In this document: positions 1 through 64,000 of the stretch, piece after piece
Layout: each line of letters opens with the position of its first letter
Numbering within the stretch: position 1 is the stretch's first letter
Assembly: GCA_015067175.1 (NCBI GenBank)
Contig: SVMX01000005.1
Location: 62,001-126,000, forward strand
DNA length: 64,000 nucleotides
Source of the DNA: Oscillospiraceae bacterium
GTDB lineage: Bacteria > Bacillota > Clostridia > Oscillospirales > Ruminococcaceae
Direction of reading: 5' to 3'
Program-made: the position numbers and the translations under genes
Notes under the pieces: model-generated
Told to the model about the DNA's origin: nothing
Database searches by the model: none
Seen by the model: the letters and a program-made list of their open reading frames with translations, nothing else

Positions 1-2
1 TG

Positions 3-212
3 ATAGGCGAGATCGGTGAGGTCGTTGATATCGTCAAGAAAAATGGAGACAGAAATGTCTGCGAAAACGAGGGTATCAGGAGAGCGCTTGTTGAAGAAAT
101 GGCTGACGTGCTTATGTATTACAATGATGTTCTGCTTTGCTACGGCATTAACGCCGATGAACTTAGGCAGGCTTATATTGGAAAATTTGAGAAAAACATG
201 AAACGCTGGTAA
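3..212 (+). CDS. MazG-like nucleotide pyrophosphohydrolase, C-terminal part
   Basis: This is the 3' end of a gene that begins before the window; 69 codons in frame 3 are visible before the TAA. The visible protein has the helical pattern of MazG-like all-alpha NTP pyrophosphohydrolases: an EIGEV segment followed about 30 residues later by EEMADVLMY, which together supply the acidic magnesium ligands (ExxE and ExxD) of that family. Such proteins hydrolyse nucleoside triphosphates to monophosphates. An ATG-led reading in another frame over the same bases (from 16) is a shadow. Family call is good; substrate cannot be told. Confidence 0.7.
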   Translation: MGEIGEVVDIVKKNGDRNVCENEGIRRALVEEMADVLMYYNDVLLCYGINADELRQAYIGKFEKNMKRW

Positions 213-222
213 ATACAAAAAA

Positions 223-247
223 TCCGCACAGCCGAAAACTGTGCGGA
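223..247 (-). terminator. Intrinsic terminator of the RNase P RNA gene
   Basis: A 9-bp perfect stem (TCCGCACAG / CTGTGCGGA) with a 7-nt loop. Read on the minus strand it is followed by a run of six T, so it best serves the leftward rnpB transcript. It also separates rnpB from the convergent MazG-like gene. Confidence 0.8.
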
Positions 248-264
248 TATCTTATTTAAAAAAA

Positions 265-612
265 GTGACTCCATCGATAAGCCGAGTTCTGTCGTGTATG
301 ACCATCTATCTAGCCCTGCCGTCGCCGACAGGGTCAAGCCACCTTACAACGGGGCGCGCCGAGCAGACGCGTTGTCCCCCGCACCAATCGGTGTTGCATC
401 GGATAGGGTTTACATGGCAGTGCAGTCACCTGCACCCCGGTGAGCTCTTACCTCGCCTTTCCACCCTTACAGGAGTGCGATGCTCCTGCGGTATATCTCT
501 GTTGCACTAGCCCTAAGGTCGCCCTCGGCTGACGTTATCAGCTACCCTGCTCTATGATGCTCGGACTTTCCTCATTGCACTTTCGTGCCCCGCGGTCATA
601 TAATGAAGTCAC
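265..612 (-). ncRNA. rnpB: RNase P RNA (class A type)
   Basis: This is the catalytic RNA of ribonuclease P, which removes 5' leaders from precursor tRNAs. Read on the minus strand it carries the hallmark GAGGAAAGTCCGAGC block near the 5' end, GAGGGCGAC and GGTAAGAGCTCACCGG in the middle, and ends with ACAGAACTCGGCTTAT. The 5' and 3' ends close a 10-bp P1 helix (603-612 pairing with 265-274, one G-U pair), which sets the ends. The length of about 348 nt is normal. A promoter ends just upstream and a terminator lies downstream. Short open frames that cross it on both strands are not genes. The protein partner RnpA is encoded at 42492-42845. Confidence 0.95.
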
Positions 613-619
613 GAAGCTA

Positions 620-648
620 AGTATACCACAGTTTTCGGAAAAAATCAA
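620..648 (-). promoter_or_regulatory. rnpB promoter
   Basis: On the minus strand TTGATT and TATACT are spaced by exactly 17 bp. Transcription would start about 7 nt after the -10 box, at 612-613, which coincides with the first base of the P1 helix of RNase P RNA. Confidence 0.85.
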
Positions 649-700
649 GCCGATTATACCGAGAGGATAAATATTTTTTGCTAAAATGCGGCTCCCCCTC

Positions 701-729
701 TTGACAAACGCTTTAAAGCGTTGTATAAT
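701..729 (+). promoter_or_regulatory. Consensus promoter with palindromic spacer
   Basis: Perfect TTGACA (701-706), 17-bp spacer and perfect TATAAT (724-729). The spacer is almost wholly a perfect 16-bp palindrome, AACGCTTTAAAGCGTT (707-722), placed where a repressor would block RNA polymerase. It drives the leader and the XRE-cupin operon downstream. The downstream regulator is an obvious candidate ligand, but that is inference. Confidence 0.85.
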
Positions 730-737
730 CAAACCAT

Positions 738-1060
738 AACCTATAAAAATGCGTTGATGGGTGCGGTCTTTCCGCTGTGTGCTCAACCACCCTTTTCAGA
801 GAGCTGCCGTTTGGTGCGAGGCAGTAAGGACAGTGTACATAATCCACCCGTAGCAGACTTCCCGAAATTTCACCAGTAGGGAGGTACGGATTTCCACCGT
901 TAGAGGGAAGTGCATTGCTCGATGTACAGAGGCTGAGTTTCGCTTATACTTTCTCCCTCTTTCCATTGCGGTAAGGGGGATTTTCTGTATTTGACCTTAT
1001 GCCGCGTAATTACGGCACTGCTAATAAACCGAAATCTCTAAATATCACTGCTCAGAAAGG
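738..1060 (+). ncRNA. Structured leader RNA, T-box-like but without a recognisable T-box sequence
   Basis: A ~330-nt untranslated leader lies between a consensus promoter and the XRE-cupin gene. Seen directly: a 7-bp helix 870s-region closing pair ACTTCCC (857-863) with GGGAAGT (905-911), flanked outward by AGCA/TGCT and TGTACAT/ATGTACA; inside it AGTAGG followed by an ACGG...CCGT hairpin ending CCGTTA; upstream AGAGAGCTGCC...GGTGCGAGGCAG. The AGAGAGC/GGTG block and the AGTAGG/CCGTTA block match the conserved distal Stem I and Stem II/IIA-B elements of T-box tRNA sensors. However, no TGG-N antiterminator bulge sequence is found, and the downstream genes are not amino-acid genes. A CCCTCTT/AAGGGGG hairpin (955-979) followed by ATTTTCTG could be a weak terminator. 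Another riboswitch class is possible. Confidence 0.45.
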
Positions 1061-1069
1061 AATGATATT

Positions 1070-1633
1070 ATGGACTACAACATTAAAGAAGTATCCGACA
1101 GACTGCGCGCAACAAGAGAGGCGCTTGACTTCACTCCCGAATACATGGCGCAGCGCACGCAGGTGTCGCTTGAGGACTATATCGCCCTTGAAAACGGCGA
1201 GCGCGACCTTTCGCTGTCCTTTATGAACAACTGTGCGGAGGCGCTCGGCATTGAGCTTATCGCGCTGCTTACAGGTCAGTCACCGAAGCTTTCCACCTAT
1301 TCAGTGATAAGAAAGGGCGAGGGTCTGCGTATCGAGCGCCGCGAGCGTTTTGAATACTATCACCTTGCTTATACATTTAAAAACAAGTGTCTTGAGCCTA
1401 TGCTGGTAACCGCTCCCTATCTTGAGGAGCAGCAGAATGCGCCCATCAAGATGTCCTCCCACGAGGGACAGGAGTTTGACTATATCATCTCGGGTAAGAT
1501 GAAGTTTATAATCAACGGCCGCGAGGAGATACTCGGCCCAGGCGACGCGCTTTATCTTGACAGCAAAAATCCCCACGGAATGATAGCTGTCGGCGGCGAG
1601 GACTGCACATTTATCGCAATACTGGTATCTTAA
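1070..1633 (+). CDS. XRE-family regulator with C-terminal cupin domain
   Basis: 187 aa. Residues about 5-60 form a helix-turn-helix of the XRE/Cro type (an RTQVSLEDYIALENGERD-like turn), and residues about 110-185 form a cupin beta-barrel with a histidine at 131, a following glutamate and a later NPHGM segment, typical metal or ligand positions. This layout is that of small-molecule-sensing regulators such as PuuR. The start has an AGAAAGGA ribosome site 8 nt upstream. It lies 36 bp before an AMP-forming ligase gene and is almost certainly co-transcribed with it, so it probably controls that operon; the palindrome in the promoter at 707-722 is a plausible operator. The ligand is unknown. Confidence 0.85.
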   Translation: MDYNIKEVSDRLRATREALDFTPEYMAQRTQVSLEDYIALENGERDLSLSFMNNCAEALGIELIALLTGQSPKLSTYSVIRKGEGLRIERRERFEYYHLAYTFKNKCLEPMLVTAPYLEEQQNAPIKMSSHEGQEFDYIISGKMKFIINGREEILGPGDALYLDSKNPHGMIAVGGEDCTFIAILVS

Positions 1634-1669
1634 TATACATACAGAGAACAAGAAAGGAAGCAACGGACA

Positions 1670-3349
1670 ATGGACGTATCATCATATCACCTTAATTTCG
1701 TTGAAGATGGCTACGACGAAAATGGTATACTGAATAAATTCAAACTGAAATATCCCGATAATTTCAATTTCAGCTATGACATTATCGACAAATATGCAGA
1801 GCTTGAGCCTGAGCGCCGCGCTCTTATGTGGGTCGATCTCGAGGGCAACGAAAAGACGTTTACTTTCAGAGATCTTTCCAGACTTTCCACAAAGGCTGCG
1901 AATATGTTCCTTGATATGGGTATTAAAAAGGGCGACCATGTAATGTTGGTGCTGAAGCGTAACTATCAGTTCTGGTATGTTATCATGGCGCTGATAAAGA
2001 TTGGCGCTATCGCTATCCCCGCGACTCATCTGCTTACAACAAAGGATTTTGTTTATCGCTTTGAGGCTGCTGATGTCAAGGCTGTCATCGCGACCAGCCA
2101 CGCAGATGTATCTCATTATGTTGAGGAGGCTGACGAAAAGCTCGGCGGCTGCCTTAATGCAAAGTATATCGTAAACGGCACGCGCGAGGGTTGGGTGAAT
2201 TTCGATGAGGAGATAGAAAAGTATCCCGATACGATGGAGCGTATCCCCACATCGTGGGACGAAACGTTCCTGCTGTATTTCACATCGGGTACGACAGGCT
2301 ATCCCAAGATGGTAATTCACGATCACATCTATGCGCTTGCTCATATCCAGACAGCAAAGCACTGGCATAACGTTGACCCCAACGGTATCCATCTCACTAT
2401 TTCCGATACAGGCTGGGGTAAGGCCGCATGGGGCAAGCTGTACGGTCAGCTTGCTATGGGAACCTGCGTTTTCGTATACGATTTCGACAAGTTCATTCCC
2501 GAGAATATGCTTGCGATAATGGAGAAGTACAAGATAACCACATTCTGTGCGCCTCCCACTATGTTCAGATTTTTTATCAAAACAGGTATCGGAAATTACG
2601 ATCTGTCCAGCCTTAAATATTGCACTATCGCAGGCGAGGCGTTGAACCCCGAGGTCTACAACAAGTGGCTGGAATACACAGGTATCAAGCTTATGGAGGG
2701 CTTTGGCCAGACAGAAAGCACACTTGTTCTTGCGAATACTATCGGCATGACGCCGAAGCCAGGTTCTATGGGCAAGCCCACACCCCTCTATGATGTTGTG
2801 CTGGTTGACAGCGACGGCGAGGAGGTTCCCACAGGCGAAACAGGCGAGATATGCATTCGCGGCGAGTGCGGCAAGGTTCCCGGCCTGTTCCGCGGCTATT
2901 ACCGCAATAAGGAGATAACCGACGAGGTCTGGTATGACGGACTTTATCACACGGGCGATACTGCTTGGCGCGACGAGGACGGCTACTACTGGTATGTCGG
3001 CAGAAACGACGATGTTATCAAGGCGAGCGGCTACCGCATCGGCCCGTTTGAGATCGAAAGCGTGCTTATCGCTCACCCCGCTGTTCTTGAGTGTGCTGTA
3101 ACAGGTGCTCCGCACCCGATCAGAGGTATGGTTGTAAAGGCTACTATCGTGCTTGCAAAGGGATATGCGGCAAGCGATGAGCTTGTTAAGGAGCTTCAGG
3201 ATCACGTTAAGAAGAACACTGCTCCTTACAAATACCCGAGAATAGTTGAGTTTGTGGACGAGCTTCCCAAGACCATCAGCGGCAAGATCAAGCGCACTGA
3301 GATAAGAAAGCGCGACATTGAAAAATACAACGCGGAAAATCCGCTGTAA
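1670..3349 (+). CDS. AMP-forming acyl-CoA synthetase (acetyl/medium-chain acyl-CoA ligase family)
   Basis: 559 aa, the usual length for the family. It activates a carboxylic acid as acyl-AMP and transfers it to CoA. The signature P-loop TSGTTGYPK sits at 205-213, EGFGQTE about 345-351, the YHTGDTAWRDEDGYYWYVGR hinge region around 425-445, and the C-terminal catalytic lysine in ISGKIKR at about 539. The N-terminal part resembles acyl-CoA synthetases of the medium-chain/acetyl branch. The substrate acid cannot be read from sequence. It follows the XRE-cupin regulator in the same operon; a ribosome site AGAAAGGAAG precedes the ATG at longer than usual spacing. The long opposite-strand open frame across it is a coding shadow. 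Confidence 0.88.
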   Translation: MDVSSYHLNFVEDGYDENGILNKFKLKYPDNFNFSYDIIDKYAELEPERRALMWVDLEGNEKTFTFRDLSRLSTKAANMFLDMGIKKGDHVMLVLKRNYQFWYVIMALIKIGAIAIPATHLLTTKDFVYRFEAADVKAVIATSHADVSHYVEEADEKLGGCLNAKYIVNGTREGWVNFDEEIEKYPDTMERIPTSWDETFLLYFTSGTTGYPKMVIHDHIYALAHIQTAKHWHNVDPNGIHLTISDTGWGKAAWGKLYGQLAMGTCVFVYDFDKFIPENMLAIMEKYKITTFCAPPTMFRFFIKTGIGNYDLSSLKYCTIAGEALNPEVYNKWLEYTGIKLMEGFGQTESTLVLANTIGMTPKPGSMGKPTPLYDVVLVDSDGEEVPTGETGEICIRGECGKVPGLFRGYYRNKEITDEVWYDGLYHTGDTAWRDEDGYYWYVGRNDDVIKASGYRIGPFEIESVLIAHPAVLECAVTGAPHPIRGMVVKATIVLAKGYAASDELVKELQDHVKKNTAPYKYPRIVEFVDELPKTISGKIKRTEIRKRDIEKYNAENPL

Positions 3350-3372
3350 TTATTGATTAAGGAGAAAATAAA

Positions 3373-3846
3373 ATGGTTGTTATCGAACTTGAAAACGGCA
3401 AGAAGATCAAGCTGGAGCTGTATCCCGACAAGGCTCCCATCACAGTTGAGAACTTTCTGAAGCTTGTAGGTGAGGGCTTTTATGACGGACTTATCTTCCA
3501 CCGCGTTATTAAGGACTTTATGATACAGGGCGGCGACCCCACAGGCACAGGCATGGGCGGTGCAAAGGACAAGATCAAGGGCGAGTTCCTCATGAACGGC
3601 GTTCCCAACAGCCTTTCTCATGAGCGCGGCGTTATCTCCATGGCGAGAGCGCAGAACCCTAACTCCGCAAGCTCGCAGTTCTTTATCGTTCACAAGGATT
3701 CAACATTCCTTGACGGTCAGTATGCCGCATTCGGCAGAGTTACCGAGGGTATGGACGCAGTTGATGAGATAGCTGAGACCGCTACCGACATGAACGACCG
3801 TCCCAAGAGCGATATGAAGATGAAAAAGGTATATATTGAGGAATAA
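3373..3846 (+). CDS. Peptidyl-prolyl cis-trans isomerase, cyclophilin type
   Basis: 157 aa, a single cyclophilin domain without signal peptide, so a cytoplasmic proline isomerase that helps protein folding. Family landmarks are visible: FHRVIKDFMIQGGDPTGTG around residues 42-60 with the catalytic arginine, GVISMARAQNPNSASSQFF around 86-104, and FLDGQYAAFGRV near 112-123. A strong GGAGAAAA ribosome site lies 24 bp after the ligase stop, so it may be the last gene of the operon; a strong terminator follows at 3856. Confidence 0.93.
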   Translation: MVVIELENGKKIKLELYPDKAPITVENFLKLVGEGFYDGLIFHRVIKDFMIQGGDPTGTGMGGAKDKIKGEFLMNGVPNSLSHERGVISMARAQNPNSASSQFFIVHKDSTFLDGQYAAFGRVTEGMDAVDEIAETATDMNDRPKSDMKMKKVYIEE

Positions 3847-3855
3847 ATGACATTT

Positions 3856-3894
3856 GCGCAGACCTAAAAAGCGAGGTCTGCGCTTTGTTTTTTA
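3856..3894 (+). terminator. Intrinsic terminator after the cyclophilin gene
   Basis: A 10-bp perfect stem (GCGCAGACCT / AGGTCTGCGC) with an 8-nt loop, followed by TTTGTTTTTT. Confidence 0.92.
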
Positions 3895-4009
3895 TTGAGG
3901 TAATTATTTCCGCAGAAAAGGTTATGCATATTGCCCAAAAACGATTGGGCATTTTAATCACATTGTGTCCATTTTTTATGCGACAAGCGTTATTTCTGTA
4001 AGGTTGCTA

Positions 4010-4038
4010 TTGACAAAAACTCTATTTTATAGTATCAT
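4010..4038 (+). promoter_or_regulatory. Promoter of the deacetylase-bactofilin pair
   Basis: TTGACA (4010-4015), 17 bp, TATCAT (4033-4038). The first start codon is about 64 bp downstream. Confidence 0.7.
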
Positions 4039-4101
4039 TAAAGAATAGGAGTATAGGCGAAGTATGCCTTTTTTCCGTATCATTCATTAAGAGGTACTAC
4101 A

Positions 4102-5259
4102 ATGCGTTTTGGAAGTGTGGCATTTTTCAAGGTGCTTATCAAGACCGTCCTCTGTATCGCCTTTTTCGTTCCGTTGGTGCTTTGTGTTATTTTTGCGGTG
4201 CTGTTGTGGAACAAGGGCGCACAGCTTGAGGAGGTAAACTCGAAATACGACAAGCTTTCGCATTACGCAGAGGCAGTCGAGAACGGCGAACGGCTTTCGG
4301 TTGCCGGTTTTTATGAGATATATTCGAGCAGCGGTCATACCGATGAGGATCTTATTGCATATATAGAGATGCGCAACGGCAAGCGTGACCCTCAGACTGA
4401 GGAAGCCAACGGCGACAAGGAAGACGAGGGCGATACAAGCGCTCCCCAGACCACTGCTAAGCCCGAACAGACAGACGCTCCCGATGAGCCGGACAAGCCC
4501 GATGTGACAGATGATCCTGTTTCTTCTCCCGAAGAAACGACAGAGTCGAGCGATGTCCCTGTTTCTGACCCTGTGAGCGAGTATGAAACGCTGTACGCGG
4601 ACATGAAAGTGCCCGTCCCTGCTGAGTATACAAGAGATGATAATGTTGTCTATCTCACATTTGACGACGGACCCTCGCGCAATACCCGTTCTGTGCTTAA
4701 CTATCTTGACCAGTTTGGCATAAAGGCGACTTTCTTCGTTGTGCCGCAGCGCACAGAGGAATGCTATAAGTATATGAAGGATATTGTCGATAGAGGTCAC
4801 TCGATAGGCGTTCACAGCAAAACCCATGATTACAAAACCATATATGCCTCGGTAGAGGATTATCTGAAGGATTTCTACGAGGCTTGGCAGATGATATACG
4901 AGGCAACGGGCGTAAAAACTCAGATATTCCGTTTCCCCGGCGGCAGCCTCAACGACTATAACGGAAAAACACGCGATGCCATCATTGAGGAGATGACGCG
5001 CCGCGGCTTCCGCTACTACGACTGGAACGTTGACAGCAACGATTCAAGTGACGCTACATGGACGGAAATGTATAATTCCATACCCTCCGATGTGGCAAAG
5101 TACTATCGCTCATTTGTGCTGATGCACGACTCCGCTCACAGAGTAAACACGGTGTATGTGCTGGAGGATGTTATCGAGGTGCTTATCGAAGAAGGATATA
5201 AGTTCGACAAAATAAATAACGACACGGAGCCTGTGCAGTTTATAGGTCCGTTTGCGTGA
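4102..5259 (+). CDS. Membrane-anchored polysaccharide deacetylase (NodB domain)
   Basis: 385 aa. An N-terminal membrane segment (about 13-37) anchors the protein, followed by a short helical stretch and a low-complexity linker rich in T, E, D, P and S (about 90-165). The NodB catalytic domain fills 180-370 with all five motifs: TFDDG (~187-191), HSKTH (His ~238 and ~242, metal ligands), RFPGG (~277), DWNVDS and LMHDS. Members remove N-acetyl or O-acetyl groups from peptidoglycan or other surface glycans using a divalent metal. All visible active-site residues are intact. It is followed 24 bp later by a bactofilin gene. Confidence 0.9.
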   Translation: MRFGSVAFFKVLIKTVLCIAFFVPLVLCVIFAVLLWNKGAQLEEVNSKYDKLSHYAEAVENGERLSVAGFYEIYSSSGHTDEDLIAYIEMRNGKRDPQTEEANGDKEDEGDTSAPQTTAKPEQTDAPDEPDKPDVTDDPVSSPEETTESSDVPVSDPVSEYETLYADMKVPVPAEYTRDDNVVYLTFDDGPSRNTRSVLNYLDQFGIKATFFVVPQRTEECYKYMKDIVDRGHSIGVHSKTHDYKTIYASVEDYLKDFYEAWQMIYEATGVKTQIFRFPGGSLNDYNGKTRDAIIEEMTRRGFRYYDWNVDSNDSSDATWTEMYNSIPSDVAKYYRSFVLMHDSAHRVNTVYVLEDVIEVLIEEGYKFDKINNDTEPVQFIGPFA

Positions 5260-5283
5260 TGTACTTAGAAAGGATAACCGAAT

Positions 5284-6276
5284 ATGGGTATTAAGGATAA
5301 TTTCTCACAGGCGGTAAAAGAACTGTGGAAAAAGGACGGTATGGAAGAGGGCGCAGAGTCTTCTGCGGCGCGTGACAACGCTCCTACTCAGCTTGACAGA
5401 TATCTTGCAGAGCAGAACGAGGCACAGCCGCCTGTTCAGCAGCCCGCCGCACCCGCCGCTCAGCAGGCTCCCGCAGCACCTGTGCAGCAGACAGCTCCCG
5501 CTCAGAACGCTCCCATACAGCAGGACGTGAACGCCGCGGGCGTTCCGCTTGAAACACCGTATTATCCCACAAAGCCGATTAATAATCCGCAGCCCGCTCC
5601 CGAGCAGACTGCCCCTGCGCAGCCTCAGGCAGCAGCGCCCGCAGCTCCTGCACAGAATGCACAGAGCAATTACGGCACAGGCTACGGTGCTAATGCGCAG
5701 TATAATGCGAATAACGGATTTAATGCAGCTCCGTCTGCTCCCTCTGCGGCTTCCGTCAATGCAAATGTAAATCGCGCAACAGGCGTGACCGATGAAGTTA
5801 CGGTAATTTCTAAAAACACCGTTATCGACGGAAATATCCGTTCTCTTGCAAATATGCAGGTAGACGGCAACATCAAGGGCAATGTTGAGACCACCCGCGA
5901 CATTGATATGTCGGGCAAGGTGGTTGGCGATATGAAGTGCAACAACGCCACAATGAACTCTGCGGCTATGCAGGGCAACATGGTGGTAAAGGGCAAGATG
6001 CGCATGGATAGAGATACTATCCTTATCGGAGATCTGTCTTCGCAGTATGCCGATGTCAACGGACGTATCAGAGGCAAGCTTGATATAGCAGGAAAGGCCG
6101 AGCTTAAGCGCGACGCGATCGTTTTTGGCGATATCAATGCTTCCACCATTGCGGTAACTGACGGCGCCATCATTCAGGGCTATGTAAACACGACCTTCCT
6201 CTCTAAGGAAGATAGCCGCAATGCGTTCCCTGACGCGATCTCTCTTGACGCGGGAAAGCCCGAGAACGTTAAGTGA
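5284..6276 (+). CDS. Bactofilin-domain protein with long Pro/Gln/Ala-rich N-terminus
   Basis: 330 aa. Residues about 35-160 are low complexity, rich in P, Q, A and N; residues about 168-305 form the right-handed beta-helix of polymer-forming cytoskeletal proteins (bactofilins), seen as repeated short strands such as NTVIDGNIRS, GNIKGNVETT and GKVVGDMKC. Bactofilins self-assemble without nucleotides and often position cell-wall enzymes. Co-transcription with a polysaccharide deacetylase (24-bp gap) fits that role. The long disordered head is unusual next to the short tails of classical bactofilins and may tether partners. No membrane segment is seen. Confidence 0.85.
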   Translation: MGIKDNFSQAVKELWKKDGMEEGAESSAARDNAPTQLDRYLAEQNEAQPPVQQPAAPAAQQAPAAPVQQTAPAQNAPIQQDVNAAGVPLETPYYPTKPINNPQPAPEQTAPAQPQAAAPAAPAQNAQSNYGTGYGANAQYNANNGFNAAPSAPSAASVNANVNRATGVTDEVTVISKNTVIDGNIRSLANMQVDGNIKGNVETTRDIDMSGKVVGDMKCNNATMNSAAMQGNMVVKGKMRMDRDTILIGDLSSQYADVNGRIRGKLDIAGKAELKRDAIVFGDINASTIAVTDGAIIQGYVNTTFLSKEDSRNAFPDAISLDAGKPENVK

Positions 6277-6324
6277 TTACATAACGGACGCGTTTAAAAT
6301 ACGGTAAAAAATATTGATAACTTA

Positions 6325-6353
6325 TTGACGAAGTGCCCAATTTGTATTATAAT
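6325..6353 (+). promoter_or_regulatory. Promoter of the ATP synthase gene cluster
   Basis: TTGACG (6325-6330), 17 bp, TATAAT (6348-6353), about 30 bp before the first gene. No other clear promoter is seen before atpB, and no terminator until after atpC, so one long transcript is likely. Confidence 0.8.
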
Positions 6354-6383
6354 TAAAGTAATACCCTGCGAAAGGTTTTTTGA

Positions 6384-7127
6384 ATGAGCAAAAACACTAA
6401 ATCAATGGCCCCGATGATATCCACTATCATCGTAGCTGTTCTCGCTATCGGCGTTGTTATTGCGGCGCTGATACTTATATCAGGCGATAAGGGCGGCGAA
6501 TCGTCCGTGCCCGACAGCAGCGTTTCCGAGCAGCGCTTTCAGCCTACTCAGGAGCTTCTTGACGAATGCACCTACGCTGCACACGACCTTGTGGCAAACA
6601 ACTATCAGATAGTCCGTCTGTTTGTGACAGAGGGTCTGCCGTATGAGCCCGAGCCTTACGGAAACGCTCCCGAGGACGGTCTGTATACCGTAAGCAGCAA
6701 GGATTATACTACGCTTGAAGAGATTGAGAATCTTGTCGAGGAGACTTTTGTGGCTGATGAAGCTCAGCGTATCCTTACTGATATCGACGGAAACAAGCTG
6801 GCGGTGTATCAGACTCGCGAGAAGCTTGTAAAGGTGGAGCAGCCTGCGGATTCTACCGCCGAGGCTGAGGGCGACGCAAGCATTCAGTATACTACGGAAT
6901 ATGTTCTCGGAATAAGCGCAAAGTTTACTCCTGCAAAGGACTACAAAAAGGATTGGTCGAGCTGCCGTATAGCGCTCGTGCCTAAGTCCGAGACCGAATG
7001 CAAGCTTACTGTTTACCTTAACGGCGTTGACGAAAACACCGCTACAGAGGCTGACGCAGACTCCGTGCTTGATATGTTCATGACAAAGAGCGGCGACGAA
7101 TGGCGTCTTACCGAGTTCGTTTATTGA
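6384..7127 (+). CDS. Membrane-anchored protein of unknown function, first gene of the ATP synthase cluster
   Basis: 247 aa; not recognised. One membrane segment near the N-terminus (about 10-32) without a lipobox cysteine, then an outward-facing domain of about 210 residues, acidic at its start (SSVPDSS linker). The body has alternating strands and charged turns and two YTV/LTVYLNG-like stretches, and resembles no enzyme motif I know. It sits under the cluster promoter, and its stop is one base before the next ATG, so its product is made together with the ATP synthase genes. A role tied to the membrane or to the synthase is possible but unproven. Confidence 0.75.
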   Translation: MSKNTKSMAPMISTIIVAVLAIGVVIAALILISGDKGGESSVPDSSVSEQRFQPTQELLDECTYAAHDLVANNYQIVRLFVTEGLPYEPEPYGNAPEDGLYTVSSKDYTTLEEIENLVEETFVADEAQRILTDIDGNKLAVYQTREKLVKVEQPADSTAEAEGDASIQYTTEYVLGISAKFTPAKDYKKDWSSCRIALVPKSETECKLTVYLNGVDENTATEADADSVLDMFMTKSGDEWRLTEFVY

Positions 7128-7128
7128 T

Positions 7129-7419
7129 ATGCCGAAAAAACACAGCAATCTTTCCGCTTATGCGATAGCAAGCCAATTCGCGTATGCTATCTTGTCCCCG
7201 CTTATCGTGTTTATAGTAGGCGGATATTACGCGTCAAAGCACTTTGAATGGCCTGATTGGGCTATGGGGCTGTGCGTGGGGCTCGGAATATTCTTTATGC
7301 TGTGCGGAGGCATCTCGCAGCTTACGAAGATAATGCGCATATACGGCAAGGATAACGAAAAAGCGCCGAAAAGCTACAACAGCCGCGAGGATAACGACTA
7401 TTACGACAACTATAAATGA
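7129..7419 (+). CDS. AtpZ/AtpI-family small membrane protein
   Basis: 96 aa with two membrane segments (about 10-31 and 43-63), joined by a short loop with a glycine pair, then a polar charged tail. This is the pattern of AtpZ-type proteins that precede Fo genes in many Gram-positive operons, where they are linked to magnesium or to assembly of the c ring. The ATG overlaps the upstream stop region (TGATATG), so translation is likely coupled. Function assigned by position and topology more than by motif. Confidence 0.7.
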   Translation: MPKKHSNLSAYAIASQFAYAILSPLIVFIVGGYYASKHFEWPDWAMGLCVGLGIFFMLCGGISQLTKIMRIYGKDNEKAPKSYNSREDNDYYDNYK

Positions 7420-7423
7420 CGAT

Positions 7424-7816
7424 ATGGCAGCAAAGAAACGAGATATAATAACACAGGAGATGCTTTCGCTGTTTCCTTACTTCATGGTGATAAACGGCGT
7501 GTATTTCGCGGTGATATTGGTGCTGTTTTTCGCGCTCGGCTTCGATTACACGTTGATAACAGGCGCGGTTTACGGCAATATTATATGTGTGCTGAATTTT
7601 TATTTTCTGGGTCTTTCCGCGCAAAAGGCAGTGAGAAAGTCCCAAAAGGCGGCGCAGACCTATATGAACGCGATGTATTGCCTGAGATATCTTGGGCTGT
7701 TCGCTGCGATGTCTGCGGCGGCGCTGCTTCCGTTTATAAACCTTATTGCCGCAGTGCTCCCGCTGCTGTTTACAAGGCTTGCGATAACGTTTAGGGCGTT
7801 CAGGGAGAAAGAATGA
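7424..7816 (+). CDS. atpI: ATP synthase subunit I (AtpI-like)
   Basis: 130 aa with four predicted membrane segments (about 15-37, 40-60, 85-102, 105-122). The GAVYGNIICVLNFYFLG segment is characteristic of ATP synthase I, a membrane chaperone that helps assemble the c ring. It starts four bases after the previous stop. A small hairpin (CCCGCTTTCGGG, 7827-7838 region) and a strong AAAGGAGG ribosome site separate it from atpB. Confidence 0.8.
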   Translation: MAAKKRDIITQEMLSLFPYFMVINGVYFAVILVLFFALGFDYTLITGAVYGNIICVLNFYFLGLSAQKAVRKSQKAAQTYMNAMYCLRYLGLFAAMSAAALLPFINLIAAVLPLLFTRLAITFRAFREKE

Positions 7817-7908
7817 TGCTTTCCCGCTTTCGGGCGGAAAAATAAAGGTTTCAATGAAGCTTACCCGACGGGGCGCGGCGCTCCGCCAAGAAAAAGGAGG
7901 ACTATATT

Positions 7909-8643
7909 ATGTCAACCGCATTGATGATGCTTTCCGAAGCAGCTCCCGCTGCTGCCGAAAAGAGCTTTGAGATCAGCGGCCCTATGGTCGTTGCAAGCTG
8001 GGAGATGTTCGGAATCACATGGAATCTCACAGAATCCGTTATCGTCCAGTGGATAGTTATGCTGGTGATACTTGCTGTGTGCCTTATCCTCGGCACAGGC
8101 TTGAAGGCAGTTCCCACAACTCGCCGTCAGGCTTTGGCAGAGATGCTTATTTCCGCCCTCAGAGGAATGGTAAATGACGGTATGGGTGCAAAATACAAAG
8201 CGTATATTCCGTATATTGGTATACTTATGGTATACGTTATGTTCAACAGCCTTATCAGCTTGTTCGGACTGCGCGCGCCGATGGCAGACGTTTCTGTTAC
8301 CGCGTCGCTTGCGATGATCACGTTCTTTATGACGCAGTACAACCGTGCAAAGACAGGTAAGCTCAAGGGCTACTTAAAGGCGTTTGTTGATCCGCTGCCC
8401 TTCATGCTCCCCTTTAACATCATCGGCGAGTTTGCAAACCCCGTTTCTATGGCGCTCCGTCTTTTCGGTAACCTCGTTGCAGGTATGGTTATCGGCGGAC
8501 TTATCTACTTCGCTCTCGGCAACTTCGCGATACTCATTCCCGCGGTTGCTTCGCTTTACTTCGATATATTCTCGGCGGTTATCCAGTCGTATATCTTTGT
8601 AATGCTTACGATGTCTTACATCTCCAGTGCGGAGTGCGAGTAA
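7909..8643 (+). CDS. atpB: ATP synthase Fo subunit a
   Basis: 244 aa, multi-pass membrane subunit that forms the ion path next to the c ring. The essential arginine is R184 in MALRLFGNLVAGMVIGG, and the last helix ends with the usual short polar tail. Length is normal for Gram-positive subunit a. It begins after an AAAAAGGAGG ribosome site and leads the atpBEFHAGDC order. Confidence 0.96.
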   Translation: MSTALMMLSEAAPAAAEKSFEISGPMVVASWEMFGITWNLTESVIVQWIVMLVILAVCLILGTGLKAVPTTRRQALAEMLISALRGMVNDGMGAKYKAYIPYIGILMVYVMFNSLISLFGLRAPMADVSVTASLAMITFFMTQYNRAKTGKLKGYLKAFVDPLPFMLPFNIIGEFANPVSMALRLFGNLVAGMVIGGLIYFALGNFAILIPAVASLYFDIFSAVIQSYIFVMLTMSYISSAECE

Positions 8644-8681
8644 TTAAATTAGGATATGTTCCCCAAGCGGGAATTATATAA

Positions 8682-8999
<318 letters not shown>

Positions 9000-9042
9000 G
9001 CCGAACCGATACGATAAAGCATAAAAGGAGGAATTGGGCATA

Positions 9043-9588
9043 ATGCTGACTTTCATCAGCGAGGCGGCAGCAGGCACGGCTGAACAGACAAAGCTCGCGC
9101 TTGTTTCGATCGACCTCGGAACGATCGTGTTTACGCTTATAAACACGCTCATTATCTTCCTTATCTTCAGGATATTCCTGTACAAGCCGGTATGCAAGAT
9201 ACTTGACCAGCGCAAGGAGCTTGCTGCGAAGGAAATCGCCGACGCACAGGCTGCAAAGGAAGCTGCGGAAAAGACCGAGCAGGAGTATCTCGCTAAGCTT
9301 GCCGACGCAAAGGCTGAGGCTGCGGAGATCATGAAGCAGGCTACAGCAAGAGCACAGGCTCGCGAGGAAGAGATCATTTCGGAGGCTAACAAGAATGCTT
9401 CCGAGATCAGAGCAAAGGCAGAAGAAGCTATTGAGCGCGACAAAAAGCGTGCAATGAACGAGATAAAGGACGAGATTTCCGATATCGTTATCCTTGCCGC
9501 ATCTAAGGTCGTAGAAAAGGAGATTTCGGCAAAGGACAACGAGGCTCTTATCTCTGAGTTTCTTGTAAATGTCGGCGCCGAGCAGTAA
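9043..9588 (+). CDS. atpF: ATP synthase subunit b
   Basis: 181 aa. A membrane helix at about 24-45 is followed by a long charged, alanine-rich coiled coil (about 50-170), the outer stalk that links Fo to F1. I place the start at the ATG at 9043 because the AAGGAGG at 9025-9031 is 11 nt away; the in-frame TTG at 9034 would be only two bases from it. The protein ends with the usual short helix that meets subunit delta. Confidence 0.93.
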   Translation: MLTFISEAAAGTAEQTKLALVSIDLGTIVFTLINTLIIFLIFRIFLYKPVCKILDQRKELAAKEIADAQAAKEAAEKTEQEYLAKLADAKAEAAEIMKQATARAQAREEEIISEANKNASEIRAKAEEAIERDKKRAMNEIKDEISDIVILAASKVVEKEISAKDNEALISEFLVNVGAEQ

Positions 9589-9626
9589 GGCGCGCCGAAA
9601 ATTCTTCGATCATACGGGAGAATAAC

Positions 9627-10178
9627 ATGAACGACAAGGCAGAAAAGGTCTATGGTGAGGCTTTTTTCGAGCTGTGTCTTGAAGAGTGTCCCGATAAGCT
9701 TCAGAGCATCACGGAGGAGCTTACCGCGCTTGGCGGCATCTTCCGCGAAAATCCCGAGCTTGTTAAGATAATGGGCACACCCACGATCTCAGCAGAGGAA
9801 AAGCTTTCGCTTACCAAAGAAATTATCGAAAACGGAAACGTTTGTGAGCTTTGCGGCAACCTGCTGTGCGTTCTTGCGGAGCGCGGCAGATTCAATTGCT
9901 TTGACGGTATCGTGAAGCAGTTCAGAGCAAAGTATAACGAGCATTTCAATATTGCCGATATCACTGTTACAACAAGCGCTCCCCTTACAGAGGAGCTGCG
10001 CAGCAAGATCATCGCAAGAATGTCCGAGGTTACGGGCAAAAAGGTCAACCTGCGCGAAAAGCTTGACCCCGATATTATCGGCGGTATCGTGATAGATCAC
10101 GGCAGCACTCGCTATGACGGAAGCGTCAAGTCGAGAATAAGCGCGATAAAGAAGGAGCTCGGCTCTGTTATTGCGTAA
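9627..10178 (+). CDS. atpH: ATP synthase subunit delta
   Basis: 183 aa. All-helical N-terminal domain (about 5-105) and the C-terminal signature REKLDPDIIGGIVIDHGSTRYDGSVKSRI near 140-170, which packs on subunit b. It caps the F1 head and joins it to the outer stalk. The order atpF-atpH-atpA with short gaps is canonical. Confidence 0.94.
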   Translation: MNDKAEKVYGEAFFELCLEECPDKLQSITEELTALGGIFRENPELVKIMGTPTISAEEKLSLTKEIIENGNVCELCGNLLCVLAERGRFNCFDGIVKQFRAKYNEHFNIADITVTTSAPLTEELRSKIIARMSEVTGKKVNLREKLDPDIIGGIVIDHGSTRYDGSVKSRISAIKKELGSVIA

Positions 10179-10206
10179 AAATAAACTATAAGAAAGGGAA
10201 GTAGTA

Positions 10207-11715
10207 ATGGATTTACGCCCCGATGAAATAACGGGCCTTATCAAGGACCGTATTAAAAACTACAACGCTAAGATCCAGCTCGGCGACATCGGTACGGTCG
10301 TTACCGTCGGTGACGGTATCGTGCGTATCCACGGTCTGGAAAAGTGCATGATCAACGAGCTTCTTGAGTTTGAGAACGGCGTTCAGTGCATGGCGCTCAA
10401 CCTTGAGCAGGACTTTGTCGGCGCTGTTATGCTTGGCTCTGACGCGGGCATAAAGGAAGGCGACACAGTAAAGCGCACAGGCAGCATCGTATCCGTTCCT
10501 GTCGGCGAGGAGCTGCTGGGACGAGTTGTAAACTCCCTCGGTCAGCCTATCGACGGCAAGGGTCCGATCCTTGCAAAGGAGACCCGCCCTATCGAGAAGA
10601 TCGCTTCCGGTATCATCACAAGAGAGCCTGTAAACGTACCTCTTCAGACAGGTATCAAGGCTATCGACAGCATGATCCCGATAGGCAGAGGTCAGCGTGA
10701 GCTGATCATCGGCGACAGACAGACAGGTAAGACTGCTATCGCTATCGACACTATCATCAACCAGCACGACAAAGATGTTATCTGCATCTATGTTGCTATA
10801 GGTCAGAAAAACTCTACCGTTGCAGGTGTTGTTGAAACGCTTCGCGCAAACAATGCTCTGGATTACACCATCGTTGTTTCCGCGACCGCTTCCGAGCTTG
10901 CACCGCTTCAGTATATCGCTCCCTATTCGGGCTGCACCATGGGTGAGTACTTCATGGACAAGGGCAAGGACGTTCTCGTTGTATACGATGACCTGTCCAA
11001 GCATGCCGTTGCCTACAGAACACTCTCTCTGCTGCTTAAGAGACCCCCGGGACGTGAGGCGTTCCCCGGCGACGTATTCTATCTGCATTCAAGACTTCTT
11101 GAGCGTGCTGCTCGTCTTAATGCAAATTACGGCGGCGGCTCTCTGACTGCGCTTCCTATCATTGAAACACAGGCAGGCGACGTTTCCGCGTATATCCCCA
11201 CAAACGTTATTTCCATCACTGACGGTCAGATCTACCTTGAGACCGAGCTGTTCAACGCAGGTGTTCGCCCTGCCGTAAACCCCGGTATCTCGGTATCCCG
11301 TGTAGGCGGTAACGCGCAGATCAAGGCAATGAAGAAGGTTGCAGGTACTCTGAAGCTTGACTACTCTCAGTACAGAGAGCTTCAGTCCTTTGCACAGTTC
11401 GGCTCTGACCTCGATCAGGATACAAAGAACCGTCTTGCAAAGGGTGAGCGTATCGTTGAGGTATTAAAGCAGGATCAGAACTCCCCCCTCGCTGTTGAGG
11501 AGCAGGTAGTTATCATCTATGCCGTAATCAACAACTATCTGGCATCTATCGAGATCGAGAAGATCAAGCAGTACCAGAAGGACCTCATCGACCACATCAA
11601 GGCTAACAAGCCCGAGATACTCACAAGCATCAAGACCGAGAAGGCTATGACGCCCGAAAACGAGGCTGCGGTAAAGGAAGTTCTCACAAGCTTCGCCGCT
11701 TCCTATGCGGGCTAA
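10207..11715 (+). CDS. atpA: ATP synthase F1 subunit alpha
   Basis: 502 aa. Non-catalytic nucleotide-binding subunit of the F1 head. The Walker A motif GDRQTGKT is at 169-176, and the family signature [13 protein letters not shown] lies near 354-366. Length and domain order (beta barrel, nucleotide domain, helical C-terminus) are standard. It is followed, unusually, by a 42-codon gene before atpG. Confidence 0.97.
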
Positions 11716-11734
11716 GCACGAAAGGAGTAGCAAT

Positions 11735-11863
11735 ATGAAACAGGCTGCTTTTGTACTCAGCATAATCGCAACCACCATCAGCGTTGCTGCTGCTCTTGCA
11801 GTTGCATGGCTGTACCTTGAAAAGAAGGTAAAGTATATCACAACGGAAGACAGTATCCAGTGA
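11735..11863 (+). CDS. Small single-pass membrane protein between atpA and atpG
   Basis: 42 aa, not recognised. It has its own AAAGGAG ribosome site (11721-11727) seven bases before the ATG and a TGA stop. Residues about 4-26 are a hydrophobic, alanine-rich membrane helix; the C-terminal tail (EKKVKYITTEDSIQ) is polar and would face the cytoplasm by the positive-inside rule. It fills the usual atpA-atpG junction. Being translated within the operon, it may be an accessory or assembly subunit of the synthase, but no known subunit of this size sits here. Coding status is supported by ribosome site, hydrophobic design and lack of overlap. Confidence 0.7.
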   Translation: MKQAAFVLSIIATTISVAAALAVAWLYLEKKVKYITTEDSIQ

Positions 11864-11916
11864 TATTTCTTGGTTAACAACATAAACACCAATCCAAAAT
11901 ATGGAGGTGATATATC

Positions 11917-12768
11917 ATAGCAAGCGGAAATATGAAGGATATCAAGCGCCGCATTAAGTCTGTCGGCTCCACACGTCAGATAACTAAAGCGATGGAGCTG
12001 GTAGCCTCTAGTAAGCTGCGTAAGGCTAAGACCCGCGCAGAACAGGCGCGCCCCTATTTCACCGAGCTTTACCGCTCTATGTGTGAGATAGCTTCCGCAA
12101 ATCTGGATTTCTCAACAGTGTTCACACGCAAAAGAGAGATCAAAAACAGACTTTTTATCGTCATCGCAGGTGACAGAGGTCTTGCAGGCGGATATAACTC
12201 CAATTTGCTGAAGCTCGCCGCCGCTGCGCATGAAAACGACGCCCAAAAGCCGAAGATAATTGCTATCGGCAAGAAAGCGATCGAGTATTTCTCAAAGCGC
12301 GGATATGAGATTGTCGGCAGCTTCCCGAATGTTGCGGAGGATATCAAGCAGGCGACAGCCTTTGATATTGCAAACATTGCGATAGATATGTTCAAAAAGG
12401 GCGAGGTAGACGATGTTCAGTTGTTCTATACAACGTTCGTTTCTTCGCTTACACAGGAGCCGCAGCAGATGGCTGTGCTCCCTATGCAGACACAGAAGCT
12501 TGAGAACTACGGCACTATGAACTACGATCCCTCTCCCGAGGCAGTGTTCGACCGTATCGTTCCCAGATTTACTGCAAGCCTTTTGCAGTGCGCTGTCGTT
12601 GAGGCTTATGCTTCCGAGCAGGGCGCGCGCAGAACGGCTATGGAATCTGCAACAGATAATGCCGACGAGATGATAGCAAGTCTCTCGCTGTTGTACAACC
12701 GCGCAAGACAGGCAAGCATCACACAGGAGCTGACCGAGATCGTCGGCGGCGCAAATGCGCTTGAATAA
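11917..12768 (+). CDS. atpG: ATP synthase F1 subunit gamma, probable AUA start
   Basis: Central rotor shaft of F1. The first ATG in frame is at 11932 (MKDIKRRIKSV), but the strong ribosome site GGAGGTGA at 11903-11910 lies 21 bases from it. In frame, ATA at 11917 is followed by codons for Ala-Ser-Gly-Asn and then that methionine. Homologs usually begin Met-Ala-(Ser/Gly)-Asn-Met-Lys-Asp-Ile, so initiation at AUA with six-base spacing fits both spacing and family. Only TAT and ATC codons lie between the upstream in-frame stop (11908-11910) and it. With this start the protein has 283 aa. The conserved N-terminal SVGSTRQITKAM and C-terminal RARQASITQELTEIV helices are intact. Confidence 0.9.
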   Translation: MASGNMKDIKRRIKSVGSTRQITKAMELVASSKLRKAKTRAEQARPYFTELYRSMCEIASANLDFSTVFTRKREIKNRLFIVIAGDRGLAGGYNSNLLKLAAAAHENDAQKPKIIAIGKKAIEYFSKRGYEIVGSFPNVAEDIKQATAFDIANIAIDMFKKGEVDDVQLFYTTFVSSLTQEPQQMAVLPMQTQKLENYGTMNYDPSPEAVFDRIVPRFTASLLQCAVVEAYASEQGARRTAMESATDNADEMIASLSLLYNRARQASITQELTEIVGGANALE

Positions 12769-12807
12769 GCACATCAGCATTTCCAACTAACGGAAAGGAA
12801 AAGTTAG

Positions 12808-14205
<1,398 letters not shown>

Positions 14206-14216
14206 GGTGAAAGCTT

Positions 14217-14618
14217 ATGACTCCGTTCAAGCTTGAGATCATCACGCCCGAAAAGAAATTCTTTGACGGCGAGACCGAGCAGATAATCGTTCGTACCACC
14301 GTCGGCGACGTGGGTATCCTTAACGGACATGAGCCGTATTGTGCGGCACTGGGAATAGGTCAGATGCGCGTTATGGTGGACGGAAAGCTTCGCCATGCTG
14401 CGACATCGGGCGGCATTATCAAGGTAAGCCGCGAAAAGACCGTTGTTCTGGTGGATTCCTGCGAATGGGCTGACGAGATCGACGTTAAGCGTGCAGAAGC
14501 AGCCAAGGATACAGCTGAAGCTCGTATCAAGGCGGCAGAAAGCGATAGACAGCTTAAAATGGCTGAAACAAAGCTTAAGCGCGCGCTCAATCGTATCGAC
14601 GCGGCAAGATTTAAATAA
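14217..14618 (+). CDS. atpC: ATP synthase F1 subunit epsilon
   Basis: 133 aa. N-terminal ten-stranded beta sandwich (about 1-85, with VGDVGILNGHEP) and a C-terminal two-helix hairpin (about 88-132) that can restrain ATP hydrolysis. It starts eleven bases after the atpD stop and closes the operon; a strong terminator follows. Confidence 0.94.
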   Translation: MTPFKLEIITPEKKFFDGETEQIIVRTTVGDVGILNGHEPYCAALGIGQMRVMVDGKLRHAATSGGIIKVSREKTVVLVDSCEWADEIDVKRAEAAKDTAEARIKAAESDRQLKMAETKLKRALNRIDAARFK

Positions 14619-14623
14619 CACAC

Positions 14624-14655
14624 AAGGCTGTACGTTTTGTACAGCCTTTGTTTTA
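14624..14655 (+). terminator. Terminator of the ATP synthase operon
   Basis: A 10-bp perfect stem (AAGGCTGTAC / GTACAGCCTT) with a 5-nt loop and TGTTTTAT after it. Confidence 0.9.
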
Positions 14656-14664
14656 TGTCTGAGA

Positions 14665-14693
14665 TTGACTTTTGTCGGTGTTTGTGATATCAT
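14665..14693 (+). promoter_or_regulatory. Promoter of trmB
   Basis: TTGACT, 17 bp, TATCAT. The same TATCAT -10 form is used at 4033. CATAAT three bases later is an alternative -10. Confidence 0.6.
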
Positions 14694-14746
14694 AATACAA
14701 TGAGCCGCGATTCGGCGGTTTTTTCACGAAAAAGAGGTATAAATTT

Positions 14747-15418
14747 ATGCGAATGAGAAAAAAGAAGCACCTTGAGGACAGGCTCGCTGCCTGCAAAGAG
14801 GTCATGATCTATATGCAGAATCAAAACGAATTTGCCGATGATCCGCTTGATGACGAGCTTTTCTTCGACAGTATGAGGGTGTTTGGAAACAACAATCCTC
14901 TGCACCTGGAGATAGGCTGCGGCAAGGGCGCGTTTATAATCGAGCTTGCAAAGCGCAATCCCGATATTAATTACATAGCCATCGAAAAAACGCCGAACGT
15001 TATCGTTACAGGCGCGGAAATGCTTATCGAAAGCGGCATGAAGAATGTGCGTTTTTGCCTTGGACAGGCGGAATATCTGCACCATCTGTTCCGCCCTCAT
15101 ACAGTTGAGAGGCTGTACCTCAACTTCTCCTGCCCGTTTCCCAAGGAGAGCTACGCCAAGCATCGCCTGACCCACACAAGATTTTTGGAAATTTACCGCG
15201 AGGTGCTGAAAAGCGGCGCGGAGATACATCAAAAGACCGACAACCGCAGATTGTTTGAGTTTTCCATCGAGCATTTTTCCGCAAACGGCTTCAGAATGCA
15301 GAATGTTTCGCTTGACCTGCATAACAGTGGGTTTGAGGGGAATATTATGACGGAGTATGAAACGCGCTTTACCGAAATGGGGCTTCCGATATACAGACTG
15401 GAGGCCATAAACCCCTAA
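14747..15418 (+). CDS. trmB: tRNA (guanine-N7-)-methyltransferase
   Basis: 223 aa. Methylates G46 in the variable loop of tRNAs with S-adenosylmethionine. The SAM-binding HLEIGCGKGAFI is at about 50-61, the NYIAIEKTPN strand follows, and the family motif LYLNFSCPFPKESYAKHRL is near 123-141; the usual DPWPK core reads CPFPK here, a conservative variation common in Gram-positive forms is uncertain. The C-terminal TEYETRFTEMGLPIYRLEA is typical. RBS GAGG lies before the ATG. Confidence 0.92.
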   Translation: MRMRKKKHLEDRLAACKEVMIYMQNQNEFADDPLDDELFFDSMRVFGNNNPLHLEIGCGKGAFIIELAKRNPDINYIAIEKTPNVIVTGAEMLIESGMKNVRFCLGQAEYLHHLFRPHTVERLYLNFSCPFPKESYAKHRLTHTRFLEIYREVLKSGAEIHQKTDNRRLFEFSIEHFSANGFRMQNVSLDLHNSGFEGNIMTEYETRFTEMGLPIYRLEAINP

Positions 15419-15434
15419 AGCGCAAAGGAGCGCC

Positions 15435-16355
15435 ATGAAAAAGATCAACGGCACATTTAAAAGCGCCTCGGGGCTTTGTGATGTACATTATTATTTCTAT
15501 CTGCCGAAAAAGCCGAAAGCGGCAGTTATGCTATCGCATGGAATGTGCGAGTATATCGAGCGATATGAGGAATTTGCACAGTTTTTATGCGACAGCGATG
15601 TAGCATTCTGCGGCTGTGACCATATAGGTCATGGACGCTCTATTGCAAGCGAGGATATGCTTGGATACTTCGGGCATGAGCTTGGGCATATCCGCATGGC
15701 GCAGGACTTGCAGAGAATGAAGCGCGTTATGGAGAAAAAGCTGCCGAATATTCCGCATTTTTTGATAGGACACAGCATGGGTAGCTTTCTTGCGAGGATA
15801 TACTTTTCGCGCTGTCGCACTGATCGTTGGAGCGGTGCTATATTCCTCGGTACAGCAGGTCCTGTTTCGTGGCTTGGTGCGCTTGAAAATCATCTTGATA
15901 ATCTCGCTGTCCGACGCGGAGAGTTTTGGCGCTACACCTGGGGCATGGATCTAGCGCTTGGAGTGTTCAACCTGCGCACTGTGAATTACCGTACGCCCAG
16001 CGATTGGCTGACGCGCGATGATGCAGTGGTCGATAAATTCCGAGCTGACCCAAAGTGCAATTTTGCATTCACGTCCATTGGCTACCGCGATCTTATCACA
16101 GCGCTCATCTTCTGCAACAGCCGCTTTGTTGTCGAAAATACGCGCACCGATGTTCCTATGCTTTTTATGTCGGGCGGAATGGACCCTGTCGGAGAATACG
16201 GCTACGGCGTGCGTAAAGCTTGCAGGCGCTACAAGCGGCACGGCTGCAACGCAAGGCTGCGTATCTACCGCGAGGCGCGCCACGAGCTTCTCCATGAGCT
16301 TAACAAGGAAGAGGTATTCCGCGACCTGTTGGATTTTATCATCAAACGTGCTTAG
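15435..16355 (+). CDS. Alpha/beta hydrolase (serine aminopeptidase S33 / monoacylglycerol lipase type)
   Basis: 306 aa, no signal peptide. The nucleophile serine sits in IGHSMGSFLARIYF (about 114-127), the acid is likely the aspartate in GGMDPVGEYG (about 250-259), and the base histidine is in REARHELLHELN (about 280-291). The N-terminal HGMCEYIERYEEFAQFL is the typical oxyanion region of this lipase-like group. The substrate is probably a lipid ester or acyl group but cannot be told. It starts 16 bp after trmB with a clear AAAGGAG site. Confidence 0.87.
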   Translation: MKKINGTFKSASGLCDVHYYFYLPKKPKAAVMLSHGMCEYIERYEEFAQFLCDSDVAFCGCDHIGHGRSIASEDMLGYFGHELGHIRMAQDLQRMKRVMEKKLPNIPHFLIGHSMGSFLARIYFSRCRTDRWSGAIFLGTAGPVSWLGALENHLDNLAVRRGEFWRYTWGMDLALGVFNLRTVNYRTPSDWLTRDDAVVDKFRADPKCNFAFTSIGYRDLITALIFCNSRFVVENTRTDVPMLFMSGGMDPVGEYGYGVRKACRRYKRHGCNARLRIYREARHELLHELNKEEVFRDLLDFIIKRA

Positions 16356-16357
16356 CC

Positions 16358-16386
16358 TTGACAACTTCCCGAAATAGTGCTAAAAT
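16358..16386 (+). promoter_or_regulatory. Promoter of the 40-aa gene
   Basis: TTGACA, 17 bp, TAAAAT, starting two bases after the hydrolase stop codon. Confidence 0.8.
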
Positions 16387-16408
16387 ATTAGCGTAAGGGA
16401 GTGATAGT

Positions 16409-16531
16409 ATGGCAAAGCGCGACGATCGCAAAAAAGACAATAACAAGCTTGAACGAGCAATAGTAAGAAACTGGATAATCTGCGGCGTTTCGGCTGCCGC
16501 GATAATCATTCTCAAATTTTTTGTTAATTAA
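16409..16531 (+). CDS. Small membrane protein of 40 aa
   Basis: Not recognised. A charged N-terminal half (MAKRDDRKKDNNKLERAI) is followed by one membrane helix (about 21-39) that ends at the stop. It has a ribosome site AAGGGAGTGA ahead of the ATG, its own consensus-type promoter (16358) and its own terminator (16530). A monocistronic unit this small is good evidence of a real short protein. The basic, lysine-rich head would lie in the cytoplasm, with the tail-anchored helix in the membrane. Confidence 0.7.
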   Translation: MAKRDDRKKDNNKLERAIVRNWIICGVSAAAIIILKFFVN

Positions 16532-16560
16532 AGATCCTCGGAGTTATCCGAGGATCTTTG
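16530..16560 (+). terminator. Terminator of the 40-aa gene
   Basis: A 12-bp perfect stem (AAAGATCCTCGG / CCGAGGATCTTT) with a 6-nt loop; the T run after it is short (TTTGTGTG), so termination may be partial. Confidence 0.75.
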
Positions 16561-16776
16561 TGTGTATGCAGAGATGTGCCGCGGCACGAAAAATAGGAGG
16601 AAAACGCGCCGCGGCAATGAAAAGAACACTCGGAGCAGCCGTTGTGTCATCGGCTTTTCCGATTTTTATGTAAACGCCATTATCGGCGGTAGGTGGAATG
16701 ATTTAATAATACACCACAAATGTGAAATAAAAGTCATGGTTATGTGAAAAAGCAAGGAACTTTTAGCCGCTTTCAC
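16561..16776. other. Intergenic stretch with two GCCGCGGC palindromes
   Basis: I see no gene here. Two copies of the palindrome GCCGCGGC (16578-16585 and 16608-16615) lie 30 bp apart; the first extends to the 12-bp GTGCCGCGGCAC. An AGGAGG at 16596-16601 is followed only by an 18-codon frame at poor spacing. Confidence 0.5.
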
Positions 16777-16805
16777 TTTACATCGGAGGGATTTTGTGGT
16801 ATACT
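16777..16805 (+). promoter_or_regulatory. Promoter of the aminotransferase gene
   Basis: TTTACA, 17 bp, TATACT. It leaves a leader of about 65 nt. Confidence 0.75.
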
Positions 16806-16878
16806 AATACTATGTTTTAATCTCTCGTTGATTATATAGACATTTGATTTTATCGGCTCTTTGCCGAGGAGGTATAAT

Positions 16879-18066
16879 ATGTACAAGGAATTTTCAAACA
16901 AGGTCTCGGGTGTTCAGCCCTCTGCCATCAGAGAGATACTGAAATTTACCGCTGACCCTACCGTTATCAGCTTCGCTGCGGGAAATCCCGCGCCTGAGGC
17001 GTTCCCTACCGATGTTATCGCAAAGCTCTCTGCGGATATCTTCGCTGAAGAGCCCATAAACGCGTTGCAGTATTCCATCACCGAGGGATATCCCAAGCTG
17101 CGCGAGTGGCTTAAGGACGATCTTACAAAGCAAGGTCTGTTCAAGGACGGCGATAATGTTATCATAACATCGGGTGCGCAGCAGGCCATCGAAACAGTTG
17201 CTAAGATACTCTGCAACGAGGGCGATGTCATCATCTGCGAAGACCCTGCGTTCATCGGCTCGCTGAACGCGTTCCGCTCCTATGGAGTTAAGCTTGTCGG
17301 AATCCCCATGGACGCTGACGGAATGATTATGGACGAGCTTGAAGCGGCGCTGAAAGCTAATCCTACAACAAAGTTCATTTATACTATCCCGAACTTCCAG
17401 AACCCCACAGGCAAGACTACAACTTTGGAGCGCAGAAAGCAGATGCTGGAGCTTGCCAAGAAATACGGCGTTTACATCGTTGAGGACAATCCCTACGGCG
17501 CGCTGCGTTTCTCGGGCGAGGACGTTGCAAACATCAAGTCGCTTGACGACAGTAAGCACGTTCTGTATTGCGGAAGCTTCTCAAAGGTTCTCGCTCCCGG
17601 TCTGCGCGTAGGATATCTCCTTGGCGACAGCGAGGTGATTGCAAAGGCTACCGTAGGACTTCAGACCAGCACAGTTCACACAAATATCTGGGCGCAGATG
17701 CTCACCTACCGTTTCCTCACAACCGTGGACTTCGGCGAGCATATCGCAATGTTGCGCGATATCTACCGCAAGAAGTGCAAGCTCATGCTGGACGGTCTGA
17801 AAGCAAATCTCCCCGATTTTATCGAGCTTACAAATCCCGAGGGCGGCCTGTTCATCTGGGGCACACTTCCCGATAAATACGACATGAATGCTTTTTGCAA
17901 AGAGGTCGTTCTGCGTAAGGTCGCACTCGTACCCGGAAATGCCTTCTCCGCTGACGAAAGCGCGGTATCTCACAGCTTCCGTATGAATTTCTCCACTCCC
18001 ACCGATGAGCAGATAATCAAGGGCGTTGAGATACTTGGTAAGGCTGCAAAAGAAATTTTGAAATAA
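16879..18066 (+). CDS. PLP-dependent aminotransferase (class I/II, 2-aminoadipate/MocR-type fold)
   Basis: 395 aa from the ATG five bases after GAGGAGGT (16867-16873); an in-frame TTG upstream lies inside the ribosome site and is rejected. The PLP lysine is in YCGSFSKVLAPGLRVGY (about 230-246), and IPNFQNPTGKTT and IVEDNPYGALRFSG carry cofactor contacts. This subgroup transfers amino groups from aminoadipate, aromatic or branched-chain amino acids; the exact substrate is not clear. No DNA-binding domain is fused. trpS follows in the same direction, which hints at aromatic amino acid use but is weak evidence. Confidence 0.88.
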   Translation: MYKEFSNKVSGVQPSAIREILKFTADPTVISFAAGNPAPEAFPTDVIAKLSADIFAEEPINALQYSITEGYPKLREWLKDDLTKQGLFKDGDNVIITSGAQQAIETVAKILCNEGDVIICEDPAFIGSLNAFRSYGVKLVGIPMDADGMIMDELEAALKANPTTKFIYTIPNFQNPTGKTTTLERRKQMLELAKKYGVYIVEDNPYGALRFSGEDVANIKSLDDSKHVLYCGSFSKVLAPGLRVGYLLGDSEVIAKATVGLQTSTVHTNIWAQMLTYRFLTTVDFGEHIAMLRDIYRKKCKLMLDGLKANLPDFIELTNPEGGLFIWGTLPDKYDMNAFCKEVVLRKVALVPGNAFSADESAVSHSFRMNFSTPTDEQIIKGVEILGKAAKEILK

Positions 18067-18123
18067 TAACGGCGGAGGGACACCCGCATCTCGCCGCCCT
18101 TGTATACACGAAAGGAAAACATC

Positions 18124-19122
18124 ATGGAAGAACAAAAGAAGAATATGCTGAGCCTTATTCAGCCGACAAACACTCCGCATCTCGGTAACTACCTCGGCGC
18201 AATGCAGAACTGGGTAAGGCTGCAGAATGACTATAACTGCTTTTTCGGTATTGCGGATCTTCACTCCATTACCGTAAGACAGGACCCCGTTAAGCTGCGC
18301 GCTCAGATCAAAGAGAGCTATGCGCTGCTTATCGCGGCAGGTCTTGACCCCGAAAAAAGCACGCTGTTCGTGCAGGGTCACAACTGCCATCATGCCGAGC
18401 TTAGCTGGATACTCTCCTGCTACACACAGTTTGGCGAGCTTTCCAGAATGACGCAGTTCAAGGATAAGTCCGCCAAATATGCCGATAACATCAACGCAGG
18501 TCTTTTCACATACCCCGTGCTCATGGCGGCGGATATCCTGCTGTATCAGGCTGATCTCGTTCCTGTCGGCGCTGACCAGAAGCAGCACTTAGAGCTTGCA
18601 AGAAACATCGCACAGCGCTTCAACGGCGTTTACGGCGATACTTTCACAATGCCCGAGCCTTACATCACAAAGACCACAGCAAAGGTGATGTCGCTTCAGG
18701 AGCCAACAAAGAAGATGAGCAAATCCGATGAGAACCCCAACGCTTCCGTATGGGTACTTGACGATAAGGATACCATTATCCGCAAGTTCAAGCGCGCGGT
18801 TACAGACAGCGAAGCAGAGGTCTGCGCACGCGAGGGCAAGGACGGTATCATAAACCTTATGTCCATCTATTCCGCCGTTACAGGCAAGAGCTTTGAGGAT
18901 ATCGAAGCTGAGTTCAAGGGCAAGGGCTACGGCGATTTCAAGCTTGCCGTGGGCGAAGCTACAGCGGATATGCTTGCACCTATGCAGACTGAATTTAAGC
19001 GTATCTCGGCAGACAAGGCGTATCTTGAGAACTGCATGAAGCAGGGCGCCGAGAAGGCTTACAAGGCAACCAGGAAGACGCTCCAGAAGGTGCATAAAAA
19101 GGTTGGATTTGTTACACTTTAA
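18124..19122 (+). CDS. trpS: Tryptophanyl-tRNA synthetase
   Basis: 332 aa, normal for the bacterial enzyme. The HIGH-like signature is PTNTPHLGNYLGA (about 15-27), and the KMSKS loop is KKMSKSDEN (about 197-205). The GADQKQHLELARNIAQRFN segment binds tryptophan and ATP. The start is ATG 18124 after GAAAGGAAA. A GGCGG/CCGCC hairpin (18071-18099) lies in the gap before it; no T-box leader is seen here. Confidence 0.95.
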   Translation: MEEQKKNMLSLIQPTNTPHLGNYLGAMQNWVRLQNDYNCFFGIADLHSITVRQDPVKLRAQIKESYALLIAAGLDPEKSTLFVQGHNCHHAELSWILSCYTQFGELSRMTQFKDKSAKYADNINAGLFTYPVLMAADILLYQADLVPVGADQKQHLELARNIAQRFNGVYGDTFTMPEPYITKTTAKVMSLQEPTKKMSKSDENPNASVWVLDDKDTIIRKFKRAVTDSEAEVCAREGKDGIINLMSIYSAVTGKSFEDIEAEFKGKGYGDFKLAVGEATADMLAPMQTEFKRISADKAYLENCMKQGAEKAYKATRKTLQKVHKKVGFVTL

Positions 19123-19255
19123 TGCTTAATATACATTGTGTATATACCGCATTAAGATTATACTTTAAGTTTCGTTAAAATCACGAAATACGCCCCTAAA
19201 TCAACAGTGTAAGCTGTGATTATCTACAAAATTAACACTATTTTCGAATTATCTC

Positions 19256-19284
19256 TTGCATTTTGGGGCGTTTTCTGATAAAAT
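19256..19284 (+). promoter_or_regulatory. rpmB promoter
   Basis: TTGCAT, 17 bp, TAAAAT; start codon 44 bp downstream. Confidence 0.65.
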
Positions 19285-19327
19285 AATATACGTTACTGAA
19301 ATCACACTAGAGAGGTAGGTGCTTATA

Positions 19328-19516
19328 ATGGCAAAGTGCGAAATCTGCGGCAAGGGCGTAACATTCGGTATCAAGATGTCTCACTCCCACAGACGCAGCA
19401 ACAGAACATTCAAGCCCAACGTTAAGAAGGTTAAGGCTATCGTAAACGGTACTCCTTGCAGAGTAAATGCCTGCACACGCTGCCTTCGTTCCGGTCTTGT
19501 ACAGAGAGCTATCTAA
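19328..19516 (+). CDS. rpmB: 50S ribosomal protein L28 (zinc-binding form)
   Basis: 62 aa. Begins MAKCEICGKG and has a second CxxC pair in NACTRCLRSG, so this is the C+ form with a zinc ribbon. The HSHRRSNRTFKPN segment is the L28 signature. The ATG at 19328 is preceded by a GAGGTAGGT site; an in-frame upstream start at 19319 would sit on it. Confidence 0.95.
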   Translation: MAKCEICGKGVTFGIKMSHSHRRSNRTFKPNVKKVKAIVNGTPCRVNACTRCLRSGLVQRAI

Positions 19517-19585
19517 TAACTTTGTAAATAAAGTTATACTTTTTACAAAAATTATTACCCCTGTCCGCAATAGTGGACGGGGGCT
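19517..19585 (+). terminator. Two terminator hairpins after rpmB
   Basis: First TAACTTT/AAAGTTA (19517-19536) followed by a T-rich tract, then CCCCTGTCC/GGACGGGG (19558-19582, one bulge) followed by GCTTTCTGTTT. Confidence 0.75.
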
Positions 19586-19636
19586 TTCTGTTTATATTCC
19601 AGATTTTATACATTGAGTAATTTGTGGTGATAATAA

Positions 19637-19668
19637 ATCTCCCCGTATTCAAGCGAATACGGGGAGAT
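19637..19668 (-). terminator. Terminator of the pyrE operon
   Basis: A 14-bp perfect stem (ATCTCCCCGTATTC / GAATACGGGGAGAT) with a 4-nt loop, just past the last minus-strand gene; followed on that strand by TTATTATC. Confidence 0.8.
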
Positions 19669-19674
19669 AGTTAT

Positions 19675-20403
19675 TTAAGCATAAGTGCTGAACAATGCGC
19701 CGATAGTGTAGGCGTAGCTCTGGGTGCTTGCTGCGGTATAGCTGAATGCTCCGCTGCTGCCTGCAAGCCTGTTTATCTGCTCGGCTTTCTGAATCACCTT
19801 GGAAGCAAAACCGCCCTCGCCGAAAGTGGTCTTGAGGTCAGTCGCAGACACATTAGGCATCTTATCTGCGTCAAACGTAAGCTTGTTGTCAGAACCAAGA
19901 GTTATTCCTGCTCTTTGGAGAGAGCCTGAGTATACCTTTGCCGTGTTGACAAGGATAACGCCTTTTTGGAGAACGTTGGTGTCTTCAGCTTCGCCGAGCG
20001 ACTCAATAAAGGTGTTGTAGTCCTCTACAAAGCCCTCAATGACTTTCTGAGCCTCGTCCTTGTCGTACTCGCCGCCGTATTTCAGACCGTCTGCAAAGCG
20101 TTCTAAGCTCTCTGCGGAGCCTGATGTGTTGAATGCCGCCTGCTTTACCGATATCGCCTTTTCGGCGGAATCCTCTTCCTTGCTGCCGAAAATGGAGTTG
20201 TACAGCTTTTCATACTCCTGCTTGATATAATCATCGCCGTACTTGACGAGATTATCCAGCGTTTCGTCAACAGACTTGCTGTTGAATACCGAAGCATTAT
20301 ACTTGTTGTACCTGTTGCTGTACAGCGATGACGCCATCTGCTGCTTGGTGTTCACAACCGCCATTTTGTACTGAACAGAAGCCATATTACCTATAGTTGC
20401 CAT
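19675..20403 (-). CDS. Unknown protein resembling the C-terminal domain of flagellar cap protein FliD
   Basis: 242 aa, no signal peptide and no membrane segment. The second half has the feel of a FliD C-terminal domain: VEDYNTFIESLG, a central ILVNTAKVY segment, then SLQRAGITLGSDNKLTFDADKM and a LKTTFGEGGFASKVIQKAEQIN helix. The N-terminal half is helical and polar. No flagellar gene lies in the window, so the link may only reflect fold. A GGAGGCGATCTT ribosome site precedes the ATG. It is the last gene after pyrE and the ligase-like gene. Function unknown. Confidence 0.65.
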   Translation of the reverse strand: MATIGNMASVQYKMAVVNTKQQMASSLYSNRYNKYNASVFNSKSVDETLDNLVKYGDDYIKQEYEKLYNSIFGSKEEDSAEKAISVKQAAFNTSGSAESLERFADGLKYGGEYDKDEAQKVIEGFVEDYNTFIESLGEAEDTNVLQKGVILVNTAKVYSGSLQRAGITLGSDNKLTFDADKMPNVSATDLKTTFGEGGFASKVIQKAEQINRLAGSSGAFSYTAASTQSYAYTIGALFSTYA

Positions 20404-20457
20404 AAGATCGCCTCCTTGCCGTTAAATTATTATATGTGCCTTTTGGTTTTGATTTTA

Positions 20458-21159
20458 TCAGCTCACCTTGCGCACGATAGCGATAGGTGTCTGCTGTGAG
20501 CACTGGTCAAGGGGATTGTCGCTGAACACCTGAGAAGCAAATTCCGCAGGGTAGTCCTTACGGCATACGCCGAGCACTGTTGCAGCGATGTCGTTTGCGT
20601 CGATGATAACTACATCGTGACCGATGTGCTTTGTAAGCTCTGCTGCGACCTCGTCAGGCCTGTCGGGAGCCATTTTTGCGTAGCGGTTGTAGGGCGGAAG
20701 TGTATAATCACACGGACCGTCGATAGCACGCGCCTTCATGCCGCAGATGTTGTAGAACACGCCTCTTTTACCGAACAGCTTGCCGACCGCCGCACAGGCT
20801 GCCGCAAACAGCACCTTGGGTCTGCCAACCTCGCGTATGCAAAGCTCCATGGTTTCGGGCATTCCAAGACCGATACCGTAGTTTGTTTTTACAACAAAGC
20901 GGGAGAGGAATTTGGCAAGACGCGAAACCTTGATCTCATCGATCGGGAAAGCACGTCCCTGTGATATCGCGATTATCTTTTCAGAAATGATTATCGTATC
21001 TCCGTCCTCAAGATACTCTTTAACATACTTATCAAGCACGTCCGAGATAACGTCGTCCTTGGTGATAACGTGAGTTTTTACAGGATAACGTGCAAATCTG
21101 CCGAAGTCTGTATCTATCTCTAAGTTTTTGCCCTCGTTGGGCTGAAATGGCATTTCCAT
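20458..21159 (-). CDS. Coenzyme F420-0:L-glutamate ligase-like protein (CofE fold)
   Basis: 233 aa. The order of segments (VKTHVITKDDVISDVLDKYV, GDTIIISEKIIAISQGR, a central KTNYGIGLGMPETMELCIREVG, a late VVIIDANDIAATVLG) fits the gamma-glutamyl ligase domain of CofE-type proteins. Clostridia of this kind are not known to make F420, so the physiological substrate is probably different. It lies 32 bp after pyrE. The start is the first of two in-frame ATGs, eight bases after AAAGGA. Confidence 0.7.
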   Translation of the reverse strand: MEMPFQPNEGKNLEIDTDFGRFARYPVKTHVITKDDVISDVLDKYVKEYLEDGDTIIISEKIIAISQGRAFPIDEIKVSRLAKFLSRFVVKTNYGIGLGMPETMELCIREVGRPKVLFAAACAAVGKLFGKRGVFYNICGMKARAIDGPCDYTLPPYNRYAKMAPDRPDEVAAELTKHIGHDVVIIDANDIAATVLGVCRKDYPAEFASQVFSDNPLDQCSQQTPIAIVRKVS

Positions 21160-21191
21160 ACTTCTTTTCCTTTGAGTTTCTTTTTATTTTA

Positions 21192-21848
21192 TCAGCCTAC
21201 GCCGTAGGTCTTTCTGTATTCCTTCATCTTGTCAACATACTCTGCACCGGGAATAACGCCCTTTTCGAGTGCGTCGATGATGTCGTTGATGGTAACGATA
21301 GAATATACCTTGACGCCAAACTCCTCATACACTTCCTGTACAGCGGACTTATCGGAGGTAAGACCCTTTTCCATACGGTCAACGGTGATAACCATGCCCT
21401 GAAGATCGATATCGGCAGCGCCTGTCAGCTTGGGGAGTACCTCGCGCAGCGCCTTTCCGCTGGTCATAACGTCCTCGATGATAACTACCTTTTCGCCGTT
21501 TTCAAGGTTTTTGCCTACGAACATACCGCCCTCGCCGTGGTCTTTAACTTCCTTGCGGTCAAAGCAGTAGTTTACGTCCATACCGAACTTGTTGTACAGC
21601 GCTGTGCAGGCAGCAACGGAAAGCGGGATACCTTTGTATGCGGGGCCGAACAGTGTTTCGGGTGTAAGACCGTTGTCCTTGATGCACTCTGCATAGAACT
21701 CACCGAGCTTTGCAAGCTGAGCACCTGTCTTGTAGTTGCCGCAGTTGATGAAATAGGGAGCAAGTCTGCCGCTCTTGAGCGTAAACTCGCCGAACTTCAG
21801 CACGCCGCTGTCCACCATGAATTTTATAAAGCTTTCTTTGTATGTCAT
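21192..21848 (-). CDS. pyrE: Orotate phosphoribosyltransferase
   Basis: 218 aa. Forms orotidine monophosphate from orotate and PRPP in pyrimidine synthesis. The PRPP-binding motif VVIIEDVMTSGKALREV is at about 118-134, and the catalytic lysine loop FDRKEVKDHGEGG precedes it. Length is normal. No other pyr gene is beside it; the rest of the pathway must lie elsewhere. Confidence 0.94.
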   Translation of the reverse strand: MTYKESFIKFMVDSGVLKFGEFTLKSGRLAPYFINCGNYKTGAQLAKLGEFYAECIKDNGLTPETLFGPAYKGIPLSVAACTALYNKFGMDVNYCFDRKEVKDHGEGGMFVGKNLENGEKVVIIEDVMTSGKALREVLPKLTGAADIDLQGMVITVDRMEKGLTSDKSAVQEVYEEFGVKVYSIVTINDIIDALEKGVIPGAEYVDKMKEYRKTYGVG

Positions 21849-21906
21849 AGCTGCTCCTTCCTATGCGCTTTGCAGAGCATAGATATCTATATTATTTTTC
21901 AGTATT

Positions 21907-21935
21907 ATTATACCACAATACTCATTATTTTGCAA
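21907..21935 (-). promoter_or_regulatory. pyrE promoter
   Basis: On the minus strand TTGCAA, 17 bp, TATAAT, about 60 bp before the pyrE start. Confidence 0.75.
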
Positions 21936-22069
21936 TAGATTTTGCTTTGCAGCGGTAAAAAACAGCGTTTTTTCGTCCCCGAACTCATCAAAAAGACCGC
22001 TCTCTGTAAAAACTTTGATTTTTCACAAATTAATATGTGCATTTTTGCAGAAACTTCGGTTTAAAACTC

Positions 22070-22098
22070 TTGACATTTTCGTGATTATGTAGTAAAAT
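22070..22098 (+). promoter_or_regulatory. rny promoter
   Basis: TTGACA, 17 bp, TAAAAT. A second candidate closer to the gene is TTGACA at 22312 with a weak -10. Confidence 0.7.
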
Positions 22099-22104
22099 AG
22101 AAGA

Positions 22105-22401
22105 GGCTATTTATAAACGGTGAATTATGCCCGTTTTAAAACAGCTTGGCGTTTATATTAAATCATTTACATATCAACGTTACGGCGGCATTAATATATG
22201 ATAAACAGGAGAACAGCCGTTAATTTATATACTTATATTTTCATGACATTACGGCGCGGTTGGCGCTGTATGAGAGTATCCGCAAAGGCGGTATATAAGT
22301 GTATCTTATCTTGACAGCGCGGTGCAGACATCGCGATATTCTATTTTCCAACAAAATTATATATTTTATCCCGCCGATTTCTAAAAGGAGGGAAAAGAAC
22401 G
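22105..22401 (+). other. Long untranslated leader of rny
   Basis: About 290 nt between promoter and start without a credible gene. Small hairpins are visible (AAACGG...CCGTTT near 22118-22138; ACGGC...GCCGT across 22182-22222; CGCG...CGCG near 22318-22336). I do not recognise a known riboswitch. A 23-codon frame from 22243 has no ribosome site. Confidence 0.5.
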
Positions 22402-24003
22402 ATGGACGACGTATTGATGAACGTATTGATCGGCGTCGCAGCGTTCCTTGTAGGCGCGGTCGCGTGCGGCTTTATCTGCTTCAAGCTTGGTATAAAGCAC
22501 CGCATAAAGACTGCCGAGGCGCAGTTTGAGTCTGCCGAAAAGGAAGCTGCAAGGATCATCGCAGAAGCCAATGAAAAGGCTGCAACAAGCAAGAAAACTG
22601 CACTCGTTGAGGCAAAAGACGAGATCCACAAGCTCCGTACTTCCGCGGAGAAAGAGATCCAGCACCTCAAAAACGACACAGAGCGCGAGCTGAAGGAGCG
22701 CAGAAGCGAGCTTTCGCGTTCAGAGCGCAGACTTCAGCAGAAAGAGGAAAACCTCGACAAAAAGACCGACAAGATCGAAAAGCTTGAAGAACAGCTTCAG
22801 GCAAAGCACAAAAAGGCTGACGAAAAGATCGCCGAGGCAGATCAGCTCAAAGCAAGCCAGATGGATATCCTGGAGCGTATTTCGGGATTCACCACCGAGC
22901 AGGCTAAGGAGCATCTGCTGATGATGCTCGACAGCGAGCTTTCTCACGAGAAAGCAGTTAAAATTTCCGCTTATGAGCAGCGCATAAAGGACGAGTCCGA
23001 CGAAAAGGCTCGCCAGTATGTTTCTCTTGCGATCGCAAGACTTGCCGCAGACACCGTATCCGAAATGGCAGTTTCTGTTGTGGCAATTCCAAATGATGAG
23101 ATGAAAGGCCGTATTATCGGACGCGAGGGTCGCAATATCCGCGCTATCGAAACACTTACAGGCGTTGACCTTATCATTGACGACACACCCGAGGCTATCA
23201 CACTTTCCAGCTTCGACCATGTAAGACGCGAGATCGCAAGGATCGCACTTGAGCGTCTTATTCAGGACGGCAGAATCCACCCCGCACGCATCGAAGAAAC
23301 CGTTGACAAGGCTCGCCGCGAGGTTGAGCTTCGCATCAAGCAGGAGGGCGAGCGTGCCGTTATGGAGACCAACGTAAACGGTCTTAACCATGAGCTTGTT
23401 CGTCTTATCGGACGACTGAAGTACAGAACATCTTACAGACAGAACGTGCTTAACCACTCTATCGAGGTAGCACATCTTGCAGGCATTATGGCAAGCGAAC
23501 TTGGTGTTGACCCTGCTCTCGCAAGAAGAGCTGGTCTGCTGCACGATATCGGTAAGGCACTTGACCACGAGATCGAAGGCTCGCACGTTCAGATCGGCGT
23601 AGATGTATGTAAGAAGTACAAGGAAAGCCCAGAGGTTATCCACGCTATCGAAGCGCACCACGGCGACGTTGAGTGCCGCACGGTCATCGCAGCGCTCGTA
23701 CAGGCTGCGGACGCTATCAGCGCAGCAAGACCCGCTGCAAGAAGCGAAAACTACGAAAACTACATCAAGCGTCTTGAAAAGCTTGAGGAGATATGCAACA
23801 GCTACAACGGCGTTGACAAGTCCTTTGCTATTCAGGCGGGCCGTGAGGTTCGCATCATGCTGAAGCCTGAGTCCATCAGCGACGACGGCATGAAGGTACT
23901 TGCACGCGATATTGCTAAGAGAATTGAGAGCGAGATGGAATATCCCGGACAGATCAAGGTAAATCTGATCCGCGAGAGCCGCGCTGTTGATTACGCAAAA
24001 TAA
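22402..24003 (+). CDS. rny: Ribonuclease Y
   Basis: 533 aa. Membrane-anchored endoribonuclease that starts mRNA decay in many Firmicutes. One N-terminal membrane helix (about 5-26), a long coiled coil (about 35-190), a KH RNA-binding domain with [20 protein letters not shown] (about 234-253), and an HD domain with [10 protein letters not shown] and [12 protein letters not shown] (HD pair near 380). Full length and intact. A strong AAAGGAGGG ribosome site precedes it. Confidence 0.96.
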
Positions 24004-24006
24004 TAT

Positions 24007-24036
24007 TAAAACCGCCTCAAACGAGGCGGTTTTTGC
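24007..24036 (+). terminator. rny terminator
   Basis: Perfect AAAACCGCCTC/GAGGCGGTTTT stem, 4-nt loop and T run. Confidence 0.9.
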
Positions 24037-24057
24037 GTTGCGAAAACAATATAACAA

Positions 24058-24090
24058 AAGCCTGAGAATATAAATTTCTCAGGCTTTCTA
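24058..24090 (-). terminator. apgM terminator (recurrent AAGCCTGAGAA type)
   Basis: Perfect AAGCCTGAGAA/TTCTCAGGCTT stem with a 7-nt loop. On the minus strand it ends in TTTTGTTATATT. The same stem sequence recurs at 38905 and 45185. Confidence 0.85.
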
Positions 24091-24117
24091 TTACTTACTA
24101 TTAAGATGTGATATCGA

Positions 24118-25323
24118 TCACTTCTGCAAAAATACGTTGATAAGCTCATGTCCGACAGAGCGGAAGATTCCCGAAGCCTCAGCGTGAGCCTCATCGAACT
24201 TTTCTACGCCCTTTACTTCCTTGGTGCTGTCGTAAATGAGATAAGGAACAGGGTTTGAAGTGTGCGTTTTAAGCTCCAGCGGAGTGGGGTGGTCGGGACA
24301 GATAAGGATACGGATATCCTCGCCCTTGAACGCTTCAAGCATGGGACCGAGCACCTGTTCGTCGATTATCTCAATGGACTTGACTTTATTATCCACTTCA
24401 GCGCGGTGGCCGCACTCATCGGGAGCTTCCATGTGAACATAAACAAAATCTGCGCCGTCCTTAAGCGCCTTGATAGCCGCCTCAGCCTTGCCCTTGAAGT
24501 TTGTGTCGATGTAGCCTGTTGCGCCCTCAACCTCGATAACGTTCATTTCAGCGAACTTACCGATACCTTTGAGCAGGTCAACTGCGGATATCATCGCACC
24601 ACTTACGCCGTACTTTTCCTTGAATGGCGTAAGCTCTGCGCGCTTGCCCTCGCCCCACAGCCAAATGCTGTTTGCAGGGCGCTTGCCGCGTGCTTCTCTT
24701 GCCTTGTTTACGGGGTGGTCTTTAAGCAGGTCATAGCTGCGCTTCATAAGGTCGAGCAGCTTTTCCGCGTTGGGGGAGGTGCTGAGATACTCGGTCACAA
24801 CTCTGCCTGTGATGTCGTGGGGAGGGGTCATATTGCCGAGGTCAAGTGTTCCGTTGTTCCAGATAAGGCAGTGGCGATAGCTTACGCCGCTGTAGAATTT
24901 GAACTCCTCGTTGCCGAAATTCTCTTCTACATACTTGATAAGCTCCGCAGCCTCGGCGGTGGAGATATCGTCGGCGCAGTAATCTATCATCGTTTTCTTG
25001 GAGTAGTCAGCTTCGTCCGAAACAGTAACAAGATTGCAGCGCAGAGAAACATCTGTCGCTTTCATGTCTATACCTATAGAGCCTGCCTCCAGCGGAGAAC
25101 GTCCCGTATAATACACTGCGGGGTCATAGCCGAGCACGGAGAGATTAGCCACATCGCTGCCGGGCTTCAAGCCCTCGCCGACTGTTTTCACCATTCCAAC
25201 CTCGGATACCTTGGCGATCCTGTCCATGTTCGGCTTGTTTGCCTTTCCCATGGGAGTAGTGCTGCCCAGATCCTCACGGGGAGTATCTGCCATACCATCG
25301 CAGAGAAGAACTGCATATTTCAT
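24118..25323 (-). CDS. apgM: 2,3-bisphosphoglycerate-independent phosphoglycerate mutase, archaeal type
   Basis: 401 aa. Interconverts 3- and 2-phosphoglycerate in glycolysis. The protein opens MKYAVLLCDGMADTP, with the metal-binding aspartate, then KANKPNMDRIAKVSEVGMV with the TPNMDxLA-like motif, SDVANLSVLGYDP with the catalytic serine region, and near the end MEAPDECGHRAEVDNKVKSIE and ILICPDHPTPLELKTH with the metal histidines. This is the ApgM branch of the alkaline phosphatase superfamily, not GpmI (about 510 aa). A strong AGGAGG lies before the ATG. Confidence 0.93.
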   Translation of the reverse strand: MKYAVLLCDGMADTPREDLGSTTPMGKANKPNMDRIAKVSEVGMVKTVGEGLKPGSDVANLSVLGYDPAVYYTGRSPLEAGSIGIDMKATDVSLRCNLVTVSDEADYSKKTMIDYCADDISTAEAAELIKYVEENFGNEEFKFYSGVSYRHCLIWNNGTLDLGNMTPPHDITGRVVTEYLSTSPNAEKLLDLMKRSYDLLKDHPVNKAREARGKRPANSIWLWGEGKRAELTPFKEKYGVSGAMISAVDLLKGIGKFAEMNVIEVEGATGYIDTNFKGKAEAAIKALKDGADFVYVHMEAPDECGHRAEVDNKVKSIEIIDEQVLGPMLEAFKGEDIRILICPDHPTPLELKTHTSNPVPYLIYDSTKEVKGVEKFDEAHAEASGIFRSVGHELINVFLQK

Positions 25324-25419
25324 AGTTTGCCTCCTGAATTTATGTATTTATTGTCATTGTTTATTTTATCACAATCATATAAGTTTTGCAATATGATTTG
25401 AAATTTTTTCTGAGGTTCT

Positions 25420-26262
25420 TTATATCAGCCCGATATTTTTTGCCGCCATCTCCCACATATCCTCGTCAAATTCGGTCTTGTGGGGATAGATTTCGAGCAG
25501 TCTGTGCAGCTCGTCAAGACATTCTACCGAGTATTCATAGCCTGTTTTCAATATCTCACGCACGCCCTTTGCCCAGAAATTTGCTTTTTCGATCAGACCG
25601 CTTGTCTCAAACTCAACTAAGACCGCTTCGGTGTCGTATGGCAGAGAGATTATTTCAGCCTGCCAGCGGTCGGTGAACTCTAGCACCGCAAAGCGCGCGT
25701 CTGTTATGCGTTGATTTGGCATTCCGAGCGGGCCGCTGTTGACGATAAGCCTGCCGTCCTGCTCATAAACCAACGGAACGTGTGAGTGAGCGCACAGCAT
25801 AACAGGCGCGGTCATTTCCGATATCGTCTGCTTTAATCTGTCAAGCGGCGGCTCCTTTTGCAGAAATTCATAATACGATGGGCGGTGAACTGCGAATATC
25901 CTGTCGCAGCCGTTTATATCAATCTCAAGCGTATCGGGAAGCTGCGAAAGCCAGTCCAAAGCCTCAGAGTTAAGATTTTCATAGGTATACAGCAGATTTC
26001 CCGTTTTGCTTCCGTATATCCAGCCCTTGGGGTCTTTGCGGTAATTCAGCAAATAGTCCTCGCGGTTGCCTTTTATGAACCAAGTTTTATATCTCGGCGG
26101 AATATTTCGCAGGATATCCACTGTTTTCTGCGGATACGGGCAGTCTGTGACATAATCCCCCAGAAATATCATTCCGTCGATATTGTTTTCATATATCCAT
26201 TCAAGGCAGCGTGTGAGGGCGGTGTGGTTTGCGTGGATATCTCCAATCGCGGCTATGCGCAT
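25420..26262 (-). CDS. Metallophosphoesterase (YfcE/calcineurin-like)
   Basis: 280 aa. The metal ligands of the calcineurin fold appear in order: GDIHANH (about 7-13), LGDYVTDCP (about 34-42), KGNRED (about 64-69) and AHSHVPL (about 156-162), followed by VNSGPLG. No signal peptide or membrane helix. Such enzymes hydrolyse phosphodiesters or phosphomonoesters; NPLG-type family members include Ap4A hydrolases and small phosphatases. The substrate is unknown. Confidence 0.88.
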   Translation of the reverse strand: MRIAAIGDIHANHTALTRCLEWIYENNIDGMIFLGDYVTDCPYPQKTVDILRNIPPRYKTWFIKGNREDYLLNYRKDPKGWIYGSKTGNLLYTYENLNSEALDWLSQLPDTLEIDINGCDRIFAVHRPSYYEFLQKEPPLDRLKQTISEMTAPVMLCAHSHVPLVYEQDGRLIVNSGPLGMPNQRITDARFAVLEFTDRWQAEIISLPYDTEAVLVEFETSGLIEKANFWAKGVREILKTGYEYSVECLDELHRLLEIYPHKTEFDEDMWEMAAKNIGLI

Positions 26263-26282
26263 ACTATGTACCTTTCTAATAA

Positions 26283-26313
26283 GCTCCGCCTGACCAAGCG
26301 GCGCAGGCGGAGC
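26283..26313. terminator. GC-rich hairpin between two minus-strand genes
   Basis: A 10-bp perfect stem (GCTCCGCCTG / CAGGCGGAGC) and 11-nt loop. The T run is poor on the minus strand (TTATTAG) and better on the plus strand (ATTTGCTTTTTT). It likely ends the long leftward operon. Confidence 0.55.
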
Positions 26314-26323
26314 ATTTGCTTTT

Positions 26324-27637
26324 TTAGCTTAATGTAAGTGCGGAGATGTAGTACAGACCTATCTCCTCAGACTGCTGAGGAACGATCTTTACAGTGTGCT
26401 CACCGCGCTCCATGAACGCAGCGACCTCCTGAAACTCCACATAGTTGCCCCAACCGTTCGGGAAATCACAGTTTATGGTCATTTTCAATTCACCATCAAC
26501 ATAAACGTCAAGCATACCGCCGTAGTTTACCATCTTTCCGTAAAGTATACCGATATTCTGCGCTTCAACTGTAAATTCAAGACCGCCGCTTATCTCTGTG
26601 CCGCCCTTAATCTTTGCCATCCAGGAATCGCCGAAATTACCGAAATTGGCTGTATTTTCCTTAAACATACCTATAGAAGAGCAGCGCTCATCGCCAACGC
26701 AGACAAGCTCAGCATTCTGATATTTGATGCCGCTGTCGCCTGTTGCTGCAAGCTCGGGTTCAGCGATGTCGATGCTGTCTATATTATCTATTACTGTCTG
26801 GAGATAGTTTGTTATCATCTGTGTAAGCACAGCGTGTCCCTGTACATTGGGGTGAATATTATCGTCAGAGATATCGGTCCATGCTATGTAGCCCTTGTTG
26901 ATAACGTCAAGGATAGCGTTTCTGTAGGATATCATGGGGATATCATATTTTACCGCTATTTCGTTGTGTTCGGTCTGAACGCTGGTGCCGTTCTCCTGCG
27001 TCATTGCAAGACAGATTATAGCAGGCGCAGACTCATGACTCCACAGCTTTCTGATAAGGCCCTCATAAGCAGACTTATTGATCTTCATACGGTCACTTGT
27101 GTCGTTTACGGAAAAATCCACAAAAACAAGATCGGGATCATGCTGAAGAACATCGCGGTCGGCGCGGTGAATACCGATATATGAGCCTGTAGCGCCTATG
27201 CCTGCATTAACGTGATTTATCTTTGCATCGGGATACTTCTCCTGAAGCCATTTTGTTGTCAGATCAGCATAGCAAAGTCCGCCGCCTGCGGAGCTTCCCT
27301 GCGTGATAGAGCCGCCGAGGTATGCTACTGTTACCTCCTGTCCAAGAATCAGCTGCTGAAAAAACTTCGCAAGACGTGCTTGATTGCCTTGATTTAGAAC
27401 CGAGTTTATGATCATCATCGGTGTAAGCTCACCGCCAAGCTCATACACGACCTCGGGTATTTCCTCAACAGCGGAAGAAGTTGATGCATCGGAAGACGTC
27501 GATGTCGAGCTATCAGCTTCGCTTGTTGATGTATCACTCGTCGATTCACCGCTGACAGAGCTGTTGTCGCCGCTGTTGCAGGCGGTCATTGAAACCAGCA
27601 TTGCAGCAGCAGTAAGAATGGATAAAAACTTTTTCAT
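26324..27637 (-). CDS. SGNH/GDSL-family esterase lipoprotein
   Basis: 437 aa. Lipoprotein signal peptide with lipobox ending SMTAC (Cys20), then a Ser/Thr/Asp-rich linker (about 23-58). The SGNH domain spans about 75-290: AYLGGSITQGS carries the nucleophile serine, DFSVNDTSD the block with asparagine, and DNIHPNVQGH the catalytic Asp-His pair. The C-terminal 140 residues look like a beta-sandwich sugar-binding or lid domain. Such exported enzymes usually remove acetyl groups from hemicelluloses. It is the last gene of the long minus-strand run and follows a GH26-like lipoprotein by 52 bp, which supports a role on mannan or a similar glycan. Confidence 0.85.
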   Translation of the reverse strand: MKKFLSILTAAAMLVSMTACNSGDNSSVSGESTSDTSTSEADSSTSTSSDASTSSAVEEIPEVVYELGGELTPMMIINSVLNQGNQARLAKFFQQLILGQEVTVAYLGGSITQGSSAGGGLCYADLTTKWLQEKYPDAKINHVNAGIGATGSYIGIHRADRDVLQHDPDLVFVDFSVNDTSDRMKINKSAYEGLIRKLWSHESAPAIICLAMTQENGTSVQTEHNEIAVKYDIPMISYRNAILDVINKGYIAWTDISDDNIHPNVQGHAVLTQMITNYLQTVIDNIDSIDIAEPELAATGDSGIKYQNAELVCVGDERCSSIGMFKENTANFGNFGDSWMAKIKGGTEISGGLEFTVEAQNIGILYGKMVNYGGMLDVYVDGELKMTINCDFPNGWGNYVEFQEVAAFMERGEHTVKIVPQQSEEIGLYYISALTLS

Positions 27638-27689
27638 GCTAAAAACTCCTTAATTAAATTCCCCGCGTGTCTGCGGTCAGTGTTGATTT

Positions 27690-29324
27690 TTATTGCTCCT
27701 CAGCAGTGTCGCTTTCTGTAATATCAAGCGCATAGGAGGAGAAGTCGGGAAGCTCGTCCCGTGTTATGCAAAGTTGTGAATTGTAAGTTTCGGAAAGACG
27801 GTCGGCGTGGGTATAATTGCCCGAATATCTCCCGTCAGCGCCAATCGTGTATTCGCCGCTCGCCGGAGCGACCCACATCCACATTGCATTGTCGCGGTTC
27901 ATATAGTTGATATCTGTCAGCACATCGCAGCTTGTTATAGCCACAGGCTTAACAGAGGTGGAAGATGTATGCGCAAGCACCTCAAACCTTGACGCATACG
28001 GCGCCGATGTGCCGAGATACATTCCCTGCCCGATGATATCACAGTAAGCGTCACCCGGATAATATTCCACATTGCTGCCGTTCCATACCCAGATAAGGTT
28101 ATTCAGACCGTGATATTCGTTCATGCGTGCGAACATCAGTCTCCACAGCCATTTATAGCTTTCTGCGCTGCCGCCCCACCAATAAAGATCGGTGTCGCCA
28201 TCGGGCAGCGGCTGCCATATCACTGTCATATACTCGGTCTTGAAGCTTTTAAGCACCTCGGCGATATTGTCAATGTCCTTTATCAGCAGATAGCAGTCGC
28301 GGGGTATCATATCGCTATCGGCTAAACCCTCTATCTCCTCAATGCTTGCCAAAGCAATATCACGTTCGGTATAAGCGCCGTCAAGACTGAACTCGGTACC
28401 GTTTTTGTAGAAGTGAGTTTCCTCGTCAGTCGGAGCATACCAATGCCAGCCCAGCGAAACCATGCCGCCGTTTCTGCCCCAGTCAAGCGCAAGGCCTATC
28501 TCCTTTTCGGCTTTTTCGGCGTTTTTCTCTCCCGCATAAAGCGAGGAATACATCAGATCGCCGCAGCGCATTGCAGGATAACGCTCGGTCACCGCATAGA
28601 CCGCGTCTATCTCGTTGTTTGTGCCTGGGGTGATATTCTGCGCGGTCATAACTCTTGCGCCGTACATATTCGACAGATATTTCATCGTGCCGATAGTGTG
28701 GATACCTGTGTTTTTTCCGACGACGGAATCCTCGGTCTTATAGCAGGATGAGGCAGCAGCTTCGCCGTCCTCGACCAGTATATAGTCAATAGAAACATAG
28801 CCGTCAAGCAGCGCGAATGTAAGAAATGTTGAGCCTTCGGTGAGATATATGCTGTCTATGGCATACTGCGAAAACTGAAACTCCTCATTTGGCGGGATAT
28901 AGTATGTGCCTATGTCGCCCTGTTCATCTGAAAGACGTATTGCGGCACCTGTGTATGAGGTCGCGGCAATGACTATTTTATAGTGCTGTGCCGATGGAAC
29001 ATCAGCGATATGCAAAAGCGTCTGGTCGCCCTCAAGCATAACATAGCCTTCGCCGTCAAACTCTCCGTCTGAACGCATCTCGCCTGCAAAAACTCCGCCC
29101 TCGGCGTTAAGCTTTAAAGATACCTCCTGCTTGTCTATCCTGTATTCCTTAGGCGGTAGATCTGTCACAGGGGGTATTGGCGTGACCGCTTCGCTTGTGT
29201 CCTCAGGCTCTGTCGTTTCGATTGTATCGGGTACGGAGCTTTGCGTAAGATCGGGAATTTTTGAACAGCCGCTTGCCGCTGTCACAACAAGCAGAAGTGC
29301 GATTATCTTAAAAAAGTGCTTCAT
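27690..29324 (-). CDS. GH26-like lipoprotein with altered catalytic residues
   Basis: About 544 aa from the ATG one base after the upstream stop (TGATATG); an in-frame TTG nine bases earlier is the alternative. Lipobox TAASGC marks a lipoprotein. Residues about 60-190 resemble a CBM35-like sugar-binding module, and about 200-520 a GH26 (beta-mannanase clan) barrel, seen in GMVSLGWHWYAP and VIWQPLPDGDTDLYWWGG. In active GH26 enzymes the second motif reads RPLHE with the acid/base glutamate; here it is QPLPD (Asp375). The nucleophile motif, normally P-x-A-x-x-E, reads PVAITS (Ser465). The protein may therefore bind rather than cut mannan. Confidence 0.75.
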   Translation of the reverse strand: MKHFFKIIALLLVVTAASGCSKIPDLTQSSVPDTIETTEPEDTSEAVTPIPPVTDLPPKEYRIDKQEVSLKLNAEGGVFAGEMRSDGEFDGEGYVMLEGDQTLLHIADVPSAQHYKIVIAATSYTGAAIRLSDEQGDIGTYYIPPNEEFQFSQYAIDSIYLTEGSTFLTFALLDGYVSIDYILVEDGEAAASSCYKTEDSVVGKNTGIHTIGTMKYLSNMYGARVMTAQNITPGTNNEIDAVYAVTERYPAMRCGDLMYSSLYAGEKNAEKAEKEIGLALDWGRNGGMVSLGWHWYAPTDEETHFYKNGTEFSLDGAYTERDIALASIEEIEGLADSDMIPRDCYLLIKDIDNIAEVLKSFKTEYMTVIWQPLPDGDTDLYWWGGSAESYKWLWRLMFARMNEYHGLNNLIWVWNGSNVEYYPGDAYCDIIGQGMYLGTSAPYASRFEVLAHTSSTSVKPVAITSCDVLTDINYMNRDNAMWMWVAPASGEYTIGADGRYSGNYTHADRLSETYNSQLCITRDELPDFSSYALDITESDTAEEQ

Positions 29325-29325
29325 A

Positions 29326-31416
29326 TCATTCAATGATTATTTCATCTCCATCATGGATAACTTCGCCCAAACGTGCCATCTTACCGTTTATTGTGGTAGT
29401 TGTTGCGCTTGCAAGCAAGGTAGTGGGATTTTCCAAGAACGCTGCCAGCAGATCAAGGAATATCGGCTCACGCTCTTTGTTCTGAATGGGGAACTTAGCA
29501 GGCTCTCCGTTAAAGATAACATGGATTATATCCGCCTCTGTATCAGCAGAAACGGCAACGTTCACGGGCTGCCCTTCGCTGTTTTGTTTCTGCATTGTGA
29601 TGATATCACCGTTATTCAGCGCTGTGTCGCTGCTTGCGCTCTCTCCGTTAAGCAGTGCGTGCTCGGGCGATATTTCTTTGCTGCGGCAAAGTTCGCCTAA
29701 TGTGCAACAGTCATATGATATGACTGTGCTGCCGTTTTGTATTTCGGTGTCAGCGGTGACTATGCTGCCGTCCACAAGTATGTATTTTCCTGCAGTGATC
29801 TTTTCACCACAAAACTCTATCTCCGCCGTATAAAGGCTGTCTGCATCGAGATAGTCCGACAGATAAGCCGCGGCGTCCTCGCCGTCCTGTGCGAGAATTA
29901 TGTTCACCTCATCGCCCTTTCGCACAACGGCATTTAGCGAAGCAAGCTTTCCGTTTACGGTTATCTCAGACGGAACCATGGGAGTTCCGCGCAGCAATAT
30001 GCGCTCGCCGTTCAGTGTAAACGACAGCGGCTTTCCTGACCTGCCCATCAGATTTTCTGGCTTCATTCCCGCAAGTGCGGTAAGTTCGAAAACGGTAAGG
30101 CGGTTAGTGTCGAGAGTGCGAAGCTTTCTGCCGTTGAACGTTATCGTAGTAAAATCATATTTAATGCCCTGCGAAGCTGTCACAGCTATGCCGAGCGGAG
30201 TTGCGTGTTCAGTTCCGATATTTATGCCTGTGGGCGCTGTTATGCCGCGCATAAATTCTTTTCTGCCCACAACGACAAGAGAGGGGTTTATATCAAGTCC
30301 CTTTGCTACAAGCTCGGCAAGTCCCTCAAGTTTGCTTCCGCCGCCTACAAGGAAAACAGCCTGCGGAGCTTTGCCGTTTGCTTTCATTATCTCACTGCAT
30401 ATTGTGGAAGCAAGACTTTCGGTAACAGACTTCAAATGTTCCGTTATCTGCTCGCGTGTTATTTTGTGGGTGCATAGCAGTATGTCGGTATATTCAAGCT
30501 CCGCTGAGTCGCTTGTCTTTATTCTTTCGGCGGTGTTGAAGTCTACCAGCAGCTTTTTCATAAGCTCCTCAGTCACTTCGTCACCTGCGATGGTAGCCAT
30601 GCCGTATGCTACAACGCTGCCATCTCGCGAAGCGGCAACGTCCGAAGTACCTGCGCCTATGTCGCAAAGCACGATGTTTATAAGTCTGAGCTCCTGAGGA
30701 ACAATGATATTCATTGCCGCAATAGGCTCCAACGTAAGTCCTGCAACCTCAAGCCCTGCGATATCTACCGCCGCACAAAGGCTCTCCACAACATAAGCGG
30801 GAAGAAACGCTGCGATTATCTCGGTCTGAAGCTGCTCGCCGCGGTGTCCCTCGGGTTTGTTTACCTTATATCCGTCAAGCGTAAGCCCGATAACGCTGTG
30901 ACCAACGCAGTAAAATGCGCTGTTTTCCTGCTGCTGAGAGAAACTCTCCTCTGCCTCTCGCACAGTCTCAAGCTCTGCGGCGGTGATGTCCTCAGCGCTT
31001 ATTGAGCGTTTATCCGAAACATCATATACAGATGTGCTGCGCATAGTCACAAGCGCACGTCCCGCGGCAGCTATGCAAACGCGCGACAGCCTTATCATAT
31101 TGCGCTTTTCAAGCTCCGCTCTGACTGTTTTTATGACAGCCGCAACAGCGTCTATATCCTCTATCTGACCATCTGTCATTGAGCGCTTTTCGTGCACGGC
31201 TGTTTCCATATCGAGTATATTATAGCCGTTGCCAGTCTTTTTCGCAAGAATACCGACTACGGTGCGCGTTCCTATATCAAGCGCAAACACCACATCGCCT
31301 TGCTGCTTTTTGGTGCGGCGAACAGGCTTTTTTGCCGCAGCTTTTTTCTCTGCGGTCTTTTTTTCTGTAGTTTTTTTAGAAGCTGCTTTTGTCTTTTTTT
31401 CGTCCTTTGCGTCCAT
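29326..31416 (-). CDS. FtsA/PilM-like actin-fold ATPase with long beta-grasp-like C-terminal region
   Basis: 696 aa. A lysine/alanine-rich head (about 1-38) is followed by an actin-like ATPase domain of the FtsA/PilM group (about 40-390): FALDIGTRTVVGIL phosphate loop 1, CDIGAGTSDVA phosphate loop 2, VFLVGGGSKLEGLAELVA adenosine motif. Classical FtsA is about 410-450 aa and ends in a membrane helix; here about 300 extra residues follow. Three stretches there share a V/INGK-A-L...DGDE+I pattern (about 485-508, 585-606 and 674-696) that recalls beta-grasp (ThiS/MoaD-like) ends. It overlaps no division cluster. Its stop sits one base from the start of the GH26-like lipoprotein. Role unknown; the true cell-division FtsA is not excluded but unlikely. 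Confidence 0.78.
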   Translation of the reverse strand: MDAKDEKKTKAASKKTTEKKTAEKKAAAKKPVRRTKKQQGDVVFALDIGTRTVVGILAKKTGNGYNILDMETAVHEKRSMTDGQIEDIDAVAAVIKTVRAELEKRNMIRLSRVCIAAAGRALVTMRSTSVYDVSDKRSISAEDITAAELETVREAEESFSQQQENSAFYCVGHSVIGLTLDGYKVNKPEGHRGEQLQTEIIAAFLPAYVVESLCAAVDIAGLEVAGLTLEPIAAMNIIVPQELRLINIVLCDIGAGTSDVAASRDGSVVAYGMATIAGDEVTEELMKKLLVDFNTAERIKTSDSAELEYTDILLCTHKITREQITEHLKSVTESLASTICSEIMKANGKAPQAVFLVGGGSKLEGLAELVAKGLDINPSLVVVGRKEFMRGITAPTGINIGTEHATPLGIAVTASQGIKYDFTTITFNGRKLRTLDTNRLTVFELTALAGMKPENLMGRSGKPLSFTLNGERILLRGTPMVPSEITVNGKLASLNAVVRKGDEVNIILAQDGEDAAAYLSDYLDADSLYTAEIEFCGEKITAGKYILVDGSIVTADTEIQNGSTVISYDCCTLGELCRSKEISPEHALLNGESASSDTALNNGDIITMQKQNSEGQPVNVAVSADTEADIIHVIFNGEPAKFPIQNKEREPIFLDLLAAFLENPTTLLASATTTTINGKMARLGEVIHDGDEIIIE

Positions 31417-31431
31417 TCTCCGCTTCCTTTC

Positions 31432-32100
31432 TTATTGCTTTATTTTAAGAGCCTTTCTAAGCTCTTTTTCGTCCTCGCCGAGAGCTACCGCAAGCAGTAT
31501 ATCTCCGCTGTGCAGCGTAGTTTTACCGCGCGGGATTATAGTGTGTCCGTTTCGGTCTATACATACGATATTGCAGTTTTGCGGCAGCGGGATATCCATA
31601 AGCGCCTCGCCGTCCAGCTTGTAATCCTCGGGAAGCGTTATCTCAAGCAAAGACGCTCCGCCGCTGAGCGGTATAAGCTTTTTTATCGCGCTGATATCCA
31701 CCTCATGCTCAAGAAGCTGAATGATGTTGTCTGTGGCAGATATCACGATATCCACGCCAAGCATCTTAAGTGTTTCGGCATTTCTGGGATTGTTTACTTT
31801 TGCGATTGTCTTTTTCACTCCGAACAGCCTTTTGGCTATCTGACAGCACACGAGATTGTTTTCGTCCTGTCCCATAACAGCAACTATCGCGTCGGTCTCA
31901 TGTATGCGGCAGGTGCGAAGCACATCGTCATCGGTGCCGTCGCCGCACACTACCTCCACATCCGAGTAGTTAAGCTCATTTGCACAAAAGCGGCACTGCT
32001 CCTTGTCAAGCTCTACAAGAACAACGGAGCTTCCGTGCTCAAGCAGGGTTTTCGCAAGATAAAAGCCTATCTTTCCGCCGCCTACTATTATCGTCCTCAT
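31432..32100 (-). CDS. TrkA-type potassium uptake regulator, second copy
   Basis: 222 aa. N-terminal Rossmann NAD-binding RCK_N domain with IIVGGGKIGFYLAKTLLEHG and the acidic ribose-binding end of strand two (VVLVELD), then a C-terminal RCK_C domain (about 140-220). Such proteins sit on Trk/Ktr potassium channels and gate them with nucleotides. It lies ten bases after a paralog of the same fold. No membrane TrkH/KtrB gene is adjacent. Confidence 0.88.
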   Translation of the reverse strand: MRTIIVGGGKIGFYLAKTLLEHGSSVVLVELDKEQCRFCANELNYSDVEVVCGDGTDDDVLRTCRIHETDAIVAVMGQDENNLVCCQIAKRLFGVKKTIAKVNNPRNAETLKMLGVDIVISATDNIIQLLEHEVDISAIKKLIPLSGGASLLEITLPEDYKLDGEALMDIPLPQNCNIVCIDRNGHTIIPRGKTTLHSGDILLAVALGEDEKELRKALKIKQ

Positions 32101-32109
32101 TAAATTTAC

Positions 32110-32730
32110 CTACGCTTTCTTGGCAAATACCAGCTTATCGCCCTCTGCAAAGACTATGTTGCTGTTTTGACTGCTGAATATCATCTCGCTTCCGCACATC
32201 ACCGCAAAAAGCATCTCTCCAAGCTCATATTCTATATCATGAGCGGTTTTTCCCACAAGCTCCTTTGGAACTTCCATCGTGGTGAAATTTACACTGTGGT
32301 TTTCGAAGCTAAGTCTTGATGTAGTCTGCCCCTGATCCTCCATAGCGGCGCACGCGGAGCTTACGACAAGGCTCGTCGGACAAACGATATGTATTCCCAT
32401 CTGCTCGCATATTCTGCCCTTGCTGATGTCGCGTATCCTTGCAAACACCTTTTCCACTCCGAATATCTGCGCAGCTATCTGTGCTGCCATAACGTTCATA
32501 TTATCGTTGCCTGTTACTGCGCACAGCGCATCGCAGGACTCAATGCCTGCGCGTTTAAGCACATCGCGGTCTATCGGAATACCGACAGTCGTAAATCCGC
32601 TGAAATCATCAGGCAGCATATCAAAGCTGTTTTCGTCCTTGTCTATTACCGAGATATCATGGCCGTGCTTGTCAAGAGTGGCGGCAAGCTCTGAGCCTAC
32701 CCTACCGCAGCCGATTATAAGTATGTTCAT
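32110..32730 (-). CDS. TrkA-type potassium uptake regulator, first copy
   Basis: 206 aa. RCK_N Rossmann domain opening MNILIIGCGRVGSELAATLDKHG with the acidic DKDE after strand two, followed by an RCK_C-like tail. It is about the same length as its downstream neighbour, and the pair probably forms a hetero-oligomeric ring or serves two channels. The channel subunit must be encoded elsewhere. A GGAG ribosome site is present. Confidence 0.88.
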   Translation of the reverse strand: MNILIIGCGRVGSELAATLDKHGHDISVIDKDENSFDMLPDDFSGFTTVGIPIDRDVLKRAGIESCDALCAVTGNDNMNVMAAQIAAQIFGVEKVFARIRDISKGRICEQMGIHIVCPTSLVVSSACAAMEDQGQTTSRLSFENHSVNFTTMEVPKELVGKTAHDIEYELGEMLFAVMCGSEMIFSSQNSNIVFAEGDKLVFAKKA

Positions 32731-32739
32731 AAGAAGCTC

Positions 32740-34101
32740 CTATTTTCCTACACAGAAACGTTTAAATACCTCGGCGATAACTTCCTCGCTCGCTTTTCTT
32801 CCCGAAAGCTCATACACCGCGTCAAGTGCCTGCTCAAGCATAACTCCGACTGCATCGGGAGTAAGCCCAAGCTCTACTGCATTTATAGCCTCGTTCACTG
32901 CTTCTGCGGCGCGAATGATACAGCCGCGCTGACGCTCGTTCGCAAGAACTCCCGCCTGCATATCAAGCTTATCAAGCGACAGCCGCGATTTTATCTCATC
33001 GGCGAGAATATCGGCAGCCTTGTCGGATTTTGCGGAGATAAACACCGCTCTGCCGAGCTTTTCCTCTAGCCTTACCGTATCGAGAGTGAGCTGAAGGTCG
33101 CATTTGTTTACTACAGGTATCACGAGCTTTCCCGAAAGCTGCTCGATAAGCGTAAGGTCGTCTGTTTCGAGTGGTCTTGAACTGTCAAACACAGCAAGCA
33201 CGAGGTCGGCGTTGCCAAGCTTTTTCAGCATTATCTCAACGCCTATCTTTTCTATCGCGTCATCTGTTTCGCGTATTCCCGCGCAGTCTGCGACTTTAAG
33301 CACCACATCGCCGAGCGAGATGGTTTCCTCAACGATATCGCGTGTAGTTCCTGCTATGTCCGAAACAATGCTGCGCTCCTCACCCGAAAGCAGGTTCATC
33401 AGCGTGGATTTTCCCACATTCGGCTTGCCGACTATCGCGCATGAGATACCCTCACGCACCAGCCTGCCCTTATCGTAAGCAGACAGCAGCGCGGAAAACT
33501 CCGCTTGCACAGCGGAAAGCTTTGCTTTCAGCCATTCTTCGGTGACAACGGGAGTGTCGTCATCGGGGTAGTCTATCCATGCGGATATCTGCGTCGAGAT
33601 CTCCATTATTATATCAGAGATATCCTCTGCGCGGCGATACAACGCGCCCTCGCGCTGAGAGTTAGAGCAGCTTAAAAGCTGACCGCTCTGCGCGTTTATT
33701 ATATCGGTGACTGCCTCTGCCTGCGTAAGCGACAGCTTGCCGTTAAGCAGCGCGCGCTTTGTAAATTCACCTGCTGCGGCAGGCTCTGCGCCTGCTTTTA
33801 TACAAGCGGCAAGCACTCTGCGGGTAACGTATATTCCGCCATGGCAGGATATCTCGGCAACGTCCTCGCCCGTGTAGCTGTGCGGCGCACGGAACATAAG
33901 CAGAACGCCATCATCAAGGCGCTCCTCGCCGTCATATATCTTGCCGTAGGCGGCGCGGTAGCCCGAAAGCTCCTCCACAGATTTTCCCGACACAGGCTTG
34001 AAAACCTTTGCGGCAATATCTGCGGCACGCTCGCCCGATATTCTTATAACTGAGATTCCGCCCGCTGCGGGGGGAGTTGCGATAGCGCAGACAGTTGACA
34101 T
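32740..34101 (-). CDS. mnmE: tRNA uridine-5-carboxymethylaminomethyl GTPase MnmE
   Basis: 453 aa. With MnmG it modifies the wobble uridine of several tRNAs. The N-terminal folate-binding domain opens CAIATPPAAGGISVIRISG; the G domain has GKPNVGKST, DIAGTTRD, a DCAGI element and NKCD; the protein ends in FCVGK, the essential C-terminal cysteine motif. All elements are intact. In many Firmicutes mnmE lies beside khpB-yidC; here those genes are about 5 kb away, separated by other genes. Confidence 0.96.
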   Translation of the reverse strand: MSTVCAIATPPAAGGISVIRISGERAADIAAKVFKPVSGKSVEELSGYRAAYGKIYDGEERLDDGVLLMFRAPHSYTGEDVAEISCHGGIYVTRRVLAACIKAGAEPAAAGEFTKRALLNGKLSLTQAEAVTDIINAQSGQLLSCSNSQREGALYRRAEDISDIIMEISTQISAWIDYPDDDTPVVTEEWLKAKLSAVQAEFSALLSAYDKGRLVREGISCAIVGKPNVGKSTLMNLLSGEERSIVSDIAGTTRDIVEETISLGDVVLKVADCAGIRETDDAIEKIGVEIMLKKLGNADLVLAVFDSSRPLETDDLTLIEQLSGKLVIPVVNKCDLQLTLDTVRLEEKLGRAVFISAKSDKAADILADEIKSRLSLDKLDMQAGVLANERQRGCIIRAAEAVNEAINAVELGLTPDAVGVMLEQALDAVYELSGRKASEEVIAEVFKRFCVGK

Positions 34102-34120
34102 CGTTTATCCTCTTAAAAAA

Positions 34121-36385
34121 TTATTTCTTGCCGAAAAGCGACGAGAAAAATCCCTTTTTCTTTTCGCCTTTTTCCGTCTTCTCGGGCTTCGGCTGAGGCT
34201 CTTCCTCCTCAAACACGTTTAGCAGCAGAGGCTTTGTCTTAAATTCCTCCGCCATATCGTCGAGAAGATATGTGTAGGTGCGTGTGGGCATAGCAACCTT
34301 GAAATCTTCAAGGGTATCACATTGAAGCAGCTCCTCCAGCTTTTCCGCCATTCTTTCGGGAATGCTGTCGGCAGCGCTGTCGTAATATTCCTCACACGCG
34401 ATATTGTATTCTTCAGCAGGATTTCTACCGCTCACCTGTGTGAGGTGTATGCCCTCGCGCAGATATGCGGTGTAGTCGAGATAGTCGCACCAAAATTCAT
34501 TCAGCAATGCCGCAAGAATGATGTTCTGTTTTTCTTGAAGCGCTATCTCGTTGAATTTCTGCTTTGCTTTTTCGTAAAGCTCGGGAGCGTGCTCCTGCCA
34601 CAGCTCGGAATTATAGCTTCCGTCAAGTAAGCCCTTTCTGCGGCGGAAGGTCTGCTCGCGGTGCTTTTCGCCTATCATGGTGTATTTCATGAGGTTTACG
34701 CGCTCATCAAACGTGTCACCCTCTGAAATGCGCTGGATACGCTCGGCTTCTTTAAGCAGCGTTTTGTCGTCGATAGCGCCGCTGACGCTTTCGTCGGGGA
34801 AATGCCGTCCCGCAAGCTTTTTCAGCTCGTATTTATTCATTATCTCGTCGTTTGCGGCGGCGAAAAAGCGGCTTTCGCCGATATCGCCCTGTCGTCCCGC
34901 ACGTCCGCGAAGCTGTCTGGTTATGCGTGAGCTTTCTCTCATCGAGGTAGCCAACACCAACAAACCGCCCGCTTCAACAACGAAATCTTTTTCTACGCAA
35001 TCCTCGCCGCCAAGCTTGATATCAACGCCGCGGCCTGCCATATTGGTAGATATCGTGACAGCGCCCTTTTCGCCTGCACGGGATATTATCGCTGCCTCCT
35101 CGGCGTCGTTTTTAGCATTAAGAACAGCGCAGGAAACACCCTTTTGACGTAATTCTTCAGCAATAGCCTCGGACTCCTCAATGCTTTCCGTGCCGACAAG
35201 CACGGGGCGCTGAGACTGCGCTGCTTCTTCAATTGCGGAGATTATCGCGGCGCGCTTTTCCTCGCCGCAGCTATACATTTCAAGCGGGTGATCGGTACGC
35301 TTACAGGGAAGCCTTGTCGGAATAACATCGGTAGACAGCGCATAAAGCTTTTCAAATTCTTCGCGCGCAAGCTCGGCTGTGCCTGTCATGCCCGCTATCT
35401 TCGGATAAAGCCTTGCGAAATACTGCAGCGCGATATTGCCCATTATACGTCCGCGCGAGGTTATTTTAAGCTGATGCTTTGCTTCTACCGCAGACTGAAG
35501 CTCACCGGGGAACACACGTCCTATTGCAGCTCTTCCCGTGAACTCGTCGATAAGCACGATAGCTCCGTCCTTGACGATATAGTCCTTGTCCTCTTTCAGC
35601 ACTGTGCGCGCTTTAAGGCAGGCGCATATCTTTGCAAGCAGGGGAGCGCCCTCCTCGCTGTAGATATTACAGCCGAAGATATCCTCCGCGCGGTCAGCGC
35701 CATCGTCTGTGAGGTAGACATTGCGGCTTTCCTCATCTATCTCGAAATCCTCGTCAAGCTCAAAATCAGTGAGCTTTGCGTATACCTCTGCTGTTGCGCT
35801 GCCGTCTTCTGCGGCGAGGTCGCCAGCAATCACCAGCGGTATGCGCGCTTCGTCGATAAGGATACTGTCTGCCTCATCGACAATGGCAAAATCGAGCGCT
35901 TCGGGGAACACCATTTCATCGGGGTCAAAGCAGACAAAATCGCGCAGGTAGTCAAAGCCTGCCTCTTTTGCGGTGAGGTATACTACCTGTTTTTTATATA
36001 TGCTCTTGCGTTCATTTCGGTCGGTCTTTTCGGTGATAAAGCCTACAGATACGCCCATAGCGTCATAAACAGGCTTCATCCATTCGCAGTCGCGCTTTGC
36101 GAGGTAGTCGTTGAATGTAAGCACATGAACAGAGCCGCCGTTTATTGCCTGCATACACGCAGCAAAAACAGCGCAGAGCGTTTTACCCTCGCCTGTCTGC
36201 ATCTGCACCATTCTGCCCTCATAAAGTGAAAGCGCGGCAGAGAGCTGCTCGTCAAAGGGAGTGATGCCAAGTGTTTTCTGCACTGCACAGTAGCAGCGTG
36301 CGTACACCTCTTCAAAGGAAGCTCCGCTTGCGCCGCCGTTTTCGGCAAGGCTTTTTATTTTTGCGATTGCTGCTTTTTTATCCAT
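34121..36385 (-). CDS. Short SecA-family translocation ATPase (SecA2-like)
   Basis: 754 aa. Preprotein translocase motor ATPase. Walker A MQTGEGKT at about 62-69, LTFNDYLAKRD, the DEAD-like IVDEADSILIDEARIPLVIAG, and TNMAGRGVDIKLGG plus TRQLRGRAGRQGD of the second motor domain are all present. It is shorter than housekeeping SecA (about 840-900 aa): the N-terminus is trimmed, and the C-terminal cysteine-rich zinc element is missing, replaced by a Pro/Glu/Lys-rich tail ending GFFSSLFGKK. This pattern suits an accessory SecA2, but no accessory SecY or typical substrate gene is nearby. A lone divergent SecA is not excluded. Confidence 0.85.
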   Translation of the reverse strand: MDKKAAIAKIKSLAENGGASGASFEEVYARCYCAVQKTLGITPFDEQLSAALSLYEGRMVQMQTGEGKTLCAVFAACMQAINGGSVHVLTFNDYLAKRDCEWMKPVYDAMGVSVGFITEKTDRNERKSIYKKQVVYLTAKEAGFDYLRDFVCFDPDEMVFPEALDFAIVDEADSILIDEARIPLVIAGDLAAEDGSATAEVYAKLTDFELDEDFEIDEESRNVYLTDDGADRAEDIFGCNIYSEEGAPLLAKICACLKARTVLKEDKDYIVKDGAIVLIDEFTGRAAIGRVFPGELQSAVEAKHQLKITSRGRIMGNIALQYFARLYPKIAGMTGTAELAREEFEKLYALSTDVIPTRLPCKRTDHPLEMYSCGEEKRAAIISAIEEAAQSQRPVLVGTESIEESEAIAEELRQKGVSCAVLNAKNDAEEAAIISRAGEKGAVTISTNMAGRGVDIKLGGEDCVEKDFVVEAGGLLVLATSMRESSRITRQLRGRAGRQGDIGESRFFAAANDEIMNKYELKKLAGRHFPDESVSGAIDDKTLLKEAERIQRISEGDTFDERVNLMKYTMIGEKHREQTFRRRKGLLDGSYNSELWQEHAPELYEKAKQKFNEIALQEKQNIILAALLNEFWCDYLDYTAYLREGIHLTQVSGRNPAEEYNIACEEYYDSAADSIPERMAEKLEELLQCDTLEDFKVAMPTRTYTYLLDDMAEEFKTKPLLLNVFEEEEPQPKPEKTEKGEKKKGFFSSLFGKK

Positions 36386-36394
36386 CTTATCCTC

Positions 36395-36919
36395 TTAGCT
36401 GATATTCTTTATCTCGTTTATTCTTTCGCACAGGTCGCGGCGGCGAAGCTCCAGCCATTTCGACACCGTGCGCGTTGTCTGTCCGCACTGAACCATTTCT
36501 TCAAGGCGCTCGAAGCTCACCCATTTTGCGGCGCACACTTCGGTTGACTGAAGCCTTATCTTTTCAAGAGGGATATCCTTGTTCACAATGTAAAAATCCC
36601 TCAGCATACTGTCGGTCGTGAGCGTCCATTCAAGGCTTATCTCATCGGGGAATGTGCGTATTCCGGTTTCCTCGTAAAGCTCTCTTGCGGCAGCCTCGCG
36701 GCTGTTTTCGCCCGCAACGGCACAGCCGCCCGAGCATTCCCACTTGCCGCCGCTCGTCTTTGTAGGAACGCGCTGAGTAAGCAGTATCTCGCCCTTGTTG
36801 TTTATTGTCATTATCTGCACGACTATGTGAAATTCGCCCTTGGGGATAGGCGCACCGCGCTGTATCTTTCTCCCGAGGGGAACACGGTCGGCAGTGTACA
36901 GGTCAAAAAACTCGGTCAT
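36395..36919 (-). CDS. NUDIX hydrolase
   Basis: 174 aa. The NUDIX box is [18 protein letters not shown] (about 70-87), preceded by [12 protein letters not shown]. The N-terminal [17 protein letters not shown] resembles the group of isopentenyl-diphosphate isomerase-like Nudix proteins (DR1025/YfcD type). It hydrolyses a diphosphate-linked compound of unknown identity. Its ATG overlaps the stop of the upstream GH130 gene (ATGA), so translation is coupled. Confidence 0.88.
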
Positions 36920-38103
36920 ACGTTCTTCTCCCTGTTTAAATTCTTTGTGATAAGCTCACAGCGCTGCTTTACACAGTCAGCGGAGCGCAGAGCGTCGGAG
37001 GGAGTGTTGAATGTGTAGTCCATAAGTTTTTCAAGCGTTGTTGAAGCAACGTGCAGTCTGGTGTCAGACGAAGCGTAATAGATATACACATCGCCGTTTT
37101 CGCGCACGATAGCGCCGTTTGTGAAAGCAACGTTGGAAACATCGCCGACGCGCTCCTCGCCCTGAGGCGCGATAAACAGACCCGAGGGGGAAGCGATGAG
37201 CTTTGACGGGTCATTGAGGTCGGTAGCGAAAACATATATGACATATCGCAGACCTGCGGCGGTGTTTCTTACGCCGTGGGCAATGTGTATCCAGCCCTTT
37301 TCAGTCTTTATCGGAACAGCGCCCGCACCGTTCTTAACCTCGGTGATGGTGTGATATATTCTGGGACTGATCACCACTTCTTCGGTGCAAAGCACGGGGT
37401 GAGTTATATCCTCGCACAGCGCAAAGCAAACTCCTCCGCCAGAGCCTGTGGAGATAAAATCGTCCTGAGGTCTTGTGTAGAATGCATATTTACCGTCAAC
37501 AAATTCGGGGTGCAGCACCACATTTCTCTGCTGAGGCGACTTTGATACAAGGTTAGGCAGACGCTCCCATGTAACAAGATCTTTTGTGCGAACTATACCC
37601 GCCTGTGCTATTGCGGCAGACAGGTCGTTTGTAGAGGTGTCCTTGCTTTCAGAGCAGAAAACTCCGTATATCCAGCCGTCCTCGTGCTGAGTAAGGCGCA
37701 TATCGTAGACATTGGTCTCCTCAGGGCAGGTGTCGGGGAGGATAACGGGGTAATCCCTGAAGCGGAAGCCCTCTGTCGGGCTGGTGCTCTCAGCGACAGC
37801 AAAAAAGCTCTTGCGGTCGTTGCCCTCAACGCGAACAACAAGGCAGTATTTTCCATCAAGGTACACTGCGCCGCTGTTCATTACGGCGTTTATTCCGAGG
37901 CGCTCCATAAGATTGGGGTTGTCCTCATAGCACATATCATAGCGCCAGAGTATGGGCGCATGAGCGGCGGTGAGAACGGGGTTCTCATAGCGGTCGTAAA
38001 TTCCGTTGTAGAAATCGGTTCTGGGATTGGGGCGGCGGAAAAGCTGCTCCTGCTCGACCAGCATACGGTCAAGGCGTGCTTCAAATTCTTTCTTGGTCAA
38101 CAT
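36916..38103 (-). CDS. GH130 phosphorylase (probable 4-O-beta-D-mannosyl-D-glucose phosphorylase)
   Basis: 395 aa, cytoplasmic, five-bladed beta-propeller type. Segments such as [48 protein letters not shown] and [17 protein letters not shown] match the GH130 subfamily 1 enzymes of ruminococci that split mannosyl-glucose with phosphate into mannose 1-phosphate and glucose. The aspartate in YDMRLT is the likely proton donor site. Exact substrate is inferred from the subfamily. It is the first gene of the long minus-strand run, which ends with a GH26-like and an esterase lipoprotein. Confidence 0.85.
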
Positions 38104-38141
38104 AATAAATATGTTCCTTTCTAAAAACTATATACTCTATT

Positions 38142-38170
38142 AGTATAACACATATTTAAGTATATTTCAA
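38142..38170 (-). promoter_or_regulatory. Promoter of the GH130-led operon
   Basis: On the minus strand TTGAAA, 17 bp, TATACT. Its -35 box ends only two bases from the -35 box of the divergent promoter on the plus strand. Confidence 0.75.
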
Positions 38171-38172
38171 GA

Positions 38173-38201
38173 TTGACAGCCGCAATTTTGGGTAGTATAA
38201 T
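38173..38201 (+). promoter_or_regulatory. Promoter of the HAD phosphatase gene
   Basis: TTGACA, 17 bp, TATAAT; nearly back to back with the GH130 promoter. Confidence 0.85.
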
Positions 38202-38240
38202 TGAGTTGGCACATTGAACATACAAATGAAAGGACACATC

Positions 38241-38894
38241 ATGTATAAGCTTGCGATATTCGACCTCGACGGCACTCTTTTAAATACGCTTGGCGACCTC
38301 GCGGCGGCAGGAAACCACGCGCTGAAACAGATGGGAAAGCCCTGTCACGCAGAGGAAAGCTATAAGCTTTTTGTCGGAAACGGCATACCTAATCTGATAC
38401 ACCGTATTCTCCCCGAGGGACATTCGGACGAGGAGCATCAGCACTGCTACGAGCTGTTCGCCGCCTATTATTCCGAGCACAAATCAGATCGCACAGTGTC
38501 ATATGACGGTATAAACGCACTGCTTGAAAGACTTAACGCCGAGGGCGTAATTTGTGTAGTGAACACGAACAAGGCGCATGATTTTTCAAAAGAACTGCTG
38601 ACCTCATGCTTTGGAAATAACATCAGCGACCTCATCGGATACGGTGCAGGATTCCCCGCAAAGCCTGCGCCCGACGCCGCACTGGAGCTTTGCCGCAGAC
38701 ACGGCGCAGATATCCGTGAAGCGATATACATAGGCGACAGCAATGTTGATATGCAGACTGCGGCTGCGGCTGGACTTGACAGCTGCGCGGTGCTGTGGGG
38801 CTTCCGCAGCAAAGAGGAGCTTTCAGCCTGCTCGCCTAAGTTCATGGTAAACAGCGCAGAGGAGCTTTATTCCGTGATCCGAGGGATAGAATAA
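38241..38894 (+). CDS. HAD-family hydrolase (phosphoglycolate phosphatase-like)
   Basis: 217 aa from the ATG after GAAAGGA (38228-38234). HAD motif I is IFDLDGTLLNT (about 6-16) with the nucleophile aspartate, motif II is VVNTNKA, and motif IV reads YIGDSNVDMQTAAAAG. A small helical cap domain follows motif I. Close relatives dephosphorylate phosphoglycolate, a product of DNA repair, but HAD substrates are hard to predict. Confidence 0.88.
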   Translation: MYKLAIFDLDGTLLNTLGDLAAAGNHALKQMGKPCHAEESYKLFVGNGIPNLIHRILPEGHSDEEHQHCYELFAAYYSEHKSDRTVSYDGINALLERLNAEGVICVVNTNKAHDFSKELLTSCFGNNISDLIGYGAGFPAKPAPDAALELCRRHGADIREAIYIGDSNVDMQTAAAAGLDSCAVLWGFRSKEELSACSPKFMVNSAEELYSVIRGIE

Positions 38895-38904
38895 TAAAAA
38901 AATC

Positions 38905-38934
38905 AAGCCTGAGAAATTTTTCTCAGGCTTTTTA
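38905..38934. terminator. Bidirectional terminator (recurrent AAGCCTGAGAA type)
   Basis: Perfect AAGCCTGAGAAA/TTTCTCAGGCTT inverted repeat between two convergent genes, with T runs on both strands. Same stem as at 24058 and 45185. Confidence 0.88.
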
Positions 38935-38938
38935 CGTA

Positions 38939-39385
38939 TTAATTTGCACGCTTCCAATAATTTAAATTGGGAAGAAGATTTTCCATATGCGCGCGTACCT
39001 GCTCGCTTGACCAATTTTCGTTAGACATATGTTCTGCGCAAAAGTCGATAAGCGCCTCCATGCTGGTGTAAGTAAATTTACCCTCGTCATAGCACCATTT
39101 GCAGTACTCTTCATTGAATGTACCGTCAGACTCTCTGCTTGTTGTGGAGTCCTCAAGCGGCATACCGCAGCACTGACAGATAAGCTTTCTGGGAGCGCCC
39201 AGAAGTGTGTTGATAGAAACATCGAACAGCGCTGACAAAAGCTTTAAGGTTTCTGTGTTCGGTACAGTATCGCCATTTTCCCAACGTGACACCGCCTGTC
39301 TTGTTACAAAGAGCTTTTCTGCAAGCTCGTCCTGTGATAGTCCTTTTTCAGTTCTCAGCTTTAATATAACGTCTTTTGTATCCAT
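38939..39385 (-). CDS. XRE-family regulator with zinc-ribbon domain
   Basis: 148 aa. N-terminal helix-turn-helix (about 5-60: GLSQDELAEKLFVTRQAVSRWENG) fused to a cysteine-rich zinc-ribbon domain with CQCCG and CKWC pairs (about 69-95) and a helical tail. This fusion is common in Clostridia; it probably senses a metal or protein signal, not known. A GAGGTGAT ribosome site precedes the start. Confidence 0.87.
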   Translation of the reverse strand: MDTKDVILKLRTEKGLSQDELAEKLFVTRQAVSRWENGDTVPNTETLKLLSALFDVSINTLLGAPRKLICQCCGMPLEDSTTSRESDGTFNEEYCKWCYDEGKFTYTSMEALIDFCAEHMSNENWSSEQVRAHMENLLPNLNYWKRAN

Positions 39386-39473
39386 TAGTTCATCACCTCA
39401 TACACAGTATAGCACGATACTATTGATAATACAAGCAACTCGTTGTTGCTTTGAGATATCTCCAATACGAAAA

Positions 39474-39498
39474 CGGCTTTTGACATAACCAAAAGCCG
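39474..39498 (-). terminator. Terminator of the rpmH-khpB operon
   Basis: CGGCTTTT/AAAAGCCG stem with 9-nt loop; on the minus strand it ends in CCGTTTTCG. Confidence 0.6.
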
Positions 39499-39534
39499 CT
39501 TTAAAAGCTTATTTATTACCCATTTATCGGTATA

Positions 39535-40482
39535 TCAGATCTCGATCTTACCGTAAAGGGTAGCGTTTCTCTCTGCGTCCACAGTCTCCTTGGAGAACTC
39601 GCCTGCGCCTGCGCTGCTCTCGTCGGGCTCGTATGTTCTGCGCTTGTACTCACGCTCAAAGCTTGTGGAGAAGCCGCCCGAGGACTTGTAGTTTCTGATG
39701 GAGCGAGCGTCGCCGCGATCGTTTCTGTCGCGTCTGCCGCCGCGGCGGTTGTCGTACTTGGGCTTGTCAGCGTAGATAACTACCTTTCTGTAAGGCTCAA
39801 CACCTGTGGAGTGGCTGGAAACGCCCTCTATCTCAGCAACACAGCTATGGATTATACGGCGCTCGTAGGGATTCATAGGTTCAAGTGCTATCTTTCTGCC
39901 CTGCTTTATTACCTTTGCGGAGGTTCTTGCTGCGAGAGCCTCAAGTGTTTCCTTGCGCTTGTCGCGGTAGCCGTTGCAGTCTACCGAGATACGGCAGTAG
40001 TTTTCCTCTGTGCGGTTGCTTGCAAGAATTGTGAGATACTGTAAGGAGTCGAGTGTCTCGCCGCGTCTTCCGATAACAACGCCGAGCTTTTCGCCTGTGA
40101 TGTCAAGAACAACATTGTTGTCCTTTCTTACAGCGGTTATTTCAAAATTCTCAAGCTTCAGTGCGTGAAGCACATCTGTAAGGTACTGCTTTGCTGCCTT
40201 TACCTTTGCGCTGTTTTCGATGTCGAAATCAGCAGGAAGCTCTGCGGTATCAGTATCTTCCTCATCATAAGCGGGAGCGGTTTCTTCAACCTCGGGAGCG
40301 ATGATCTCAACAGGCTTCTCCTCATAGATAGCCTTTACTCTGGCCTCGCCTCTCATTCCGAAAAGACCCTTGCGGGGCTGCTCAAGTATGTCAAACTCGA
40401 TATCGTCAACAGAAACGCCGAATTCCTGCGCAGCAAGAGCCTTTGCTTCGTCAACGGTTTTAGCGGTAAATTCCTTTTCCAT
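39535..40482 (-). CDS. khpB: RNA-binding protein KhpB (Jag / SpoIIIJ-associated)
   Basis: 315 aa. N-terminal Jag_N domain (about 1-52, FTAKTVDEAKALAAQEFG), an acidic linker (about 55-85), a KH domain with GVVIGRRGETLDSLQYLT (about 132-149), an R3H domain (about 165-235, with YERRIIH) and an arginine/glycine-rich tail (RGGRRDRNDRG). It binds RNA and takes part in cell-wall and division control in Gram-positives. Position right after yidC is the conserved one. Confidence 0.94.
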   Translation of the reverse strand: MEKEFTAKTVDEAKALAAQEFGVSVDDIEFDILEQPRKGLFGMRGEARVKAIYEEKPVEIIAPEVEETAPAYDEEDTDTAELPADFDIENSAKVKAAKQYLTDVLHALKLENFEITAVRKDNNVVLDITGEKLGVVIGRRGETLDSLQYLTILASNRTEENYCRISVDCNGYRDKRKETLEALAARTSAKVIKQGRKIALEPMNPYERRIIHSCVAEIEGVSSHSTGVEPYRKVVIYADKPKYDNRRGGRRDRNDRGDARSIRNYKSSGGFSTSFEREYKRRTYEPDESSAGAGEFSKETVDAERNATLYGKIEI

Positions 40483-40503
40483 GTCGTTTCCCCTTTCGAT
40501 AGA

Positions 40504-42093
40504 TTATTTGTCGTCTTCGTCTTCGATATATTCCTCGCCGTACTTTATAGCGTCCTGACGGCGTGCTTCGGCAAGCTTTCTGCGGTTTATTTCCTTTTGA
40601 GTAAGCTTTTCACCGTTGTATTCAACTAAGATGTTGTCGTTCTGCGCATTGCGTACTTTCTGAGCCTGCACTTCAACACGCTTCATACGCTCGTTGTACT
40701 CTGCTTCAGCCTGTGCTCTGAGCTTCTGAGGATTATACAGCTTGTTGAGCAGGATAGTCTGAGCTATACCGAACACATAGCTTATCGTCCAGTAGAAGCC
40801 TGCACCCGCAGGTACCGAAAATACCAGTATCAGCGAGAAGATAGGCAGGATATACATTGTGATCTTCATACCGCCGCCGACCTGACCGGGGTTGTTCTTC
40901 TCCATCTGTCTGTTGGAGATAAAGGTCTGAAGCAGCGAGAACACAAATGCTGCGATAGGCATGAACAGCATGGGGAAGCCCATGTGCTCGCCGGGGATCT
41001 GGCTAAGCTTTATACCTAAGAAGTCAAGGTTGTTGTAAAGCTCGTTGATGTTTTCAGTGGAATTGAGGGAATACAGATTTCTGAACTCCACCTTGTTGCC
41101 GTTGTATTCCTTAACTGTACCAAAGGTGTCGAGGATATACAGCTCTCTCTGCAGCGAAGATGTGGGAGTGAACGAGATAGTACCGTTTGCGGTCATGCCG
41201 TAATAACCATACTGGCTCTGCATAGTGCTGAATGTGCTCTTTGTGCTGTCGCTGAGAGAATGCTCTGCCATAAATGCTTTTTTGGCAGCGTCATCGGAAA
41301 GAGCGTTATACTGATCTTTTTCGCTGGGAAGCTCGTTGCCTGCGGCGTCCTTCTGGGCATAGTCTGTTATGCCGTAGAAGTCTGTTGCGATAAACGTGAA
41401 ATCCTTACCGTTGCCGTTATTGTTAGCCTTAACGACCTCGTATTCATTTTTAAGAGCGGCTGTGATCGCGCCCTTAACGACCTTCATGGAGTCTTTTGAA
41501 ACACTGTTCCATACGCTGTCGTCGTAAGCGGTGTCGCCCTCTGCAAGATTTGCATTGTAGTATGCGAGTATCTTTTCGGAGTCGCGTACAAGCTCGTCAT
41601 GCTTTTTAAGCTCCTCGCCCTCAAGCTCGCTTGCTGTTGCGTTGTTAGCGTCAACAAAGATGGAGGCAAGCTTCATGCTGTAGGACTCTTCCACCATCAT
41701 ATTGATCTCGCTAGCAGGTGTATGAGTGATATGAGTCATGGGCTTGTAAACAACGTCCAGCACGCCGAACAGGATAAGGAAAGTGAGAAGCATAGAGCCG
41801 CAGCCGCCCATGGGGTTGTAGCCCTGCTGCTGAAGCTTTGCAAGCTCCTCCTGCTGTTTCTGCTGGTTGTTTCTGTATTTCTGCTGTATCTCCCTTACTT
41901 TAGGGGCAAATACAGCGGATTTTGCGGTGTTTTTCTGCTGCTTTATCGAAAGCGGAAGCATTGCAAGCTTTACGATAAGGGTAAACAGAATGATCGCAAT
42001 ACCGATGTTGGTTATGCCTATCTCATAAATAAAGTACAGGATATAACCGAGAGGCGTACCGATAAGACTGTATATGAAATCTATTTTGTCCAC
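40504..42093 (-). CDS. yidC: Membrane protein insertase YidC (SpoIIIJ/Oxa1 type)
   Basis: 529 aa, long for a Gram-positive YidC (about 250-300) because a ~230-residue soluble insert sits between membrane helices 2 and 3 (about residues 125-355). The conserved LGYILYFIYEIGITNIGIAIILFTLIVKL and GAGFYWTISYVFGIAQTILL helices are intact, and a basic tail follows. The assigned start is a GTG that lies only one base from the AAAGGA site; the ATA three codons later has ten-base spacing and would give a head aligned with homologs (xDFIYSLIG), so the true start is uncertain. Confidence 0.93.
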   Translation of the reverse strand: MDKIDFIYSLIGTPLGYILYFIYEIGITNIGIAIILFTLIVKLAMLPLSIKQQKNTAKSAVFAPKVREIQQKYRNNQQKQQEELAKLQQQGYNPMGGCGSMLLTFLILFGVLDVVYKPMTHITHTPASEINMMVEESYSMKLASIFVDANNATASELEGEELKKHDELVRDSEKILAYYNANLAEGDTAYDDSVWNSVSKDSMKVVKGAITAALKNEYEVVKANNNGNGKDFTFIATDFYGITDYAQKDAAGNELPSEKDQYNALSDDAAKKAFMAEHSLSDSTKSTFSTMQSQYGYYGMTANGTISFTPTSSLQRELYILDTFGTVKEYNGNKVEFRNLYSLNSTENINELYNNLDFLGIKLSQIPGEHMGFPMLFMPIAAFVFSLLQTFISNRQMEKNNPGQVGGGMKITMYILPIFSLILVFSVPAGAGFYWTISYVFGIAQTILLNKLYNPQKLRAQAEAEYNERMKRVEVQAQKVRNAQNDNILVEYNGEKLTQKEINRRKLAEARRQDAIKYGEEYIEDEDDK

Positions 42094-42198
42094 GTCCTTT
42101 CACAAGATTTCAGATTGGTGTGCGGGTGCACTGGACACAAAAACACGAGGCTTAAACCTCGGCGGGCACCCTTATTATATTTTATATTTCAATGCGGC

Positions 42199-42495
42199 TC
42201 AGCCGCAATTGTCTTCGGAGGTATCGTCGCAGCATTCGGTGTGAGTGGTCGTGTGCTGCACCTTTTCCGGACGAAAGCAGAACTTTTCCGGAACAGGGTC
42301 GTATCCGCCGCGTGAATATGGGTTGCAGCGAATAATTCTCCATAACGTCAAATAACCGCCCTTGACCGCCCCAAAACGCCGAATAGCGATGGTCGCATAC
42401 TCGGAACAGCTTGGTCTAAAGCGGCAGCACGGCGGTAAAATCTTTGACAGCGTAAGTCTGTATAGCTTTATAATTCCCAAAAACAAAAATTTCAT
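42199..42495 (-). CDS. yidD: Membrane protein insertion efficiency factor YidD
   Basis: 98 aa. One amphipathic N-terminal segment then the YidD signature: ILPPCCRFRPSCSEYATIAIRRFGAVKGGYLTLWRIIRCNPYSRGGYDPVP. It assists YidC-mediated insertion. Its ATG overlaps the rnpA stop (ATGA). A GCGGCT/AGCCGC hairpin overlaps its 3' end, before yidC. Confidence 0.95.
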   Translation of the reverse strand: MKFLFLGIIKLYRLTLSKILPPCCRFRPSCSEYATIAIRRFGAVKGGYLTLWRIIRCNPYSRGGYDPVPEKFCFRPEKVQHTTTHTECCDDTSEDNCG

Positions 42496-42845
42496 GGCAG
42501 CTTTGACAGAATATTCTTTTTCATCAGAGATAAGATCTTCGTGGATTTTTGCTCGGGCGTCTTACCTCTTGCTACGAAAACGAAGTCGTAACGCTTTTGT
42601 GTTTTTTCTTTCAAGCTCGGCTCAAAAAGGCGGAAGGCTTCCCTTATTACCCGCCTTGCCCGATTTCGCTTGACCGCATTTCCGACCTTTTTGCCTGTCA
42701 CTATGCCGAGGCGGTTGGCAGTGCCGCGCCGCTCTTTAACATAGCAGACAAAGGCATAGGTCACAATGCTTTCTCCTCTTTTAAAGAGAAAGCTGAAATC
42801 GCGGTTTTTTTTGATCACAACATACCTTTTTCTGAACTCAGACAT
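42492..42845 (-). CDS. rnpA: Ribonuclease P protein component
   Basis: 117 aa from the ATG at 42845, which aligns with Bacillus RnpA (M-S-x-x-x-K-R ... K-K-N-x-D-F). A TTG four codons earlier is possible. The RNR motif is NAVKRNRARRVIREAFR (about 57-73). It binds the RNase P RNA encoded at 265-612. Confidence 0.95.
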   Translation of the reverse strand: MSEFRKRYVVIKKNRDFSFLFKRGESIVTYAFVCYVKERRGTANRLGIVTGKKVGNAVKRNRARRVIREAFRLFEPSLKEKTQKRYDFVFVARGKTPEQKSTKILSLMKKNILSKLP

Positions 42846-42864
42846 AGGCTTATGCAATCTCAGA

Positions 42865-42999
42865 TCAATAGGTCAGCTTTTTTCTGCCCTTTGCACGGCG
42901 GCGTGCGAGAACCTTGCGGCCGTTCTTTGTAGCCATTCTCTTCATAAATCCGTGCTCGCGCTTTCTCTGAAGCTTCTTAGGCTGGTAAGTTCTTTTCAT
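42865..42999 (-). CDS. rpmH: 50S ribosomal protein L34
   Basis: 44 aa, highly basic, opening MKRTYQPKK and continuing [20 protein letters not shown]-like L34 signature to KGRKKLTY. It is the first gene of the rpmH-rnpA-yidD-yidC-khpB operon. An AAGGGGG ribosome site precedes it. Confidence 0.97.
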
Positions 43000-43077
43000 T
43001 GTCAAAAACCCCCTTCATAATTTGGTTAATCTGTGTCAGGACACAGTATGTCCGCACACAGCTGTCAACAATAATTA

Positions 43078-43106
43078 ATTATACAGTATTATAAAAGCGT
43101 TGTCAA
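43078..43106 (-). promoter_or_regulatory. rpmH promoter
   Basis: On the minus strand a perfect TTGACA, 17 bp, TATAAT, about 80 bp before rpmH. A second TTGACA lies just downstream of it. Confidence 0.85.
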
Positions 43107-43191
43107 GGGCTTTTTACAAAATTTCTTTCAAAAAAACTCGCAATAAATCAACGTTTTGTTATAATTTTTGGATAATTTACAAAATTGGCGC

Positions 43192-43220
43192 TTGTAATCG
43201 TTTTTAAAATATGCTATATT
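43192..43220 (+). promoter_or_regulatory. Promoter of the VTC-domain gene
   Basis: TTGTAA, 17 bp, TATATT in a very AT-rich stretch. Confidence 0.55.
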
Positions 43221-43266
43221 ATTAATATAATGTATATTTGGAAAAAACAGCAAACGGAGGTGTGAG

Positions 43267-44034
43267 ATGTTAGGCTTCAGAAAGATGAAAACGCTTCTCC
43301 CTGCGGGCAAGCCTGTCACGTTCAGCGGCGGGCGGCGTCTAAGGCATGAGCTGAAATACATCATTGACGAGGGAACCTACCGTGTGCTTTTGGGCAGACT
43401 GAAGCCGCTGATGTATTCCGACAAAAACAGCGTAAACGGCGAATACCGCGTGACCAGTCTCTATTACGATGATGTTTACGGCAGCGGCTACAACGACAAG
43501 CTGTGCGGAATTGCGGTGCGAAAAAAGTTCCGCATAAGAAGCTACAATCTCGACCCGTCACGAATTATGCTGGAGGCAAAGCACAAGGACGACGAATATG
43601 TTTCAAAGCTGTCGAAACAGCTTACCGACGAGCAGTATAGGGCGCTTTTGAAAGGCGATTGTTCTTTCATGGCGGAGTACGACTGGGCTGAGGACGTTTT
43701 CGGCGAATATTACCGCTCTAACCTTGTGTCTGCGCTGAAGCCGAAGCTTATTGTTGACTATATGCGCGAGGCGCTTGTGTATCCGCATGGCAATGTGCGC
43801 ATTACATTTGACAAAAAGCTGTCCACCTGCTATAATACGATTGATATGTTCGCGGCGAATGCGGCGTATTCTCCTGTTTACAGTAAAGAGATAATACTTG
43901 AAATAAAGTTCGATGGTTATCTTCCGTCGTCGATACAGGCAGCGCTTCAGGGAATAAACGCTCCGAGGCAGTCGGTATCAAAATACATAATATGCAGCGA
44001 TAAACTTATGGAGGTCAAAACGCATGGTTTCTGA
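43267..44034 (+). CDS. VTC-domain polyphosphate polymerase-like protein
   Basis: 255 aa. The triphosphate-tunnel residues of the VTC domain are visible in order: RHELKYIID, YRVTSLYYDD, RKKFRIRSYN, RIMLEAKHK, LKPKLIVDYMREAL, VRITFDKKL and IILEIKFDGYLP. Homologs make inorganic polyphosphate from ATP inside a basic tunnel. The catalytic glutamates and basic residues are intact. GGAGGT precedes the ATG. It overlaps the next gene by 11 bases. Confidence 0.88.
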   Translation: MLGFRKMKTLLPAGKPVTFSGGRRLRHELKYIIDEGTYRVLLGRLKPLMYSDKNSVNGEYRVTSLYYDDVYGSGYNDKLCGIAVRKKFRIRSYNLDPSRIMLEAKHKDDEYVSKLSKQLTDEQYRALLKGDCSFMAEYDWAEDVFGEYYRSNLVSALKPKLIVDYMREALVYPHGNVRITFDKKLSTCYNTIDMFAANAAYSPVYSKEIILEIKFDGYLPSSIQAALQGINAPRQSVSKYIICSDKLMEVKTHGF

Positions 44035-44728
44035 AAATCTTACAATGGGCTCAAAGCTTGAAGATGTGCTTGCCGCATTCGGCGACGGCTTTGATATGTC
44101 CCAGCAGTTTGCAAACCTTTCTGTTGCCACAATAATAATGACTTTGCTCACCGCAGCACTTTGCGGAGCAATCATATATGTTGTATACCGCTTTTTCTAC
44201 AGGGGTGTGGTGTACAGCGATAACTTCAATATTCTCCTGCTTCTTACTACAGTTGTGACATCTTTCATAATCATGACCATAAGCGCGAATGTCGTTTTGT
44301 CCCTCGGTATGGTCGGCGCGCTGTCTATCGTGCGTTTCCGTGCGGCGGTAAAGGACCCGCTGGATATCGGCTTTCTGTTCTGGGGAATTGCCGCAGGCAT
44401 TACCGCGGGCGCGCAGCTTTATATGGTTGCAATAATCGGCACAGTTATCATCTCGGTCATCTACATACTGCTTACTATCTTTAAAAAGCAGCGCAAGAGC
44501 TATCTGCTGATAGTGCGCTACACCGCAGACAGCGAGATAAACGTTAATGGTATCCTCGGTGCGATAAAGTACAAGCTGAAGAACAAGACCCAGTCGGGCA
44601 GCAGCATCGAACTTACTGTTGAAGTGAAGATAAAAAACAACGATACCTCATATATCAGCCGTTTCAATGCGGTTGAGGGCGTAGAGAGCGTAACGCTTCT
44701 CGAATACAGCGGCGAGTATATGAACTAA
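44024..44728 (+). CDS. DUF4956-family membrane protein
   Basis: 234 aa. Four membrane segments (about 22-48, 62-83, 88-108 and 124-150), with SLGMVGALSIVRFRAAVKDPLDIGFLFWGIAAGI, the signature of this family, then a soluble alpha/beta tail. Genes of this family are usually found right after VTC-domain genes, as here, so it may be the membrane partner (channel or anchor) of the polyphosphate enzyme. Function not proven. Confidence 0.85.
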   Translation: MVSENLTMGSKLEDVLAAFGDGFDMSQQFANLSVATIIMTLLTAALCGAIIYVVYRFFYRGVVYSDNFNILLLLTTVVTSFIIMTISANVVLSLGMVGALSIVRFRAAVKDPLDIGFLFWGIAAGITAGAQLYMVAIIGTVIISVIYILLTIFKKQRKSYLLIVRYTADSEINVNGILGAIKYKLKNKTQSGSSIELTVEVKIKNNDTSYISRFNAVEGVESVTLLEYSGEYMN

Positions 44729-44755
44729 TGCTGTATTAATTGCTTTGTAAAATGG

Positions 44756-44795
44756 GGTCGCCTTTGGCGTTTGTCAAGGGCGACCTTTTGTTTCT
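44756..44795 (+). terminator. Terminator after the DUF4956 gene
   Basis: GGTCGCC/GGCGACC stem with a T-rich tail (TTTTGTTTCTTT). Confidence 0.75.
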
Positions 44796-44823
44796 TTGGG
44801 ACAATGTGAAAATGAGGAACATT

Positions 44824-45180
44824 ATGGACGTAATGAGCTATGAAGTGCTTATGTGGGAGGCGGCAAAAAACAGGGATAAAAACGCCTTTTTGCAGCTTGT
44901 GCAGGAAGACGCGGTGATGGTCTGCGGAGGCTTTAGGTGCAGCGGTGCGGAATACGCCGAGATAATTCGAGAGTTTGACTTGGCAAAATACGAGATCACG
45001 GGATTTGAAACGGTTGCAGAAACATCGGAGCTTTGTCAGGTGCATTATGTTATAAAAACGCAGGTTGCAGACGAAAGAAACCGCGATCTTGCAGGCAAAT
45101 TCCACATCACATCGACATGGAAGAAAACCGATGACGCGTGGAAGCTTATCTTCAATATGGATCAGAGGATAATGGAATAA
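44824..45180 (+). CDS. NTF2-like / DUF4440-type small protein
   Basis: 118 aa from the ATG five bases after GAGGAA. The pattern of an N-terminal helix (MWEAAKNRDKNAFLQLVQEDAVMV), a GAEYAEIIREFD helix and a curved sheet ending with HITSTWKKTDDAWKLIFNMD is that of the SnoaL/NTF2-like cone fold. Such proteins bind or act on small ligands; no catalytic site is clear. An in-frame extension to 44740 would cover the terminator and is rejected. Confidence 0.72.
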   Translation: MDVMSYEVLMWEAAKNRDKNAFLQLVQEDAVMVCGGFRCSGAEYAEIIREFDLAKYEITGFETVAETSELCQVHYVIKTQVADERNRDLAGKFHITSTWKKTDDAWKLIFNMDQRIME

Positions 45181-45184
45181 ACTT

Positions 45185-45214
45185 AAAAGCCTGAGAAGAA
45201 ATTCTCAGGCTTTT
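45185..45214. terminator. Bidirectional terminator (recurrent AAGCCTGAGAA type)
   Basis: Perfect 13-bp AAAAGCCTGAGAA/TTCTCAGGCTTTT inverted repeat, 4-nt loop, between convergent genes. Third copy of the stem. Confidence 0.9.
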
Positions 45215-45218
45215 CGTG

Positions 45219-48200
45219 TTATTTTATAAGCTGTTCGTAATCTGCGCTTGCCATTGGCTTGTAGAAGTAATAGCCTTGCACCATATCACATTCCAGCTCT
45301 TTAAGGAAATTGACCTGTTCGTCTGTTTCAACACCCTCGGACACCGTCGAGAAATTGAGATTTTTCGCAAGCGATATTACCGAGGTGATTACAGCTTTGG
45401 TCTTGTCTGTGAGTGCGTTGCGCAGGAAGAAGCTGCCGTCTATCTTTATAGTGTCAAACGGCATCACCGTGATAAGGCTGAGCGAGGAATAGCCCGAGCC
45501 AAAATCGTCCATTGAAAGACGGAAGCCCGCCTCTTTAAGCTGCGTCATTATTTCGCGCAGACGATTAAGGTTTTCGGTGAGCATACTCTCGGTTATCTCA
45601 AGCTCTATCTTGTTGCGCGGAACACCGATACTGTCAACCAGCGCGCATATCTTAGAGCAGAAGCCGTCGTCGCGAACGTGCTGACGTGAAACATTGAGCG
45701 ATACCATCGGCACATCATAGCCCGCCTGCATCCATTTTTTGATATCCATAATAGCGTTGCGGTACACGGCGAAATCCATGTCTGCGATAAAACCGTTGCG
45801 CTCAAACACAGGCACGAACTTTCCTGGTGATACTATCTCTCCGCTTGGTCTTATCCAGCGCACCAGTGCTTCCGCACCAACGACTTTTCCTGTGAAAGTG
45901 TTGACCTTTGGCTGATAGAACACCTTGAATTCGTTGTTTTCAAGCGCTTCAAGCATATGAGTTTCAACATACTGGCGCGCCTGCATTTCTTCGTTCAGCT
46001 CATTGTCGTAGAACGCTATCATGTTGCTTGTGTAGTAAGCCTTGTCCTTGATGGTCTTTTGCGCTACGATAGCCCTGTCAAGCGCCGTCATTATGCCTGC
46101 GCTGCCGTCAAGCTCGTATACGCCTGCGATTAGATGTATCTCAATGCCGCATCTTTCAAGCACCTGACCCTGTGCACTGTTAAGCATCTGATAAAGGCGC
46201 GTATGCAGCTCAGATGTGCTGTTGTTGCGGTGAAGAGCGATAAATCTCGCACCCTCGGAGCGGCAAAGCAGCTCGTTGTCACCTGTGGAAGCGGCAAGTA
46301 TATCCGCAACCGCGATAAGAACGGAGTTTCCGTGCTCATAGCCCATCGACTCGTTAAGGCGGCGGAAATTCGCGATATTTATTACCGTGATAAAACAGCC
46401 CTCGGGATTTGTCGCAGCTATTCTCATTGCGTCAACGGCAAATCTGTCGAAACCGAGCACGCCTGTAAGCGTGTCGCGCGTCTGTATTTTTGAAATGCTG
46501 TTGGTGATATCCGTCGTGCTGACAGCGTAGCGCTCGCCTACGCCATCTACCTCGTACGAGGAGGCGGCAATATTTATCCATCTGCCGTCGCTTTCGCGAT
46601 AAAACGCAGTGGATGAGGTAAGCTGTCCCGCTTTAACTCCGTGAACGGGGCAATCGGCGCAGGGCGCGTCGTTACCTCTTATCTTACGGTAGCAGATATC
46701 GCCTTTTTTCAGTCCGTAGCTATTAGCAGCGTTTTCGCCGACATAGTCGACCTCAAATGTGTCGGGAATGAGCGAAAAGCCCTCTATGCTAAGGTTATTT
46801 ATAACAGGTGCGGCAAAGCTCATTTTTCTGTCATGCGCAGCTACTCTGTAGTGCACGGCAAACATATGGTTCAATGTGCTGCTGAGCATTTCGATAAGAC
46901 AGATATCGGATTCCTGCCATGTTACGATGTCGTTTGCAACAAATTCAACATAGCCTATTATTCCGTCATCGGTCATGATAGGGCAGCACACAGCGCTTTC
47001 AGCTCCGTTTACAAATTCGAAGCCGTATTTTTCCTTGCTGTCGCCGCAATCTTTTGCTGCAATAACGATCTCGTGACCCGATAGCATATATATTGTTTTT
47101 TGGGTATCATATATAGACCTGAAAGCAGGCAGCAAAGGGTCGTATTGATTACTGCCGTTCTGATTCCACGGCGTGTAGTTTTCATCAGGCGCTCCGTCTT
47201 TGCCAAAGCAGCATATATGCACCTGACTTGCTCCGACATAACGTCCCGCTTCGCGCAAAGCTTCTGTAATAGCCTTATATCCTGCGTTTTTATCGGTGAG
47301 TGCGGTATTTATAAGATGGTATATATGCTCGGCACCCGCAACGCTGACTACGCGCGGCTCGTTCCAGTCGCTGTGAAGCATATTCTTTGCAAGCGACATA
47401 GAGGAATTATACTGCATATAGCCGTTTCCGCCCTTTGCACAAGCTGCTTTATAGGCGGCAAAAGCCTCATTTTGTACAGTATCATAGTTTTTGTTGAGCT
47501 TAAAAACAGACACACCCGCACTTACAGTGACGGTCTTTCCATCGCTGTTATTAGTGTGGTGAAGATTGTGGAATCTGTATATCACTCTTGCTGCGATGAC
47601 GTTAAGGGCAGGAATATCGCTGAATCTTACATACATTGCGAACATTCCGTCCTCTATTCTTGTGAAAAGGCTGCCCTGCGTTACCGCGCACTGTGCCTCA
47701 AGCACTTTTGCAACCGAGCGCTGAAGCTCGTTGGTGTCATTGCCGCAGTCTGCCATTATTTCGCTGAATTTATCAATGCCGACAATGATAATTGCAGAGT
47801 TTTTAAAGCTTTTTTCACTGGCGCGCTGCTCTACATCTGTCTTAAAGTTTTCATATAAAAGAGCGCCTGTAAGCATGTCGCGTCTGCTATCGGAGCTTAT
47901 TCCGACGCCGCCTTTTTCCTCGGTGACATCGAGAGTTCTGCCTACGATACGCACGGGATTGCCGTTGTCGTCGTAAACGGTTTTTCCCTCATATCTAAAC
48001 CATACGACGTCGCTGAAATCGTTGACAACTCTTACATCATAATATATTTCTTTGTCGCCGCGCTCCATAGCGTCGCACATTTTATGAAACACAGGAATAT
48101 CGTCGGAGTAGATAGAACCCCAACTGATTATCGTATCTCTGAAGTGATGGATAGGCTCAAGGTCGTTTTCGTAAATTCCGTGAAGCTTTTTGTACTGATA

Positions 48201-48374
48201 GCATATATCATCGGCGATGTCATATTCCCACAAGCCGAAATCGCTGTATTCTGAGGAAATCTTAACTTTAAGGTTTTCTGCACGGACTGCAAGCTTGAGA
48301 GAGTTTATTTCCTGTTTTGCCTGCTGAAGCTGCTGCTGCAGCTCTTGCACCGACAAAGAATGTCCGTTTTCCAT
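45219..48374 (-). CDS. Cyclic-di-GMP phosphodiesterase: PAS-GGDEF-GAF-PAS-GGDEF-EAL
   Basis: 1051 aa, no membrane segment. An N-terminal coiled coil (about 5-35) leads into a PAS domain (about 40-155), a first GGDEF-like domain (about 165-325), a GAF-like domain (about 350-530), a PAS-like domain containing the paired cysteines CADCPV (about 545-640), a second GGDEF-like domain (about 650-800) and an EAL domain (about 815-1051). Both GGDEF motifs are degenerate (EDGMF and SEGARF). The EAL site is intact: AEALVRW (Glu835), ELEITES, DDFGSGYSS, KIDGSFF and SEGVET. It should therefore degrade cyclic-di-GMP under control of cytoplasmic sensors. Confidence 0.9.
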   Translation of the reverse strand: MENGHSLSVQELQQQLQQAKQEINSLKLAVRAENLKVKISSEYSDFGLWEYDIADDICYQYKKLHGIYENDLEPIHHFRDTIISWGSIYSDDIPVFHKMCDAMERGDKEIYYDVRVVNDFSDVVWFRYEGKTVYDDNGNPVRIVGRTLDVTEEKGGVGISSDSRRDMLTGALLYENFKTDVEQRASEKSFKNSAIIIVGIDKFSEIMADCGNDTNELQRSVAKVLEAQCAVTQGSLFTRIEDGMFAMYVRFSDIPALNVIAARVIYRFHNLHHTNNSDGKTVTVSAGVSVFKLNKNYDTVQNEAFAAYKAACAKGGNGYMQYNSSMSLAKNMLHSDWNEPRVVSVAGAEHIYHLINTALTDKNAGYKAITEALREAGRYVGASQVHICCFGKDGAPDENYTPWNQNGSNQYDPLLPAFRSIYDTQKTIYMLSGHEIVIAAKDCGDSKEKYGFEFVNGAESAVCCPIMTDDGIIGYVEFVANDIVTWQESDICLIEMLSSTLNHMFAVHYRVAAHDRKMSFAAPVINNLSIEGFSLIPDTFEVDYVGENAANSYGLKKGDICYRKIRGNDAPCADCPVHGVKAGQLTSSTAFYRESDGRWINIAASSYEVDGVGERYAVSTTDITNSISKIQTRDTLTGVLGFDRFAVDAMRIAATNPEGCFITVINIANFRRLNESMGYEHGNSVLIAVADILAASTGDNELLCRSEGARFIALHRNNSTSELHTRLYQMLNSAQGQVLERCGIEIHLIAGVYELDGSAGIMTALDRAIVAQKTIKDKAYYTSNMIAFYDNELNEEMQARQYVETHMLEALENNEFKVFYQPKVNTFTGKVVGAEALVRWIRPSGEIVSPGKFVPVFERNGFIADMDFAVYRNAIMDIKKWMQAGYDVPMVSLNVSRQHVRDDGFCSKICALVDSIGVPRNKIELEITESMLTENLNRLREIMTQLKEAGFRLSMDDFGSGYSSLSLITVMPFDTIKIDGSFFLRNALTDKTKAVITSVISLAKNLNFSTVSEGVETDEQVNFLKELECDMVQGYYFYKPMASADYEQLIK

Positions 48375-48400
48375 TATGCTTCACCTCCCGTATCCGTTTA

Positions 48401-48415
48401 TGCGCTATTAGCGCA
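48401..48415. repeat. Perfect inverted repeat in the leader of the large PDE gene
   Basis: TGCGCTATTAGCGCA lies just past the expected transcription start. It could be an operator or a small hairpin. Confidence 0.5.
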
Positions 48416-48430
48416 CTGTAACACAATTTA

Positions 48431-48459
48431 ATTATAACTAACTTCCAAGCATTTGTCAA
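48431..48459 (-). promoter_or_regulatory. Promoter of the 1051-aa phosphodiesterase
   Basis: On the minus strand TTGACA, 17 bp, TATAAT. Confidence 0.85.
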
Positions 48460-48541
48460 TACAGTTGAATATCTTTGTGCAAAAACCTCAAAAATCAGCT
48501 CCGGATAACACGAAAAAAGAATAAATCCTTGTGAATACTAT

Positions 48542-49297
48542 TCAAATATGCAACAAAATAAATTCTGCCGACGATTTTATTGCATTCTCTAAAAACTCCG
48601 CTTTTTCCGCCATACGATGTCCGCTTCCCTCTATGCACAGGTTTTTTATTGCGGGATTTTGGCGCAGAAAGCTTTCGGTGTCTGCGCGCGCGACAAGCTC
48701 ATCGTTTCCTGCATACACCGTCATAATCCTTTCGCTGTCCCAGTGCTCGCTGTGCCGCATACAATGAAGCGTTGAAAGCAGCTCGTAGAAGCAATATGGA
48801 ATACGGTATTCACGCTGCATATTTATTACAAAATCCTGCCCGTTTGCTTTATAGGCCGAGGGACTTTTGCTCGTTGCCGCAGCGATACGAACAAGAGAGC
48901 TAGCCATATTCACCGCAGGCACGCGCAGCACGATGCTCTTGTAGCTGTCGTTGCCTCGCTCAAGCCTGTGAAGCAGGCACATGGCACCATAGCTTGTGGC
49001 GAAAGCGTGCAGAGTGCCTGTAAAATGATTCTTTATGTAGTTTTCAGCTGCAATGATATCGGCAATACAATTATCGGGCAGCAATCCCTCTGATGGCTCG
49101 GTGCGTTCTCCGTGCGCAGGCAGGTCAAAGGTCAGCACATTGAGCTTGTCGCGGCAAAGACGCTCAGCAAGCGCTTTTATTGCATTGCTTTCCTTGCTGC
49201 CCGCAAATCCGTGTATAGCAAGCACGGTGCCTAAGGCGTTTTCGGCAGAATAAAGCTTTGCAGGTATGTGGTCTATTTTTATATATTCTTCTTTCAT
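48542..49297 (-). CDS. Alpha/beta hydrolase
   Basis: 251 aa from the ATG after TTGGAGGACGACA; a longer in-frame reading through the upstream hairpin is rejected. Opening TVLAIHGFAGSKESNAIKALAERL gives the oxyanion region, and the nucleophile elbow reads FATSYGAM, so the first glycine of the usual GxSxG is alanine. The acid may be the Asp in YAGNDELV and the base the His in EGSGHRM. It is a cytoplasmic serine hydrolase of unknown substrate, between two phosphodiesterase genes. Confidence 0.83.
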   Translation of the reverse strand: MKEEYIKIDHIPAKLYSAENALGTVLAIHGFAGSKESNAIKALAERLCRDKLNVLTFDLPAHGERTEPSEGLLPDNCIADIIAAENYIKNHFTGTLHAFATSYGAMCLLHRLERGNDSYKSIVLRVPAVNMASSLVRIAAATSKSPSAYKANGQDFVINMQREYRIPYCFYELLSTLHCMRHSEHWDSERIMTVYAGNDELVARADTESFLRQNPAIKNLCIEGSGHRMAEKAEFLENAIKSSAEFILLHI

Positions 49298-49316
49298 TGT
49301 CGTCCTCCAAATTTTA

Positions 49317-49341
49317 AAGCGGCGGGTCTTCCCCGCCGCTT
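49317..49341 (-). terminator. Hairpin between the PDE gene and the hydrolase gene
   Basis: AAGCGGCGGG/CCCGCCGCTT perfect stem; the minus-strand tail is TAAAATTT, so termination may be partial. Confidence 0.6.
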
Positions 49342-49344
49342 GGT

Positions 49345-52299
49345 TTATTCTTTTACGGTGTCTGCGACTTCGTTTGTGTCGTTTGGAATAGAGTCTAGTT
49401 CCTTGTTCCACAATGTTTCAAAATCGCTCATGGTCATGGGCTTTGCGAAGTAGTAGCCCTGCACCATATCGCAGTTTATTTCAGCTAAGAATTCTACCTG
49501 TTCGAGAGTTTCAACGCCCTCCGAGATGACCTCCATATTAAGGTTTGCGGCGAGGTCAACTACAGTAGATATAACAGCGCGTCCCTTTTCAGAGTTTACT
49601 GTACCGTTGAAAAACTCGCGGTCTATCTTTACAACGTCAACAGGGATATCCTTAAGCATATTGAGCGAGGAATAACCGCTGCCGAAGTCATCGAGCGACA
49701 GCTTAAAGCCGATATCGTGAAGCTTCTGCATGATAGTCAGCAGCTTTGCGGCGTTTTCCGCGAACACGCTTTCGGTAAGCTCAAGCTCAATGTATTTGTA
49801 CGGAATATCGTATTTGTCTACGATCTCTCTGAGTCTCCAGATATAATCGTCATAGTTCAGATGCATTCTCGACTGGTTTACGGATATGATAACAGGTGTT
49901 TTTCCCTCGTCCAGCCAGCGGCGCATAGCCTTGCAGACCTCCTCCAGAATGAAGAAGTCAAGCTCGACAACGAAGCTGTTCTTTTCGCTTATCGGGATAA
50001 AGTCGCTCGGGAATACAAAACCGAACTCTTTGCTGTTCCAGCGAATAAGCGCCTCCGCGCCCTCAATGCGGCGGGATTTAAGTCCATATTTGGGCTGGAG
50101 ATAGCACTCAAACTCATGCGCCGCAAGTGCTGCGGGCATTGCGTTTTCATAATCCTTTTCACGAAGTGCCTTTTCGCGGATCTTGCCGTCGTAGAACGCT
50201 ATAGACGAGAAATGCTGACCCTTGAGAGTCTTTTTAGCTATCGTACAGCGGTCGATGGCAGCATTCATATCAATTCCGCCGTTGCCGTCTACACACTGAC
50301 CAAGCCTGCACACGCCCGCGCTGAAAATGATCGGGTATCTCACAAATATATTGTTGCGGCGCTCAAACTCGGCGAAAATATTGTTTATGCGCATGGTTAT
50401 CTCGCTGTCCTGCGCATTGCGTATGGTGCAGGCAAAGTTATCGTTTGATACTCTTGCGAACACTTCATCGTTTTCGAGGCTGTCTGCAAGTGTTTTGTGC
50501 AGACGCGCCAACATTCGGTCGCCTTCCTCATAACCAAGGCAGTCGTTTACATATTTGAATTTGTTGATATCAAACAAAACTACAGCAAGCTTTTCGGGAG
50601 AGCGCTTTTTCAGCAGCTTTCGCGTATCCTCGATGTATTTCTTTTTATTTCTGCCGCCCGTTATGGGGTCGGTGTTGCTTGTACGTTTGTTTTTATGGCT
50701 GATTACAGCGATATAGAGCAGCGCTCCTACAAGTATCAGAATTACTGCTGCAACACCGATATAAAGCACATGCTTAGGCACAAGATCGAGCATAGGAGTG
50801 CTGTTTGCTGCATTTATTGCATCCGAATAGCTTTCTGCGTGCTTGCCGGTACGTATACTTGCGATAGCCTTTCCGAATATGCGCGCAAGCTCTGTGTTGT
50901 TTGCGTTGAACGCAAAGCATTCCTCGTGGTAAGAGGTTGAGCTGTTGATGACCTTGATATCCTCAAAGTTTGAGCTTATCTGAAAAATTATCTCATACAG
51001 ACCCGCGCAAACTATGTCGGCGTCACCGTCACGAACAGCCTGCATACATTTTTCGATATCATCATAAGGAAGTAATGTTGCATTTCTATACATCTGCGAC
51101 GCATATTGTGTTATATCATTGCAATCATGAGGGATAGCGATCTTGAGATTTCCGTTAAGATTTACGCTCTCCTTACCTGCAGCTACTATCTGTTCGGTAG
51201 CGTAGGGCATTGATATCCTGTAATTTCCGAGCTGTGCGACGTTTGTAGAGTTTACGCCGCCGCAAATAACGTGTGCATCTCCGTCGGAAAGCAGCTGCAC
51301 ACACTCCTCAAGAGAGTCGCAGCTTCTTACCTGAATAGTAAATCCCGAAAAATCCGCTATGTGTTTAAGCACGGTATCGGTATAGCCGACTATTTTGCTG
51401 CCGTTGAAATTTTCAAGGCTGCTAAAGCCGTTGTTGTATGCTACGGTAATGATAGGATTTTTTTCTATATATGCTTTTTCGGCGCTGCTGAGCGCAAAAT
51501 TCGCCGAGCCGTATTTCTCAATATATTTTTCGTAGAGGCTTGTTGCAAACGAGCTGTTTGCCATATGAAGGCTGTTTACAGCGACATCAAGACTGCTTTT
51601 TATGTTTGCGTCTTTTCCCGAAGTAAGGAAATAGCAGTCCTTTGTTGCATACTGGTAAACTATGACCTCATTTTCCCAAGGTGTAAAGCAATCCTTTACT
51701 ACTGCGTCGATCGCCCCCGAGTAGAAATCAGATTTCATCTGCGCTTCGGTAGTGTATTCAACAAAATTAGCCCTGTCTATCTCTCCGCGCACAAAGCTGT
51801 CGTTCGAGAAATATTTCAATTTGTTCTCTGCAAGATAACCGATAGTTGCGCCTTTTATGGCGTCGGTATCGAAATAGCTTATGTCATTATTATCGGCTGT
51901 TACATAAACAGCAGTGTACTTTTTCGTGAGCGATACGCTGCTAAGCTCAGGAGTGTACGCGCTGCCGCTGAAATAAACATCTTTCCACATATCGTATTCG
52001 CTTTGCGTTACGCAGGGAATGATGTCGATAACGCCCTCTGAGAGCATCTGAAGCAGCTCCTCGGGCTGAGCCTCAACGTATGTATAGCGGTGACCCGTAT
52101 AAGTCTGCATAGCTGTAAGATAATCGTATGCAAAGCCGCTGTAGTAGCCGCCTGTTTTAGTGATTCCAAATTCCGCGCACGCGCCGACTCTTATGGTGTC
52201 GCCGCTCTCGGTGGAATAAGCGCACAAAGGCATTGCGCACGTCATCAATACTAATGCTATAAATAACGAAATTATGGATCTTAGCTTCCCTTTTCGCAT
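49345..52299 (-). CDS. Membrane cyclic-di-GMP phosphodiesterase with two solute-binding sensor domains
   Basis: 984 aa. A signal peptide (about 1-28) leads to two tandem periplasmic-type solute-binding domains of the SBP_bac_3 class (about 32-270 and 280-505). One membrane helix (about 522-545) follows, then a GGDEF-like domain (about 560-715) and an EAL domain (about 725-965). The GGDEF motif reads SNDNF and is probably inactive, while the EAL residues are intact (AEALIRW with Glu749, ELTES, LDDFGSGYSS, KIDREFF, SEGVET). It likely lowers cyclic-di-GMP in response to external amino-acid-like ligands, by analogy with SBP_bac_3 binding. Confidence 0.9.
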   Translation of the reverse strand: MRKGKLRSIISLFIALVLMTCAMPLCAYSTESGDTIRVGACAEFGITKTGGYYSGFAYDYLTAMQTYTGHRYTYVEAQPEELLQMLSEGVIDIIPCVTQSEYDMWKDVYFSGSAYTPELSSVSLTKKYTAVYVTADNNDISYFDTDAIKGATIGYLAENKLKYFSNDSFVRGEIDRANFVEYTTEAQMKSDFYSGAIDAVVKDCFTPWENEVIVYQYATKDCYFLTSGKDANIKSSLDVAVNSLHMANSSFATSLYEKYIEKYGSANFALSSAEKAYIEKNPIITVAYNNGFSSLENFNGSKIVGYTDTVLKHIADFSGFTIQVRSCDSLEECVQLLSDGDAHVICGGVNSTNVAQLGNYRISMPYATEQIVAAGKESVNLNGNLKIAIPHDCNDITQYASQMYRNATLLPYDDIEKCMQAVRDGDADIVCAGLYEIIFQISSNFEDIKVINSSTSYHEECFAFNANNTELARIFGKAIASIRTGKHAESYSDAINAANSTPMLDLVPKHVLYIGVAAVILILVGALLYIAVISHKNKRTSNTDPITGGRNKKKYIEDTRKLLKKRSPEKLAVVLFDINKFKYVNDCLGYEEGDRMLARLHKTLADSLENDEVFARVSNDNFACTIRNAQDSEITMRINNIFAEFERRNNIFVRYPIIFSAGVCRLGQCVDGNGGIDMNAAIDRCTIAKKTLKGQHFSSIAFYDGKIREKALREKDYENAMPAALAAHEFECYLQPKYGLKSRRIEGAEALIRWNSKEFGFVFPSDFIPISEKNSFVVELDFFILEEVCKAMRRWLDEGKTPVIISVNQSRMHLNYDDYIWRLREIVDKYDIPYKYIELELTESVFAENAAKLLTIMQKLHDIGFKLSLDDFGSGYSSLNMLKDIPVDVVKIDREFFNGTVNSEKGRAVISTVVDLAANLNMEVISEGVETLEQVEFLAEINCDMVQGYYFAKPMTMSDFETLWNKELDSIPNDTNEVADTVKE

Positions 52300-52375
52300 A
52301 TAATAAATCTCCTGAAAACCGTTGAAAAATCCGATGCAATTTCTGCTTTAAGGCACAGTTACACCAATTTATATA

Positions 52376-52404
52376 ATTATAACATTTTAGCATAAGCTTT
52401 TCAA
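52376..52404 (-). promoter_or_regulatory. Promoter of the 984-aa phosphodiesterase
   Basis: On the minus strand TTGAAA, 17 bp, TATAAT. Confidence 0.75.
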
Positions 52405-52475
52405 TATAAATATCTCAAAATTTCATATCTGTGCAATTTTTTACATATGTGTTTGGTGAATTTATACAAAAAAAC

Positions 52476-52504
52476 TTGACAATATGTATTTTGTGATGTA
52501 TAAT
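52476..52504 (+). promoter_or_regulatory. Promoter of the GH13 gene
   Basis: TTGACA, 17 bp, TATAAT, about 85 bp before the start codon. Confidence 0.85.
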
Positions 52505-52589
52505 ATACAAGGCTGATATACAGCTTGAAATGTTCCGCGATTCTTATTCAGAATTACGGAAATATTTGTTTTTAAGGAGTATTAAAGTC

Positions 52590-53915
52590 ATGAAATGGTA
52601 TGAAAACGCTGTGTTTTATCACATTTATCCTATAGGTTATTTCGGCTGTGACAGAGTAAACGACCAAAGCTCTGAGTCGTCGCACGCTGTGCTGAAGCTT
52701 ATTGATGATATCCCGCATATCAAAGAGCTTGGCTGCAATGCGATCTATTTCGGCCCTGTTTTCGAGTCGGTCGCTCACGGCTATGACACTATCGACTACA
52801 CCAAAATAGACCGCCGCCTCGGCACCAACGAGGATTTCAAAAAGGTATGCGACGCGCTGCACGAAAACGGCATAAAAGTAGTGCTTGACGGCGTGTTTAA
52901 CCATGTCGGCAGAGATTTCGGCGCATTCCGCGATGTGCGCGAGCATAAGCTCGGCAGCGGCAAAAAGGATTGGTTTCATGTGCGCGAGGGTAACTCCCCC
53001 TACAATGACGGCTTTTACTATGAGGGCTGGGAGGGGCACTATGAGCTTGTTAAACTCAACCTTTACAACCCCGATGTTAAGAACTATATCAAGGACTGCA
53101 TAACAGGCTGGAAAAACGAGTTTGGAATTGACGGTCTGCGTCTTGACGTTGCTTATTGCCTTGACCACAACTTCCTTAAAGAGCTGCGCGGTCACTGCAA
53201 GTGGCTGAGCGAGGATTTTTTCCTGCTCGGTGAAACGCTCCACGGCGACTACAACACTTGGGTGAACGACCAGATGCTCGACAGCGTAACAAACTACGAG
53301 TGCTACAAGGGTCTGTTCTCTAGCTTCAATGACATGAATATGTTTGAGATAGCTCATTCCATCAATCGTCAGTTCGGCAGCGAGAATTGGTGCATCTACC
53401 GCGGCAAGCACCTTTACACATTTGTTGACAACCACGATGTAACAAGAATTGCGTCAATGCTCAATGTCAAGGAGCAGCTTCCCGCCATCTATACGCTTAT
53501 GTTCATGATGCCCGGTATTCCGTCTGTGTACTACGGAAGCGAGTTTGGCATTCTCGGCGACAAGCGCGGCAACAGTGACGATATCCTGCGTCCCGAGTTT
53601 GACGCAGACAAGATGAAGAACGAGGGAATGTGCGATCTTACAAAGCATATCGCGGCGCTTGCCGATATCCAGAAAAACAACCCTGCCGCAGCTGACGGAG
53701 ATTATGTTCAGGTACAGCTCACAAACAGGCAGTATGCGTTCTCCAGAAGCTGTAACGGCGAAACCCTTATCATCGTTATAAACGCCGACGGCGCGCCCTT
53801 CACCTATGACCTCAGACGCGGCGGAAAGGCTGTTGACCTGCTTACAGGCGAGGAAAAGGAGCTTTCGGGACTTACTCTGCCGCCCTACGGCAGCATGGTG
53901 CTGAAAGTACAGTAA
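52590..53915 (+). CDS. GH13 alpha-amylase-family enzyme (cytoplasmic)
   Basis: 441 aa from the ATG after AAGGAG; no signal peptide. The barrel motifs are DGVFNHVG, GLRLDVAYCLD (nucleophile aspartate), LLGETLHGDYN (acid/base glutamate) and FVDNHDVTRI (transition-state aspartate). It is compact, with a short C domain, and resembles intracellular amylase or maltodextrin-acting enzymes. It is likely to break down glycogen or imported maltodextrins; the exact product is unknown. Confidence 0.9.
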   Translation: MKWYENAVFYHIYPIGYFGCDRVNDQSSESSHAVLKLIDDIPHIKELGCNAIYFGPVFESVAHGYDTIDYTKIDRRLGTNEDFKKVCDALHENGIKVVLDGVFNHVGRDFGAFRDVREHKLGSGKKDWFHVREGNSPYNDGFYYEGWEGHYELVKLNLYNPDVKNYIKDCITGWKNEFGIDGLRLDVAYCLDHNFLKELRGHCKWLSEDFFLLGETLHGDYNTWVNDQMLDSVTNYECYKGLFSSFNDMNMFEIAHSINRQFGSENWCIYRGKHLYTFVDNHDVTRIASMLNVKEQLPAIYTLMFMMPGIPSVYYGSEFGILGDKRGNSDDILRPEFDADKMKNEGMCDLTKHIAALADIQKNNPAAADGDYVQVQLTNRQYAFSRSCNGETLIIVINADGAPFTYDLRRGGKAVDLLTGEEKELSGLTLPPYGSMVLKVQ

Positions 53916-53925
53916 TAGATTTGTT

Positions 53926-53953
53926 GACCCTTTCGGTGCAGGCTGAAAGGGTC
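53926..53953 (+). terminator. Hairpin between the GH13 gene and dprA
   Basis: GACCCTTTC/GAAAGGGTC perfect stem with 10-nt loop but a poor T run; possibly partial termination. Confidence 0.55.
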
Positions 53954-53974
53954 TGATTATATGAGGAGGTTTCC

Positions 53975-55192
53975 ATGAACAGTAATGTGGAGGTATGGCT
54001 GTGGCTGCTGCTTGTGCTGCTGCCGCATAATTCCCGCACTGCTGAGCTGCTATCCAGATACAGCTCAGCTCTGGAGGCGGCAAAGGCGATGCGTGACGGC
54101 GAATGTCCGTTTCTCACTGAGGCGGAAAAGCAGCGTGTTCAGCGCACGCGCACAAGAGAGGTGCGTTCTCTTATCAACGAGTGCGAAAGGCTCGGCATAC
54201 GTATAATCACATTCGATGACGCGGAATATCCTCCGCTGCTTAAAACCATCGCCGACCCTCCTATAGTGTTGTTTGTCAAGGGAAGCCTTGCGCCGCTTTC
54301 AAAAATGCCATCAGTTGCAGTGGTAGGCCCGCGCCGCCCCTCGGAATACGGCAGAAAGATCTGCGATTCGCTCTGCACTGATATGGCAAAGGACGGCGTT
54401 GCGCTTATAAGCGGTCTTGCTGTAGGGATTGACGCGTGCGTACACCGCTGTGCTGTGAATAACAGCGGCTACACCGTGGGAGTTCTAGGCTGCGGAATAA
54501 TGGTGAACTACCCTGCGGAAAACGAGGAGCTGAAAGAAGAAATAGTAAAGTCGGGCGGCGCAGTAATATCTGAGCTGCTGCCGTATGCTTCGGTATCGGC
54601 ATCGTATTTCAAGCAAAGAAACAGAATAATTTCGGGGCTTGCCATAGGCACGCTTGTACCTGAAGCGTCCTCGCGAAGCGGAAGCCTGTTGACGGCGGCT
54701 CATGCGGCAGTGCAGGGCAGACGGCTGATGTGCATACCTCCGCATGATATAACGTCGGAGCGATTCAGCGGTACAGCGCAGCTTATACGTGACGGTGCGT
54801 GTGCTGTCTTTGGTATAAAGGATATCTATTCTGAGCTTAACAATGGCGTTCAGCAGTGTGAGCAGCTTGATATGCTTAGACAAAAAGCGGCGGAAAAGCT
54901 AACAGCTCCCAAAAAGCAGAAACAAACCAAAAAGACGACCGTGCTGTCAAAAAAGCACGAGGAAAAGAAAACGCAGGAGCACGAAGCTCCTGCAAGGGTA
55001 TTGCCTGACATTGCGCAGTTAGGTCCTCAGGAGTCCGAGGTAGTGCTGCTTCTGAAAGACGGGCCGCTTACCATGGACGAGCTGATAGACAAAACAGGCA
55101 AAAGGTGTGACGAGATATGCTCCGTTCTCCTTGGCTTAGAGCTAATGGACGCTGTTGTGCGTAACCGTGACGGAATGTTCTCGCTGCCTTGA
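53975..55192 (+). CDS. dprA: DNA-processing protein DprA
   Basis: 405 aa. A SAM-like helical N-terminus (about 5-60), the Rossmann DprA core (about 100-290) with VAVVGPRRPSEYG, SGLAVGIDACVHR, GVLGCGIMVNYP and RNRIISGLAIGTLVPEA, a lysine-rich linker (about 300-335) and a C-terminal winged helix (about 345-405). It loads RecA on incoming single-stranded DNA in natural transformation. The topA gene that often follows it is absent; guaB is the next large gene. Confidence 0.92.
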   Translation: MNSNVEVWLWLLLVLLPHNSRTAELLSRYSSALEAAKAMRDGECPFLTEAEKQRVQRTRTREVRSLINECERLGIRIITFDDAEYPPLLKTIADPPIVLFVKGSLAPLSKMPSVAVVGPRRPSEYGRKICDSLCTDMAKDGVALISGLAVGIDACVHRCAVNNSGYTVGVLGCGIMVNYPAENEELKEEIVKSGGAVISELLPYASVSASYFKQRNRIISGLAIGTLVPEASSRSGSLLTAAHAAVQGRRLMCIPPHDITSERFSGTAQLIRDGACAVFGIKDIYSELNNGVQQCEQLDMLRQKAAEKLTAPKKQKQTKKTTVLSKKHEEKKTQEHEAPARVLPDIAQLGPQESEVVLLLKDGPLTMDELIDKTGKRCDEICSVLLGLELMDAVVRNRDGMFSLP

Positions 55193-55198
55193 CCGATG

Positions 55199-55402
55199 TC
55201 ATATCGCGGCGAAATAATCCTCGATGACATCATGAACGTGTACGGGTGATACATCATTCGCGTTAAGGATACCGAGAAAAAGCTCAGCCTCTGCTTGAAG
55301 CGAGGTGAAGTCCTTGACGTGACATTCGCCGCACTGAAATCCGTATGCGGTGTAAACTGCACCGTCCTCGTTGGTCATTTCCTCTGTTGTCAGCTTCCAC
55401 AT
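55199..55402 (-). CDS. Small protein, DUF6514-like
   Basis: 67 aa. A beta-rich start (YTAYGFQCGECHVKDF) and a helix with an end NDVSPVHVHDVIEDY recall small Clostridial proteins placed in a DUF6514-type family of unknown role. An AAAGGTTA ribosome site lies before the start. Its stop is seven bases from the dprA stop (convergent). Confidence 0.6.
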   Translation of the reverse strand: MWKLTTEEMTNEDGAVYTAYGFQCGECHVKDFTSLQAEAELFLGILNANDVSPVHVHDVIEDYFAAI

Positions 55403-56018
55403 ATTATGTAACCTTTCTTTTTGCGGGGCTTCGGCTCCGCTTTTCTTAATTTGTGACAGTGCGTTTTAAATCACCCTGCCGCCGATATTTATTATATCAG
55501 AAGCGGCTGTATTTTTCCGTAAACATTCTGTTAAACTAGTGATATTAGCAGAATTTTAACAATGTCGCAAAATTCACAAATACAAATTGAACAATCTCCA
55601 AAATATATTACGCTGTGTATTAATAGACGGGTTTTGCGTAATTCACCCTTGGCTAATAAGCACCGTTTTTGAGCTTTTTTGAATGTAAACCAAGTGAAAA
55701 CTTTTCCACGGATTTAACATGCTTTTCAACAGGTTTTATTGAAAACAATGTGATAATAATGCCGTTTTAGAGGGTTTTATGTTGAAAACATAGCTTAACT
55801 CGGCGTTTTTTCACATTTTCAACAGCTTTCAACGTTGAAAATGTTGAAAAATTCAGCTTGCAAGAAGTACTAAAAAAACTTGCAAAACGCTGTTGCCGAA
55901 GCTTATTATATCGTTATGAGTATTTGTGAAAATGCAACAAAAAATTTTCGTCTCACACAAAAAACAAGCGCTTTCATAGGTGAAAACGCTCGAATATTGA
56001 TGTTAAAAGCATAAAAAT
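55403..56018. other. Gene-free AT-rich region with TTTTCAAC boxes
   Basis: About 615 bp with no credible gene on either strand. TTTTCAACAG occurs at 55723 and 55816; its reverse complement at 55781 (GTTGAAAAC) and 55843; TTTCAACGTTGAAA is a perfect palindrome at 55827-55840. GGTTTTATTGAAAACA (55732-55747) and GGTTTTATGTTGAAAACA (55773-55790) are near copies. TTTTTCACA at 55807 fits the DnaA box form TTWTNCACA, and TTTTCCACG at 55702 misses it by one base. Confidence 0.6.
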
Positions 56019-56055
56019 ACCGCCTTTGACGATATGGCAAAGGCGGTGTTTTTTA
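56019..56055 (-). terminator. guaB terminator
   Basis: ACCGCCTTTG/CAAAGGCGGT perfect stem with T runs on both sides. Confidence 0.88.
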
Positions 56056-56070
56056 TCTAAATGCAACAAA

Positions 56071-57693
<1,623 letters not shown>

Positions 57694-57702
57694 TTAATAC
57701 TC

Positions 57703-57731
57703 ATTATATCACTTCGGCTCTATTTTTTCAA
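57703..57731 (-). promoter_or_regulatory. guaB promoter
   Basis: On the minus strand TTGAAA, 17 bp, TATAAT. It leaves a leader of about 150 nt before guaB; I do not recognise a purine riboswitch in it. Confidence 0.75.
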
Positions 57732-57846
57732 GCAAATTTTTTACAAACTCACCAATAAAAATAACCAAATATCATTGTTTAAAAAACGATTATTTCGGAA
57801 CTTTTCACGCTTATGTGATTTTTTGCGAAAAAATTCGTTTCAGCTA

Positions 57847-57875
57847 TTGACTTGAAAAGATATTTATTATAGAAT
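57847..57875 (+). promoter_or_regulatory. rpe promoter
   Basis: TTGACT, 17 bp, TAGAAT. Confidence 0.65.
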
Positions 57876-57952
57876 AGTAACATGTGGGCGTTTTACATAT
57901 AAGCTTTTGTAGGCGCTCTGATTTAAATCTTATTGAAAAGGAAATGAAATTT

Positions 57953-58606
57953 ATGATAAAAACATCTGCTTCCCTGCTTGCTTGTAATCTTGCGCAGATC
58001 GCGCTGGAGATAAGCCGTTGCAAAAAGTCGGGCGTTGACTGGATACACGTTGACGTTATGGACGGAGTTTTTGTTGACCAGATCACATACGGCAGCCCTC
58101 TGCTGAAATCCGTGAGAGCTTCTACCGATATGTTCCTCGATGTGCACCTCATGGTAGAAGACCCCACAAAGCAGATAAAGCTTTTCGCTGAGGCGGGTGC
58201 CGATCTTATCACTATCCACGCTGAGAGCTTCTGCAATATCTCCGAGCTGTTAAAGCAGATCAGAAAGCTTGGCAAAAAGGCTGCGCTTGCAGTTAAGCCC
58301 ATGACTCCCATCGAAACAGTTTTCCCATATCTTGAGCTGTGCGATATGGTGCTTGTCATGACAGTAGAGCCCGGTTACGGCGGACAGGCTTTCATTCCCG
58401 AAACAGTGGAAAAGATCGCAAAGCTGCGCAAAACTGCCGATCAGCTCGGTCTTAAAGATCTTGATATCCAGGTAGACGGCGGCATAAACGAAAAGACTGC
58501 TGATTTAGTTAAAAAGGCAGGCGCTAATGTTCTCGTATCCGGAACAACATTGTTCAAGGCGGAGAACATGAAGCAGGTATGTGACGAGCTTAAAAAGCCC
58601 GTTTAA
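57953..58606 (+). CDS. rpe: Ribulose-phosphate 3-epimerase
   Basis: 217 aa. Interconverts ribulose 5-phosphate and xylulose 5-phosphate. Motifs: SASLLACNLAQIA at the N-terminus, WIHVDVMDGVFV with metal-binding His and Asp, VHLMVEDP with the second His, MTVEPGYGGQAFI, and VDGGINEKTA with the catalytic aspartate. I prefer the ATG at 57953 because the AAAAGGA site is ten bases away; the ATG at 57944 would be too close. It overlaps the next gene end by four bases (convergent). Confidence 0.95.
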   Translation: MIKTSASLLACNLAQIALEISRCKKSGVDWIHVDVMDGVFVDQITYGSPLLKSVRASTDMFLDVHLMVEDPTKQIKLFAEAGADLITIHAESFCNISELLKQIRKLGKKAALAVKPMTPIETVFPYLELCDMVLVMTVEPGYGGQAFIPETVEKIAKLRKTADQLGLKDLDIQVDGGINEKTADLVKKAGANVLVSGTTLFKAENMKQVCDELKKPV

Positions 58607-59127
58607 TCGAAAAAATTGCCGAGCGCTTCGCTGCTGTCCGAGATTATCTCGGTTAGGTATTCTCTCGTCTGTGCAGCGAATAGCGGAGATATCTCGCAGT
58701 ACTCTCCAAATTCAGAGCATATCCTTTCGGTGTCCTCTGATGGGTCGGAAAAAATAATTCTGTAAAGACTTGGGTCACTGCCACAGAACAGGCTGTATTT
58801 CTCGTCGTTATCCGACAGGGCTTTTATCAGCGGAAGCAGGTTTTCCGTGCCCTTTAGCTCGCAGGAATAGTATTGCACATGGTGCTGAGGTTTTTCGCTT
58901 TCCAGTGCGGAAACAAAAAACACACAGCTTCCGTCTGATCTTAAAAACGCCTCGACCAGCAGTCTTCCGTCAGGGAGGTTTATACCCTGCTCTTCTGTGA
59001 GCCTGTCAATGACGGAACGGATAAATCTGCGCATCTCGCAGGGCTTTCCGTCAGGCGGCACTGCGGCTGCTTCGATACTGTCGAGGGTTATCTTATATGT
59101 TGTTTCTCCGAGAGGCTCGGCTTTCAT
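58603..59127 (-). CDS. MecA-like adaptor protein
   Basis: 174 aa from the ATG after GGAGGTGCGAT. The first strand-helix unit (KITLDSIEAAAVPPDGKPCEMRRFIRSVIDRLTEEQGINLPDGRLLVEAFLR pattern, read in pieces) and the acidic C-terminal half with FGEYCEISPLFAA resemble MecA/NegR adaptors that bring substrates to the ClpC protease. The C-terminal half, which binds ClpC in MecA, is recognisable but divergent, so the call is moderate. Confidence 0.65.
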   Translation of the reverse strand: MKAEPLGETTYKITLDSIEAAAVPPDGKPCEMRRFIRSVIDRLTEEQGINLPDGRLLVEAFLRSDGSCVFFVSALESEKPQHHVQYYSCELKGTENLLPLIKALSDNDEKYSLFCGSDPSLYRIIFSDPSEDTERICSEFGEYCEISPLFAAQTREYLTEIISDSSEALGNFFD

Positions 59128-59163
59128 ATCGCACCTCCTATACAAAAGAAAGGATCATTACTG

Positions 59164-60273
59164 ATGAGATCTGTTATTGCACGCGATCCGTGCAAGATTT
59201 ATTTTGAAAGATTTATATTTATGGCGGCGCTGCTTATTCCCGCATGGTTTCTTAACGGCGCGCGCGTATTTATGGTCAGCGCTGTCAGCGTTGGCGTGTG
59301 CATTGCCGCGGACTGGGTCTGCTGCAAGGTGCGCAAGATACCGTACGACTTCAAGGATTACAGCGTTATTTTCTGGGGTCTTGCTGTATCGCTCGTGATG
59401 CCGACAAGTATTCCTTATGTTCTGTCGGCTTTTTCTGCGATAATATGCGTTGTTATCGGCAAGCATATCTTCGGCGGCAAGGAGAACGTAGTGTTTTCAC
59501 CTCCCGCTATTGCAGCGGCATTTTTAATTATATGCTATCCCTCTGAAATGTTATACTTCCCTAAGGTAGGCGAAATAATGCCTGTTTTCGGCGAATACGG
59601 CGGCACGCTCGTGCGCGACCTCGACAACACACTGAAGCTCGGCAACGTCCCCTCATATTCCATGCTTGATATCCTCATGGGAAGAGCGCCCGGTGCTATC
59701 GGCGCGGTCAGCATACTTGTTATTGCTGTCTGCGCAATCTGCATGATTATACGCCACAGCACCAGTATATGCGCGATGCTCTCCTGCCTTGGTACAGTAT
59801 CGCTGCTCGCATTTTTGTATCCGAGAATAGACGTTACCCCTGCAGAGTCGGTGTTTTATGAGCTTACCAGCGGATATCTGCTGTTTGGCGTGGTTTTCCT
59901 TGCCGCTGAGCCGTATATACTTCCGAAGCGCCGCGCAGCAAGAATAATCTACGGTATAGTTCTTGGCTACACTACCATGATGTTCAGATATTTCGGTCAG
60001 ACCGAGGGCTGCTTCCTGTTTGCGCTGCTTATCACCAACGCGCTGACCCCCGGCTTTGATACTATCATTGATAATCTGCTGTACTGGAAGCGCTCTTATA
60101 TAAGCTCCTTTGAAAGCAGCAAAAACGACGCAATACGCGGCAATATCAAGCTGACTGACACACAGGAGATACAGCTTCCCGAGAAGTATCGCTACAACAC
60201 CCCGCCTATTGACGGCAAGGTGAAAAAGCACAGAAGAAGCAAAAAGCACAGGGGAGGTGACAGCGATGAGTGA
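59164..60273 (+). CDS. RnfD-like membrane subunit
   Basis: 369 aa, about eight to ten membrane segments. ENVVFSPPAIAAAF, GRAPGAIGAVSIL and YLLFGVVFLAAEP recall RnfD/NqrB subunits of the ferredoxin- or NADH-linked ion pumps. I do not see the (S/T)GAT-type motif that holds the covalent FMN: the stretch where it should be reads LGNVPSYSMLDIL. The usual GE after PGxxG is GA here. The C-terminus carries a basic lysine/arginine/histidine-rich tail. It heads a three-gene run with RnfE- and RnfA-like genes, and overlaps the second. Confidence 0.78.
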   Translation: MRSVIARDPCKIYFERFIFMAALLIPAWFLNGARVFMVSAVSVGVCIAADWVCCKVRKIPYDFKDYSVIFWGLAVSLVMPTSIPYVLSAFSAIICVVIGKHIFGGKENVVFSPPAIAAAFLIICYPSEMLYFPKVGEIMPVFGEYGGTLVRDLDNTLKLGNVPSYSMLDILMGRAPGAIGAVSILVIAVCAICMIIRHSTSICAMLSCLGTVSLLAFLYPRIDVTPAESVFYELTSGYLLFGVVFLAAEPYILPKRRAARIIYGIVLGYTTMMFRYFGQTEGCFLFALLITNALTPGFDTIIDNLLYWKRSYISSFESSKNDAIRGNIKLTDTQEIQLPEKYRYNTPPIDGKVKKHRRSKKHRGGDSDE

Positions 60274-60907
60274 TAAAAAGACCTACCCGATATGCTTTGA
60301 CGGCTTGTTCAGACAAAATATAGTGCTGACAAGCGGTCTTGTCACTGCCCCGATAATCGTTGCAGCGACCACTGCGCAGCGCGCCGCTCTGCTGTCGCTG
60401 ACATTTTTTATGATATCATACTGTACCATTCTTATCGGCAGGATAATCCCCAGAAAGCTGGTATATACAGTTCGCATTATACTATATGCGCTGATAGCTT
60501 CGCTGGTGTTTATCCCGACAGCGGTTCTTGCGCAGACGCTTTTCCCCGATATCATGACATCGGCTATGCTGTATATCGAGATACTGGTGGTAAATTCGCT
60601 GGTGCTTGCAAAGACCGAAAGCCGCTTTTACCTTATCCCTTACTCCTCAATGGCGATAGACTCTCTCGTGTATATCGCAGGCTACGCTCTGGCGGCGTTT
60701 GCTGTGGGTATCGTAAGAGAGCTGCTGGCTTACGGCACTGTTTTTGACCTGCATATATGCCATGCGATCATGCCTGCGGCGAAATCGCCGTTCTTCGGCT
60801 TTATCCTTGTAGGACTGTATGCCGCGATATGCCGCGCTTACTATAACAGAAAGCGCAGCAGAGACGCAGCACTGTCCGAGCTTGTGCGGAAAGGAGCTGA
60901 TGACTGA
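60266..60907 (+). CDS. RnfE-like membrane subunit lacking cluster cysteines
   Basis: 213 aa from the ATG eight bases after GGAGGT; six membrane segments. FRQNIVLTSGLVTAPIIVAAT corresponds to the GLCPLLAVT region of RnfE, and ILVVNSLVLAKTE to the VTNCIVVGRAE region; VGIVRELLAYGTVFD matches the later signature. The two cysteines that bind the shared [2Fe-2S] cluster in RnfE/NqrD are replaced by Val26 and Ser111. It starts eight bases before the end of the RnfD-like gene. Confidence 0.8.
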   Translation: MSDKKTYPICFDGLFRQNIVLTSGLVTAPIIVAATTAQRAALLSLTFFMISYCTILIGRIIPRKLVYTVRIILYALIASLVFIPTAVLAQTLFPDIMTSAMLYIEILVVNSLVLAKTESRFYLIPYSSMAIDSLVYIAGYALAAFAVGIVRELLAYGTVFDLHICHAIMPAAKSPFFGFILVGLYAAICRAYYNRKRSRDAALSELVRKGADD

Positions 60908-61500
60908 TGGCTGTTCTTTCTGCAATAATTTCCGCTGCGATGCTGTCGATATTCGTTCAAAACGCTATTTTTGAGCGCGCATTCGGCTCAAATGTTGCAA
61001 TATACGCATCGCGCAGAGAATCCCATATTATCGGTTTTTCGCTCGGTATCACCGCTATGACTACAGCGGCAAGCGTTGCGACATATTTCCTTGACGGTAT
61101 TATCCTCCCTATGGAGAACGGCTGGCTTTTTATGCCGCTTATCTATGTCGGGGTAATAAGCGTTCTGTATATAATCGCGCTTCTTGTAATGTGGCGGTTC
61201 ATGCCAAAGCTGTTTGTCAAAATAAGAAAGTATGCGCACCTTGCGGTGTTCAACTGCACGGTCATCGGTGCGCTGTTCCTAAATTCGGGCTACGGCGGCG
61301 ACCTTTTATCGTATATAGGCTACGGAATCGGCACGGGTATTGGATTTTTCCTTGCGAGCCTTATGCTCAGCATCGCCCGTGAAAAGCTCGATTCCGACAA
61401 AATTCCCAAGGCTTTCCGCGGATATCCCATAATGCTTATTTATATCGGTGTGGTTTCTCTTGCTTTCTATGCACTGGTGGGATATACGGTTGATTTCTGA
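60907..61500 (+). CDS. RnfA-like membrane subunit with one cluster cysteine
   Basis: 197 aa, six membrane segments. FVQNAIFERAFGSNVAIYASR corresponds to the VNNFVLxxFLGxCPF region of RnfA, but Asn29 stands where the first cluster cysteine should be. The second is kept (Cys117 in AVFNCTVIGALFLN). The late FRGYPIMLIYIGVVSLAFYAL segment matches RnfA well. Its ATG overlaps the previous stop by one base (TGATG). No rnfB, rnfC or rnfG gene is adjacent. Confidence 0.8.
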   Translation: MAVLSAIISAAMLSIFVQNAIFERAFGSNVAIYASRRESHIIGFSLGITAMTTAASVATYFLDGIILPMENGWLFMPLIYVGVISVLYIIALLVMWRFMPKLFVKIRKYAHLAVFNCTVIGALFLNSGYGGDLLSYIGYGIGTGIGFFLASLMLSIAREKLDSDKIPKAFRGYPIMLIYIGVVSLAFYALVGYTVDF

Positions 61501-61540
61501 TTATAATATTTTGTAACTGTTTCTGCCGAAAGGGGAAAAA

Positions 61541-62704
61541 ATGAAAAGTAAGAAAATTAAGATAAAGCACCGAAAATATAACTTATATAATCGTAAGAAA
61601 AGCAAGGGCAAACAGGCGCTGGCGATAATACTTACGATAGTTATTGCGGCGGCGCTGTGCGTGCTGGGCTTCGGACTTGGCAGACCGCTTATGGAATATT
61701 TCAACGGAAATAAGCAGCAGACCACCTCGCAAACGTCCGAGTCCACTTCGGGAAGCACATCGGATACATCTTCACAATCTACCGCTGAATCAACAGACGA
61801 AACTTCTGAGCCTGCTCCCGATGTTGTAGAAAATACAAAGGTGCACTATATCAACAGCGCTGCATTAAAGAGCGCAGCTACGCTTGACAGAGCGCTTGCG
61901 GCGGCAAAGAGCAAGGGCTGCACTACTGTTGTGGTAACGCTGAGAGAAAGCGGCGGCACATTCCTTTACAAGACCGCGATAGAGGGCGTAAAGGATAATG
62001 AGGAGCTGACAAATGCGCTTACTGCCAAGGAGATATTCGACGCTGTAGACGGCGCAGGAATGAATGCTTATGCGCGTATCTGCACGCTGAGAGATCATGT
62101 TTCGGGCGGCTACATCGCGGGCATAAAATATATTACCGCCGATGGATACGGCTGGCTTGACGCGGCACCTAATAACGGCGGCAAGCCATGGCTTTCGCCG
62201 TTTGAGAGCAAAACGTTGAAATATCTCGGCGAGATAACAGCGGAGCTTTCATCGGCAGGCTTTGAAAAGATAATTCTGACAGATACTATGTATCCTGCAT
62301 TCCACCCAGCCGATTACGACAAGTATCTCAGTCATATTTCTAAGCTGAACGACAGCAATCACAGGGCGGCTGTGCTGTGGCGCGTCGTATCATCTTGTCA
62401 GTCTGCGGCTAAGTCTAACGGCGCTGATGTTATGGTCGAGATGAATATGGAAGATATCACTTCTGCCGAAAAGCTTGGCACAAGCGCTGAAATGGCAAAT
62501 GACCACACAAAGCTCAGCACAGCGGAGCTTCTGATAGTATTTTCGTCACAGGGTAAAGATCCGTATACTGCCGCAAAGAGCTTTATCGGTCAGATAAAAG
62601 CTACTTACGGCAATATGAAGTATAGCGTTGTTTTGTCGAAAGGTGAAACAGAGCGCGCTGAAAAGGCGTTCCTCGAGGAAAATATAACAGTGTTTTATGA
62701 ATAA
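61541..62704 (+). CDS. Membrane-anchored DUF4015-like putative glycoside hydrolase
   Basis: 387 aa. A lysine/arginine-rich cytoplasmic head (about 1-25), one membrane helix (about 26-48), a Ser/Thr-rich linker (about 58-92), then a TIM-barrel-like domain (about 95-387): TVVVTLRESGGTFLYKT, GMNAYARICTLRDHV, GYGWLDAAPNNGGKPWLSPF and GFEKIILTDTMYP follow the order of DUF4015 proteins, distant kin of GH13-like barrels. No confirmed activity is known for the family. It lies 41 bp after the RnfA-like gene, in the same direction. Confidence 0.75.
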   Translation: MKSKKIKIKHRKYNLYNRKKSKGKQALAIILTIVIAAALCVLGFGLGRPLMEYFNGNKQQTTSQTSESTSGSTSDTSSQSTAESTDETSEPAPDVVENTKVHYINSAALKSAATLDRALAAAKSKGCTTVVVTLRESGGTFLYKTAIEGVKDNEELTNALTAKEIFDAVDGAGMNAYARICTLRDHVSGGYIAGIKYITADGYGWLDAAPNNGGKPWLSPFESKTLKYLGEITAELSSAGFEKIILTDTMYPAFHPADYDKYLSHISKLNDSNHRAAVLWRVVSSCQSAAKSNGADVMVEMNMEDITSAEKLGTSAEMANDHTKLSTAELLIVFSSQGKDPYTAAKSFIGQIKATYGNMKYSVVLSKGETERAEKAFLEENITVFYE

Positions 62705-62728
62705 TTTCTAAAACCTTGCGGTTTTGGC

Positions 62729-62757
62729 TTGATTTATTCAACAAAAAAAGGTATAAT
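62729..62757 (+). promoter_or_regulatory. yajC promoter
   Basis: TTGATT, 17 bp, TATAAT. Confidence 0.75.
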
Positions 62758-62799
62758 AATCTTACAGAGATCAATACAACAATTTTTTGGAGGACAACT

Positions 62800-63201
62800 A
62801 TGAATATTTCTGAACTTATGACTTTCGCGGTAGGCGGCAATCCGAACATGGATCCCGCCGGCAGCCTGATCACACTGGTCATTCCGATCGTTCTGTTGGT
62901 GGTATTTTTCTATTTTATGTTTATCCGCCCCGAAAAGAAGCGCAATAAGGAAATGCAGGATATGCTCAACAACATTCAGGTTGCTGATGAGATCATCACA
63001 AACGGCGGCATCATCGGCAGAGTTGTTTCCGTTAAAGAGGACACTATCCTTCTCGAAACAGGCAGCGACAGAACAAAGATCCGTATTCTGAAGACCTGCG
63101 TTGCAAAGAACAACACCGTGCATGAAACCCCTGCGGAGGTTGCTCCCGAGCCTAAGCGCAAGAAGAAAAAGGACGGCGACAAGCCCACTGAGATCAAGTA
63201 A
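62800..63201 (+). CDS. yajC: Preprotein translocase subunit YajC
   Basis: 133 aa from the ATG after TTGGAGGA. One membrane helix (about 20-44) ending in FMFIRPEKKRNKEMQDML, then the soluble YajC domain with VADEIITNGGIIGRVVSVKEDTILLE (split here by a few residues) and a lysine-rich tail. YajC joins SecDF and YidC at the Sec channel. An earlier in-frame start would lie in the promoter. Confidence 0.94.
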   Translation: MNISELMTFAVGGNPNMDPAGSLITLVIPIVLLVVFFYFMFIRPEKKRNKEMQDMLNNIQVADEIITNGGIIGRVVSVKEDTILLETGSDRTKIRILKTCVAKNNTVHETPAEVAPEPKRKKKKDGDKPTEIK

Positions 63202-63203
63202 AT

Positions 63204-63240
63204 AAAAAACCTCGGCAATGGCGCCGAGGTTTTTTATTGT
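63204..63240 (+). terminator. yajC terminator
   Basis: AAAAAACCTCGGC/GCCGAGGTTTTTT perfect stem with 6-nt loop and T run. Confidence 0.92.
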
Positions 63241-63301
63241 TAAAATTGCTAAAAATCGTCATGATAAATCCAACATATAGTTTAAAATTAATAAAAACTA
63301 C

Positions 63302-63330
63302 TAGACAACGCAGGGAGTAAGTGGTATAAT
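63302..63330 (+). promoter_or_regulatory. Promoter of the kinase gene
   Basis: TAGACA, 17 bp, TATAAT. Confidence 0.7.
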
Positions 63331-63366
63331 AACTTATTATAATATATCTAAAAAGGGGCAGATAGT

Positions 63367-64000
63367 ATGGAGCTTAAAAAGCTTATTTCCGACGGCGATA
63401 AGGTGCAGGTTTATGAATGTGACGGCAATGCTGTCAAGGTGTTCAAAGACCCACACGAGCCTAAGAGCGTTATTTTATACGAAGCGCTTACCCATACGCG
63501 CGTGGAGGAAACGGGCTATCCCCGTATTCCAACGCTTCAGGAGGTTAGGAATATCGACGGCAAGTGGGCTGTTTCATATCAGTTTATAAAGGGAAAAACG
63601 CTTGCGGATCTTCTTCGCGATGAGCCGGAAAAAGCTGACGAGCATCTCTCGCTCATGGCTGATCTTCAGATAGAGATAAATTCCTGCCGCAGCGCAAAAC
63701 TCAGCAGATTAAAAGATTATCTGAAGCGCTCCATAGATACCCTTGATGTTATAGACGATGTGAAGAAATATGAGCTTCTCACAAAGCTTGAGGCTATGCC
63801 GAAGCACGTTAAGCTTTGCCATGGTGATTTCACGCCTGAAAACATCATCGTCAGCGACGATGGCGTGTATGTTGTGGACTGGCTTAAAGCAAAGCAGGGA
63901 AATGCCTCTGCCGATATCGCAAAGACATATCTGCGTTTTTGCCTCAGTCACCGCACCGAGTACGCCGAAAAGTATTTAAAGCTGTATTGCTCTAAAACAG
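63367..64000 (+). CDS. Aminoglycoside phosphotransferase-like small-molecule kinase, 3' end missing
   Basis: 211 codons are visible before the window ends. AVKVFKDPHEPKSVILYEAL gives the lysine and glutamate of the N-lobe; VKLCHGDFTPENIIVSDDGVYVVDWLKAKQG gives the catalytic loop (HGDFxPENI) and the metal-binding DW. This is the APH/choline-kinase/homoserine kinase II group; the absence of a resistance context and the chromosomal neighbours suggest a metabolic kinase. GGGGCAGA lies before the ATG. Confidence 0.85.
   Translation, partial: MELKKLISDGDKVQVYECDGNAVKVFKDPHEPKSVILYEALTHTRVEETGYPRIPTLQEVRNIDGKWAVSYQFIKGKTLADLLRDEPEKADEHLSLMADLQIEINSCRSAKLSRLKDYLKRSIDTLDVIDDVKKYELLTKLEAMPKHVKLCHGDFTPENIIVSDDGVYVVDWLKAKQGNASADIAKTYLRFCLSHRTEYAEKYLKLYCSKT

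Follow-up and report, generated by a model that had tools for sequence, protein, structure and literature searches.

A trio of RnfD-, RnfE-, and RnfA-like genes between rpe and a DUF4015 gene

The window (the whole 64-kb stretch of Oscillospiraceae DNA analyzed here) carries three genes on the forward strand that encode RnfD-, RnfE-, and RnfA-like membrane proteins, here termed D′, E′, and A′, with E′ overlapping D′ by 8 nt and A′ overlapping E′ by 1 nt. The features of the locus are as follows:

57884..58606, + strand: rpe, ribulose-phosphate 3-epimerase (TIGR01163, E = 1.4e-73), the usual upstream neighbor and marker of the site
58603..59145, − strand: MecA-like gene (PF05389, 22.0 bits, just below the 22.5 cut-off)
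59164..60273, + strand: rnfD-like gene D′, 369 aa (PF03116, E = 5.6e-52)
60266..60907, + strand: rnfE-like gene E′, 213 aa from the ATG at 60266 (PF02508, E = 1.5e-19)
60907..61500, + strand: rnfA-like gene A′, 197 aa (PF02508, E = 4e-25)
61541..62704, + strand: DUF4015-domain gene (PF13200, E = 1.3e-10) with an N-terminal hydrophobic stretch, the usual downstream neighbor

Open reading frames and Pfam matches confirmed the preliminary description of overlapping RnfD/E/A-like genes at 59164–61500. The E′ frame also opens at GTG 60257 (216 aa), and an AG-rich stretch precedes the ATG at 60266. PF03116 is the sole Pfam match above cut-off in D′, which has no fused PF00175 NAD domain. Against the NCBIfam models rnfD, rnfE, and rnfA, the three proteins scored 104, 44, and 84 bits, far below the cut-offs of 207, 213, and 229. 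Using the genome's own canonical RnfA/B/C/D/E/G as phmmer queries (E ≤ 0.1) against 726 frames of the window, we recovered D′, E′, and A′ as the only matches, with no rnfB, rnfC, or rnfG in the 64 kb, and Pfam and NCBIfam profile scans of six window proteins returned no NqrF. A scan for promoters and terminators at the locus gave no usable signal.

The MecA-like gene, which lies between rpe and D′ on the opposite strand and has similar counterparts in 24 loci of our first set, is part of the site and stands outside the proposed complex. The DUF4015 gene is found in the same stretch in 124 of the 135 loci holding A′, and it is by position only that it suggests itself as a partner of the trio. 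An obligate partnership was rejected, as DUF4015 stood beside rpe without the trio in 12 of 18 loci that had been selected for having no listed E′ match.

Loss of cofactor ligands in D′, E′, and A′

We compared the cofactor sites over 133 to 135 homologous loci, using Acetobacterium woodii numbering for the Rnf sites. In E′, Cys25 was present in 0/133 loci and Cys108 in 0/133, compared with 36/36 and 35/36 distinct canonical loci. In A′, Cys25 was present in 0/135 (canonical 11/12) and Cys113 in 98/135 (canonical 12/12), the RnfA controls being limited to 12 distinct loci, among them L223, which is without Cys25. Thr occupied the FMN column of D′ in 5/133 loci and that of RnfD in 40/40 distinct canonical loci. 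Three loci occurred twice in the canonical control set (L201/L223, L197/L224, and L200/L225), and distinct counts are given throughout. The same Cys and Thr losses recur across the clade and so are not due to chance. The counts over 133 to 135 loci are not independent, because the 80 named loci, chosen as the best of 221 relatives, are for the most part close to the window, and because some genomes may be in both collections (L187 and L189 are 98% identical); a 65-tip set is the fairer sample. These relatives' loci come mostly from MAGs, plus Merdimmobilis hominis An559 (L187), the one strain record among the named relatives.

The window itself keeps one of the four RnfA/RnfE [2Fe-2S] cysteines. 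Both were said to be missing from E′, at Val26 and Ser111; both are indeed absent and Ser111 is right, but the residue aligned with Cys25 is Ala28 (numbered from the ATG) rather than Val26. In A′, the first site is Asn29 and the second retains Cys117, just as described from the sequence at the outset. The flavinylated Thr column of D′ holds an Asp, in a loop that aligns with gaps so that the exact residue is uncertain, and the motif [ST][GAS]A[ST] was not found in the flavinylation region, which agrees with the earlier statement that no FMN motif is visible there. As the same pattern detects just 21 of 41 canonical RnfD proteins, we relied on the column count instead. The riboflavin pocket of the window D′ is altered as well, with N123/D249 replaced by Ser/Glu; N123 is kept in 55 of 111 loci that lack the RnfC-like gene described below (C-less loci).

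Realignment did not restore the cysteines or the FMN site. Misalignment over the cysteines was rejected as an explanation, any Cys within three residues of the two E′ sites being found in only 1/133 and 4/133 loci and of the first A′ site in 0/135. Outside these 133, E′ does not always lack both cysteines: two of five further derived loci (L298 and L299, family f5) keep RnfE Cys25. For the purposes of this analysis, we defined a derived module (C′DEA or DEA) as the site rpe-(C′)-D′-E′-A′-DUF4015 with loss of at least three of the four cluster cysteines, and the window falls within this definition.

A canonical Rnf operon elsewhere in the genome and an RnfC-like subunit in relatives

Elsewhere in the window genome (2.14 Mb, 84% complete), contig C11 carries a full rnfCDGEAB operon in which the four Cys and the flavin Thr are intact. 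The preliminary description had rnfB, rnfC, and rnfG absent nearby and had proposed a search for a complete operon elsewhere; the absence extends to the whole 64 kb, but it needs the correction that the same genome encodes all three on C11, together with that operon's own D, E, and A. The genome's single FMN_bind match lies in the C11 operon, and no NqrC/RnfG-type subunit stands beside the trio. An RnfC-like relative used as query returned the canonical RnfC and one short match, with no second full-length RnfC in the window genome, though at 84% completeness a gene located elsewhere could be missing from the assembly.

In 22 loci (19 from the window's family and three from family f5), an RnfC-like gene, C′, lies directly before D′. 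All eight Cys of the two 4Fe-4S clusters are present in 22/22 C′ proteins, and the Gly-rich FMN/NADH loop GLGGAGFPT is altered in 22/22; the D′ proteins of these loci keep riboflavin-pocket N123 in 22/22 and D249 in 18/22. No RnfG or RnfB was labeled in the derived loci. In the 65-tip tree, one clade (UFBoot 88) unites 43 C-less loci, with one further case standing apart, so two changes suffice to account for the distribution of C′. Some frames in these relatives are unusually long, namely a 646-aa D′ (L227, 5948–7888, +) and C′ frames of 559 and 570 aa (L229, 8990–10669, −; L230, 8934–10646, −), which may reflect extensions or start-site errors.

Distribution and selection

At least 112 of the 148 genomes sampled from the window's family carry D′, a figure made up of 110 matches of at least 288 bits plus G136 and G068, which fall below the gap in scores and were assigned by an adjoining E′ or an absent canonical copy. 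No match to canonical RnfD was found in 13 of the 112, among which G068, G087, and G102 are at least 94% complete. Between the window and six close relatives (L110–L113, L115, and L116), dN/dS was 0.09–0.18 for D′, 0.09–0.21 for E′, and 0.05–0.08 for A′, near the values for rpe in the same six comparisons; dS exceeded 1, so that these figures are rough. In four more distant comparisons, dN/dS for E′ reached up to 0.33 and several dS values were infinite. Judged by sequence, the trio is kept by selection in many gut Oscillospiraceae, mostly beside a normal Rnf pump.

Across 293 genomes of the class, a set with few genomes from the window's order, matches to the E′ profile above 150 bits occurred only in the window's family (f1) and f5. 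A scan of 197 genomes of the order gave six matches of 152 to 156 bits outside f1 and f5, which on inspection were five canonical operons and one derived trio; the inspection took in only a minority of the matches below 152 bits. This derived trio, L292 (family f91), has a shortened E′. At present sampling, the known occurrences of the module fall in three families of a single order. Two small genomes (L278 and L279; 0.9 and 0.7 Mb, 97% complete) carry a lone D′ and one distant PF02508 protein elsewhere, with no DUF4015 match. In L256 (7364–8659, −), D′ stands alone between rpe and DUF4015, E′ and A′ not being found there, and is a probable relic.

Origin of the derived loci

The derived genes stand between rpe and the DUF4015 gene. 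For comparison, we examined 28 canonical rnf loci from elsewhere in the order, outside the window's family; two of these belong to f5. Six genes were labeled in 25; RnfG was not detected in two (L310 and L312), and L314 is cut by a contig end. The four Cys are present in 28/28, and the RnfD Thr in 27/27 loci with RnfD in view. Upstream of rnfC, rpe is found in 3/28 canonical loci, all from family f77. DUF4015, a putative glycosyl hydrolase domain, is encoded by the next labeled gene after rnfB in 11/28 loci from seven families, 19 to 612 bases away (L291, L295, L302–L304, L309, L311, L314, and L319–L321), and is possibly an unrecognized neighbor of Rnf.

Phylogenetic analysis placed the derived loci in a clade of their own (UFBoot 100), as the tree proposed in the preliminary description was meant to reveal, with a sister group consisting of exactly the three f77 operons at the rpe site (UFBoot 92). 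Derived and f77 loci together split from the family's own canonical operons (UFBoot 96); the latter fall together with operons from other families within the class. Neighborhood and sequence tree thus agree on the origin. An approximately unbiased (AU) test rejected a duplication inside the window's family alone, uniting the derived clade with the family's canonical operons (p = 0.0105); an ancient duplication shared with the canonical operons of f1 and f5 was not rejected (p = 0.171). The sister grouping had a support of 80.6 in the quick tree of the AU test, and with the long stem of the derived clade, long-branch effects are possible. In a smaller tree, L223 was sister to the derived clade (82) and moved away when more taxa were included; L197/L224 was counted twice in the 65-tip and smaller trees, and not in the larger one. 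Descent of the trio from Rnf is not in doubt, and an in-place origin of the derived sets from an Rnf operon is probable.

The L223 locus (6387–11850, −) has the complete order rnfCDGEAB, with RnfE Cys108 and RnfA Cys25 both replaced by Gly, so that two of the four [2Fe-2S] ligands are lost; its genome holds four Rnf-Nqr-type matches. On the evidence of their residues, L298, L299, and L223 are surviving intermediates.

Conservation of the ion-path residues

In A. woodii, the RnfE R67-E115 pair lies on a proposed Na+ path; growth on H2 and CO2 was abolished by R67A and impaired or abolished by E115Q and E115K, while E115A was wild-type-like (available text of PMC11889175). The window E′ keeps both residues. 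Among the C-less tips of the 65-tip set, R67 is kept in 41/44 and E115 in 41/44; among the C′-bearing tips, R67 is kept in 15/21 and E115 in 4/21. At RnfA E88, which completes the charge network as its third partner, 35/44 C-less tips have Leu. The Leu at E88 and the retention of E115 in just 4/21 C′-bearing tips indicate that ion handling is not uniformly conserved, which argues against a single ion function. A new His occupies the RnfA Pro107 position in 33/44 C-less tips (residue 111 in the window A′), near the former cluster loop.

Comparison with known systems

The trio resembles the Rnf complex (RnfABCDGE; A. woodii, Clostridium tetanomorphum) in its homologous D, E, and A proteins, the order D-E-A, the fold, scaffold residues, and the RnfE R67-E115 pair; homology and fold are supported by Pfam, the E′ profile, and the predicted models of A′ and D′. 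Unlike Rnf, the trio has no G, no B, and, in the window, no C; E′ is devoid of [2Fe-2S] ligands, A′ has a single one, the covalent FMN site is missing, and the riboflavin pocket is changed in the window. Four features therefore place it outside Rnf: rnfC/G/B in the operon, the four Cys, the flavinylated Thr, and the NCBIfam scores.

Na+-NQR (NqrABCDEF) has the same membrane folds and has been proposed to derive from a duplicated rnf operon in which rnfB was lost and RnfC was rebuilt as the cofactor-free NqrA (available text of PMC4014512). NQR, however, keeps flavins and Fe-S centers and gained NqrF, whereas the trio has no visible electron entry and no membrane cofactor ligands. The two-subunit Nqr/Rnf-like flavinylation systems likewise contain an RnfD-like subunit without the flavinylated Thr, which has a fused NAD-binding domain and a flavinylated RnfG/NqrC-like partner (available parts of PMC8238504 and PMC11334425); in contrast, the trio keeps A and E, its D′ has no NAD domain, and there is no FMN_bind partner nearby. 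Foldseek comparison of the D′ model identified the fold of Amt/Rh ammonium and UT urea channels at no more than 11% identity, within Foldseek's own top 1000 chains, where other folds are possible as well. RnfD itself shares the Amt/urea fold, and the likeness is thus no evidence of channel function. We found no description of the module in the literature searched, with subscription papers and most preprints outside its coverage, nor in the available text of PMC8238504, PMC12174285, PMC11889175, PMC10579323, PMC11334425, PMC12700454, PMC10215811, PMC11456536, or PMC4014512.

Discussion

The trio is almost certainly a conserved module without the known Rnf cofactors, and on balance we favor, by a little, the reading that an ancestral Rnf operon was rebuilt in place into a redox-free module. 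The site between rpe and DUF4015 is occupied by a complete, Cys-intact rnfCDGEAB in another family of the order and by C′D′E′A′ or D′E′A′ in the window's family and one more. The derived sets would descend from such an operon, a step that is supported and stops short of proof: RnfG and RnfB, which carry electrons to and from the membrane part, would have gone in all derived loci, the FMN/NADH loop would have disappeared from C′, and the window's clade would have shed the C′ gene altogether. A second, differently branching Rnf operon (on C11 here) would do the redox work. By sequence, D′, E′, and A′ keep the fold and the scaffold residues, including R67-E115, without ligands for [2Fe-2S] or covalent FMN and, in the window, without the riboflavin pocket.

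What remained could move a cation or small solute independently of redox chemistry, as a transporter or gated channel in which either D′ would probably form the pore or A′/E′ would act as an alternating-access gate; without electron carriers, we infer that alternating access or a pore is the simplest use of the fold. The preliminary description had already suggested a module that kept the fold, lost electron transfer, and perhaps became a transporter or channel; the kept fold and the loss of cofactor ligands held up, and transport is what we would infer from them. A transport function is possible, falling a little short of probable. Only tentatively do we put forward the full sequence of events, in which a redox pump lost its carriers stepwise at its original site and became a redox-free transporter or channel, with an Amt/urea-like pore in D′ and a gate in A′/E′, while a second Rnf lineage couples energy; the trio would then be a second Rnf derivative besides NQR, maintained throughout a large family of gut bacteria, with relatives still showing the canonical and intermediate stages.

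Other readings were considered. The module could be a reduced redox device, in which electrons take a short path through the two C′ 4Fe-4S clusters and D′ riboflavin of C′-bearing relatives, serving either sensing or a quinone-like substrate, and of which the window version is a further decayed member. The invariant cluster cysteines of C′ and the well-kept riboflavin pocket beside it (N123 22/22, D249 18/22) speak for this, but no entry or exit site is visible, the FMN/NADH loop is altered throughout, no RnfG or RnfB is labeled, and the window has neither C′ nor the N123/D249 pair, so that we regard it as rather unlikely. It is improbable that the trio serves as a scaffold that holds or regulates an extracytoplasmic DUF4015 enzyme acting on wall or surface sugars: the frequent co-occurrence at A′ loci (124/135) and the position after rnfB in 11/28 canonical loci fit, yet DUF4015 stands beside rpe without the trio in 12 of the 18 picked loci, and the reduced genomes G068 and G087 keep D′ with no DUF4015 match found.

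We consider it very improbable that D′E′A′ is an alternative membrane core that swaps with RnfD/E/A and uses RnfB/C/G of the other operon. These subunits are available on C11, R148 (44/44) and E149 (41/44) of E′ are kept in C-less tips, and the window A′ keeps R154. In A. woodii, RnfA R154 and E158 are described as contacts of the RnfB cluster (available text of PMC11889175), but they are mostly changed in C-less loci, R154 being kept in 7/102 (among the six commonest residues listed), although E158 varies in canonical RnfA too. Moreover, canonical RnfD has no match in 13 of the genomes with D′ (completeness 94% or higher in three), and the known route for electrons is interrupted when the [2Fe-2S] ligands and covalent FMN are missing. 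Finally, the lone D′ of L256, the shortened E′ of L292, stops inside some E′ and D′ matches of the genome scans, and loss of the trio in at least 12 loci might point to a decaying relic or an annotation artefact. Open frames, low dN/dS against six close relatives, occurrence in at least 112 of 148 genomes, and a confident D′ model contradict this, and we rejected it, as exceedingly improbable, on the low dN/dS and wide spread.

If the in-place rebuilding into a redox-free module is correct, it would add to the proposed origin of NQR a second example of an rnf operon rebuilt after losing its electron-input subunit. In this natural series the cofactors are dropped while the membrane fold and, within the C-less clade, the ion pair of RnfE are retained, and so it may help to ask which parts move ions without electrons; it bears on how electron flow is coupled to ion movement in Rnf and NQR. 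In Oscillospiraceae, annotation of RnfD, RnfE, and RnfA alone is not proof of an Rnf pump, as 13 of 148 genomes carry D′ with no match to canonical RnfD.
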